A DNA stretch of 38,774 nt, from positions 1 through 38,774 of the forward strand of contig NZ_SIJK02000047.1 in assembly GCF_004762035.2 (NCBI RefSeq), given 5' to 3'. Below are positions 1-38,774 of the stretch, piece by piece. Within the stretch, counting starts at the first letter, position 1; each line of letters starts with the position of its first letter. The DNA comes from Candidatus Chloroploca mongolica (lineage in GTDB: Bacteria; Chloroflexota; Chloroflexia; Chloroflexales; Chloroflexaceae). The position numbers and the translations under genes were made by a program. Under the pieces are notes generated by a model that was not told where the DNA came from, searched no databases, and was given only the letters and a program-made list of their open reading frames with translations.

Positions 1-28
1 TCGTTTGTCTATCTCACACCAAGCGTTT

Positions 29-54
29 CAGTCGGCTGAGCCGGAAGCCGACTG
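29..54. terminator. Small perfect hairpin, possible terminator of an upstream gene
   Basis: Nine bases at 29-37 (CAGTCGGCT) pair exactly with 46-54 (AGCCGACTG) around an 8-base loop. No T-run follows. It lies upstream of the small gene at 111 and could end a transcript entering from the left of the window. The role is inferred from position only. Confidence 0.35.
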
Positions 55-110
55 AGTCGGCACTACCATAGACCCGATGCACTCACACGATACATTCGTA
101 AGGGAGAGGC

Positions 111-314
111 ATGGACTATTTTGTCTGGTACGATGAAAGCACACAGAAAACTGCGGCTGAGAAGATTCACGAAGCCAGCATAGCCTATCAGGCCCGCTTT
201 GCACGCATACCACAGCTCGTGCTTGTCCATAACGACGACCAGACCCAGGTTGGCGGCCTGGTCGTTCGCAGCGAGCATGCTATTCAGCGTAATAACTTCT
301 GGCTAGCGATCTAA
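111..314 (+). CDS. Small conserved-looking hypothetical protein (67 aa)
   Basis: The ATG at 111 is directly preceded by a strong ribosome binding site (AGGGAGAGG), which supports a real gene despite its length. The product is soluble and slightly acidic to neutral, without a signal peptide or membrane segment. It has a mixed sequence with a hydrophobic core (QLVLVHNDD) and ends in NNFWLAI. I recall small proteins of similar layout (an I/LVLV core and an NNFW end) in Chloroflexi genomes, but assign no function. It stands alone: the next feature is an insertion sequence starting about 50 bases downstream. Coding status is likely; function is unknown. Confidence 0.7.
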   Translation: MDYFVWYDESTQKTAAEKIHEASIAYQARFARIPQLVLVHNDDQTQVGGLVVRSEHAIQRNNFWLAI

Positions 315-361
315 GTTCATCGCGGTGTGAAGCGCAGCAAGCTTCGGCTAGATCCAATACT

Positions 362-385
362 TTTCAAAGATACTGTTGGCAAACT
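362..385 (+). repeat. Left terminal inverted repeat of the IS1182-type element
   Basis: 24 bases that match the reverse complement of 2225-2248 with two mismatches (365 and 374). It forms the transposase-distal end of the element, about 156 bases beyond the transposase stop codon. Confidence 0.9.
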
Positions 386-541
386 CACCAGGAGCGCCGC
401 GTGCTGCACTCCGACGGAATGAAACCCATGAACACGTTTGGGTTGAACCCATCACTCCGCTGGTCACGCCCGCCGTTTGACGGTCGCCAGGGGATCCTCT
501 GGTCATCGCTGCGCGGGAAGCGCCGTCGCCGCATGGCGATG

Positions 542-2158
542 TTAGGCTCCCGTGAGCACCTGGGCCAGGCGGTTCCGGGGTGGTGGTGGGCGCACGCCCG
601 CCAGCCAGCGGGCCGTACGGCGCAGATTCACCCCAACACCGACAAACAGCGCCCGCAGGTGGTTCTTCGCCCGTCCGATGTACCGATTGACCCGGATGCC
701 GTGGCTCCGCACCAACGCCGACAAGCAGCCTTCTACCCCGCCGCGATGGGTGCGGTAGGCGACCTTGAAGGCCTCCGTCTGTTGCCGTGCGCGGGCCGCG
801 ACCAGCGCCGCATGCCCTGGACTGGTCGTCAGTCGCCGCCCGCCCTTTCCCGTACAACAACGCGGGCGCAGCGCACATCCGCCACAGCGGTCGGCATCGA
901 AGCGAAAGCGGATCGTCCCATCCTTCGCCGTCCGCCCCTGCGCCGTGGCCCCCGCCGGGCAGGTGGCGACCCGCGCCTCCAGGTCGAGCTGAAACGGTGC
1001 CTGGGTGATCCCGTCGGCCATCCGCGCCTGGGGCGAGGGGTCGGCGGTCGAGGCCGGGCCGATCAGGTCTTCGTCGTGCTGGGCGGCTGCCTCCAGCGTG
1101 CCCCCGCTCACGTAGCCCTGATCCACGAACCGTTCGGCGGGCAGCACGTCCCGCGCCTCCTGGCGCTCGGCAATCCCGGCCAGGGCCGTCGTATCACGCT
1201 CCACGCTGCTGGTCAGCGCGATGTCGGTAATCAGGTGGGGCATGTCCGCATCATCGGTCTCGCTGACCTGCAGTTTGTCGCCCACCCAGGTCTGGTCACG
1301 CTTTTTACTCCAGCGTGCCTCAGGGTCGTGGGGCGTCTGGATCTGGGTCGTGCCATCATAGCCACGCAGCTCGCGGAAGACCACCGTGTCGTCGCGCTCC
1401 TCATCCTGCTGCGTCCAGACCGTGCGCAGCATGGCCACCTGCGGCAGGCGATCCAGCCCGTCCGGGGTGGTCGGCTCGGCCAAGCGGTGCAGCAGCCACT
1501 GCCCATCGCGCCCGGTGTCGCGCTGCATGCGGGCGCGGTCAGCGTCGCTGAGCCGTTCGGCCACCGCCCGCTGGCCGTAGGTCTCGGCCCAGGTTGGTGG
1601 GATGGTCGCACGACTCCAGGCAGGGCCGGCCGCGATCAGGGCTTGCACGGCCAAACGCAGGGTTTCGACCACCAATTCCAGCCGATTGAGGTGGCGGGCG
1701 CGGGTATGGACCGCCAGGCTATCGGTTCGTTGGCGTCCGCGCCGCTTGAGCACACCGAGGTCGCGCAGGTCATCGAGCAGCCGGTCGAAGAGGCGAGCGC
1801 TGGCCGCATGACGCACGAGGCGCTCGCGAACGTCGCTCAGCACACTAAAGTTGAAGCCTTGCGCATCCAGGGGCAGATGGAGCGCGTACTTCCAGTCCAG
1901 CCGCAGGCGCAGGGCGTCCGCTGCGGCGCGGTCGGAGAGGTCTTCCATGGCCTGGAAGGCCAGCACGAACAACAGGTCGACTGGGGGCAAGGCTGGCTTG
2001 CCCTCCACATGATACAAATCAAGAAAGTCCGCGTTCGCGTAGCGGGCGTAGAGCCGCTCGCCAATCAGACGGTAGGGACTCTCCGCAGGCAGGAGCAGTT
2101 CACCGAGTCGTGCCAGATCTTCTGGCATCGGCCGCGACGGTTGTGGTTTCAGCGACAT
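542..2158 (-). CDS. IS1182-family DDE transposase (538 aa)
   Basis: The protein has the IS1182/IS5-like two-part layout. The N-terminal DUF772-type domain (about residues 20-115) contains the run PPVDLLFVLAFQAMEDLSDR. The DDE catalytic core follows, with TDSLAVHTRARHLNR near residue 145 (candidate first Asp) and DKLQVSETDDADMPHLITDI near 290. The C-terminal part carries RFVDQGYVSG and a zinc-finger-like CGGCALRPRCC cluster, then the tail segment FKVAYRTHRGGVEGCLSALV, whose glutamate is typical of the last catalytic acid. The ATG at 2158 has a strong GAGGAGGGA ribosome binding site. Length is normal and no frameshift is visible. It cuts and joins DNA at the terminal repeats at 362-385 and 2225-2248. 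A 616-aa open frame on the opposite strand is an artefact of codon bias. Confidence 0.95.
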   Translation of the reverse strand: MSLKPQPSRPMPEDLARLGELLLPAESPYRLIGERLYARYANADFLDLYHVEGKPALPPVDLLFVLAFQAMEDLSDRAAADALRLRLDWKYALHLPLDAQGFNFSVLSDVRERLVRHAASARLFDRLLDDLRDLGVLKRRGRQRTDSLAVHTRARHLNRLELVVETLRLAVQALIAAGPAWSRATIPPTWAETYGQRAVAERLSDADRARMQRDTGRDGQWLLHRLAEPTTPDGLDRLPQVAMLRTVWTQQDEERDDTVVFRELRGYDGTTQIQTPHDPEARWSKKRDQTWVGDKLQVSETDDADMPHLITDIALTSSVERDTTALAGIAERQEARDVLPAERFVDQGYVSGGTLEAAAQHDEDLIGPASTADPSPQARMADGITQAPFQLDLEARVATCPAGATAQGRTAKDGTIRFRFDADRCGGCALRPRCCTGKGGRRLTTSPGHAALVAARARQQTEAFKVAYRTHRGGVEGCLSALVRSHGIRVNRYIGRAKNHLRALFVGVGVNLRRTARWLAGVRPPPPRNRLAQVLTGA

Positions 2159-2224
2159 CGCGCTCCCTCCTCACTGCGCCAACGTTCGACATACCCATAC
2201 GAAGAGTATCGCACAAGTGGGCCA

Positions 2225-2248
2225 AGTTTGCCAACGGTATCTTTCAAA
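2225..2248 (-). repeat. Right terminal inverted repeat of the IS1182-type element
   Basis: Partner of 362-385 (22 of 24 identical in inverted orientation). It lies about 67 bases upstream of the transposase start codon, so this end probably also carries the transposase promoter. Confidence 0.9.
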
Positions 2249-2255
2249 TAAGCTC

Positions 2256-2326
2256 ACGCAAAGACGCGAAGACGCGAAGGGTTAAGCTCACCTACGCAAA
2301 ACCTTTGCGCCTTTGCGCCTTTGCGT
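2256..2326. repeat. Inverted repeat built of 8-base ACGCAAAG-like units
   Basis: The left arm 2256-2280 is three tandem 8-mers (ACGCAAAG, ACGCGAAG, ACGCGAAG) plus a G. The right arm 2302-2326 is the reverse complement of three ACGCAAAG/GCGCAAAG units. The arms match at 21 of 25 positions around a 21-base loop. The same unit recurs at 23821-23954 and 27093-27118, each time next to gene 3' ends. Here it sits between the IS right end and the 3' end of the carotenoid desaturase gene. TAAGCTCAC also occurs twice (2249-2257 and 2283-2291). It may act as a terminator or be a mobile repeat; neither is shown. Confidence 0.8.
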
Positions 2327-2343
2327 CAAAATCCGTTGCGCAT

Positions 2344-3858
2344 CTACACGAGGTGCGCTGTCCGCTGGAGGGTCGGCAGATCTTCGCCGATAAAGTGGGC
2401 GGCACTCTTCGCCGCTTCAAGGATCGTCAGCAGACCACTGCCAGGATGCACGGCCCCGCCGATCCAGTAGAGATTCTTCGCCCCGTTGTGGCGAATGTGC
2501 GGGCGCAACGGGCCGAGCTGGTTCCAACTGTGGATCAGGTTAAAGACCGCGCCCAGGTGCGTCCGGTGTTCGTCGCGCCACGATTCGGCAGTGTAGCACT
2601 GCTCGGCCACAATATGACGCTCGATATCCTCGTACCCAAGCTTCGCCATCTGGCGCAGAATCCGCTCGCGGTACGGCGCCTGCTTGGTTGACCAGTCCAC
2701 CCCGTGGCGCAGGTTCGGGATCGGCACCAGCACAAAGAGCGTGCTGTGCCCCTCGGGCGCATTGGCAGGATCAACAATCGTCGGGTTGCACACGTAGAAC
2801 GAAGGATTTTCCTCGTCAAGCACCGCACTCTTCGCCCACATTGGATCGTGACGACGAATATTCTCCGAGAGATAGAGTTGATGGTGCGGCAGATCCTCCC
2901 AGCGCCGATCAACGCCCAGATAGAGCATAAAGGTCGAGCACGAGAACTCCATCTTGTCGAGTTTGCGGTCGGTGTACGGGCCGCGTGCGTGCGCGGGCAA
3001 CAGGTTCTGGACGGCATGACCAAAGTCGGCATTGATCACCACCGCATCGGCCATCACCCTACTTCCATCAGCAAGCAACAACCCCCTGGCCTTGCCCTCT
3101 TCGACGACAACCTGGCGCACCGGACTATTCAGATGGATCTGGACACCGAGGTCTTGGGCGGCACGCGCAAGGCCACCGGCCAGCGCGCGAAAGCCGCCCT
3201 TGGGGTGCCAGATGCCATAGTGGAATTCGAGAAACGTAACGAGGCTAAAGACACTCGAACAGGCCGTCGGGTGCATACCGAGATACTTGGCCTGATAGCC
3301 CATCGCATAGACCAAGCGCTCATCGGGGAAGAAACGCTCAAAATGCTGATAGAGCGTCTCCCAGGGGCGAAAAGGCAGCGCCGCCGCAATCTCGGCTGGC
3401 TTCAGATAGCCCAGCGGCGAACGCACAGGCGAGCCAAGATAGGGGCCATACCCAATGACATCTTTGCGTAGATGCTCAATATACCAACGGTCAAACGCCT
3501 CGGGCAGATCAGCCCCAAAGGTCGCCAACTGCTGCTTGAAAGAAGCAAGATCTGAACTCAAATCGAGATGGGTATTATCCCAGAATTTTATCCGTGTATT
3601 TGGATCGAGCCGAGTCAAGGTTACATAGTCATAAAAATTGAGCCCACAGGTCGCAAAGAGTTCTTCATAGACACGGGGCACCTGCAAAATCGTCGGGCCA
3701 GTATCAAAATGGTAATCACCAACACTGAGCCCGCGCATGCGCCCGCCCACCCGGTCAGCAGCCTCATAGATGCTCACCTCATACCCGGCTGATGCCAACC
3801 GCATCGCCGTTGACAGGCCCCCAGGGCCAGCTCCGACGATCAAAATCTTCTGTGACAC
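2344..3858 (-). CDS. crtI: Phytoene desaturase family FAD-dependent carotenoid oxidoreductase (CrtI type, 504 aa)
   Basis: The N-terminal Rossmann FAD site VGAGPGGLSTAMRLASAGYE (residues 7-26) is followed by the ADRVGGRM segment that contacts FAD. The C-terminal motif YWIGGAVHPGSGLLTILEAA is the FAD/carotenoid signature of the CrtI/CrtN/CrtD superfamily. The middle contains WHPKGGFRALAGGLARAAQDLG, the usual GG(F/T)xALxxxL block. Length of about 500 residues is normal. It would desaturate or otherwise oxidise a carotene intermediate at the membrane surface. The family contains several paralogues, so crtI is the best label and CrtD- or CrtN-like activity is possible. The start is GTG at 3858, preceded by CTGGAGGAAG; no ATG fits as well. 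The gene stands alone, with no other carotenoid gene in the window. A dyad and a -10-like TATACT lie upstream (3912-3927). Confidence 0.88.
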   Translation of the reverse strand: MSQKILIVGAGPGGLSTAMRLASAGYEVSIYEAADRVGGRMRGLSVGDYHFDTGPTILQVPRVYEELFATCGLNFYDYVTLTRLDPNTRIKFWDNTHLDLSSDLASFKQQLATFGADLPEAFDRWYIEHLRKDVIGYGPYLGSPVRSPLGYLKPAEIAAALPFRPWETLYQHFERFFPDERLVYAMGYQAKYLGMHPTACSSVFSLVTFLEFHYGIWHPKGGFRALAGGLARAAQDLGVQIHLNSPVRQVVVEEGKARGLLLADGSRVMADAVVINADFGHAVQNLLPAHARGPYTDRKLDKMEFSCSTFMLYLGVDRRWEDLPHHQLYLSENIRRHDPMWAKSAVLDEENPSFYVCNPTIVDPANAPEGHSTLFVLVPIPNLRHGVDWSTKQAPYRERILRQMAKLGYEDIERHIVAEQCYTAESWRDEHRTHLGAVFNLIHSWNQLGPLRPHIRHNGAKNLYWIGGAVHPGSGLLTILEAAKSAAHFIGEDLPTLQRTAHLV

Positions 3859-3911
3859 GCGCTTCCTCCAGTTAGATTAGAGATCTTTTTCATTTTATCG
3901 CTTTCATACGA

Positions 3912-3927
3912 TGTAAGTAGTATAACA
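3912..3927 (-). promoter_or_regulatory. Putative promoter and dyad upstream of the crtI-like gene
   Basis: On the minus strand the sequence TGTTATACTACTTACA contains an extended -10 (TG-T-TATACT, hexamer at 3919-3924). It is also an imperfect dyad with TGT at one end and ACA at the other. It lies about 60 bases before the GTG start at 3858. No good -35 is visible. A repressor site overlapping the -10 is plausible but unproven. Confidence 0.35.
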
Positions 3928-3948
3928 TGAGAGGTCGTACGTGATCGG

Positions 3949-4153
3949 ACTTTGTGCAGCCCTTGGCAGAGCTGCACAAAGTCCGCCTCTGGCGGTGGGG
4001 TGTGGAGCGGCTTCGCCGCTCCACGAGATTCTTTTGGTTCGTTGTGGCGGCTTCGCCGCCACAACGAACCAAAAGCCGGGGTTTGGGGTGCAACCCCAAC
4101 CACGATCCCTCGGGTCACTGATGGTTGGCGGCGAAGCCGCCAACCATCAGTGA
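3949..4153. repeat. Cluster of perfect hairpins between two minus-strand genes
   Basis: Consecutive perfect inverted repeats fill this gap. 3949-3982 has a 12-bp stem and 10-base loop. 3983-3995 has a 5-bp stem. 4002-4024 has a 9-bp stem and loop CTTCG. 4031-4075 has a 20-bp stem and loop CTTCG. 4085-4097 has a 5-bp stem. 4115-4153 has a 17-bp stem and loop CGAAG. The 4002, 4031 and 4115 hairpins share the apical core GCGGCTTCGCCGC in one or other orientation. The last overlaps the stop codon of the membrane protein gene (4147-4149). The ones nearest that gene probably terminate its transcript ahead of the crtI-like gene. There is no open frame worth calling inside the region. Confidence 0.75.
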
Positions 4154-4839
4154 CTCAGAAACTCTGACTCACGGATGGCGAGCAAACGCTGCACCAACCC
4201 GCTGCCAAGCACGAGCAATACGAGCCCGGTCAAGCCCGCACTGAACCCAGCGACGGGAAGCCAGCGCGCAGCGCGGCTCTGTGCAAGTAAATAGGCGTCG
4301 CGGCTGCCTGGGTAGACAAATTCGGCGGCCACTTCATTGCCCTCATTGCCCCGCACAACGGTGCCAATCGTCATCACCATTTCACCAGCTACCAGGCCCT
4401 CATAACGGTGCGAACCCTCCCGCGAGAGTGTCCGCGAACGAAGGGTTGGTTCTTGCCAATAATCGTGGTAGCCCGTAATCTGGTACGGCTGGGCGGCGAG
4501 TTGCACCAGGCCACTGGCTTCGATCAAAAGGGGTGGCGTGACACGTTCAACAACATCCCATTGATCGGAGCCATCATCGTCTTCGCCCAAATATTCGTAG
4601 CGCGTAAAGGCAACAAAATTATGCACAAGCACCGGATTGCGCGTGCTTAACACACCCTCAACCAGCACCGTCCGATTGCTTCCGGCCAGACGAACTTCAG
4701 CGGACGTCACTGGCGCGAGGCTATTGGCACGGGCAAAACGAGCCCGTGCATCCTGCGCCAGCACCGTCGCTAGGATCACGCCAACAATGATCAGCGCAAC
4801 GCCAAAAATGATCAGGAACATACGAACTGCCGTATTCAT
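4147..4839 (-). CDS. Membrane protein with two terminal helices, function unknown (230 aa)
   Basis: One transmembrane helix lies near the N-terminus (MFLIIFGVALIIVGVILATV) and one near the C-terminus (VAGFSAGLTGLVLLVLGSGL). They flank a roughly 150-residue extracytoplasmic or cytoplasmic domain with VRLAGSNRTVLVEGVLSTRN and the sequence FVAFTRYEYL. The layout (helix, beta-rich domain with an 'xxxEGxxxxxNP' pattern, helix) recalls bacterial GIDE/BAM-type domains, but this is only a weak resemblance. An upstream TTG at 4860 would extend the protein by 7 residues. The ATG at 4839 has AGGA eight bases before it and is preferred. The gene is divergent from the small regulator at 4928. Its stop codon is embedded in a 17-bp hairpin. 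Confidence 0.75.
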   Translation of the reverse strand: MNTAVRMFLIIFGVALIIVGVILATVLAQDARARFARANSLAPVTSAEVRLAGSNRTVLVEGVLSTRNPVLVHNFVAFTRYEYLGEDDDGSDQWDVVERVTPPLLIEASGLVQLAAQPYQITGYHDYWQEPTLRSRTLSREGSHRYEGLVAGEMVMTIGTVVRGNEGNEVAAEFVYPGSRDAYLLAQSRAARWLPVAGFSAGLTGLVLLVLGSGLVQRLLAIRESEFLSH

Positions 4840-4874
4840 CTGCTTGATCCTGTCTTGCAAGGGCGGATACTTTT

Positions 4875-4880
4875 ATTATA
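4875..4880 (-). promoter_or_regulatory. Putative -10 element of the membrane protein gene
   Basis: The reverse strand reads TATAAT exactly, about 36 bases upstream of the ATG at 4839. No convincing -35 is visible. It lies in the 88-base gap shared with the divergent regulator gene at 4928, so the regulator could act here. Confidence 0.4.
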
Positions 4881-4927
4881 GAATACCCAGACAAGACCCA
4901 CTCTCACTGAAGAGCTTAGGAATAGCT

Positions 4928-5197
4928 ATGGCTCACTGGACATTTCTGACCAATCACGCCCAGGTGTTGCTGTGCATTGCCCGCAATCAGAGTGTTACAG
5001 CGCGCGACGTTGCCAGTCAAGTTGGCATCACCGAGCGCGCGGTGCAACGTATTTTGCGTGATCTTGATGAGGGTGGCTATCTCAGCCACACCCGCGATGG
5101 GCGCACCAATCGTTACCAGATCCACGCCGACGCGCCGATGCGTCATCCCGCCCAACAGGGGTTCGCCGTGCGCGAGTTACTTGATCTCCTTGGGTAG
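4928..5197 (+). CDS. Small winged-helix transcriptional regulator (MarR/HTH_24-like, 89 aa)
   Basis: The protein is almost entirely one winged helix-turn-helix. A first helix (HAQVLLCIARNQ) is followed by the HTH (TARDVASQVGITERAVQRIL) and a wing (GYLSHTRDGRTNRYQI). This is the compact architecture of single-domain MarR/ArsR-like regulators. It has no sensor domain, so it probably binds DNA constitutively or with a partner. The ATG at 4928 is preceded by AGGA at about the right distance. A longer open frame reaching back to 4637 is not credible because it overlaps the divergent gene. It is divergent from the membrane protein gene, a natural target. The target and signal are unknown. Confidence 0.85.
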   Translation: MAHWTFLTNHAQVLLCIARNQSVTARDVASQVGITERAVQRILRDLDEGGYLSHTRDGRTNRYQIHADAPMRHPAQQGFAVRELLDLLG

Positions 5198-5217
5198 AGC
5201 TCAAGAGTTCCCTCCAG

Positions 5218-5256
5218 TTCGCGAAAAAAGCCAGCTACGCTGGCTTTTTTCGCGAA
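5218..5256. terminator. Strong bidirectional hairpin terminator
   Basis: A 17-bp perfect stem has a 5-base CTACG loop (5235-5239). It includes A6 and T6 runs, so it works as an intrinsic terminator in either direction. It sits 20 bases after the regulator gene's stop. Its apex GCCAGCTACGCTGGC (5230-5244) is identical to the apex of another hairpin at 34426-34440. Confidence 0.88.
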
Positions 5257-5274
5257 TAAAATTACTCCATCGTG

Positions 5275-5280
5275 TATAAT
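5275..5280 (+). promoter_or_regulatory. Putative -10 element for the kef operon
   Basis: TATAAT matches consensus exactly, about 50 bases upstream of the ATG at 5330 and just downstream of the terminator. The -35 region is weak. It is the only good promoter candidate for the two-gene operon. Confidence 0.45.
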
Positions 5281-5329
5281 ACCCCCTCATCATCGGGTAA
5301 AATTCCTTATACTAGTCAAGCGAGACGAT

Positions 5330-5947
5330 ATGGCACGTGTGCTGGTACTCTTCGCTCACCCGGCCCTGGAGAAATCCAGGGTCAATCGCCGTCTGCTCAA
5401 GGCGCTGCCGAAGCTTCCTGGTCTCACCTTCCACGATCTCTATGAACAGTATCCCTCGTTCCACATCAATGTTGCCTACGAACAGGCGTTGCTGACAAGC
5501 CACGATACGATCATTGTGCAGCATCCGCTCTATTGGTACAGTGTGCCTCCGTTGCTCAAGCAGTGGATGGATTTGGTGCTTGAGCATGGCTGGGCCTATG
5601 GTCTCCGCGGTGAGGCGCTCCGTGGCAAGCAGATATTTCTGGTGACAACCGTGGGTGGCCCGGCGTCTTCGTACACGCACGAAGGTTTTCAGAAGCATAC
5701 GCTCCGTGATTTCTTGCTGCCGATTGAGCAGACCACACGGCTCTGCCGGATGCACTATCTGCCTCCCTATGTGATCTATGGCACGCATCGTTTGAACGAG
5801 GACGATCTTGTCAGGGAGGCGGTTGCGTACCGACGCTTGCTCGAATGGGTGCATAACCACCAACTGCCCTTCGACGGTTCAGCTACGCAAAGCTATGCGA
5901 CGATGAATGAGGCGATGGCCGCGCTTGCGCCGGAGGTGATGGTATGA
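5330..5947 (+). CDS. KefF/KefG-like NAD(P)H:quinone oxidoreductase, ancillary subunit of a K+ efflux system (205 aa)
   Basis: This is a flavodoxin-like fold of the NAD(P)H dehydrogenase (quinone) family. It starts MARVLVLFAHPALEKSRVNR, the FMN-phosphate-binding region. It continues with QHPLYWYSVPPLLKQWMDLV and the glycine-rich TTVGGPASSYTHEGFQ loop typical of KefF/KefG. Length is normal for the family. In Escherichia coli such proteins bind the cytoplasmic side of KefB or KefC and are needed for full efflux activity. The last four bases overlap the start of the antiporter gene (ATGA at 5944), so the two are translationally coupled, which supports the assignment. Which of KefF or KefG it resembles more cannot be settled by eye. 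Confidence 0.9.
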   Translation: MARVLVLFAHPALEKSRVNRRLLKALPKLPGLTFHDLYEQYPSFHINVAYEQALLTSHDTIIVQHPLYWYSVPPLLKQWMDLVLEHGWAYGLRGEALRGKQIFLVTTVGGPASSYTHEGFQKHTLRDFLLPIEQTTRLCRMHYLPPYVIYGTHRLNEDDLVREAVAYRRLLEWVHNHQLPFDGSATQSYATMNEAMAALAPEVMV

Positions 5948-7845
5948 ATGGGAGTTTGCTGTTTCAGGCGTTTATCTATCTTGCCGCCGCCGTGATCGCG
6001 GTGCCCATCGCCAAACGCCTTGGGCTTGGTTCCGTCCTTGGCTATCTGCTCGCCGGGGTGGTGATCGGCCCGTTTATGCTCGGCTTTGTGGGGCAAGAGG
6101 GTGAAGACGTGATGCACTTCGCCGAGTTCGGCGTGGTGATGATGCTCTTTGTGGTCGGCCTTGAACTGGAGCCGAGTCTGCTCTGGCGCTTGCGTCAACC
6201 GATTCTGGGGCTCGGTGGGTTGCAGGTGCTCGTGACGTCACTCGTCTTTGCGGGTTTGGGGATGGCCTTTGGCCTCGCCTGGCAAGAAGCAGTTGCGATT
6301 GGTATGACCCTCTCGCTCTCGTCAACCGCGATTGTGCTGCAATCGCTCGCTGAACGCGGCTTGCTCAAGACCGAGGGCGGCCAGAGTGCCTTTGCGGTGC
6401 TGCTCTTCCAGGATATTGCGGTGATCCCGATGCTCGCGCTCTTTCCGCTGCTTGCCGCCGGGGGCAGTGCCGCCGCTGAACATCACGATGATGGACACGC
6501 AAGCACGACGTTGATCGCCTCTCTGCCGCCCTGGGCGCAGACGCTGGCCGTGATCGGGGCTGTGGCCGCGATTATTGTGTTTGGTCGCTTCCTCGTGCGC
6601 CCCGCTCTCAGTGCCATCGCCCAGACCCGCCTCCGCGAGCTCTTCACCGCTGCGGCGCTCTTGCTGGTGATCGGCATTGCCCTGCTCATGAGCGCCGTTG
6701 GGCTTAGCCCGGCCCTCGGGACTTTCCTCGCCGGGGTTGTGCTCGCCAATAGCGAGTATCGCCACGAACTCGAAAGCGATATTGATCCCTTCAAGGGTCT
6801 GTTGCTCGGCCTCTTTTTCATTGCGGTAGGGGCCTCGATTGATTTTGGCTTGCTCTTTGCCCAGCCCCTCTTGATCGCTGGCCTCGTCGTCGCGATCATT
6901 GCCATCAAATTTGCCATTCTCTTTGGCTTGGCCCGGAGCTTCCGCCTGAGCCTGGATCAGAGTGCGCTGGTGGCGTTTTCGTTGCCGCAGGTGGGCGAGT
7001 TTGCCTTTGTGCTCTTTTCCTTTGCCCGCCAGGAGGGTGTGTTGACGGCGGCGCTGACCGATCCGCTGGTGGCCGCTGTGGCCCTTTCGATGGCGTTGAC
7101 GCCGCTCTTGCTCGTCATCAACGAGCGCTTTGTGCAGCCGCGCTTTGGCACCCGTGCAGCAGAAGCCCGCCCGGCTGACGCGATCGATGAGGAGAATGCG
7201 GTTTTGATCGTTGGCTTTGGCAGCTTCGGCGCAACCGTCGGTCGTCTGCTCAAGGCCAATAATATCCGTACCACCGTGCTCGATATCGACTCGGATCGGG
7301 TCGATCTGTTACGAAAACTGGGGCTGAAGGTCTACTATGGCGATGCCTCACGCCACGATCTGCTCGCCTCGGCAGGTGCCGACCACGCGAAAATTCTTGT
7401 GATTGCCCTTGACACCCCCGAAAAGACGATGAACCTCGTTCACACAGCCCAGAAACATTTTCCGCATCTGACGATCTATGCTCGGGCCTTTGACTGGAAT
7501 GACGCCCAGGATCTCGTGCGTGCGGGGGTAGACCACGTCTACCGTGAGAGTGTTGATACGGCGCTGCGCATGGGGGCCGAGGTGATGCAGACAATGGGCT
7601 TTCGGGCGTATCAGGCGCGCCGCGCAACCCAGACCTTCCTGCACCACGATGAACAGTCAATGCATGAATTGGTAGCGCACCGCGATGATCAGGCTGCCTA
7701 TCTTACGACGGCACGCCGCCGCATCGCCGATCTCGAGCAACTGCTGCTGGCCGATCTCGCCGATGCCGACCTCGACCGCGATGCTGGCTGGGATCCCGAC
7801 TCGCTGCGCGAAGAGATACGCCAGCAAGCCGGGTTGAGTGCTTGA
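5944..7845 (+). CDS. KefB/KefC-type potassium/proton antiporter with cytoplasmic nucleotide-binding domain (CPA2, 633 aa)
   Basis: About the first 390 residues are a chain of 12 or so membrane helices of the Na+/H+ exchanger fold. They include GLGSVLGYLLAGVVIGPF, MTLSLSSTAIVLQSLAERG and LLFQDIAVIPMLAL, typical CPA2 motifs. A KTN/RCK domain follows from about residue 418, with Rossmann loop VLIVGFGSFGATVG and the acidic partner LDIDSD. The C-terminal helical tail is rich in Arg and Glu. The start is fixed by GGAGGTGAT just upstream and the 4-base overlap with the oxidoreductase gene. It should export K+ in exchange for H+ during electrophile or alkaline stress. Glutathione control, as in E. 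coli, is uncertain in a Chloroflexota host. Confidence 0.93.
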   Translation: MNGSLLFQAFIYLAAAVIAVPIAKRLGLGSVLGYLLAGVVIGPFMLGFVGQEGEDVMHFAEFGVVMMLFVVGLELEPSLLWRLRQPILGLGGLQVLVTSLVFAGLGMAFGLAWQEAVAIGMTLSLSSTAIVLQSLAERGLLKTEGGQSAFAVLLFQDIAVIPMLALFPLLAAGGSAAAEHHDDGHASTTLIASLPPWAQTLAVIGAVAAIIVFGRFLVRPALSAIAQTRLRELFTAAALLLVIGIALLMSAVGLSPALGTFLAGVVLANSEYRHELESDIDPFKGLLLGLFFIAVGASIDFGLLFAQPLLIAGLVVAIIAIKFAILFGLARSFRLSLDQSALVAFSLPQVGEFAFVLFSFARQEGVLTAALTDPLVAAVALSMALTPLLLVINERFVQPRFGTRAAEARPADAIDEENAVLIVGFGSFGATVGRLLKANNIRTTVLDIDSDRVDLLRKLGLKVYYGDASRHDLLASAGADHAKILVIALDTPEKTMNLVHTAQKHFPHLTIYARAFDWNDAQDLVRAGVDHVYRESVDTALRMGAEVMQTMGFRAYQARRATQTFLHHDEQSMHELVAHRDDQAAYLTTARRRIADLEQLLLADLADADLDRDAGWDPDSLREEIRQQAGLSA

Positions 7846-7860
7846 TACAGGAGGGTAGGT

Positions 7861-8118
7861 TCAAATCTTGAGCAGTGGATCGCCTGGCGCATCCTGATGG
7901 TCTTGATCAGGCACCAGGCGGAGAAAACTGCTCAATACCACGGTCGTACTTCCGTCCACGCAACTCAGCACCGTGAAGTGCCCGCTTTTGCGGATCGACT
8001 CAACGGCCACCTCATTGACCAGGAGGATGCCTTTCACATCATAGTGAACCTGGGCGACACCGGCGAGTCGTGCTCCCCAATTAGCGGATTCGTAGACTGA
8101 TAATGTGCGATCTGGCAT
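7861..8118 (-). CDS. Hypothetical protein (85 aa), second gene of a two-gene operon
   Basis: The ATG at 8118 is preceded by AAGGAG nine to ten bases upstream, a good ribosome binding site. The product has no signal peptide or membrane helix. It reads as a small beta-rich domain (AQVHYDVKGILLVNEVAVES then GHFTVLSCVDGSTTVVLSSF). I do not recognise it. It lies 59 bases after the discoidin-like gene on the same strand and probably shares its transcript. It converges on the antiporter gene with only 15 bases between the stops and no hairpin there. Confidence 0.65.
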   Translation of the reverse strand: MPDRTLSVYESANWGARLAGVAQVHYDVKGILLVNEVAVESIRKSGHFTVLSCVDGSTTVVLSSFLRLVPDQDHQDAPGDPLLKI

Positions 8119-8177
8119 TGCTCTGGGCTCCTTAAGCTATAAATTTGCATTTCTCAGGCTTGCGCAGTTGCCAAGTC

Positions 8178-8651
8178 CTACGCAAGCTGGAATTTCGCCA
8201 GCGAGGCTAGCAACGGGCTTCCGCTGATGTCCGGAATGATCTGTAACTCAATGATACTCACGCCAGCCAGTTCCACATGGTAGTCCTCGACCTGCTGAGT
8301 CGTGTTGGGTGGGCTGAACGTGAACTGTTGGCGCACGATCTCGCGATGCGGGGCGCCTATCGCCTCTGCCCAGGTGAGCGCAAACTCCTGCGTGCGCTGA
8401 TACGTGGCTTCATCAATAACAAGCCGGATACGCCGAAGGGCCTGGGGCGTGGCGAAGATAAGCCGAATCATCTGGCGCCCGGGTGAAGCTGCACGCCAAC
8501 CTGACCCGAACCCAGGACGGAAAGCCGCCTCGATCGGGTGGTTAGGATCTTCGGAAGAAAGCTCAACCCTGGCAAGTGACTCCAGGTCGAGCCAGGTGCT
8601 GGTATCATCCGCGTCAATGGCAGCTTCTGAATCAAGAATGCGTTTTTGCAT
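8178..8651 (-). CDS. Conserved hypothetical protein, possible discoidin/XRCC1-N-like beta-sandwich (157 aa)
   Basis: An upstream start at 8750 would give 190 residues, but AAAGGAG lies six bases before the ATG at 8651, so that start is chosen. The sequence has TWLDLESLARVELSSEDPNH, then an arginine-rich GSGWRAASPGRQMIRLIFAT, LRRIRLVIDE, FALTW and, near the end, SIIELQIIPDISG. The order (acidic start, IRLIF strand, RIRLVI strand, ELxIxPDISG) resembles bacterial proteins related to F5/8-type C or XRCC1 N-terminal folds, from memory. No enzyme motif is visible. It is the first gene of an operon with the 85-aa protein at 7861. Confidence 0.75.
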   Translation of the reverse strand: MQKRILDSEAAIDADDTSTWLDLESLARVELSSEDPNHPIEAAFRPGFGSGWRAASPGRQMIRLIFATPQALRRIRLVIDEATYQRTQEFALTWAEAIGAPHREIVRQQFTFSPPNTTQQVEDYHVELAGVSIIELQIIPDISGSPLLASLAKFQLA

Positions 8652-8734
8652 CTGAAACTCCTTTGTTCTTCTCTGCTCAGTATAGCACCAGAAGGCTGTT
8701 GTGGATAGCCGATCCAAGCATCGCCACATGGCGG

Positions 8735-8763
8735 TTGCTTTTTGGCTCAAGGCTTGGTATAAT
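8735..8763 (+). promoter_or_regulatory. Promoter for the RRM RNA-binding protein gene
   Basis: TTGCTT (8735-8740) and TATAAT (8758-8763) are spaced by 17 bases, with TG one base before the -10 (extended -10). This is one of the best promoter matches in the window. Transcription from here would leave a leader of about 220 bases before the ATG at 8989. Confidence 0.6.
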
Positions 8764-8769
8764 AGATAG

Positions 8770-8988
8770 GTTAGCCAACATCACCTGCTGTGAGACCTTA
8801 CTTTCCACTTAGTTCCTGGTTCCACGGATACCCTTCGTCGCTCGAAGTATGCTGTTGTTGTTGTGTTTGCCGGAGCGAGCGCGTCAGGCATGAGCCTGAC
8901 CAACGGCGATTCGAGTTGTCGACGGATGTATCGTGATGACAGCAATCCTGTCATCTAATCCTGCGCAGATGCGCAGAGGAGTGTTGGA
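8770..8988 (+). promoter_or_regulatory. Long structured 5' leader of the RRM protein gene
   Basis: The 337-base gap 8652-8988 holds no gene. It contains a promoter followed by three small perfect hairpins: 8883-8900 (7-bp stem), 8935-8955 (8-bp stem, loop CAATC) and 8961-8976 (6-bp stem). The last one ends on the first G of the ribosome binding site GAGGAG (8976-8981), so its folding could affect ribosome access. Bacterial RRM and cold-shock genes often have such leaders. Regulation here is inferred from structure alone. Confidence 0.5.
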
Positions 8989-9276
8989 ATGCAGGTCAAA
9001 CTATTTGTCGGAAATTTACCCTGGAGCGTGAATGATACCGTGTTGACGCAGATCTTCGCCGACCACGGCGAGGTTCAGAGTGCACGTGTTATCAGCGACC
9101 GTGATACTGGGCGCTCACGCGGCTTTGGTTTTGTCGAGATGGAAACAAATGACATCGGTGCGCTCATCCAGGCGACCGACGGTCACGAGATCGATGGTCG
9201 TAACCTGCGGGTGAACCAGGCCGAGGAGAAGCCCTCGTCAGGACGAACTAGCTACGATCGACGCGATCGCTACTAA
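8989..9276 (+). CDS. Single-RRM RNA-binding protein (95 aa)
   Basis: This is a complete RNA recognition motif. RNP2 is LFVGNL (residues 5-10) and RNP1 is RGFGFVEM (about residues 44-51), carrying the two aromatic residues that stack on RNA. Helices lie in between, as in eukaryotic-type RRM proteins. A short charged tail (KPSSGRTSYDRRDRY) follows, like the Gly/Arg-rich tails of cyanobacterial Rbp proteins. The ATG at 8989 has GAGGAG seven bases upstream. In cyanobacteria such proteins are often cold-induced and act as RNA chaperones. The same role is plausible here given the long leader. The gene is monocistronic and ends in a 23-bp palindromic hairpin. Confidence 0.95.
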   Translation: MQVKLFVGNLPWSVNDTVLTQIFADHGEVQSARVISDRDTGRSRGFGFVEMETNDIGALIQATDGHEIDGRNLRVNQAEEKPSSGRTSYDRRDRY

Positions 9277-9301
9277 ATAATCCCAGGCCCTCAATACGAG
9301 G

Positions 9302-9348
9302 TAAACCACGAAGCCTATGGGGCTCAGCCCCATAGGCTTCGTGGTTTA
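9302..9348. terminator. Perfect 23-bp palindromic hairpin terminator
   Basis: Bases 9302-9324 are the exact reverse complement of 9326-9348, with a single base (9325) between them. The folded RNA would have a 5-base CTCAG loop and a 21-bp stem. It begins 25 bases after the RRM gene's stop. It starts TAAA and ends TTTA, so it can act in both directions. Confidence 0.8.
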
Positions 9349-9397
9349 TGCGTGCGTGCCTTATGGTTTTGGGTGTCACAAATAGGTAAGAACATGT

Positions 9398-9403
9398 TAC
9401 AAT
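9398..9403 (+). promoter_or_regulatory. Putative -10 element for the glycolate oxidase operon
   Basis: TACAAT is preceded by TG and one base (extended -10), 36 bases before the ATG at 9439. The -35 region is poor (about 9374-9380, TGTCACA). Confidence 0.4.
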
Positions 9404-9438
9404 AAGGTCGTTTCCGCTTGATGCTTCCTGGATAGGCG

Positions 9439-12234
9439 ATGCTGCCAATGGATCACGTTGCCCCCGCTGATGGTCTGGTTGATGCATTATGCCAGGCACT
9501 CGGTTCACACGCTGTTGTGACCTCGGTTGATGCACTGCGTACCTACGATGCAGATGCGAGCATGATGGTTGCCTGCACACCCGATTTCGTGGCTGTGCCT
9601 GCGACCCCCGAACAGGCGGCAACTGCGGTGCGCCTTGCTCTGCATGCTGGCTATCCTATCGTTGCTCGTGGCGCAGGGACGGGCATTGCCGGTGGTGCCG
9701 TCCCCGTCCGTCGTGGGCTCGTGCTGAGCTTTGCCCGGATGGAGCAGATCGAGCAGGTCGAATTGCGCTCACGCTTCGCGGTCGTTCAAGCAGGCGTGGT
9801 CAATGCCGAGTTGAATGCTCACCTCGCCCCCCTCGGTTTTCAGTTTGCCCCCGACCCTTCGTCCCAACGCGCCAGTACGATCGGTGGCAATCTTGGCACC
9901 AATGCCGGCGGACCTCATTGTCTGAAGTATGGGGTGACAACCAATCATATTCTCGCTGTCGAAATCGTGCGCCCCGATGGGTCGCTGGTTTGGACTGGCG
10001 ATGGGGTTGTCGAGGCGTCCGGGTATGATCTGACCGGTGTCGTCGTCGGCAGCGAAGGAACCTTTGGGCCGGTTACACGGGCTATCGTCCGCCTTACGCC
10101 CCTGCCAGAAGCGAATCGCGTCGTGCTCGCCCTCTTCCCCAGTGTGATTGCCGCCTCGTCAGCGGTCAGCGCCGTCATTGCGGCCGGTTCGCTCCCCACG
10201 TCGCTTGAGGTGATGGATCATAATGGCATTCGGGCCGTCAATGGGGCCTATGGCCTCGGCTTGCCCGAAGCTGAGGGTACGACGCTCCTGATTATTGAGG
10301 TGGATGGGGTCGAGGATGGGCTCGATGATCTGCTCGAGCAGATCCTGCAGATCTGTCGTGACCAGGGCGCGTTTGAACTGCGCCCGGCTCGTACGCCCGC
10401 TGAACAGGCTCGCGTCTGGGCGGCCCGCAAGGCTTTTGCCGGGGCGATTGGACGCCTCGCGCCTGCCTATTTGCTGGTTGATACGTCGGTGCCGCGTACC
10501 CGCTTGCCCCTTATGATGGAGCATGTCGAGCGTCTGCGTCAGGAATATGGCGTGGAGGTCTGCAATGTCTTTCATGCCGGCGACGGCAATTTGCATCCCC
10601 TCGTGCTTTACGATCCACGCGATGCCGACCAGACCCATCGCGCCCACGCGATCGCCGAGGCAGTGCTTGCGTTGAGCATCGAGCAGGGCGGGGTCATTAG
10701 TGGTGAACACGGCATTGGGTTGGAAAAACAGGATTTTCTGCCCCTTTTGATGAGTCATGCCGATCTGCAATTGCACGCCGCTGTCTTTGCGGTCTTTAAC
10801 CCGACAAATCAGTTCAATCCGGCCAAGATCTTTCCGACGGCGATGCCGCCCCTCGAACTGGCTGCCCAGCGACGCGCACGCTTGCACGCCGCACGCGAGC
10901 CGCAGTTGCCCGTCGCAGCCCTGGCCGACACACTCCGCCAGTTGCTCGGTGCCGCGTATGTGCGCGAGCACGATGCGCAGGTGACCATTCAGCCCGGCAC
11001 CGTTGCCGAATTGGCGGCGAGTGTGGCCGCTTGTTATCGCGCCGGGGTCGCCGTTGTGCCGCTCGGTGGCGGTCTACCGCCTGAGCTTGACCACACAAGC
11101 ACCGACGTGCAAGTTGTCATTCTGACGCAACGCTTGACCCGGGTCTGCACCTATGCCCCCGATGATCTGACCATTGGCGTCGAGGCAGGGATGTCGCTGG
11201 CTGAATTGCGCCGCTTGCTCGCAGCCAATGGGCAACAACTTCCCCTCGACGTAGCCGGCGCCGATCAGGCGACCCTGGGGGGCCTCGTGGCCGCCGCAGC
11301 CGATGGGCCACGTCGGGCCGGCTATGGCTCCCTGCGCGACTGGGTGCTCGGCATGACCGTCGTGGAAGCCGATGGCACCCTCGTGCGCCTCGGTGCTCAG
11401 GTGGTCAAGAATGTGAGCGGCTATGACCTGCCCAAGCTCTTTGTCGGGAGCCGTGGAACCCTGGGCATTATTGCCACCGTCAGCCTCAAGGTGTTTCCGC
11501 AACCACCTGCTACGGCGACGCTCGCCCTGACCTGCCCTGATCGTGGCAGTGCGTTTGCGCTGGTTGACCGGTTGGCCGCCAGTCGGTTGCAGCCAACTGC
11601 GGTTGAATATGTCGAGGCCTTCCAAGTCACGGCAGCCGCTGTCTCGCTCCAGGTGCCTGAACATATCCCAACGATCGAAGCAGGATCGCCTTCATCCCAG
11701 ACCGTGCCCTCTCCTCTTCCGATGCTCTATGTACGTGCTGAAGGCCATCCCGCTGCGGTTGAACGCCATCTGCGTGAGCTTGCGCTGATGGCAGGCCCCT
11801 TCCAGATGGTGAGTCAGCACCTGGAGGGTGAAGCCGAAAGGGCTTTGTGGCACGCGCTCATTGCGCTTGATGACTCCGGTTCTGACCCGCAGACCGCCCG
11901 CATTCGCCTGGCTGTGCCACCCGCCGATCTGTGTGCGGCGGTGGAAGATGCCGGACAGATTGCGGTGCAGTATCGCCTTGGCCTGCGCCTCAACGCACGC
12001 GCCCTCAACGGCGTCGCGTATCTGCATGCCACCGGCTCCACTGAAGATCTTCGCCAGTTCTATACGATGCTCGCCGAACGCTGGCGGCATGTCCACCTGC
12101 TTGACGCCGCACCTGCCGTACGGGCGGGCCTCCACCCCTGGGGTTTCGTGCCTGCCCAGGATCTGATGCGTACGTTAAAGACCGAACTCGATCCCCAGGG
12201 ATGCATGCATCCTTCGGTGCGTTTTGTTCCGTAA
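9439..12234 (+). CDS. glcD: Glycolate oxidase GlcD-GlcE fusion protein (931 aa)
   Basis: Two FAD-binding type 4 modules lie in one chain. Residues 1 to about 490 match GlcD. The FAD pocket is ARGAGTGIAGGAVPVRRG, followed by PSSQRASTIGGNLGTNAGG and GYDLTGVVVGSEGTFGPVTR. The C-terminal catalytic domain has NVFHAGDGNLHPLVLYDPRD and SGEHGIGLEK. Residues of about 500-931 match GlcE: VVPLGGGLPPE, GADQATLGGLVAAAADGP and VKNVSGYDLPKLFVGSRGTL. In most bacteria these are separate genes. The protein should oxidise glycolate (or D-lactate) to glyoxylate and pass electrons through GlcF to quinone. An alternative ATG lies at 9448. The next gene, glcF, starts 65 bases downstream and completes the enzyme. 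The fusion is open throughout, with no sign of a sequencing error at the junction. Confidence 0.92.
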   Translation: MLPMDHVAPADGLVDALCQALGSHAVVTSVDALRTYDADASMMVACTPDFVAVPATPEQAATAVRLALHAGYPIVARGAGTGIAGGAVPVRRGLVLSFARMEQIEQVELRSRFAVVQAGVVNAELNAHLAPLGFQFAPDPSSQRASTIGGNLGTNAGGPHCLKYGVTTNHILAVEIVRPDGSLVWTGDGVVEASGYDLTGVVVGSEGTFGPVTRAIVRLTPLPEANRVVLALFPSVIAASSAVSAVIAAGSLPTSLEVMDHNGIRAVNGAYGLGLPEAEGTTLLIIEVDGVEDGLDDLLEQILQICRDQGAFELRPARTPAEQARVWAARKAFAGAIGRLAPAYLLVDTSVPRTRLPLMMEHVERLRQEYGVEVCNVFHAGDGNLHPLVLYDPRDADQTHRAHAIAEAVLALSIEQGGVISGEHGIGLEKQDFLPLLMSHADLQLHAAVFAVFNPTNQFNPAKIFPTAMPPLELAAQRRARLHAAREPQLPVAALADTLRQLLGAAYVREHDAQVTIQPGTVAELAASVAACYRAGVAVVPLGGGLPPELDHTSTDVQVVILTQRLTRVCTYAPDDLTIGVEAGMSLAELRRLLAANGQQLPLDVAGADQATLGGLVAAAADGPRRAGYGSLRDWVLGMTVVEADGTLVRLGAQVVKNVSGYDLPKLFVGSRGTLGIIATVSLKVFPQPPATATLALTCPDRGSAFALVDRLAASRLQPTAVEYVEAFQVTAAAVSLQVPEHIPTIEAGSPSSQTVPSPLPMLYVRAEGHPAAVERHLRELALMAGPFQMVSQHLEGEAERALWHALIALDDSGSDPQTARIRLAVPPADLCAAVEDAGQIAVQYRLGLRLNARALNGVAYLHATGSTEDLRQFYTMLAERWRHVHLLDAAPAVRAGLHPWGFVPAQDLMRTLKTELDPQGCMHPSVRFVP

Positions 12235-12299
12235 CCAGAATATAACGATAGCCCGCGCAATGAAGGCCTGGTGAAACTATACCTAGAGGAGCAGCAACT

Positions 12300-13700
12300 G
12301 TGACGAGTGAGCCTACCGGAGCAAGAACAAAGGTCGACATTCCACTGGTTGGATTTAGCAATAAGGATCGCCCCAGCACCGCGATCATCAATACCTGTGT
12401 CCACTGCGGGCTCTGTCTCTCGTCGTGCCCAACCTATCGCGAGACGGGCCTAGAAATGTCGTCGCCACGCGGGCGCATCTATTTGATGAAGGCCGTTGAT
12501 GAAGGCCGCATCGGCATTGATAGCGAGGTCTTTCAAGAGCAGATGAGCCAGTGCCTCAACTGTCGTGCCTGTGAGGCCGTCTGTCCTTCGGGGGTACAGT
12601 ATGGGGCCATTCTCGAAGCAAGCCGGACGCAGATCGAGCAGGCGCGTGATGCCGGGCGCAGCGCCGTGGCACCAACGTCCATCGCCGCGCAACCCGTGTT
12701 GCCACCGCGGCCACTCTGGCAGGAAGGGCTACGACGGGGGGTGTTTGATCTGCTCTTCCAGGATATGCGGGCCTTCCGTACCTTCTCATGGTCAATGCGG
12801 CTCTATCAACGCAGTGGGTTGCAGTGGTTCGCCCGCAACAGTGGCATTCTCAAACTGATCCGGATGGACGAAACCGAGACGATGCTGCCGCCGATCAGCA
12901 CGAGTTTTATGGTACCCCAGGGGCAGATCTTCCCCGCCATTGGCGAGCGGCGCTACAGTGTGGCCGTGCTGACCGGATGCATTATGGGGACAGCCTTTTC
13001 CCACGTTCACGAGGCCACGATCCGGGTGCTGCAACAGAATGGCTGCGACGTGATCCTGCCGCCCGACCAGGGGTGTTGTGGCGCGCTGCATACGCACGGC
13101 GGCGATCTTGACGGTGGACGCGCGTTGGCCCGGCGCAATATTGCTGCCTTCGAACACCTGGGTGTTGATGCGATTGTCATCAATGCGGCTGGCTGTGGCA
13201 GCACGCTCAAAGAATATGGGCACCTGTTGCACGACGATACCATTTGGCACGCTCGTGCCGAAGCTTTCAGCGAGAAAATCAAGGATATCCACGAATTTCT
13301 GACGAGTATCGACATGAACCAGGCCGGTCTCGCGCCCCTGCCGATCAGTGTCACCTATCAGGAACCGTGTCACTTGGCGCATGCGCAACGCATTACCGCC
13401 GAACCACGCCAACTCTTACGGGCGATTCCTGAACTTGAGTTGCGCGAAATGAACGAAAGTTCGTTGTGTTGTGGCAGTGCTGGTGTCTATAATGTGACCC
13501 AACCCGAGATGGCCGCCCAGCTTGGCGCACGCAAGGTCAAGAACGCTCTCGCAACAGGCGCAAAGGTGATCGCAACTGCCAATCCGGGCTGCGCCCTCCA
13601 GCTCGCCGGCGAACTGCGACGCCGCGGCGAAGAGGTGCAGGTGCGTTATATCGTTGAACTTCTCGATGAAAGCTATCGCCGTAAGATGGATCATTCGTAA
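12300..13700 (+). CDS. glcF: Glycolate oxidase iron-sulfur subunit GlcF (466 aa)
   Basis: Two 4Fe-4S ferredoxin motifs lie in the first 100 residues: CVHCGLCLSSCP and CLNCRACEAVCP. Two CCG domains (DUF224, heterodisulfide-reductase type) follow: DQGCCGALHTHGGD with upstream GCIMG, and ESSLCCGSAG with upstream EPCHLAHAQRI. This is the standard GlcF layout and length. It carries electrons from the flavin subunits to the quinone pool at the inner membrane face. The start is GTG at 12300, set by GAGGAG eight bases upstream. It is cotranscribed with the glcDE fusion and ends before a hairpin pair at 13706-13773. Confidence 0.95.
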   Translation: MTSEPTGARTKVDIPLVGFSNKDRPSTAIINTCVHCGLCLSSCPTYRETGLEMSSPRGRIYLMKAVDEGRIGIDSEVFQEQMSQCLNCRACEAVCPSGVQYGAILEASRTQIEQARDAGRSAVAPTSIAAQPVLPPRPLWQEGLRRGVFDLLFQDMRAFRTFSWSMRLYQRSGLQWFARNSGILKLIRMDETETMLPPISTSFMVPQGQIFPAIGERRYSVAVLTGCIMGTAFSHVHEATIRVLQQNGCDVILPPDQGCCGALHTHGGDLDGGRALARRNIAAFEHLGVDAIVINAAGCGSTLKEYGHLLHDDTIWHARAEAFSEKIKDIHEFLTSIDMNQAGLAPLPISVTYQEPCHLAHAQRITAEPRQLLRAIPELELREMNESSLCCGSAGVYNVTQPEMAAQLGARKVKNALATGAKVIATANPGCALQLAGELRRRGEEVQVRYIVELLDESYRRKMDHS

Positions 13701-13705
13701 GAAGT

Positions 13706-13773
13706 GGGCAACAGGCAAACACCGTTGCCCTCCTTGGCGAAGAACCGGCTTAGTCGGCTCCTTCGCCAAGGAG
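13706..13773 (+). terminator. Tandem hairpins ending the glycolate oxidase operon
   Basis: A small hairpin, 13706-13730 (7-bp stem GGGCAAC/GTTGCCC), is followed by a 13-bp perfect stem. In the second, 13730-13742 pairs with 13761-13773, and its loop itself contains a short CCG/CGG stem. It lies within 75 bases of the glcF stop codon. No long T-run follows. The rest of the 295-base gap to the actB start carries only the promoter described next. Confidence 0.7.
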
Positions 13774-13869
13774 AGCAACCACCTCATCCTAGATCTTCTA
13801 TTCCTAAAGGCACGATCTTTCAGGTCTAACAGATATCTTTCTTGATGGCTGAAAACGCTTCCTGTCTGC

Positions 13870-13875
13870 TATAAT
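13870..13875 (+). promoter_or_regulatory. Putative extended -10 promoter of the respiratory operon
   Basis: TGCTATAAT gives a perfect -10 hexamer (13870-13875) with an extended TG. It is about 126 bases before the preferred actB start at 13996. A TTGATG at 13842 is too far for a standard -35. It would drive the whole actB-to-cox-IV operon. Confidence 0.5.
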
Positions 13876-13995
13876 AGCCTTGCGATCCTAGTGCCTGTTT
13901 TCACAATGTACTCAATATACTCCTTAAATTAGTGTTTTCCTTCACAAAGTGCGCGTCGCCGATATGTGCCTGTCTGGCTAGTCTGGCTGCTGCCA

Positions 13996-16900
13996 ATGAG
14001 TGAGATCACTCTCCACGCTCCCGAGCACGAGCTTGAAGCAATTCGCTCCCGCCTCCAATCCTCACGAGGGCGGAAGTTCTGGCGTTCGCTTGATGAACTG
14101 GCTGATAACCCGACCTTTCACGAATTTCTGAGTCGTGAATTCCCCGCAGGTGCGTCCGAGTTGAACGACCCGGTGACGCGCCGTACATTTTTGAAACTGA
14201 TGGGTGCGTCGCTTGCCCTTGCCGGCCTGTCAGGCTGTACGATGGCAATCCGGCAACCGCAAGAGCAGATCGCACCCTTTGCGCGTGCGCCGTATGATCG
14301 CGTCCCGGGCCTTCCTCAGTACTATGCGACGGCGTTGTCCCTCGATGGCTTTGGGCTCGGGGTGGCCGTGAAGAGCTACGATGGCCGCCCAGTCAAGATC
14401 GAGGGCAATCCTAACCACGCTGCCAGCCTCGGCGCAACCGATCTCTTTGCTCAGGCCGAGATCCTCGCGCTCTATGATCCTGATCGCCCCGAGACGGTGC
14501 TGAGCCGGAATACGATCCGGACATGGGATCAGTTTCTGGTCGCGTTGAGCGAGGTGATGCAGTTGCAGCGGGCGCTGCAGGGCCAGGGGTTGCGTCTGTT
14601 GACGCCAACGGTGACATCGCCAACGCTGGCCGCGCAGATCAATGAACTGCTGGCAAGCCTGCCCAACGCACGCTGGGTGCAGTACGATCCCATTGGGCGC
14701 TCGCAGACCTATGGCGGTACCGAACTGGCGTTTGGCGAACCGCTCGAGCCACGGTATCGCCTGGATCTCGCCAGGGTGATTGTGACCCTCGATGCTGATG
14801 TGTTTAGCGAGGGGCCAGGTCGTGTGCGTTATGCCCGCGATTGGGCCGCCGGACGCCGTGTGCTTGGCAGTAGCACCGAGGTGAGTCGGCTCTATAGCGT
14901 TGAACCGGCCCTCTCGCCAACCGGGATTGTGGCCGATCATCGCTTGCCCCTCAAAGCCGGTGATGTTGCGAGTTTTGCGTATGCCCTTGCGAGTGGCCTC
15001 GGTATCCCAGGGCTGAACGGGGCCGCCCCTGTGCTCGCTGAGCAGGCAACGGCCTTCGTCGCTGCGGCCGTCGCTGATCTGCGTGCCGCCGGCGCACAAG
15101 GCCTGGTGATCGCCGGTGAGTCGCAGCCCCCCGAGGTGCATGCCCTCGCCCATGCGATCAATGTGGCCCTCGGTGCCGTTGGGACAACCGTGACCTATAG
15201 CGATCCCGTCGCCGTTGCCCCTACCAATCAACTCGCCGATCTCCGTACCCTGGCTGATGAGTTGAAGAGCGGGGCCGTGGAAGTCTTGATCATTCTCGAC
15301 TCCAATCCGGTCTTTACCGCTCCTGCCGATCTCGACTTCGAAAACGCGATGGCTCAGGCACGTTTCAGCGCGGTGCTCAACTACTACGATGACGAGACCG
15401 CTGCCCTTAGTACATGGTTTGTGCCCGCCGCGCATCCGCTAGAGAGTTGGGGCGATGTGCGGGCCTTTGATGGCACAACAACGATCATTCAACCCCTGAT
15501 CGAGCCGCTCTACGGCGGGCGCACCCCCCACGATCTGCTCGCGGTGATGCTTGGGCAGAGTGGGCAGACTGATTATGCGGTCGTGAGTAGCTATTGGCAG
15601 CAGGCAAGCGGTTTTGAAGATGCGGCCGATTTTGAGCCGTTCTTCAAGGGCAGTTTGAATAATGGTGTGGTACCGGGTACCGCCCTGCCCGCCCGGGAGG
15701 TGACCTTGCGTAGTGGGCTCGCCTTTCAACCGCCCGCGCCAGCCCCCGCCGGGCTTGAACTGAACTTCCGGCCCGATCCGGGCATCTATGATGGGCGCTA
15801 CGCCAATAATGGTTGGCTCCAGGAGGTTCCCCGGCCTACCACCAAGTTGACCTGGGATAATGCGGCGCTGATCAGTCCACGTACGGCAATCAGCCTGCTC
15901 AACCTCCGCATCAACCCCGAAGATCTTGCTGCTGAGGATAATCTTACCGCCCAGCGCACCCTCGAAGGGCTGATTGAAGCGAATGGCACGTTGATCGAAC
16001 TGCAATACGCCGGACGGTCGCTGACCATGCCGATCTGGGTTGTCCCCGGCCACGCCGAGGGGACGGTAACGGTATCCCTGGGCTATGGGCACGGCCCACG
16101 CGGTGGACGGGTCTCAGACGGAACGGGCTTCAATACGTATCAGTTGCGCACGAGTGAGGCTCCCTGGTTTGGCCCACTTGAAGTGAACCTGGCCGGCGGT
16201 ACCTATCCGCTGGCAAGTACCCAGAACCACTGGACGCTCGAGGCACGCGATATTGTGCGCGTCGGAGCCTTCGCCCGCTTCAAAGAAGACCCCAAGTATA
16301 TCTCGCGTGAAATTTATCAGGAAGCGTACGGCAAAGATAAACCCGGCCCCGGCACCGACGGCTACATCAGTCTGCTCCCTGATGAACTTCCCGCCCCCAA
16401 CGACTTCAAGACCGGCCCGCAATGGGGAATGAGCATTGACCTGACGGCCTGTACCAGTTGCAATGCCTGCGTGGTCGCTTGCCAGGCCGAGAATAACATC
16501 CCTATCGTCGGCAAGGAGGAAATCGCCCGCGGGCGCGAGATGCACTGGATCCGCATTGATCGCTACTTTGCCGGCCACGACTTCGATAACCCCGAAACCT
16601 ATGTGATGCCGATGCTCTGCCAGCACTGCGAGCGTGCGCCGTGCGAACTGGTCTGCCCGGTCATTGCAACTGTTCACGATGCCGAAGGCATCAATAATAT
16701 GATCTATAATCGTTGTGTCGGCACCAAGTATTGCTCGAACAACTGCCCCTACAAAGTGCGCCGGTTCAACTTCTTCCAGTATCAGGATCTCAACGAGCCA
16801 AGCCTGAAACTCGGGCGCAACCCCGAGGTGACGGTACGCAACCGAGGGGTTATGGAGAAGTGCAGTTTCTGTATCCAGCGCATCAGTGCCGTGCGGATCA

Positions 16901-17148
16901 AGGCCAAGGTTGAAGGTAATCGCCCTATTCGCGATGGCGAGGTGCTCACCGCCTGCCAGCAAGTCTGCCCGACGCAGGCCATCGTCTTTGGCGATATCAG
17001 GGATGACCAAAGCCTCGTGACCCAGCGCAAGGCCGAGCCGCACAACTATACGGTCTTTGGTCTGCTCAATGTCCGCCCACGGACAAGCTACATGGCCCGT
17101 GTGCGCAATCCCAATGAAGCCCTGGCTGGCGAAGAAGGCGAGGCCTGA
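13996..17148 (+). CDS. actB: Alternative complex III subunit ActB: molybdopterin-oxidoreductase-like plus iron-sulfur protein (1050 aa)
   Basis: A twin-arginine motif TRRTFLKLMGASLALAGLSG lies near residue 60, following the family's typical N-terminal segment (RKFWRSLDELADNPTFHEFL). Residues of about 80-760 resemble the molybdoenzyme large subunit. The C-terminal domain has cysteine clusters: CTSCNACVVAC near 820, CQHCERAPCELVC near 874, CVGTKYCSNNCP near 907, CSFC near 954 and CQQVCP near 987. These fit three 4Fe-4S and one 3Fe-4S cluster as in known ACIII. In this family the molybdenum site is not used. A GTG at 13966 would add 10 residues; ATG at 13996 fits family starts better, though neither has a good ribosome binding site. 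The stop is followed directly by the cytochrome gene (TGAgATG). Confidence 0.93.
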   Translation: MSEITLHAPEHELEAIRSRLQSSRGRKFWRSLDELADNPTFHEFLSREFPAGASELNDPVTRRTFLKLMGASLALAGLSGCTMAIRQPQEQIAPFARAPYDRVPGLPQYYATALSLDGFGLGVAVKSYDGRPVKIEGNPNHAASLGATDLFAQAEILALYDPDRPETVLSRNTIRTWDQFLVALSEVMQLQRALQGQGLRLLTPTVTSPTLAAQINELLASLPNARWVQYDPIGRSQTYGGTELAFGEPLEPRYRLDLARVIVTLDADVFSEGPGRVRYARDWAAGRRVLGSSTEVSRLYSVEPALSPTGIVADHRLPLKAGDVASFAYALASGLGIPGLNGAAPVLAEQATAFVAAAVADLRAAGAQGLVIAGESQPPEVHALAHAINVALGAVGTTVTYSDPVAVAPTNQLADLRTLADELKSGAVEVLIILDSNPVFTAPADLDFENAMAQARFSAVLNYYDDETAALSTWFVPAAHPLESWGDVRAFDGTTTIIQPLIEPLYGGRTPHDLLAVMLGQSGQTDYAVVSSYWQQASGFEDAADFEPFFKGSLNNGVVPGTALPAREVTLRSGLAFQPPAPAPAGLELNFRPDPGIYDGRYANNGWLQEVPRPTTKLTWDNAALISPRTAISLLNLRINPEDLAAEDNLTAQRTLEGLIEANGTLIELQYAGRSLTMPIWVVPGHAEGTVTVSLGYGHGPRGGRVSDGTGFNTYQLRTSEAPWFGPLEVNLAGGTYPLASTQNHWTLEARDIVRVGAFARFKEDPKYISREIYQEAYGKDKPGPGTDGYISLLPDELPAPNDFKTGPQWGMSIDLTACTSCNACVVACQAENNIPIVGKEEIARGREMHWIRIDRYFAGHDFDNPETYVMPMLCQHCERAPCELVCPVIATVHDAEGINNMIYNRCVGTKYCSNNCPYKVRRFNFFQYQDLNEPSLKLGRNPEVTVRNRGVMEKCSFCIQRISAVRIKAKVEGNRPIRDGEVLTACQQVCPTQAIVFGDIRDDQSLVTQRKAEPHNYTVFGLLNVRPRTSYMARVRNPNEALAGEEGEA

Positions 17149-17149
17149 G

Positions 17150-17761
17150 ATGCAGCCTGTTGCCCGATCCCTCCGTAGGAAGCCAACCGTGATGAGCCGC
17201 CTGGCCCGTTTTGCCTGGTTGCCCCTCTGTTTCGTGCTGGTCGGATGTCATATCGATATGTACGATCAGCCCAAGTATCGGCCCAATCGCCCGAGTGATT
17301 TTTTTGAGGATGGGCGCTCGATGCGCCCACCCGTCGAAAATACGGTCGCGATGGGAAGTTTCGAGGCCGACTCGGCGCTCTTTACCGGGCGTCTCAATGG
17401 TGAATTGGCGGTTGAATTGCCAATGGAATTGACTGCCGATTTACTGGAGCGAGGGCAGACCCGCTACGACGCCTTCTGTGCCCCGTGTCACGGTCTGGCC
17501 GGCGATGGCAACGGCGTGATCGCCTATCGCGGACCCATGGAGGTGCCGACCTTGCATAGTGATCGCCTTCGCACGGTTGCCATTGGCTACTACTTTGACG
17601 TCATTACCAATGGCGTCAACCGGATGTATAGTTATGCGCATCGCATTCCACCTGAAGATCGCTGGGCCGTCGCCGCGTATGTGCGTGCCCTGCAGTTGAG
17701 CCAGAATGTTGACGCTGATACCCTGACCGCCGAAGAGCGTGCCCTGCTTGGTGGGCCGTAA
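17150..17761 (+). CDS. actE: Alternative complex III subunit ActE: monoheme cytochrome c lipoprotein (203 aa)
   Basis: One haem-binding motif, CAPCH, occurs within YDAFCAPCHGLAGDGNG. Later comes RMYSYAHRIPPEDRWAVAAYVRALQ, which holds the likely axial Met and the C-terminal helix of class I cytochromes c. The N-terminus ends a hydrophobic stretch with VLVGC, a lipoprotein cleavage site, so the protein would be membrane-anchored outside the cytoplasm. The ATG at 17150 follows the actB stop by one base (TGAgATG) and is used here. A second ATG at 17192 gives a more classic 18-residue lipoprotein signal (MSRLARFAWLPLCFVLVG) and may be the true start. It passes electrons within ACIII. Confidence 0.88.
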   Translation: MQPVARSLRRKPTVMSRLARFAWLPLCFVLVGCHIDMYDQPKYRPNRPSDFFEDGRSMRPPVENTVAMGSFEADSALFTGRLNGELAVELPMELTADLLERGQTRYDAFCAPCHGLAGDGNGVIAYRGPMEVPTLHSDRLRTVAIGYYFDVITNGVNRMYSYAHRIPPEDRWAVAAYVRALQLSQNVDADTLTAEERALLGGP

Positions 17762-17785
17762 CGGTATAGAGAGCGAGCTTCCGTC

Positions 17786-18448
17786 ATGTCTGCACAGATC
17801 TTCTCGCGCAACGCCAATGCAATCCTGCTGGTGAGTATCGCTGCGATTGTGCTGCTCATTGTCGGCATTATCTCAGCTCTGATCGGGCTCTACCTGTCAC
17901 CCTGGTATACCGGGGTCGGTGATGCGATCGAGCAGCCAGTGCCTTTTAGTCACAAACATCATGTTGATGAACTGATGATTGATTGCCGCTATTGCCATTC
18001 GACTGTCGAACGGGTTGCCCACGCAGGCATTCCTTCGACCGATACCTGTATGTCGTGTCACTCGCAGATCTGGACGAATAGCCCGCTTTTGCAACCAGTG
18101 CGCGATAGCTATCAGACAGGTGAACCCGTGCTCTGGAATCGGGTCTACGATTTGCCCGATTTTGTCTATTTCAACCATAGTGTTCACGTTGCCAAGGGCA
18201 TCGGGTGCGCGTCGTGCCACGGACGGGTCGATCTGCAACACTTGACGGCCAAGGAACAACCCCTTTATATGGGTTGGTGTCTCGGTTGCCACCGCGCCCC
18301 CGAAGAGTTTATCCGCCCGCGTGATGAGGTCTTCAATATGGCCTACGATCCACAGATGATGCCCATCGACGAGCGGCTTGCGCTGGTTCAAGAGTATCAG
18401 ATTCCAGTTGATGGTCGGCTGACCCATTGTTATATGTGTCACCGTTAA
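17786..18448 (+). CDS. actA: Alternative complex III subunit ActA: pentahaem cytochrome c (220 aa)
   Basis: A single N-terminal membrane helix (residues 12-36) precedes exactly five CXXCH motifs at residues 67, 88, 141, 165 and 215. Extra histidines (HKHH, NHSVH) can serve as distal haem ligands. This matches ActA, the pentahaem subunit of ACIII. The last haem motif lies two residues from the C-terminus. It begins 24 bases after actE. It should exchange electrons with ActE and the oxidase, or with a soluble carrier, on the outer membrane face. Confidence 0.92.
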   Translation: MSAQIFSRNANAILLVSIAAIVLLIVGIISALIGLYLSPWYTGVGDAIEQPVPFSHKHHVDELMIDCRYCHSTVERVAHAGIPSTDTCMSCHSQIWTNSPLLQPVRDSYQTGEPVLWNRVYDLPDFVYFNHSVHVAKGIGCASCHGRVDLQHLTAKEQPLYMGWCLGCHRAPEEFIRPRDEVFNMAYDPQMMPIDERLALVQEYQIPVDGRLTHCYMCHR

Positions 18449-18461
18449 TAGAGGGAACCCA

Positions 18462-18896
18462 ATGAGCCATACGTCAGACAGCCATACCATTAAAGAACCC
18501 TCGCCAGAGAGCCTCGCTAAAGGGTATGAGGTGAGCGACTGGAGCATGCGTCCGGTCTTCATCCTCACGATTGCCTGTGTCAGTCTCTTGCCACTGGCAA
18601 TTGTCGTTATCTTTATTATGCTTGGTGCAACCAAGGGGCAACTTGGCGATGTCAGCCATAACCTGGCCCCACCCGAACTCGCCCAGTTGCCCCCTTCGCC
18701 ACGCCTCGAACAGAACCCGAATGCCGATGGGACACGCATCATGCGTGAGGCGACTGAACAGATCGAGAACTACGGCTGGGTGAATCAGCGTACCGGCGTT
18801 GCCCATATTCCTATTGATCGGGCCAAGGAATTGTTGCTTGAGCAGGGCATTGCTCCCTTTGCAACAACCCAACCCGAGGGCGGAACAAGACCATGA
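18462..18896 (+). CDS. Single-helix membrane protein of the ACIII/oxidase operon (144 aa)
   Basis: One membrane helix (VFILTIACVSLLPLAIVVIFIML, about residues 32-54) follows a polar N-terminus. Then comes an extracytoplasmic part with PPSPRLEQNPNADGTRIMRE and QRTGVAHIPIDRAKELLLEQ. I recall small proteins of this pattern next to SCO1 and cytochrome oxidase genes in several phyla; some may correspond to the subunit called ActG. That label is not certain here. The ribosome binding site AGAGGGA fixes the ATG at 18462. Its last four bases overlap the SCO1 gene (ATGA). It is likely a structural or assembly subunit. Confidence 0.75.
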   Translation: MSHTSDSHTIKEPSPESLAKGYEVSDWSMRPVFILTIACVSLLPLAIVVIFIMLGATKGQLGDVSHNLAPPELAQLPPSPRLEQNPNADGTRIMREATEQIENYGWVNQRTGVAHIPIDRAKELLLEQGIAPFATTQPEGGTRP

Positions 18897-19744
18897 CGAT
18901 GTATACGCCACTTTTCCGCTGGTTCTCGGCCCTGTTGCTTGCGATCATGCTGACGCTTAGTCTGGCCCCCGCAGTGGTGCAGGCGCAGAGTGGCGCCCAT
19001 CATCTCGAGAATATCTCGTTCGAGCAGCGCCTTGGTGAGAAGGTGCCCCTTGATCTGCCGTTTGTCAACGAACATGGCGAAACTGTCGTTCTGGGTGACT
19101 ACTTCGGTGACTTGCCAGTGGTGCTCTCATTGGGCTACTATGAATGCCCAATGCTCTGTTCGCTGGTGCGCAATGGCATGGTCGACGGCTTGAGTGATGT
19201 GCGCCTCACCGCAGGCATTGATTACCATGTCGTCAATGTCAGCATTGACCCCACCGAGACGACGATGCACGCGGCCAATACCAAAGCTGCGATCGTGTCA
19301 CGCTATGCTCGCCCTGGCAGCGAAGAGGGCTGGCACTTTTTGACGGGAACCCAGGATAGTATCAAGCAACTGGCCGATGCTGTCGGCTTTGCCTATTTTT
19401 ATGATGAGACGATTGATCAGTATGCGCACGCCGCTGGTATTCTCGTGCTCACCCCTGAGGGTGCCCTGGCCCGTTATTTCTATGGCATCGAATATAACGC
19501 CAGCGATCTGCGCCTCGGGCTCGTTGAGGCGTCGGGGAACAAGATTGGCACACCGGTTGACCAGTTGTTGTTACTCTGTTATCACTTTGACCCTTCGACT
19601 GGCAAGTATACCGGTCTGGTCATGACCATCACTCGCATCGCCGGAACCATCACCGTGATGTTCATCCTTGGCTCGATCTTTTTCCTGAGCCGTAGTTCTC
19701 AGCAACGTGGCGCACCTCCCGGGTCAGCTGCTAGCGCAGATTGA
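18893..19744 (+). CDS. SCO1/SenC family copper chaperone for cytochrome oxidase (283 aa)
   Basis: A signal peptide (residues 1-32, ending VVQAQ) leads into a thioredoxin-like domain. The copper motif is C85-P-M-L-C89 and a conserved histidine lies at about residue 179 (HAAGIL). These three residues bind copper in SCO proteins. A C-terminal membrane helix (IAGTITVMFILGSIFFL) anchors it, which is common in bacterial SCO proteins of oxidase operons. It would deliver copper to the CuA site of the subunit II encoded immediately downstream. It overlaps the preceding gene by four bases. Confidence 0.93.
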   Translation: MTMYTPLFRWFSALLLAIMLTLSLAPAVVQAQSGAHHLENISFEQRLGEKVPLDLPFVNEHGETVVLGDYFGDLPVVLSLGYYECPMLCSLVRNGMVDGLSDVRLTAGIDYHVVNVSIDPTETTMHAANTKAAIVSRYARPGSEEGWHFLTGTQDSIKQLADAVGFAYFYDETIDQYAHAAGILVLTPEGALARYFYGIEYNASDLRLGLVEASGNKIGTPVDQLLLLCYHFDPSTGKYTGLVMTITRIAGTITVMFILGSIFFLSRSSQQRGAPPGSAASAD

Positions 19745-19755
19745 GAGGAAGCACT

Positions 19756-20811
19756 ATGCCCGACTTCCCTTTGTTTCCTGAACAGGCCTCAACCTTTGCC
19801 GGGCCAATTGATGCCCTCTATGGCGTTTTGATCGCGCTCAGCCTGATCTTTGGCGGCATCCTGCCGTTCATTATTCTCTATCTGATGGTGCGCTACCATC
19901 GTAGCCAGAAGGCTGATCGGACGAATCAGCCCGAGGGAAGCCTGCCGCTCGAATTGACGTGGACGATCATTCCGCTGGTGCTTGTGCTGGGGGTCTTTTT
20001 CTGGGGCGCGTTTCTCTATATTGACATCCGCACCCCACCCGAGCGCAACCTTGAGATCTATGTCATTGGCAAGCAGTGGATGTGGCACGCCCAGCATCCT
20101 AATGGCAAGCGCGAAAATAATGAGTTGCACGTGCCCATCAATCAGCCGGTCAAGCTCGTTATGACTTCGCAGGATGTCATCCATAGCTTCTATATTCCCG
20201 CCTTCCGGGTCAAACAGGATGTTTTGCCAGGTCGCTATACCACGATGTGGTTTGAAGCGACGCAAACTGGCGAATACCATCTCTTCTGTGCCGAGTATTG
20301 TGGCACCGAACACTCACGCATGGTTGGACGTGTTGTTGCTATGAGCCTCGCCGATTACGAGCGCTGGTTGACGACCCCCGGCGAGATTATTCTGCCCGAT
20401 GGCAGCGCTGGCGCGGGAGGCGGTGATTCGACCCTGATTCCGTCGATCGGCGATCCTATGGCGCTCGCTGGGGCGCAGCTCTTTACGAACCTGGGGTGCG
20501 TCGGTTGTCATCGCGATGATGGGGCCGGCATCGGCCCGAGCATGGTGGGGCTCTATGGCGTCGAGACACGGATGCAGGATGGAAGCCTGGTGACCGCCGA
20601 TGAAAATTATCTCCGCGAGTCGATTCTTAATCCTGGAGCCAAAATTGTCGCCGGGTATGCTAATGTGATGCCGTCGTACGATGGGCAACTCAGCGAGGAT
20701 CAGTTGAATCAGTTGATCGCGTATATCAAGTCGCTCTCGGATAGTGAGAGCGCCAGCACCCGTCTCTCGAATGCCCAGATCGCCAGTGTCGTTGCTGACG
20801 AATTGAAGTAG
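19756..20811 (+). CDS. coxB: caa3-type cytochrome c oxidase subunit II with fused cytochrome c domain (351 aa)
   Basis: Two membrane helices lie near residues 18-41 and 68-90. The cupredoxin domain has the CuA site C178-AEY-C182-GTE-H186-SR-M189 and an upstream His (DVIHSF). A cytochrome c domain follows with CVGCH at residue 248 and a likely Met ligand in YANVMPSY. The fusion makes the enzyme caa3-type. An in-frame TTG at 19741 gives five more residues but sits inside the SCO1 stop region. ATG at 19756 with GAGAGGA upstream is preferred. Electrons enter from ACIII or a soluble carrier and pass to subunit I. Confidence 0.95.
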
Positions 20812-20842
20812 ACCCGCTAGAACTATCCAGGGAAGATGCATT

Positions 20843-22501
20843 ATGGCAACAACAGCCCTTCCGTCACGTGGCTATCTCGAAGATGATACTCCAACCGTCT
20901 GGGCATGGATCAAGTCTTGGCTCTTCACGGTTGATCACAAGCGCATTGCGATTCTCTATCTCCTTGCGATCAATTTTTACTTTCTCCTGGGCGGTCTGGC
21001 TGCGTCAGTCGTCCGGATCGAGTTGATTACCCCGCAGGGCGATCTGCTCTCCTCTGACCTTTACAACCGGGCGTTTACGCTGCACGGGATCATCATGGTC
21101 TTCTTTTTCTTGATCCCGGGTATTCCTGCGGTGCTCGGCAATTTTTTGATCCCGCTGATGGTCGGGGCACGCGATATGGCTTTTCCCCGCCTCAATCTCT
21201 TTAGCTGGTATCTCTATATGATCGGCGGGATCTTTGCCCTCTCCGCCGCTGTCTTTGGTGGCGTTGATACCGGCTGGACCTTCTATACGCCCTTTAGTTC
21301 GACCTATTCCAATTCAAATGTGATCCTGACGATTGCTGGGGCGTTTGTGATGGGCTTTTCGTCCATCGCCACTGGCGTGAATTTCATCGTGACGACCCAC
21401 ACGATGCGCGCTCCCGGTTTGACCTGGTTCCGTCTGCCGCTCTTTGTCTGGTCAAGCTATGCCACGAGCCTGATTATCGTGCTGGCAACGCCGGTCGTCG
21501 GGATTACGCTGCTTTTGGTTGCGATCGAGCGCATCTGGGGCGTCGGGATCTTCGATCCGGCCCTCGGTGGCGATCCACTGCTCTTTCAGCATCTCTTCTG
21601 GTTCTATTCGCATCCTGCGGTCTATATCATGATTTTGCCCGGGTTCGGGGTTATCTCGGAACTGATCTCGACCTTCTCACGCAAGCGCATTTTTGGCTAC
21701 GAGTTCATTGCCTTTTCCAGTATGGCAATTGCCATCATCGGCTTCCTTGTCTGGGGCCACCATATGTTCGTGAGTGGGCAGTCGGTCTATGCTGGCCTGG
21801 TCTTCAGCTTCATTACGATGCTCGTCGCCATTCCTTCCGCCATCAAAGTCTTTAACTGGACCGCAACGCTCTACAAGGGTTCGATTAGCTATCGTACCCC
21901 GATGCTCTATGCCCTCGGGTTCATCGGGCTCTTTGTGATCGGCGGGCTCACCGGTATCTTCCTCGGCGTGGTCGCGATTGATATTCACGTCACCGATACC
22001 TATTTTGTCGTGGCCCACTTCCACTATGTGATGGTCGGCGGCACGATTATGGCCTACCTTGGTGGCATCCATTTCTGGTGGCCCAAGATGACCGGACGGA
22101 TGTACAACGAGGTCTGGGGCGGGATTTCGGCCCTGATCATCTTCGTTGGCTTCAATATGACCTTCTTCCCCCAGTTTGTGCTGGGCTATTTGGGGATGCC
22201 CCGCCGCTATCACGTCTATCCCCAGGAGTTCCAGGTGCTCCACGTGCTCTCATCGGCAGGCTCGACCGTGCTTGCGATTGGCTTCATCATTCCCCTGGTC
22301 TACCTGACGCTTTCGCTCTGGAAGGGCAAGCTCGCCGGCGATAATCCGTGGGACGCAACCGGGCTTGAGTGGACGGTTTCGTCACCGCCGCCAGCCCACA
22401 ATTTCGATGAGATCCCTGTGGTGACCACCGAGGCGTATGCCTACCCGCCCGAGGCCGCCGAGCGCGACGCGGCTGCGTGGCGCCCTGGTTCACCTCTGTA
22501 A
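20843..22501 (+). CDS. coxA: Cytochrome c oxidase subunit I, A2-type haem-copper oxidase (552 aa)
   Basis: Twelve or more helices carry the metal ligands: haem a H81 (FTLHGI), CuB H257 with the linked Tyr261 in YSHPAVY, CuB H306-H307 (GHHMF), haem a3 H392 and haem a H394 (HFHYVM). The D-channel glutamate of A1 enzymes is replaced by Tyr-Ser (YSHPAVY), the hallmark of A2-type oxidases such as that of Rhodothermus. An ARD aspartate at the channel mouth and the IKVFNW lysine of the K channel are kept. It reduces oxygen to water and pumps protons. The ribosome binding site is GGGAAGA upstream of the ATG. It ends 105 bases before coxC; a small hairpin lies in that gap. Confidence 0.96.
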
Positions 22502-22521
22502 ACTGGTCAGTCGCAGAGGTC

Positions 22522-22543
22522 GTGCGCAGGCTCGCCTGCGCAC
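22522..22543 (+). other. Small intra-operon hairpin between coxA and coxC
   Basis: A 9-bp perfect stem (GTGCGCAGG/CCTGCGCAC) has a 4-base loop CTCG. It lies 20 bases after coxA and is not followed by a T-run. It may protect the upstream message or partly attenuate the downstream one. The role is inferred. Confidence 0.5.
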
Positions 22544-22606
22544 CAATCTCTGCCCGTTTCTCGCGGTGGTATGCCTACCCCGCGCAAAGGTTTGAGGAGC
22601 GAAACC

Positions 22607-23419
22607 TTGGCGACAACAACAACAACGCAAGGATCAGAGGTACAGGGGCACGAGGCACATGCTGACCACGGTCACGCCGGCCACGGCCGCGAGCTGCAGC
22701 ACCATTTTGAGACGCCACAACAGCAGAAAGAGGCGGCCACCCTGGGGATGTGGGTCTTTCTGGTGACCGAGTTGATGCTCTTTGGCGGGATCTTTATGGC
22801 CTATGCGGTCTATCGCTGGGCCTTTCCCGATATCTGGGCCGAGGCAGCCCATCATCTCAATACGCCCCTTGGTGCAGTCAATACGGTCGTCTTGCTCGTC
22901 AGTTCCCTCACCGTCGCCCTCGCGGTCAATGCCGCCGAAGAGGGACGCAAACAGCGCCTCATTCGCCTGCTTGGTGTGACAATGGTGCTCGGCGTGGCGT
23001 TCCTGGGCATCAAGGCGTATGAGTATAGCGAGAAGTTTGCCCACTGCGCTGGCTACAAGACGCCAATCGCATGGGCAACCAGTGGCACCCCGCTCGGCGA
23101 AACCGAGTGCCTCGTCCCTGGGCGGGCGTTTGTCTTCCCCGAGGCCCACGGCACAACTGCCGCCGATGTGCACAACGAGGTTACGCCAGGCCAGGGCAGT
23201 CCCTATCAACTCTTTTACCTGCTCTACTTTATCTCCACCGGGCTGCACGCCGTCCACATGCTGATCGGGTTGAGCATCGTCGGCATGCTGACCTTTATGG
23301 CCGTGCGCGGGGTCTTCACCGCGGCCTACTCCACACCCGTCGAGATCGGGGGCCTCTACTGGCACCTGATCGATATTATCTGGGTCTTCCTGTTTCCGCT
23401 CTTTTATCTGGTACACTGA
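22607..23419 (+). CDS. coxC: Cytochrome c oxidase subunit III (270 aa)
   Basis: Seven-helix subunit III. Characteristic blocks are GMWVFLVTELMLFGGIFMAY near the start, ISTGLHAVHMLIGL in the middle and GLYWHLIDIIWVFLFPLFYL at the end. The N-terminus has a His-rich stretch (HEAHADHGHAGHG). An upstream ATG at 22571 is in frame, but TTG at 22607 has GAGGAG eight bases before it and gives the usual MATTTTTQGSE-type start. TTG is therefore preferred. The stop overlaps the next start by one base (TGATG). It stabilises the proton-pumping subunit I. Confidence 0.93.
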   Translation: MATTTTTQGSEVQGHEAHADHGHAGHGRELQHHFETPQQQKEAATLGMWVFLVTELMLFGGIFMAYAVYRWAFPDIWAEAAHHLNTPLGAVNTVVLLVSSLTVALAVNAAEEGRKQRLIRLLGVTMVLGVAFLGIKAYEYSEKFAHCAGYKTPIAWATSGTPLGETECLVPGRAFVFPEAHGTTAADVHNEVTPGQGSPYQLFYLLYFISTGLHAVHMLIGLSIVGMLTFMAVRGVFTAAYSTPVEIGGLYWHLIDIIWVFLFPLFYLVH

Positions 23420-23799
23420 TGGCAGAACACAGCAACACCATGCCTGGCGCCGATGGACACGCTGCGGCAAGCGACCATCATAGCCACGGCCATATCGGAC
23501 GCGACACCTATTATCGGGTCTTTGCCGCCCTGATGGTGCTGATGGTTTTGACGGTGGGAGCCTGGTGGGTCGAGGGGTTTATGGAGATCCCTCGTGTCTT
23601 GGGGGTGCTCGTCGCGCTGGCGATTGCGTCAACCAAGACGGTGCTGATTATTTACTATTTTATGCATATCAAGATCAGCAATCGGGTCACCCAGCTCTAC
23701 GCAGTCTCGGCTTTTATCGCCTTCACGATCCTCTTCGTCATTGTCATGGGTGATTATTTTGCACGCGGCTGGCCCCCAGAAATCGGCCCGCTCCCCTAA
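23419..23799 (+). CDS. Cytochrome c oxidase subunit IV (COX4/CtaF-like, 126 aa)
   Basis: A His-rich N-terminus (GHAAASDHHSHGHIG) is followed by three membrane helices. The middle one (VALAIASTKTVLIIYYFMHI) has the KxxLIxxYFMH motif of prokaryotic subunit IV. The length is typical. The start overlaps the coxC stop (TGATG), so translation is coupled. It closes the operon and is followed by the 8-mer inverted-repeat cluster at 23821-23954, which may terminate it. Confidence 0.9.
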   Translation: MAEHSNTMPGADGHAAASDHHSHGHIGRDTYYRVFAALMVLMVLTVGAWWVEGFMEIPRVLGVLVALAIASTKTVLIIYYFMHIKISNRVTQLYAVSAFIAFTILFVIVMGDYFARGWPPEIGPLP

Positions 23800-23809
23800 A
23801 CCCATAAGT

Positions 23810-23955
23810 TTGGCCCGTGTTGACGCAAAGGCGCAAAGCTGTGGATGCCAATCCATAAAATCTTTGCGCCTTTGCGTCAGATGCCTCTGCGCCTTTGCGT
23901 CATATATCCCGCCTTATGTGCAAGGTTGGCCCGTGTTGACGCAGAGGCGCAGAGC
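23810..23955. repeat. Cluster of inverted and direct repeats of 8-base GACGCAAAG-like units
   Basis: 18 bases at 23821-23838 pair perfectly with 23862-23879. A second pair, 23885-23902 with 23937-23954, matches 17 of 18. Two 30-base direct copies start TTGGCCCGTGTTGAC (23810-23839 and 23926-23955) and differ at two positions. The 18-mer CCGCCTTATGTGCAAGGT (23909-23926) recurs at 27126-27143. The cluster fills the gap between two convergent genes (oxidase subunit IV and the TIGR01777 epimerase). It may be a bidirectional terminator made of repeats. Confidence 0.85.
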
Positions 23956-23965
23956 CTGCACCCAT

Positions 23966-24901
23966 TTACCCTAGCAGATCCTGCAACGCCGGACGCAATT
24001 CTGGATACGCAAATTGATACCCAAGTTTTTGGGCCCGGTTCGGAACGACGCGCTGGCCTTTGACTACCAGATCCGCCATTTCACCAAGCGTGAGCCGCAG
24101 GCTGAATTCGGGCACCGCCAGCCACGAGGGCGACCCGATCACTTTGCCGAGAATATCAGAGAAGTCGCGGTTGGTCTCGGGGTTCGGGGCCGTGCCATTG
24201 AGTGGGCCGCTGATCTGCTCATTTTCGAGTGCAAAGAGAAAGAGCCCGATCTCGTCATCAGGATGAATCCACGAATAGTATTGTGAACCGGGCATAATCG
24301 GGCCACCAGCGCGCACCCGAAACGGAATCAAGATTTGCCCAAGAGCCCCGGCGTCAGGATCAAGCACAATGCCCGTACGAATAAAGGCCACTCGCACCCC
24401 ATACTCGCTCGCCCGTTGCGCCTCGTGCTCCCAGGCGATGCTCACCTTGGCCACAAAGTCGTTCCCTGCCGGCGAGTCTTCATCAAAGGTAGCCGTGGTG
24501 CTGTACCCGTAAAAGCCTGCCGCCGAGGCATTGACCAGGACGGTCGGGCGGGTTTGCGCAGCGGCAATCGCTTTCACCAATCCGCGTGTCCCGATCACCC
24601 GACTACTCAGAATCTCTTCTTTGTACGCCGGGGTCCACCTCACACCGATCACCCCCTGCGAAATCGGTGCCCCGGCTAAATTGATAATGGCATGCGCCCC
24701 ATCAATCGCCGCCGCCCAGGGGCCATCCTCCGCCGGCGACCACGCGACATACTCAGCCGCCCCCGGCAAGACGCGCCGCGCCGCATCAGGATTGCGCGAA
24801 AAGATAACCAGCGCATAGCCGCGCTCGCGTAACGCAGCAAAAAGTTTCCGTCCGACCAACCCGGTTGCCCCAGTGAGAATGATACGTTTTGTTGTGTTCA
24901 T
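23966..24901 (-). CDS. TIGR01777 family NAD(P)-dependent epimerase (311 aa)
   Basis: The extended short-chain dehydrogenase fold starts with RIILTGATGLVGRKLFAALR (NAD(P)-binding loop). It continues with HAIINLAGAPIS, the typical TIGR01777 sequence, VLVNASAAGFYG, YYSWIHPDDE and a C-terminal NRAQKLGYQFAYPELRPALQDLL. The family (YfcH in E. coli, SulA-related in cyanobacteria) is widespread, and its substrate is not established. The usual catalytic Tyr position reads SAAGFYGYS, as in other family members. Length is normal. The ribosome binding site is weak. It converges on the cytochrome oxidase operon and is divergent from the secreted glycosidase-like gene. Confidence 0.92.
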   Translation of the reverse strand: MNTTKRIILTGATGLVGRKLFAALRERGYALVIFSRNPDAARRVLPGAAEYVAWSPAEDGPWAAAIDGAHAIINLAGAPISQGVIGVRWTPAYKEEILSSRVIGTRGLVKAIAAAQTRPTVLVNASAAGFYGYSTTATFDEDSPAGNDFVAKVSIAWEHEAQRASEYGVRVAFIRTGIVLDPDAGALGQILIPFRVRAGGPIMPGSQYYSWIHPDDEIGLFLFALENEQISGPLNGTAPNPETNRDFSDILGKVIGSPSWLAVPEFSLRLTLGEMADLVVKGQRVVPNRAQKLGYQFAYPELRPALQDLLG

Positions 24902-25045
24902 ACTATTGAGGGTACCCCGAATCTAGCTCTGGCGTCAAGTCCTCTGCGCCGCTGCGTTAAAACGAAACGCCACGGTGAAGAGATATGGTATCCTATGCCC
25001 CGATGGATCAACAGCACCGCTTAGGCCAAATGAGGTTTCCCCCAG

Positions 25046-26974
25046 ATGATGCGTTTGTCTCCACTAATGATCATTGTCGTGATGATCCTGATCACCATAG
25101 GCTTGTTGCCGCCCGCAACCCCAACCGTCCAGGCAGCGCCACTCGCAGCACGCCAGCCGGGGTTGCCGCCTTCACTCTTTGGCCTCAATATGTACATCAC
25201 CGGGCGCGAACGCTCGGAAGCCGAAGCCGCCCAACTCGTCCGCCTCGCCGGGCCAATTGGCGCACGCTGGACGCGTGAAGAGATCTGCTGGGCCTGCTGG
25301 GGCCGTGAGATCAAGAACGATTTCTATGACCGCCGGATCGCGATGCTCGCCGAGGCCGGGATCGGCATTATTGGCATGCTGCTCACCACCCCCGAAGAGT
25401 ACCGCGATCCCGCCTGCGTCGCGCACGCTCGCCGCGTCAACGAACCCGAATACTGGTGTGCGCCAACTGATATGGACGCGTTTGCCCGTTGGGTCGGCCA
25501 GGTCGTCGAACGCTACGATGGCGATGGCTCCCAGGATGCGCCTGGCTCACCACGGATCGCCGCCTGGGAAATCTGGAATGAACCCGATATGGACGGAACC
25601 TGGCTGCCCAGGGCTGATCCCGTTGCCTATGCCGAAATGCTCCGCAAGGCTTCAGCCGCGATCAGGGCTGCCGATCCAACCGCGCTGGTACTCATCGGTG
25701 GCGTCTATGTCTTCGATGCTGTCGGCGAAAAGGGGTTCCTTGATCGCGTCGTTGACCTTGCCGGCTGGGACAGCTTCGATGTGCTCTCGATCCATCCCTG
25801 GCTCATCGACCACGCCCCCGACAATCCCGCCCTCATCAATCCTCGTGAGCGCTTCGATGTCACGATCCCCGGGCGCCTCGAACTGGCCAAGCGCTGGGTG
25901 GCCGCTCGCGGTGGCGGCAAGCCAATCTGGATTACCGAAGTAGGCTGGAGCACCTGCGGCAGTGCGTGCGCGCCCCAGTTTGCCAAGAATGGCGAAGAAC
26001 AGGCGAACTATATGGTACGCACCTTTGTGCTCGCCGCAGCTGCGGGCATCGAACACGTCAGCTATTTCCAACTCAGCGATAAATTCAAGGGCGGCCAGCA
26101 ACCCTGGGGGCCTGCTGCCATTCTCAATGATGACCTGAGCCCCAAACCAGCCTATCAAGCCTATGGCACGATGGTCTCGCAACTCCAATTTGCCCGTTAC
26201 CAGGGCACCGGGTCACTGCACCGCCAGGGCGTGCTTGTGAACCATCGCTTCACCCTGCCCGACGGCGTCGTCGTTGACGTACTCTGGACAATCAGCGGTC
26301 AGCGCACGATCGACTTCCCGCTGGCGACTGGCCTGAGTGCCACCCTGGTTGAACGTGATGGACAGTTACGCGAACTTGGCGGAGGCACGGCCCGGTTAAC
26401 CATCAGCGAACGCCCGGTCTACGTTCGCCAGGTCACCGGCGGCAGTCGCAGCTTTGCCGAGACTGGGCAGAGCATCCGCGGCAGCTTCCTGCGCACCTGG
26501 GAACGCGGCGGTGGCCTGGCGATCTACGGCTTGCCCATCACCCCCGAACGCCTCGAACGCGGCAGCGACGGGGTCGAACGGGTCGTGCAATGGTTCGAAC
26601 GCACCCGCTTCGAGAGCCATCCCCAGCACCGTTCGCCCAACGACGTACTGATCGGCCTCGTCGGGGTTGAATACCTCGCCCGTCAGGGCCTTGATTGGCG
26701 CAGTCTCCCGACCGTTGACGGAGCACCCGCAGGATGTCGCTACTTCCCTGAAACCCGCCACAGCCTTTGTCCACCCTTCCGCGCCTACTGGGAACGGAAC
26801 GGTGGCCTGGCGACCTTTGGCTTCCCCATCAGCGAACCAGCCAACGAAACCGTCGAAAACGGACGCACCCTGAGCGTGCAATATTTCGAACGCGCCCGCT
26901 TCGAAGACCACCCCGATCTATCGTCGGCCAACCGCGTCCAACTCAGTCGCCTTGGTGTACGCCTCGCCCCGTAA
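25046..26974 (+). CDS. Secreted glycoside-hydrolase-like protein (clan A TIM barrel) with C-terminal repeats (642 aa)
   Basis: A signal peptide (LMIIVVMILITIGLLPPATPTVQAAP) is followed by a TIM barrel, about residues 40-400. It has WEIWNEPDMDGTW, the Asn-Glu-Pro acid/base motif, and WITEVGWSTCG, a typical nucleophile strand of clan A families such as GH5 and GH39. From about residue 470 two repeats occur with FLRTWERGGGLAIYGLPI and FRAYWERNGGLATFGFPI, each followed by a QWFER/QYFER segment. These look like wall- or substrate-binding modules. The protein should act outside the cell on a polysaccharide; the substrate is unknown. The start ATG at 25046 or 25049 has GAGG upstream. The stop codon lies within an 18-bp direct repeat. 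Confidence 0.88.
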   Translation: MMRLSPLMIIVVMILITIGLLPPATPTVQAAPLAARQPGLPPSLFGLNMYITGRERSEAEAAQLVRLAGPIGARWTREEICWACWGREIKNDFYDRRIAMLAEAGIGIIGMLLTTPEEYRDPACVAHARRVNEPEYWCAPTDMDAFARWVGQVVERYDGDGSQDAPGSPRIAAWEIWNEPDMDGTWLPRADPVAYAEMLRKASAAIRAADPTALVLIGGVYVFDAVGEKGFLDRVVDLAGWDSFDVLSIHPWLIDHAPDNPALINPRERFDVTIPGRLELAKRWVAARGGGKPIWITEVGWSTCGSACAPQFAKNGEEQANYMVRTFVLAAAAGIEHVSYFQLSDKFKGGQQPWGPAAILNDDLSPKPAYQAYGTMVSQLQFARYQGTGSLHRQGVLVNHRFTLPDGVVVDVLWTISGQRTIDFPLATGLSATLVERDGQLRELGGGTARLTISERPVYVRQVTGGSRSFAETGQSIRGSFLRTWERGGGLAIYGLPITPERLERGSDGVERVVQWFERTRFESHPQHRSPNDVLIGLVGVEYLARQGLDWRSLPTVDGAPAGCRYFPETRHSLCPPFRAYWERNGGLATFGFPISEPANETVENGRTLSVQYFERARFEDHPDLSSANRVQLSRLGVRLAP

Positions 26975-27079
26975 GGCCGAAGCACGCGCCTCTCGCAGCC
27001 TCGCATCAACAGGCCTGCAGGCGGGGCGCGTGCATCGGCCCAACTATCGTCGCGCCGGCCTCGTAAGGCCGAAGCACGC
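26970..27079. repeat. 18-bp direct repeats at the end of the glycosidase-like gene
   Basis: CGTAAGGCCGAAGCACGC occurs at 26970-26987, where it contains the gene's stop codon, and again at 27062-27079, exactly 92 bases later. The stretch between is GC-rich with no open frame. The second copy leads directly into the 8-mer repeat arm at 27093. Duplication of the gene's 3' end is one explanation. Confidence 0.8.
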
Positions 27080-27092
27080 ATCTACGCTCCAA

Positions 27093-27143
27093 CCTTTGCG
27101 CCTTTGCGTCTTTGCGTCAAAACAACCGCCTTATGTGCAAGGT
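27093..27143. repeat. Third locus of the 8-mer repeat with the shared 18-mer
   Basis: 27093-27118 is three units of the CTTTGCG(C/T)C type in tandem, i.e. a single arm of the inverted repeats seen at 2256 and 23821. Eight bases later comes CCGCCTTATGTGCAAGGT (27126-27143), identical to 23909-23926. It again lies between two convergent genes. Both neighbours end within about 120 bases. Confidence 0.8.
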
Positions 27144-27158
27144 CTTGGTGCTGGCTCC

Positions 27159-30100
27159 CTACGCCTCGTCGCGAGCACCAAGCGCGATCAGTGACGCACG
27201 CTGAGCTGTGGTCAGGCCGGTGGCTCCGGTGAGGTCGAGCCCGTCGTATGGCCGCGGGGTTGCCAGGTGCTTGAGACAGGTGCCTGTCCTGCTGTCCCAG
27301 ATGAGCACGGTGCCGTCTTCGCTGCCGCTGATGAGCCGCTCGCCATCAGGGTGAAAGGCGACCCCAATGACCGACCGGGTGTGCCCGGTGAGCATGTGAC
27401 GACAGCTACCTGTCGCTAGATCCCAGATGCGTACGGTGCGGTCGTCACTGCCGCTGGCGATCAGGCGATCCTGTGGGCAGACGGCGATGGCGACGACGCG
27501 GTTGTCGTGGCCGCTGAGGGTGGTGGCGCATAACTGGGCTTGATCGAGCGTCCAGACCCTGATGCACTGATCCTGGCCGCTGCTGACGAGGCGGTTTGAG
27601 TCGCCAGCAAAGGCAAGCGACCAGACCGCCCCACGGTGCCCGGTGAAGGTTTGCACACACTGCCCCGAGGCGATGTCCCAGATCCGGATTACCTCATCGA
27701 CCCCGCCACTCGCCAGCCAGCGCCCATCCGGGCTGATCGCGAGTGTCCATACATAGTGCTGGTGCCCGACAAGGATCTGGAGGCACGCGCCCGTGGCGAC
27801 CTCCCAGAGCCGAATCGTTCGGTCAATGCTGCCTGTGGCAAGGAGGCGTCCATCAGGTGTAAAGGCGGACGTTTGAACCCATGCATCGTGGCCGTAGAGG
27901 GTGGTTTGTTCAGTGAAGGTCTCCAGATTCCAGAGGCGGATCGTATGGTCGTCGCTGCTGCTGGCGAGCAGGTTGCCCTGTGGGCTAAAGGCAAGCGATT
28001 GCACCCACTCGCTATGTCCACACAATTGGTGGATCATCTCGCCATGGCGCTGGTCAACCACATAGATGCATTCGGCTACGCCAAAGGCAAGCCGTTGCCC
28101 GTCGGGGCTCTGCGCCAGTGAGCGCAACTGGTTGATATAACCTTGCCAGCGCATGATGCACTGCCTGCTCTTGAGATGCCAGAGCCGTACATTTTGGTCG
28201 TGGCTGCCGCTTGCCAGCAAATGTCCGTCAGGGCTGAAGGCCAGCGCACGTACCCGGTTGGCCGGAGCATAGATGCTGCTGTGCAGTCTGGCATCGTGGC
28301 TATGCCAGAGCCGAATGTGCTCATCTTCACTGCCACTGGCTAGCAGGTTACCGTCAGGACTGAAGGCGACGGCGCGGAGTGGCCCCTGATGACTGGTGAT
28401 CGTGTCCCGACAGGTTGCCTCGGTGAAAGACCAGAGCTTCACCACGCCGTCGTAGCTTCCGCTGGCAACCAGGCTGCCGGTCGGGTGCATGGCAACCGTC
28501 ATGACGGCTGCGGCATGTTCCTGGATCTGTCGCGTGGCTGTGCCTGTCGTGAGATTCCACCAGATCAGACCATCTGAACCAGCGCTGATCAGGTATGGTG
28601 CCGTCGGATGCAGCGCGATGCTCCAGACTGTGCCCTGATGGGCGGCTAGTACGGTGATGTCCTGCGCTTCATCTACGAGAGGCTCGGCCGATGCAACACG
28701 GGCCAATGGCATCGGCCAGAGGCGTACCGTTGCATCGTCGCTCCCGCTGGCGAGCAGGGTTCCGTCACGGCTAAAACTGAGGCAACGCACGGTTGTGGTA
28801 TGCCCCGCCAGTTGATCAATGCAGGTGCCCGTCGCAAGCTCCCAGAGCAGCAACGTCGACTCGTGGCCCCCACTCACGAGCACCTGGCTGTCGGGGCTAA
28901 ACGCCAGTGCTTCGACCCAGGCTTTTCCGTCAAGGGTGTAGACGTGTTCGTGGCTGGGAAGCGCCCAGACATGGATCTCACCGTTGCTTGATCCCACAGC
29001 GAGCCATGCTCTATCAGGGCTGAAGGCGACGGTGCGAATGCTGCCGAAGGTTTCATTAAAGACTGACCTGCTGAGGTCTGCGCCACCAAAATTGACCTGC
29101 TTGAGCTGCACACCCTGGCAGTAGGCCTGCCAGACAGCGAGGTGCGAGAAATCTTTGCCGGTCAGATCGGCTCCCAGATGGATCAGCAGATTGAGCAGAT
29201 TCCCGCCGGCATACCCTGGGCGTCCACGATAGTCAGAATGCAAGGTTGCGCGTAGCCCGTCAAGATGATCGATCAACGCTTTTTTGCCCATGGTGATGAG
29301 CAAGCGTTTCGTCAGAGGTTCAAGCAAAACCCGTATCTGGCTGGTGCGGACATAGTCTTTTGCCTCTGCATGCAACAAGGCCACGCGCTGCAGCAGATCA
29401 AAGGAACCATGCACCAATTCAGTCTGCAACCGCTTGACGAGCATCTCAGTCACAAATTCACTGACCGCATGTTGGAGAAACAGTGTCTTGGCACTGGTCT
29501 CGATGAGCGAGCGGCGTTGCAACGTGCGTATGGCAGGCAAGACCTGACTGAACCATTGAGATGAGACGATGTATGCGCGCAATTGGGCAATCGTGACTGG
29601 CTCGCGCAGCACCGCCAGCCAGAATAGCACCTCTTGCTCGGCCTCTGAGAGGTGCTTTAATTGGGTGTGCAACATTGCCTGCACATCATCAAAAAGGATC
29701 GTTTCATGGGCAAGAAAGCTTGCCACTGAACCATCAAAGAGATCACGAATCGTTGCGCCGACCAACTCGAGGATCTTTGGATTGCCTGACGAGCGTTGCA
29801 AGAGCGTTGCCAGCGCTGGCTCATCGAGGTCAAGGTCAAGGTCACGTAGAAACTCAAACGCGTCGGCGGCCTTCAGCCCGGGGATCTGGTAGGCATAGAC
29901 GCGGGTGGTTGTTTTGAGCGCATGCTCAAGCATATGCAGGTCGCGTGGCTTTGCGCGGCTCGTCAGGATCAGGCAACTCTGATGGCGTGCTTCACCAAAA
30001 AGGCGGAGCAATTGCCCGTACTGCGCATAGCCTTCACGATATTCGTCGGGCTGTTCACCAGCGTTGAGGATCGTCTCGAAATTGTCGAGAATCAACAGAC

Positions 30101-30959
30101 ACCGCTGTTGCTGCAACAATGGCAACAACTCGTGAACCTGAAGGGGACTCGTTGGCGGGATGGCCTTTGGGCTTGCCACCGCAAGCCAGAATTCGCGCAA
30201 GATCTGGTCTGGTGGTGGCGCATTGATCAAGGAACGCCAGAAAACATACCTAAATTGGTCAGCAATGGTCTCGACCAGGCGCACCGTCAGGATCGTTTTG
30301 CCGGCCCCACCCATGCCAAAAATACCGAGCAGGCGACAAGTGCCCTTGGTGAACATCTGCTGCAAGAAGGCTAGTTCAGCCTGTCGGCCATAAACGGTCG
30401 CCACATCAGGGGCATCACCCCAATCAATTTGGACAGATGATATAGCGTGAAGCGCCGGTGTGGGGGGTGTGGAGAGGGATGGGTGCGTTGCGGGGGCAGG
30501 GTGAAGGGGCGGTGTGGGGGGCGGGGATGCTCTGGCCTGATCGGTCTGTTGTCGTGCTGGCATCCGTCGTCGTGCTGGCTGAAATGTCGCCCCCGCTTCT
30601 TCGAGTTTCTCCCAGGCTGCAAATGGTTCTGCATCGGGATAGTAAATGACAATCGCCTGATTAATCTCGTGAAGCAGGCGAGCCTTGGGTTGCTTGACGT
30701 GCTCTTCGTGGTCGCCAAGCCTGGTGACGACGAGACTGGCGAGGGCGGCCAGATACGCGAGTGGTGGTGGATGACGACCTTCCTCATAACGCCAGATGGT
30801 GCTGCGGTCGAGCCCGAAATGTTGAGCTGCCCGAGCCTGTGAACTAAAGACCCATGTGCGGAGATCGGCGGCGAAGATGGCAAGAGGATGTTCGACTAGG
30901 GTGATCTGTAACGCGGGAAGCTTTTGGAAATCGCTCAAGGTGGTCTTCCTGGCTTTCAC
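27159..30959 (-). CDS. STAND-type protein: HTH, NB-ARC ATPase and 14 WD40 repeats (1266 aa)
   Basis: The N-terminal part has an XRE-like helix-turn-helix (AAQHFGLDRSTIWRYEEGR, residues of about 44-62). A Pro-rich linker lies near 140-170. The NB-ARC ATPase has P-loop GIFGMGGAGKT near 211-221, Walker B LLILDNFE and the RNBS-like LILTSRAKPRDL. A helical region and a short pentapeptide-like stretch (ADLTGKDFSHL) follow. From about residue 639, 14 WD40 units of 41-43 residues run to about 1230, enough for two seven-bladed propellers. Such proteins are signalling or self/non-self switches; the ligand and output are unknown. GTG at 30959 lacks a ribosome binding site. TTG at 30938 has AGGAAG six bases upstream and may be the true start. 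A long dyad lies at the start. Confidence 0.93.
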   Translation of the reverse strand: MKARKTTLSDFQKLPALQITLVEHPLAIFAADLRTWVFSSQARAAQHFGLDRSTIWRYEEGRHPPPLAYLAALASLVVTRLGDHEEHVKQPKARLLHEINQAIVIYYPDAEPFAAWEKLEEAGATFQPARRRMPARQQTDQARASPPPTPPLHPAPATHPSLSTPPTPALHAISSVQIDWGDAPDVATVYGRQAELAFLQQMFTKGTCRLLGIFGMGGAGKTILTVRLVETIADQFRYVFWRSLINAPPPDQILREFWLAVASPKAIPPTSPLQVHELLPLLQQQRCLLILDNFETILNAGEQPDEYREGYAQYGQLLRLFGEARHQSCLILTSRAKPRDLHMLEHALKTTTRVYAYQIPGLKAADAFEFLRDLDLDLDEPALATLLQRSSGNPKILELVGATIRDLFDGSVASFLAHETILFDDVQAMLHTQLKHLSEAEQEVLFWLAVLREPVTIAQLRAYIVSSQWFSQVLPAIRTLQRRSLIETSAKTLFLQHAVSEFVTEMLVKRLQTELVHGSFDLLQRVALLHAEAKDYVRTSQIRVLLEPLTKRLLITMGKKALIDHLDGLRATLHSDYRGRPGYAGGNLLNLLIHLGADLTGKDFSHLAVWQAYCQGVQLKQVNFGGADLSRSVFNETFGSIRTVAFSPDRAWLAVGSSNGEIHVWALPSHEHVYTLDGKAWVEALAFSPDSQVLVSGGHESTLLLWELATGTCIDQLAGHTTTVRCLSFSRDGTLLASGSDDATVRLWPMPLARVASAEPLVDEAQDITVLAAHQGTVWSIALHPTAPYLISAGSDGLIWWNLTTGTATRQIQEHAAAVMTVAMHPTGSLVASGSYDGVVKLWSFTEATCRDTITSHQGPLRAVAFSPDGNLLASGSEDEHIRLWHSHDARLHSSIYAPANRVRALAFSPDGHLLASGSHDQNVRLWHLKSRQCIMRWQGYINQLRSLAQSPDGQRLAFGVAECIYVVDQRHGEMIHQLCGHSEWVQSLAFSPQGNLLASSSDDHTIRLWNLETFTEQTTLYGHDAWVQTSAFTPDGRLLATGSIDRTIRLWEVATGACLQILVGHQHYVWTLAISPDGRWLASGGVDEVIRIWDIASGQCVQTFTGHRGAVWSLAFAGDSNRLVSSGQDQCIRVWTLDQAQLCATTLSGHDNRVVAIAVCPQDRLIASGSDDRTVRIWDLATGSCRHMLTGHTRSVIGVAFHPDGERLISGSEDGTVLIWDSRTGTCLKHLATPRPYDGLDLTGATGLTTAQRASLIALGARDEA

Positions 30960-30997
30960 GCTTGTAGGTTTGTTTAACCTGACCTACACACGTGAAA
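30954..30997. promoter_or_regulatory. Operator-like 16-bp inverted repeat at the start of the STAND gene
   Basis: The left arm 30954-30969 (TTTCACGCTTGTAGGT) and right arm 30982-30997 (ACCTACACACGTGAAA) are inverted with 14 of 16 matches and a 12-base spacer. The left arm includes the annotated GTG start, or lies just upstream if TTG at 30938 is used. An arm spacing of about 28 bases centre to centre suits two dimers or one large dimer. Autoregulation by the protein's own HTH is possible. Confidence 0.6.
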
Positions 30998-31002
30998 CGG
31001 TT

Positions 31003-31016
31003 AACTCCCGGGAGTT
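31003..31016. promoter_or_regulatory. Perfect 14-bp palindrome upstream of the STAND gene
   Basis: AACTCCCGGGAGTT is a perfect palindrome, six bases beyond the larger dyad. Its size and position suit a regulator binding site. Nothing further can be said from sequence. Confidence 0.45.
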
Positions 31017-31069
31017 TTCAAGCTCTGGTTCAGGTATTTCCTCACGATGCTCAGCAACAGCAACGTTCC

Positions 31070-31098
31070 TGCAACATGAGTGCAACATCTCTGCAACA
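31070..31098. repeat. TGCAACA direct repeats with 11-base spacing
   Basis: TGCAACA begins at 31070, 31081 and 31092, an exact 11-base period, one turn of DNA. A second set lies at 31379, 31398 and 31409. The 18-mers TGCAACATCTCTGCAACA (31081-31098) and TGCAACATCACTGCAACA (31398-31415) differ at one position. The two sets flank the hairpin-rich middle of this 468-base gene-free region (31017-31484). Confidence 0.65.
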
Positions 31099-31267
31099 CT
31101 GATTTCTACCAAAAGTTTGCTTTGTTGCCGCGATACATCGCTTATGGCATTCTTCTCCTCACTCTAGGCTACTCTCATGCCTATGATAGCAGATGATCTT
31201 GCTTATAAACATATCTATTTGGGGTCTCTTGCGTTGCATTTTTTTCATCTTCTGTGTGATCTTCTTT

Positions 31268-31301
31268 ACCCTCCTGGAGGGCGTCCGCCCTCCAGGAGGG
31301 T
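31268..31301. terminator. 15-bp perfect hairpin in the divergent intergenic region
   Basis: 31268-31282 pairs with 31287-31301 around a 4-base loop GTCC, and TTTA follows. It lies between two divergent genes, so it ends neither of their transcripts. It may terminate a short RNA made from within the gap. Confidence 0.6.
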
Positions 31302-31322
31302 TTACGGACGTCAAGGATCGCT

Positions 31323-31369
31323 CGTTGGTGCGCCAAAGCTAGCGTCGCTGGCTTTGGCACGCACCAACG
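31323..31369. other. Long imperfect hairpin in the divergent intergenic region
   Basis: Ten bases at 31323-31332 pair with 31360-31369. An inner 11-bp stem (31333-31343 with 31347-31357, one G-T pair) is offset by a two-base bulge, with loop GTC. Together with the hairpin at 31268 it fills the centre of the gap. It could be part of a small RNA or of the leader of the next gene. Confidence 0.55.
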
Positions 31370-31397
31370 TACTGCCCATGCAACAGATTGTCTTTTA

Positions 31398-31415
31398 TGC
31401 AACATCACTGCAACA
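31398..31415. repeat. Second TGCAACA repeat pair
   Basis: TGCAACATCACTGCAACA, with a further TGCAACA at 31379. It differs from 31081-31098 at a single base. It lies about 70 bases upstream of the VWA protein start, in a possible promoter region. Confidence 0.6.
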
Positions 31416-31484
31416 GCACGGTATGCTGGGATAGAACGGATCGGTGTGCAATTCGGGCTATCCAGGCGAAAGGACAGTGCTGTC

Positions 31485-34376
31485 ATGATGCGACGATGGA
31501 AGAGTCGGACGTTGTTGGTGCTGGTGTTGCTGGTGAGTCTGCTCAGTGTGGGCCTCGCTGCGCAGCGCCCGACATTGGCTGCCACGGGTGATGGTGATTT
31601 CACGTCAACTGCGGGTGGTGGTGAGCTTGCAGCAACCGCTGGATCGATCACGGTTGCCTCGACGATCCAAGGCTACGAGGCTCCCCAGGTTTTTGGAACC
31701 GCGAGGTATGTGTATGAAGATCTGAATTTACAAAGGGCTGGAACGTTTCGGTTTTCGTCGTCCACGAGTCTGCAATTTGCGAGCGTTCCCGCTTCGGCCT
31801 GTACTAAATTGTCTGAGACCGAACTGAGTTGTTCGGCGGCCACGACGGGGCTCGAGATTGTGACGGCGTATCGCTTTGATGTGACGGCGACGAGCAGCGG
31901 TTTTGTGCATGTGCTCAGTTCCGGCGGCGATCTGATGGCTGCGACCCGCCTGGTCGAGCTGATCTATCCGACGACGTTTACCTATGTCAGCGCCAATGTG
32001 GCGCCTGATAGCCACGACAATGCGACGCTACGCTGGCAACAGGCGCAGAGCAATGCGTTTCACCTTGAGGTTACGTTTGATACCGGCAACTGTACCGAAC
32101 CGCTCGATCTGATGCTGGTGCTTGATGGCTCGGGCAGCATCTCTTCGACCGATTTCCGGCAGATGCGTGATTTTGTGCGCAATCTGGTTAATAGCTATAC
32201 GATTAGCCCCAATGATGCCAGGGTTGGCATTGCACAATTTGGCACGCAGGGCCAGGGCCGCTACGAGTTGCGGCTTGCTGATGATCCGAGTGAGATTCTG
32301 GCTCGCGTCAATGCGATGCGGCAACTGGGCGGTTACACCGATATTCAAGAAGGCCTCCAGCTCGGGCGTGAAGAACTGGCTGCCAAAGGCCGCGCCGGGG
32401 TGCCTCAGGTGCTTATTCTGCTGACCGATGGTGAGCACAACCAGGGTGGCGATCCGGTCGAAGAGGCGCAGTTGGTGCGTGATGCCGGCATGCACCTCTT
32501 TGCGATTGCTGTTGGCAGAGGCCCTAATATGCGCCAACTGCATGCACTAACGGCCGATCCCCAGCGCGTCTTTAGCGTCAGCAATTTTGCCAGTCTCGCG
32601 ACGATTTTGCGCCAGATCGTTGATGTCTCCTGCCAAGAATTGTCTCCTCCCGCCGATCCTCCCATCCCTCCACAACTCCAGCCAGAGGTTCGTTCGCTTG
32701 AGCCGCCTGAGGGCTATAACGATGGGACGACCGATGTGATGCTCCTTGGCAGCGGCTTTTCTACAGCGACGATACCGTCGGTGCAGTTGAGCAATGGCGG
32801 AGGCACCTTCGCGTTGACTAATGCGCTGACCGAGAGCGCGACGTTGTTGCGGGCCGTTGTGCCCGAGGGCTTGCCCGTTGGCATCTATGACCTCACTGTG
32901 CTCCCTGGTGATGGCAGCAGCCTGACGCTCTCCAATGCCTTTACGGTGCTGGCCCGTGCGCCGGTGCTACGCAGCATTTTGCCGTCGCTTGGCTACAATG
33001 ATCAGGATGTCGAGGTGACGGTTGCGGGCTTCAATTTTGCCGATGGCATTACGCTGACCCTCGGTACGACCGAATTGGTGACGCAGCGGATCAATGGCAC
33101 GACGTTGCAGGCGGTGGTGCCGGAACTGATGCCGGTCGGTACCTACGCGGTGACGGTCACCAATCCTGATGGGCAGCAGGCGACCTTGCCCAATGCGTAT
33201 ACCGTGCTTGATGCCAGCAGCAATAACGATCTGCTGGGGTATGACCACGAGATCTGGCTCAATCCGGTCACGCCACGTGCCGGAGAGACCACGGAGATCG
33301 GGGTACTTGTCCATCGCCTTGGCGGCAAGGCGGTGTTGCAGGATGTGGTGGTTGAGTTCCGGCGCGATGCGGTGGATGGCCCGGTGCTGGGGCGCAGCAC
33401 GGTGCCGTTCCTCGATCCGCCCAATAGCGTCGAGAGCACCACGCCACTCGCGGTGACCTTCACCCAGACCGAGACCTTTGATCTCTACGCGCTCATCGAT
33501 CCCGACGATCTGGTGCCTGAAGATACCGAGACCAACAATGTGGTCAGTCGTACGGTGACAGTGTTGGCCGCCAATCCTGATCGCACGGTGCCGGTGGTGC
33601 AACGCATTACGGTCGGTGATGGTTCGAGCACGTCGGTACAGACCCCGCAGGCCCGGATCGCAATTGAGGCGACTGATCCGCCGCCCAATGCCAGTGGCGT
33701 ACGCTCGATCCATGTGATCGAGTATGTCTACAACGTCGGGGCCGGCCAGTGGGTGCCGGTGGTGCAATCGGGTTGGATGCCCTACAGCGCGACCCCGACC
33801 GACGTGAACTGGACGATGCTGCCGGTTCCAGGGATGCACTATCTGCAGGTGCGGGCGCTTGACGAGGCGGGCAATATCTCGATTGGTCGGTCGCAGCAAC
33901 TCGTCAACTACGAACCAACCGCCGAACAGATTGGCCGTCGCCAGACCCATACCTATCGCTATACCGCCGAGGCCGGCCAGCAACTGACGGCCAATCTGGA
34001 GGTCTTGAGTGGCGATGCCGATCTCTATGTTTGGTCGTCGCGGGCGGATCAGTCGGCCTGGGTCAGCAACCTTGACGGCGGGGCCAACGAGCAAGTCATC
34101 ATCCCGGCCAGCGAAATCGTGCCCGGCGTCTACCAGGTCGAAGTTTACGGCTTCACCGCCGCGCGCTACCGGCTGAGTGTGGTGATCGAGGCGCCCTCAA
34201 CGGCGGCCCTGCCAGCCACGATCGCCGGCGGTCTCTCGGCCACCAAGAGCGAGCCGCTCGAGCCCATCGTGCCCGTGAATAGCCTGCCCGACGAGCGTGC
34301 CGGCCTGACCCCTGGGCCAATGCTGCCTGCATCGACGCATACGCATCGTGTCTATCTACCGTTGGTCACGCGGTAA
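31485..34376 (+). CDS. Secreted von Willebrand A domain protein with TIG, CARDB and PPC-like modules (963 aa)
   Basis: The signal peptide is [20 protein letters not shown] beta-rich N-terminal part reaches about residue 205. The VWA domain (about 206-385) has the MIDAS motif DGSGS, then GYTD and LLTDGEHN. Two IPT/TIG domains (about 402-575) are followed by a CARDB-like domain ([16 protein letters not shown]), an Ig-like segment and a PPC-like domain ([18 protein letters not shown]). The chain ends [10 protein letters not shown]. The protein is probably surface-attached and adhesive. ATG at 31485 has AGGA ten bases upstream and is preferred over 31446. The C-terminal 560 residues are closely related to the next gene's. 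The stop lies inside a 21-bp hairpin. Confidence 0.88.
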
Positions 34377-34414
34377 CGAGGTTGAGGGCCGTAGGCCCCC
34401 AACTTCGTTACCGC
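34370..34414. terminator. Hairpin overlapping the stop codon of the VWA protein gene
   Basis: 34370-34390 pairs with 34394-34414, 21 positions with one G-T and one A-C mismatch, and loop GTA. The TAA stop (34374-34376) is within the stem. It should terminate or reduce read-through between the paralogous genes. Confidence 0.7.
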
Positions 34415-34452
34415 CTGGCAGAGAGGCCAGCTACGCTGGCCTCTCTGCCAGG
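34414..34452. other. 17-bp perfect hairpin just upstream of the PPC-protein start
   Basis: 34414-34430 pairs exactly with 34436-34452; the loop is CTACG. It ends about 5 bases before the AGGA ribosome binding site of the gene at 34472. The apex GCCAGCTACGCTGGC (34426-34440) is identical to that of the terminator at 5230-5244. It could terminate the upstream transcript, or protect or control the downstream start. Confidence 0.7.
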
Positions 34453-34471
34453 TGAAAAGGAATCATATCCT

Positions 34472-37400
34472 ATGAAGAAATTTCTCCGTATCTGGATCGC
34501 CCTGGGGACGGCGCTCATCGTGGGGTTAGCCCTGCTTCCGATGGCGCTGCCGGGGCCGGTGTACGCCAATCCAATTGACGAAGTTGAGCCCAACAATACC
34601 CGTACGACGGCGCAGCAACTAGGCAGCATCGGTCTCACCAGTCCTGTCAATGCTCAGATTGACGCGCCTGGCGACCAGGACTATTTTGCCTTTACTGCGG
34701 TTGCGGGGCGCACGTATACCGTTGAAGTCTTCAACGTCGCCAATGTCCTGGGTGTGGATGGCCGTGCCTGCGATGGCTACTACTCGCTTTCTGGGCTTGG
34801 CATGTATCTCTACGATCCTTCAGGCAATCAGCTGGGGCGCTCGTGCAATGCCGCCGATGTCTCGTCAGGCAATACGCACAACCGGATGACCTTTACGGCC
34901 AGTGTCAACGGGTTGTTCACGGTGCGAGTGCTTGCCAATAGCACGACGGTTTCCGGCTTTTATGGCTTGCGGGTCTTGCCTCGCTACGGCCAGGACGGGG
35001 CGATGTGGGATGACACAACGTTTGAGCCAAACAACAGCTGGGCCAATGCGTATGCCCTGCCTGCTGGCTATGCAAATGCGCTGACCAGTGATATCGAGGT
35101 GCGCAACGCCGACTATGCGACCTATCGCCCCGATAGTGATTGGTATCGGTTTGAAGCAGTGAGCGGGCGTTCCTATGTCGTTGAACTCTTCGATGTCACG
35201 AGCAGCCTTGGCGCGAGTGGGAGCTTTTGCGATGGCTATTATACTAATGCAGGAGTCGGGTTGCTTGCCTATGATCCGCAACGTACACTGGTGACCCGTG
35301 CGTGCACTCCTAATACGGGAGCCAGTTCGTCCGGCAATGCCCATCACGTGCTTCTGATCAATGCGACAACAACAGGCACCTATTATGTCCAGGTGCAACC
35401 CAATAACGGCAATGCCAGTGGCAGCTATAGCATTCGCCTCTTGCCCCAGCATGGTCAGCCGGATGCCGCCTGGGATGCCACGACCTTCGAGCCGAATAAT
35501 GCCCGGCGGAACGCCTATCCGCTTGAGCCAGGCTATACCAAGGCCCTGACCAGCACAATTGAAGCACGCAACCCGGCGTATGCAACCTTTCAACCTGATA
35601 CTGACTGGTATCGTTTTGAAGCGGTGAATGGGCGCACCTACGTGATCGAGCTCTTTGATGTTGCCACTGGCCTTGGGGGAAGTGGTACTTTCTGCGATGG
35701 CTATTATACCCGCACCGGGCTCAGCCTCGTCATCTACAATGCCCAGGGAACAAGTGTTGCCGGCCAGTGCGAAGCCAACGACCTCGATGTCTCGGCAGGC
35801 AATGTGCATCAGTATGCGCAGGTAACCGCGACCGCCGATGGCACCTACTATATTCGGGTCAAGCCGAATAATGGCACCGCCAGTGGCAATTATAGCCTGC
35901 GCGTCTTGCCAAAGTATGGCGAACCCGGGGCCGCCTGGGATGCTGCGACCCTGGAACCCAATAATTCGATCTGGAATAGCTATCTGTTGAACGAAGGTTT
36001 CACCAACGCGATCAGCAGCCAGATCGAAGGGCGGGGCACCTCGTTCAGTACGTTCTATACCGAGCAGGACTGGTATCGCGTTGAGGTTGCCGCTAGTCAA
36101 ACCTATGTTGTGCAACTCTTTGATGTTGCGCCCGCCCTCGGTGGCAGTGGCACATCATGCGATGGTTATTATACCCGTTCGGGAACATCGGTGCGGGTCT
36201 ATCGTCCCAATGGCACACTTTTTGTCGGAAACTGTGTGGCTACTGGCCCGACCGGCATTGGCAATGTCCATCACCAATTTCAATTTACCGCCGAACAGGA
36301 TGGCATCTACCACCTCCGGGTGCGCCCCAATGGCAACAATGTCGCTGGTACCTACAGCTTGCGGATCTGTGCCAATGAGTGTCGTGCACCGGCCACGCCG
36401 ACGCCAACCCCAACCGAGACGGCGACGCCGACCGAGACGCCAACTGTAACCAATACCCCGACCGACACGGCAACCCCAACCCCAACACACACGCCGGAAC
36501 CGACGGCAACCCCAACCAATACACCGGAACCAACGGCAACCCCAACCAATACACCGGAACCAACGGCAACCCCAACCAATACACCGGAACCAACGGCGAC
36601 TTCGACGCACACGCCGGAACCAACGGCAACGCCAACCAATACACCGGAACCAACGGCGACACCAACTAATACACCAGTACCAACCGCGACACCAACCAAT
36701 ACCCCGGTTCCGACCGACCTCAGGATCGCGTCGCTCACTCCAGGCGAGGGTGTCAACGACCGTGCTACCAGTGTTACCGTGCGTGGCAGTGGCTTCAGTG
36801 CGCCGACAGCGCTGCTGCGGCGGGGCAACGCATCCTTTGCGCTCACTGATGTCAGCGGGGCCGGTGCGACCGTGTTTGCGGCGACGGTTCCGGCGGGCTT
36901 GCCGGCAGGTATCTATGATCTCATCGTCACCAATGCCGATGGCAAGGCCAGCACGTTGCCCAATGCCTTCACGGTGCTCGAACGCAACCCCTTGATCATC
37001 CAGGTCTTGCCGTCGGTTGGCTACAACGATCAGGATGTCGAGTTGACGGTGCTCGGGCTCAATTTTGCCGAGGGTGTGAGTCTGGCGCTTGGCACAACCG
37101 ATCTGGTGACCCGGCGGATCAACGGCACGACGCTTCAGGCGGTCGTTCCGTCCCAGATGCCGGTAGGCACCTATGATCTCACGGCGACCAACCCCAACAA
37201 TGCTCAGACGGCGACGCTGCGCAACGCCTACACCGTGCTCGATGCCGACAGCAATAACGATCTGGTTGGCTACAGTCACGAGTTGTGGGTCAACCCGGTC
37301 AGCCCACGCGCAGGATCGCCCGCCGACATCGGCCTGCTGGTGCATCGCCTCGGTGGCAAAACCGTGCTTCGCGATGTGATCGTTGAGTTCCGGCGCGATG

Positions 37401-38401
37401 CGGTGGATGGCCCGGTGCTGGGGCGCAGCACGGTGCCGTTCCTTGATCCGCCCGATAGCGTCGAGAGCACCGTCCCCCTTGCCGTGACCTTCACGCAGAC
37501 CGGGACGTTTGATCTCTACGCGATCATTGATCCTGACGATCTGATCGCCGAGGACACCGAAACCAACAATGTGGTCAGCCGCACCTTGACGGTGCTCGCG
37601 CCAAGCCCGGATCGCACGGTGCCGGTGGTACAACGCATTGACGTCGAGGGTGGCAACGGTGCCACGCTGCGCGAGCCGCGCGTGCGGGTCGAGGTCGAGG
37701 CGATCGATCCGCCGCCCGATGCGAGTGGCGTGCAAGCGCTGCACGTGATCGAGTATGTCTACAACCTCGGCGCCGGCCAGTGGGTGCCCGTGGTGCAATC
37801 GGGTTGGATGCCCTATAGCGAGACCCCCACTGGCTTCAACTGGACGCTGCTGCCTGTGCCGGGCATGCACTATCTGCAGGTGCGCGCCATTGACCAGGCC
37901 GGCAACATCTCGATTGGCCGTTCGCAACAACTTGCCAACTATCAACCGGATACCGAGCAGATCGGGCGACGCCAGACCCATGTCTACCGGTATCTCGCCG
38001 AAGCCGGCCAGCAACTCACCGCCAACCTGGAGGTCTTGAGTGGCGACGCTGACCTCTATGTCTGGTCATCGCGTGCCGACCAATCGGCGCGGGTGAGCAA
38101 CCTCGAAGGCGATGCCAACGAGCAAGTGATCATCCCAGTCAGCGAGATCGTCCCTGGTGTCTACCAAGTCGAAGTCTACGGCTTCACCGCAGCGCGCTAC
38201 CGGCTCAGCGTTGCGCTCGCTGCGCCAGCCTCAACCCGACTACTGATGCGCACGGAAGGCGGGCTAGCCGAAAGCAAACCGCTGCCGACCGCGCCAGTTG
38301 CGCCTGTCACCAGCCTGCCCGACGAACGCTCGGGCAACGTGCCACCTCCAGTGGTGAGCGCAACCGGCAACAATGTCTACCTACCGCTGATCAGGCGGTA
38401 A
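34472..38401 (+). CDS. Large secreted protein with four PPC-like modules, Pro/Thr linker, TIG, CARDB and PPC domains (1309 aa)
   Basis: The signal peptide is [25 protein letters not shown]. Four modules of about 150 residues follow, each opening with an EPNN segment and carrying a CDGYY motif with a second Cys downstream. They look like bacterial pre-peptidase C-terminal (PPC) domains. A linker of [10 protein letters not shown] repeats (36481-36720) leads into two TIG domains, a CARDB-like domain, an Ig-like segment and a final PPC domain, all paralogous to the preceding VWA protein. The chain ends [10 protein letters not shown]. No catalytic domain is visible, so a structural or adhesive surface role is likely. 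ATG at 34472 has AGGA upstream; the longer frame to 34382 begins inside hairpins. Confidence 0.88.
36481..36720 (+). repeat. Eight 30-bp tandem repeats coding for a [10 protein letters not shown] linker
   Basis: Eight 30-base units start at 36481, 36511, 36541, 36571, 36601, 36631, 36661 and 36691. Each codes for ten residues of the type [10 protein letters not shown]. The units at 36511 and 36541 are identical. Looser Pro/Thr codons extend upstream to about 36395. It joins the PPC modules to the TIG domains. Near-identical units suggest recent slippage, so length may vary between strains. Confidence 0.9.
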
Positions 38402-38431
38402 GCAACGGGTTGTAGGGCGCAAAACCTGATC

Positions 38432-38476
38432 TTGACGCCAACTGAGGCAACGGCACGTTGCCTCAGTTGGCGTCAA
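38432..38476. terminator. Perfect 21-bp hairpin terminator
   Basis: 38432-38452 is the exact reverse complement of 38456-38476, with loop GCA. It begins 31 bases after the stop of the PPC-module protein and begins TTGA and ends TCAA. There is no U-tract. It is the likely 3' end of that message. Confidence 0.8.
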
Positions 38477-38620
38477 ACACAGCATCAACCGACAGAGCCA
38501 GCCCCTCCAGCGAGGCCGACGTAACCGTGGTGCCGCGATGAAAATGGGGAGAATCATAGGCCATCATCCAAGGCTTGATCAGGACAACAACGCGCTGATG
38601 CGCTATCTACCAGCCTCCCC

Positions 38621-38774
38621 GGGCACGGGTCACCGGGGTGCATCGTCTAAACTATGATTGATGTGATTGAATGATGGGTTCTGATGGACTCGGTTGCGAA
38701 TCGGGGTGGGCGCAGCGATGGGCACGGGTCACCGGGGTGCATCGTCTAAACTATGATTGATGTGATTGAATGAT
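38621..38774. repeat. Two copies of a 55-bp repeat, 99-bp period, running off the window
   Basis: 38621-38675 and 38720-38774 are identical over 55 bases, separated by 44 unrelated bases. The second copy meets the window end, so the repeat may be longer and may continue. The repeat starts GGGCACGGGTCACCGGGG and ends with a 9-base quasi-periodic AT-rich part (ATGATTGAT, GTGATTGAA, TGAT). The remaining non-coding stretch 38477-38620 shows no gene or clear structure. Confidence 0.85.

Follow-up and report, generated by a model that had tools for sequence, protein, structure and literature searches.

The window, by which we mean the whole stretch of 38,774 nucleotides analysed, ends in a tandem array that probably represents the relic arms of an element organised like a REP–RAYT system but built around GxxExxY, a nuclease of the PD-(D/E)XK type. 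This reading draws on the anatomy of the array, synteny with a related genome, the repeat family to which the array belongs, the association of that family with the GxxExxY gene, the coupling of repeat word to protein clade and the finding of two cassettes at one site; recognition and cutting of the arms by the nuclease, and movement of the cassette, are what we infer. A repeat-based mobile element was among the suggestions of the first-pass annotation. It has become the best-supported reading through the GxxExxY cassettes, with its mobility kept conditional. Together, the array and the arms suggest a little-known kind of mobile DNA.

Self-comparison of the window found 55 of 55 bases identical between 38621–38675 and 38720–38774, a spacing of 99 bases, in agreement with the two identical copies, 44 bases apart and reaching the window end, that had been described earlier. 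The identity is real, as a chance match of this length is negligible. The 9-base internal quasi-period that had been claimed is likewise present (ATGATTGAT GTGATTGAA TGATGGG). The window ends at the start of a run of 100 Ns (38775–38874), and the contig, C102 of genome G000, runs 226 bases further, to 39000. Positions 62–99 of the unit reappear beyond the Ns at 38875–38912, identical to 38682–38719 over 38 bases, and 33 bases of the next unit follow at 38913–38945 with 94% identity, after which the array is broken by CAATACCTTTCAAATAAG. Because the 44-base "spacer" recurs after the Ns, the true unit is 99 bases long. Counting copies and comparing spacers past the window, as the first-pass annotation had proposed, therefore gave at least three unit starts, the interior of the N gap not being counted, and a conserved spacer; its suggestion that this is the start of a longer tandem array is borne out by these further units and by a sister array on contig C131. 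The features of the array are:

38621–38719, forward strand: complete first 99-base tandem unit, from self-comparison and the post-gap sequence
38720–38774, forward strand: first 55 bases of the second unit, the rest cut by the N gap
38645–38678, forward strand: core arm GTCTAAACTATGATTGATGTGATTGAATGATGGG, member of a cross-phylum GTCTnAAC...GATT family
38744–38774, forward strand: second core arm, truncated by the N gap
38945–39000 of contig C102 in G000 (locus L001): putative MITE-like element end, with CAATACCTTGCAAATAAG ends, that interrupts the array

The array-breaking sequence looks like a MITE that landed within the array. It matches, over 55 bases and at 92.7% identity, the end of an element in genome G001 (L043/L046), which has an inverted partner and spans approximately 188 bases. 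Half-sites of the MITE-like element, with up to two mismatches, number 85 in G000, 67 in G001 and 74 in G002, three genomes of one genus.

A search of the genome for the repeat, also proposed at the outset, found further related copies in two places. At the right end of C131 an 80-base unit is present twice and has only the core (TGTCTTAACCGTGATTGATGTGATTGGTTGATGGGCTATGATG) in common with the window. The third core in G000 is a single one on contig C87, located 2 bases past a stop codon, and in the matching copy in G001 the TAA of GTCTTAA closes the frame itself (both by eye).

G001, which is from the same genus as G000, has a single contig carrying a PPC gene, a whole Uma2 gene (PF05685, E 1.8e-30 in a profile search) and a response-regulator gene (named by eye), in that order. 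Window positions 37615–38537 are 97.4% identical to the left part of this contig, and reversed C131 is 90.7% identical to the right part over 5.5 kb. As C102 and C131 both align to one G001 region, both contig ends border one site. Between the two synteny borders G001 has 531 bases, while G000 has the two arrays with their cores facing, and the Uma2 gene in G000 is reduced to its last 24 codons. Inverted arms on either side of one site are thus seen by synteny, across a join that the assembly leaves unclosed. The features at the left border of the locus are:

34382–38401, forward strand: upstream gene with PPC, MG2 and CARDB domains (profile scan), the left border of the locus
38432–38476, no strand assigned: perfect palindrome with 21-base arms after the upstream gene, also present in G001
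38463–38537, reverse strand: remnant of the Uma2 gene, comprising its last 24 codons and the stop; G001 has the gene intact
38538–38620, no strand assigned: stretch between the left synteny break with G001, where synteny ends at 38537, and the first unit

The PPC/CARDB gene itself includes, at 36477–36707, a 30-base coding tandem repeat of 7.7 copies that encodes a linker of 10-residue repeats.

The GTC-class core, GTCTnAAC-nnTGATT-nnTGTGATT plus further TGAT words, is present at 38645–38678 and belongs to a family found across phyla. An exact search of the genome contig collection with GTCTNAACNRTGATTNNTGTGAT gave at least 117 stretches, against a chance expectation for the core pattern of approximately 4–10 calculated from base composition, and 80 of these stretches were taken as loci, 79 of which had one usable core per locus. 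The matches listed include Bacteroidota, Leptospiraceae, Planctomycetes, Cyanobacteria, Thiotrichaceae, Poribacteria, Chloroflexi and Patescibacteria, which bears out the resemblance, noted in the first-pass annotation, to dispersed intergenic repeats of environmental bacteria. In the 79 listed loci, the free columns of the pattern are also conserved (G at position 5 in 90%, T at position 9 in 96%) and the TGAT words repeat at steps of about 9 bases. A reverse-complement arm was found within 300 nt downstream in 26 of the 79 and upstream in one, compared to 2 of 288 control segments, and a direct copy of the arm lies downstream in nine. At 19 of the 79 listed loci an open frame of 100 codons or more on the strand of the core ends close to the core start, from 12 bases upstream to 8 bases downstream of it, compared to none on the opposite strand and 15 of 780 random positions, and in 8 of 30 rows examined the stop codon lies inside GTCTGA or GTCTAA. 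Tandem core arrays are also found elsewhere among the matches listed, with five cores in L082 and seven in L131. Thirteen stretches with the core were found in IMG/VR contigs, and no GxxExxY relative was confirmed on them. No match at gathering score was found in Rfam for L001, L006, L028 or L085. In the literature searched, which was mostly other than subscription journals, GTCTGAACTGTGATT was not found, a shorter core string was found only in papers with unrelated titles, the six common arm words were absent and broader topic searches gave nothing relevant among the matches listed.

GxxExxY (PDDEXK_3) was the commonest neighbour in both Pfam and NCBIfam, at 5 of the 125 ORFs beside listed cores, a raw tally in which ORFs were picked mechanically and are not gene calls. 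HsdS was the second commonest neighbour of GTC arms, with 4 of 125 in Pfam and 5 of 125 in PADLOC. In four of the five GxxExxY loci (L074, L085, L108 and L110), hsdS (identified with Pfam) is followed by one or more arms, the GxxExxY gene and then a reversed arm. The last codons of hsdS are found on both sides of the GxxExxY cassette in L085 (5430–5960), with 20 of 23 bases alike, as is expected if DNA had inserted into the end of the gene and the end was restored. L232 comes from the same family as the window. The gene upstream of its arm ends in GTC TGA as the stop, after which TTGGTTGATGGGCTATG, the C131 unit in shortened form, leads to a GxxExxY gene of the GTC clade described below; as the contig stops after this gene, only the left side is visible.

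E35, D74, E84, K86, Q98 and Y102 are invariant in all 62 GxxExxY proteins compared, so that, judged by sequence, GxxExxY appears to have the catalytic D and E-x-K residues of PD-(D/E)XK nucleases. The invariant D74, E84, K86, Q98 and Y102 are reminiscent of the RecB/Cas4 branch of these nucleases. A sequence search of the PDB with GxxExxY gave one weak match only (E 0.2), and an AlphaFold model of the L085 protein, made with five sequences, was too poor (mean pLDDT 39.6) and was set aside.

A viral or plasmid vehicle was considered and rejected, as GxxExxY relatives were found in none of 50,697 phage records and in 8 of 72,556 plasmid records. Four of the eight plasmid-borne relatives were inspected, and clear inverted words were seen in one, from Bernardetia (CACAGAG, score 18). 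The Treponema relative had a weak inverted match (11), the one from Fusobacteria only a strong direct repeat (29.5), and the Persicobacter relative nothing clear (inverted 10.5, direct 13). The Pfam neighbours of GxxExxY are spread over 90 families, each found at no more than 3 of 112. Defence genes beside GxxExxY include DpdE (4 of 112), type I methylases (2 of 112) and single DISARM hits. In the parts of the literature that were available, mostly other than subscription journals, GxxExxY is named in passing only and flanking repeats or mobility are not mentioned.

The association was also examined from the side of the gene. Each of the seven GxxExxY loci in G000, G001 and G002 shows repeated words on one side or both (by eye). 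A wider set consisted of 76 GxxExxY loci from the window's phylum, presumably Chloroflexota, made up of 73 of the 97 places found and three from G001 and G002, two short G002 pieces being left out; the 24 unused places were mainly weaker, broken or within long frames. Enough flank was available for 73 of the 76. When the upstream flank was aligned with the reversed downstream flank, these 73 loci had a median score of 19, compared to a median of 9 and a 99th percentile of 19.4 for 730 cross-genome flank pairs, and to a median of 9 and a maximum of 14 for distant flanks of the same loci (n=72). The score was above the cross-locus 99th percentile in 34 of the 73 loci and not above it in 39. The words mostly fit C-R-C-D-R-A-K. 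Pairs of words with 1–4 bases between them were sought by regular expression in flank segments of 205–240 bases and control segments of 205 bases; such a pair occurs in at least one flank in 50 of the 76 loci, compared to 3 of 147 single control segments, and 26 of the 76 were without a strict pair. Upstream pairs were forward in 37 loci and reversed in six, and downstream pairs were reversed in 43 and forward in three. Words of this kind are also found in the window away from the array:

2256–2326, no strand assigned: gene-less inverted pair of words, like the arms of other GxxExxY classes (ACGCAAAGACGCGAAGACGCGAAG / CCTTTGCGCCTTTGCGCCTTTGCGT; ACGCAAAG/ACGCGAAG words)
27094–27118, no strand assigned: single arm of three CTTTGCG words (CTTTGCGT)

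After the single arm, one end of the CAATACC element, which is abundant, lies at 27130–27148 in reverse orientation with two mismatches.

A tree of 62 GxxExxY proteins, one per site and word, was built by a quick method (8 of its 59 inner branches starred) and compared with the word classes. The labels were assigned mostly by eye and before the tree was seen, although the L232 protein had been read by the time L232 was labelled; loci that were unclear or mixed received no label, leaving 56 of the 62 rows with a label. Word class follows the protein tree. The 56 labelled rows, in 15 classes, require 25 changes, and none of 500 shuffles requires fewer than 35 (mean 40.8). Two changes suffice for the GTC class alone, compared to a minimum of five in shuffles, and with the GTC rows removed 23 changes are required against a minimum of 28. 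Labels assigned by regular expression alone (36 rows in ten classes, none of them GTC) gave 18 changes against a minimum of 20 and a mean of 24.8, with none of the 500 shuffles as low. These automatic labels agree with those made by eye in 33 of 35 rows, and their margin is smaller. Seven of the eight GTC-class rows form one clade with an SH-aLRT of 96, which comprises five from Bacteroidota found via the DNA core as well as L213 and L232, found via the protein in the window's phylum; L203, classed as GTC by eye, lies outside it. Joint inheritance of the gene with its arms could yield this coupling without recognition. Four GxxExxY genes are assembled in G000 and none of them is of the GTC class, and the gene cognate to the window arms is either absent from G000 or unassembled.

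Inverted arms are also found around another small gene. Four helix bundle proteins (TIGR02436) are known from intervening sequences of 23S rRNA. A search for their genes that covered 22 of the same genomes was successful in 20, and 28 of 30 loci had enough flank, including L280 and L281, which share arms and were both kept. The flanks of these 28 loci are inverted too, with a median score of 20, compared to 9 for cross pairs (99th percentile 20) and 9.75 for distant flanks (maximum 25.5). Such arms are therefore not peculiar to the GxxExxY nuclease. The words are mostly of period 7 (by eye) and the GxxExxY word pair was found in none of the 28, indicating that the two protein families have different words. 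Loci L279–L308, with words such as TTGGCTA, GTTAGCG, AGTTATC and GATTTTA, make up this second family of small-gene cassettes.

Evidence that bears on movement includes a nuoF/nuoG-like site (L225 and L257–L261) in six genomes of one genus. The flanks are mostly 87–100% identical per 100-base window, the lowest value, 80%, being in the window that holds the boundary. G035, G059, G058 and G029 carry a GxxExxY cassette with CACAGAT words, and G038 and G026 carry another GxxExxY, approximately 62–70% identical in coding windows, with CACGAAT words. Both groups retain a remnant of the other word beside the right arm. The GxxExxY genes in G035 and G058 have an internal stop. More widely, a homologous flank links the loci in each of 13 groups, and more than one word label is present in five of these groups, though one of the five includes two loci from a single genome, which means that the loci of a group do not always represent one site. 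With no more than 40 candidates scored per genome, matches to CACAGAT-class arms numbered 53 in G026, 58 in G029, 14 in G035, 54 in G038, 14 in G058 and 20 in G059, in several cases with both arms at one place. G026 and G038 are rich in CACAGAT arms, yet no classed cassette there has the CACAGAT word, which uncouples gene presence from copy number in these genomes and argues against a simple model.

No clean empty site was found when the region of L183 was tried, where G002 holds another gene. An unrelated gene of approximately 430 codons with no profile identity (L274; G002:C160:14941–16248) lies where G000 has a GxxExxY cassette between two genes, and it indicates that the site takes different cargo. 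Inverted terminal arms, as expected of an IS or MITE, are present, and a target duplication was seen once, in imperfect form (L085, 20 of 23 bases); a scan of the flanks for direct repeats gave mostly the arms themselves.

The history of the window array can be proposed on this basis. The 99-base unit would be a tandem copy of one arm together with approximately 65 bases of neighbouring DNA, the arm coming from a dispersed element family whose arms elsewhere flank a GxxExxY gene or, with no gene, form inverted pairs or tandem arrays or stand singly. In G000 the element would have replaced most of the Uma2 gene, its left arms giving rise to the terminal 99-base array of C102 and its right arms to the terminal 80-base array of C131, and the interior between the arrays, which is not in the assembly, may hold a GxxExxY gene of the GNGFQEVIYQRAL clade as well as a CAATACC MITE. 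The nuclease would recognise arms made of the short word of its own class, cutting there or in a copied strand, after which repair or template exchange would move or replace the cassette, and insertion at gene ends would leave the target gene intact. Copies without a gene would then be non-autonomous relics, and the arrays may have grown by slippage or unequal recombination. A broader proposal, which we regard as possible with the balance slightly against it, is that the quasi-periodic intergenic repeats of environmental bacteria (CACAGAT, CACGAAG, CACAGAG, CTTTGCG, GTCTGAACTGTGATT and others) largely represent an unrecognised class of mobile cassette. Each lineage of this minimal PD-(D/E)XK nuclease would recognise its own word in inverted arms, the code changing with the nuclease, and cassettes would swap at gene-end sites; the unrelated four helix bundle protein would run a parallel system with words of its own and the window array would be a gene-less derivative.

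The simplest alternative is an ordinary minisatellite (VNTR), a 99-base intergenic stretch that was tandemly duplicated by slippage with no element involved, its likeness to other repeats being an accident of low complexity. The head-to-tail identical copies, the post-gap stretch with the spacer conserved as in a tandem unit and the mere handful of cores in G000 would all be accounted for. We nevertheless consider it unlikely, as the core is spread over many phyla and, on the two sides of the site, the cores point towards one another. The independent 80-base array has other flanking letters and only the core in common, and this sharing of a core between different flanks would seem to have weakened the minisatellite explanation already. 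An unusual CRISPR-like array had also been suggested, for which the 55-base repeat and the 44-base interval speak. That suggestion has practically nothing left in its favour and was ruled out, as the interval is itself repeated after the Ns and forms part of the 99-base unit, leaving no unique spacers, and a scan of 13 window ORFs gave no match to a Cas family; the right side ends after 226 bases.

The arms could instead be RNA parts, such as terminators, stability hairpins or guides, that regulate genes, with GxxExxY an incidental cargo or defence gene. Their sense-strand position directly after stop codons and their dyads would suit this, as would the defence genes among the neighbours of GxxExxY and the second place of HsdS beside GTC arms. 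However, the four loci compared with Rfam gave no match at gathering score, the neighbours of GxxExxY, scattered over many Pfam families, bring no single function into prominence, and the coupling of word class to protein clade would require an extra reason, which makes a purely regulatory role improbable. It is very improbable that the arms are REP/BIME-type palindromes mobilised by a RAYT, an HUH tyrosine transposase, even though the architecture is the same: the accessible parts of two papers on REP–RAYT systems describe an enzyme gene between inverted short repeats, co-evolution of repeat and enzyme and a position at gene ends and stop codons (PMC2817692; PMC3733652). At the loci examined, the gene between the arms is GxxExxY with its PD-(D/E)XK-type residues, and the arms are repeated short words rather than a hairpin of 20–40 bases with a GTAG or CGTC tag.

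Short quasi-periodic intergenic repeats are recurrent in environmental genomes and, to our knowledge, have no accepted origin. If the link to GxxExxY that we favour is true, it provides a candidate maker for these repeats and a candidate function for the uncharacterised GxxExxY. The clade-specific words would, in addition, form a natural set of candidate protein–DNA specificity pairs for binding and cutting assays.

Among known systems, CRISPR arrays resemble the window array in regular spacing at first sight, but the window array lacks unique spacers and there is no cas gene among the ORFs scanned. The MITEs of insertion sequences are, like the gene-less copies, short elements with inverted ends, but here no transposase and no regular target duplication were seen and the class words vary between clades. 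Four helix bundle cassettes share the arrangement of a small gene between inverted quasi-periodic arms and differ in the class of their words. By profile, the gene between the arms studied here is a member of the GxxExxY family (TIGR04256)/PDDEXK_3 (PF13366). REP/BIME–RAYT systems (REPtrons and REPINs) differ in their enzyme, as no HUH Y1 transposase gene lies between the repeats at the GTC loci examined, where the gene is GxxExxY, of PD-(D/E)XK type. The arms here also consist of a few copies of short words with short linkers, and one class spans many phyla. In other respects they are alike: as far as the accessible parts of the published accounts go, a REPtron has one enzyme gene flanked by a short repeat in inverted orientation, as well as many gene-less copies, its repeat co-evolves with the enzyme, and repeats at gene ends supply stop codons (PMC2817692; PMC3733652). 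Co-evolution of repeat and enzyme was likewise found here, in the 25 changes against at least 35 and, with automatic labels, the 18 against 20.
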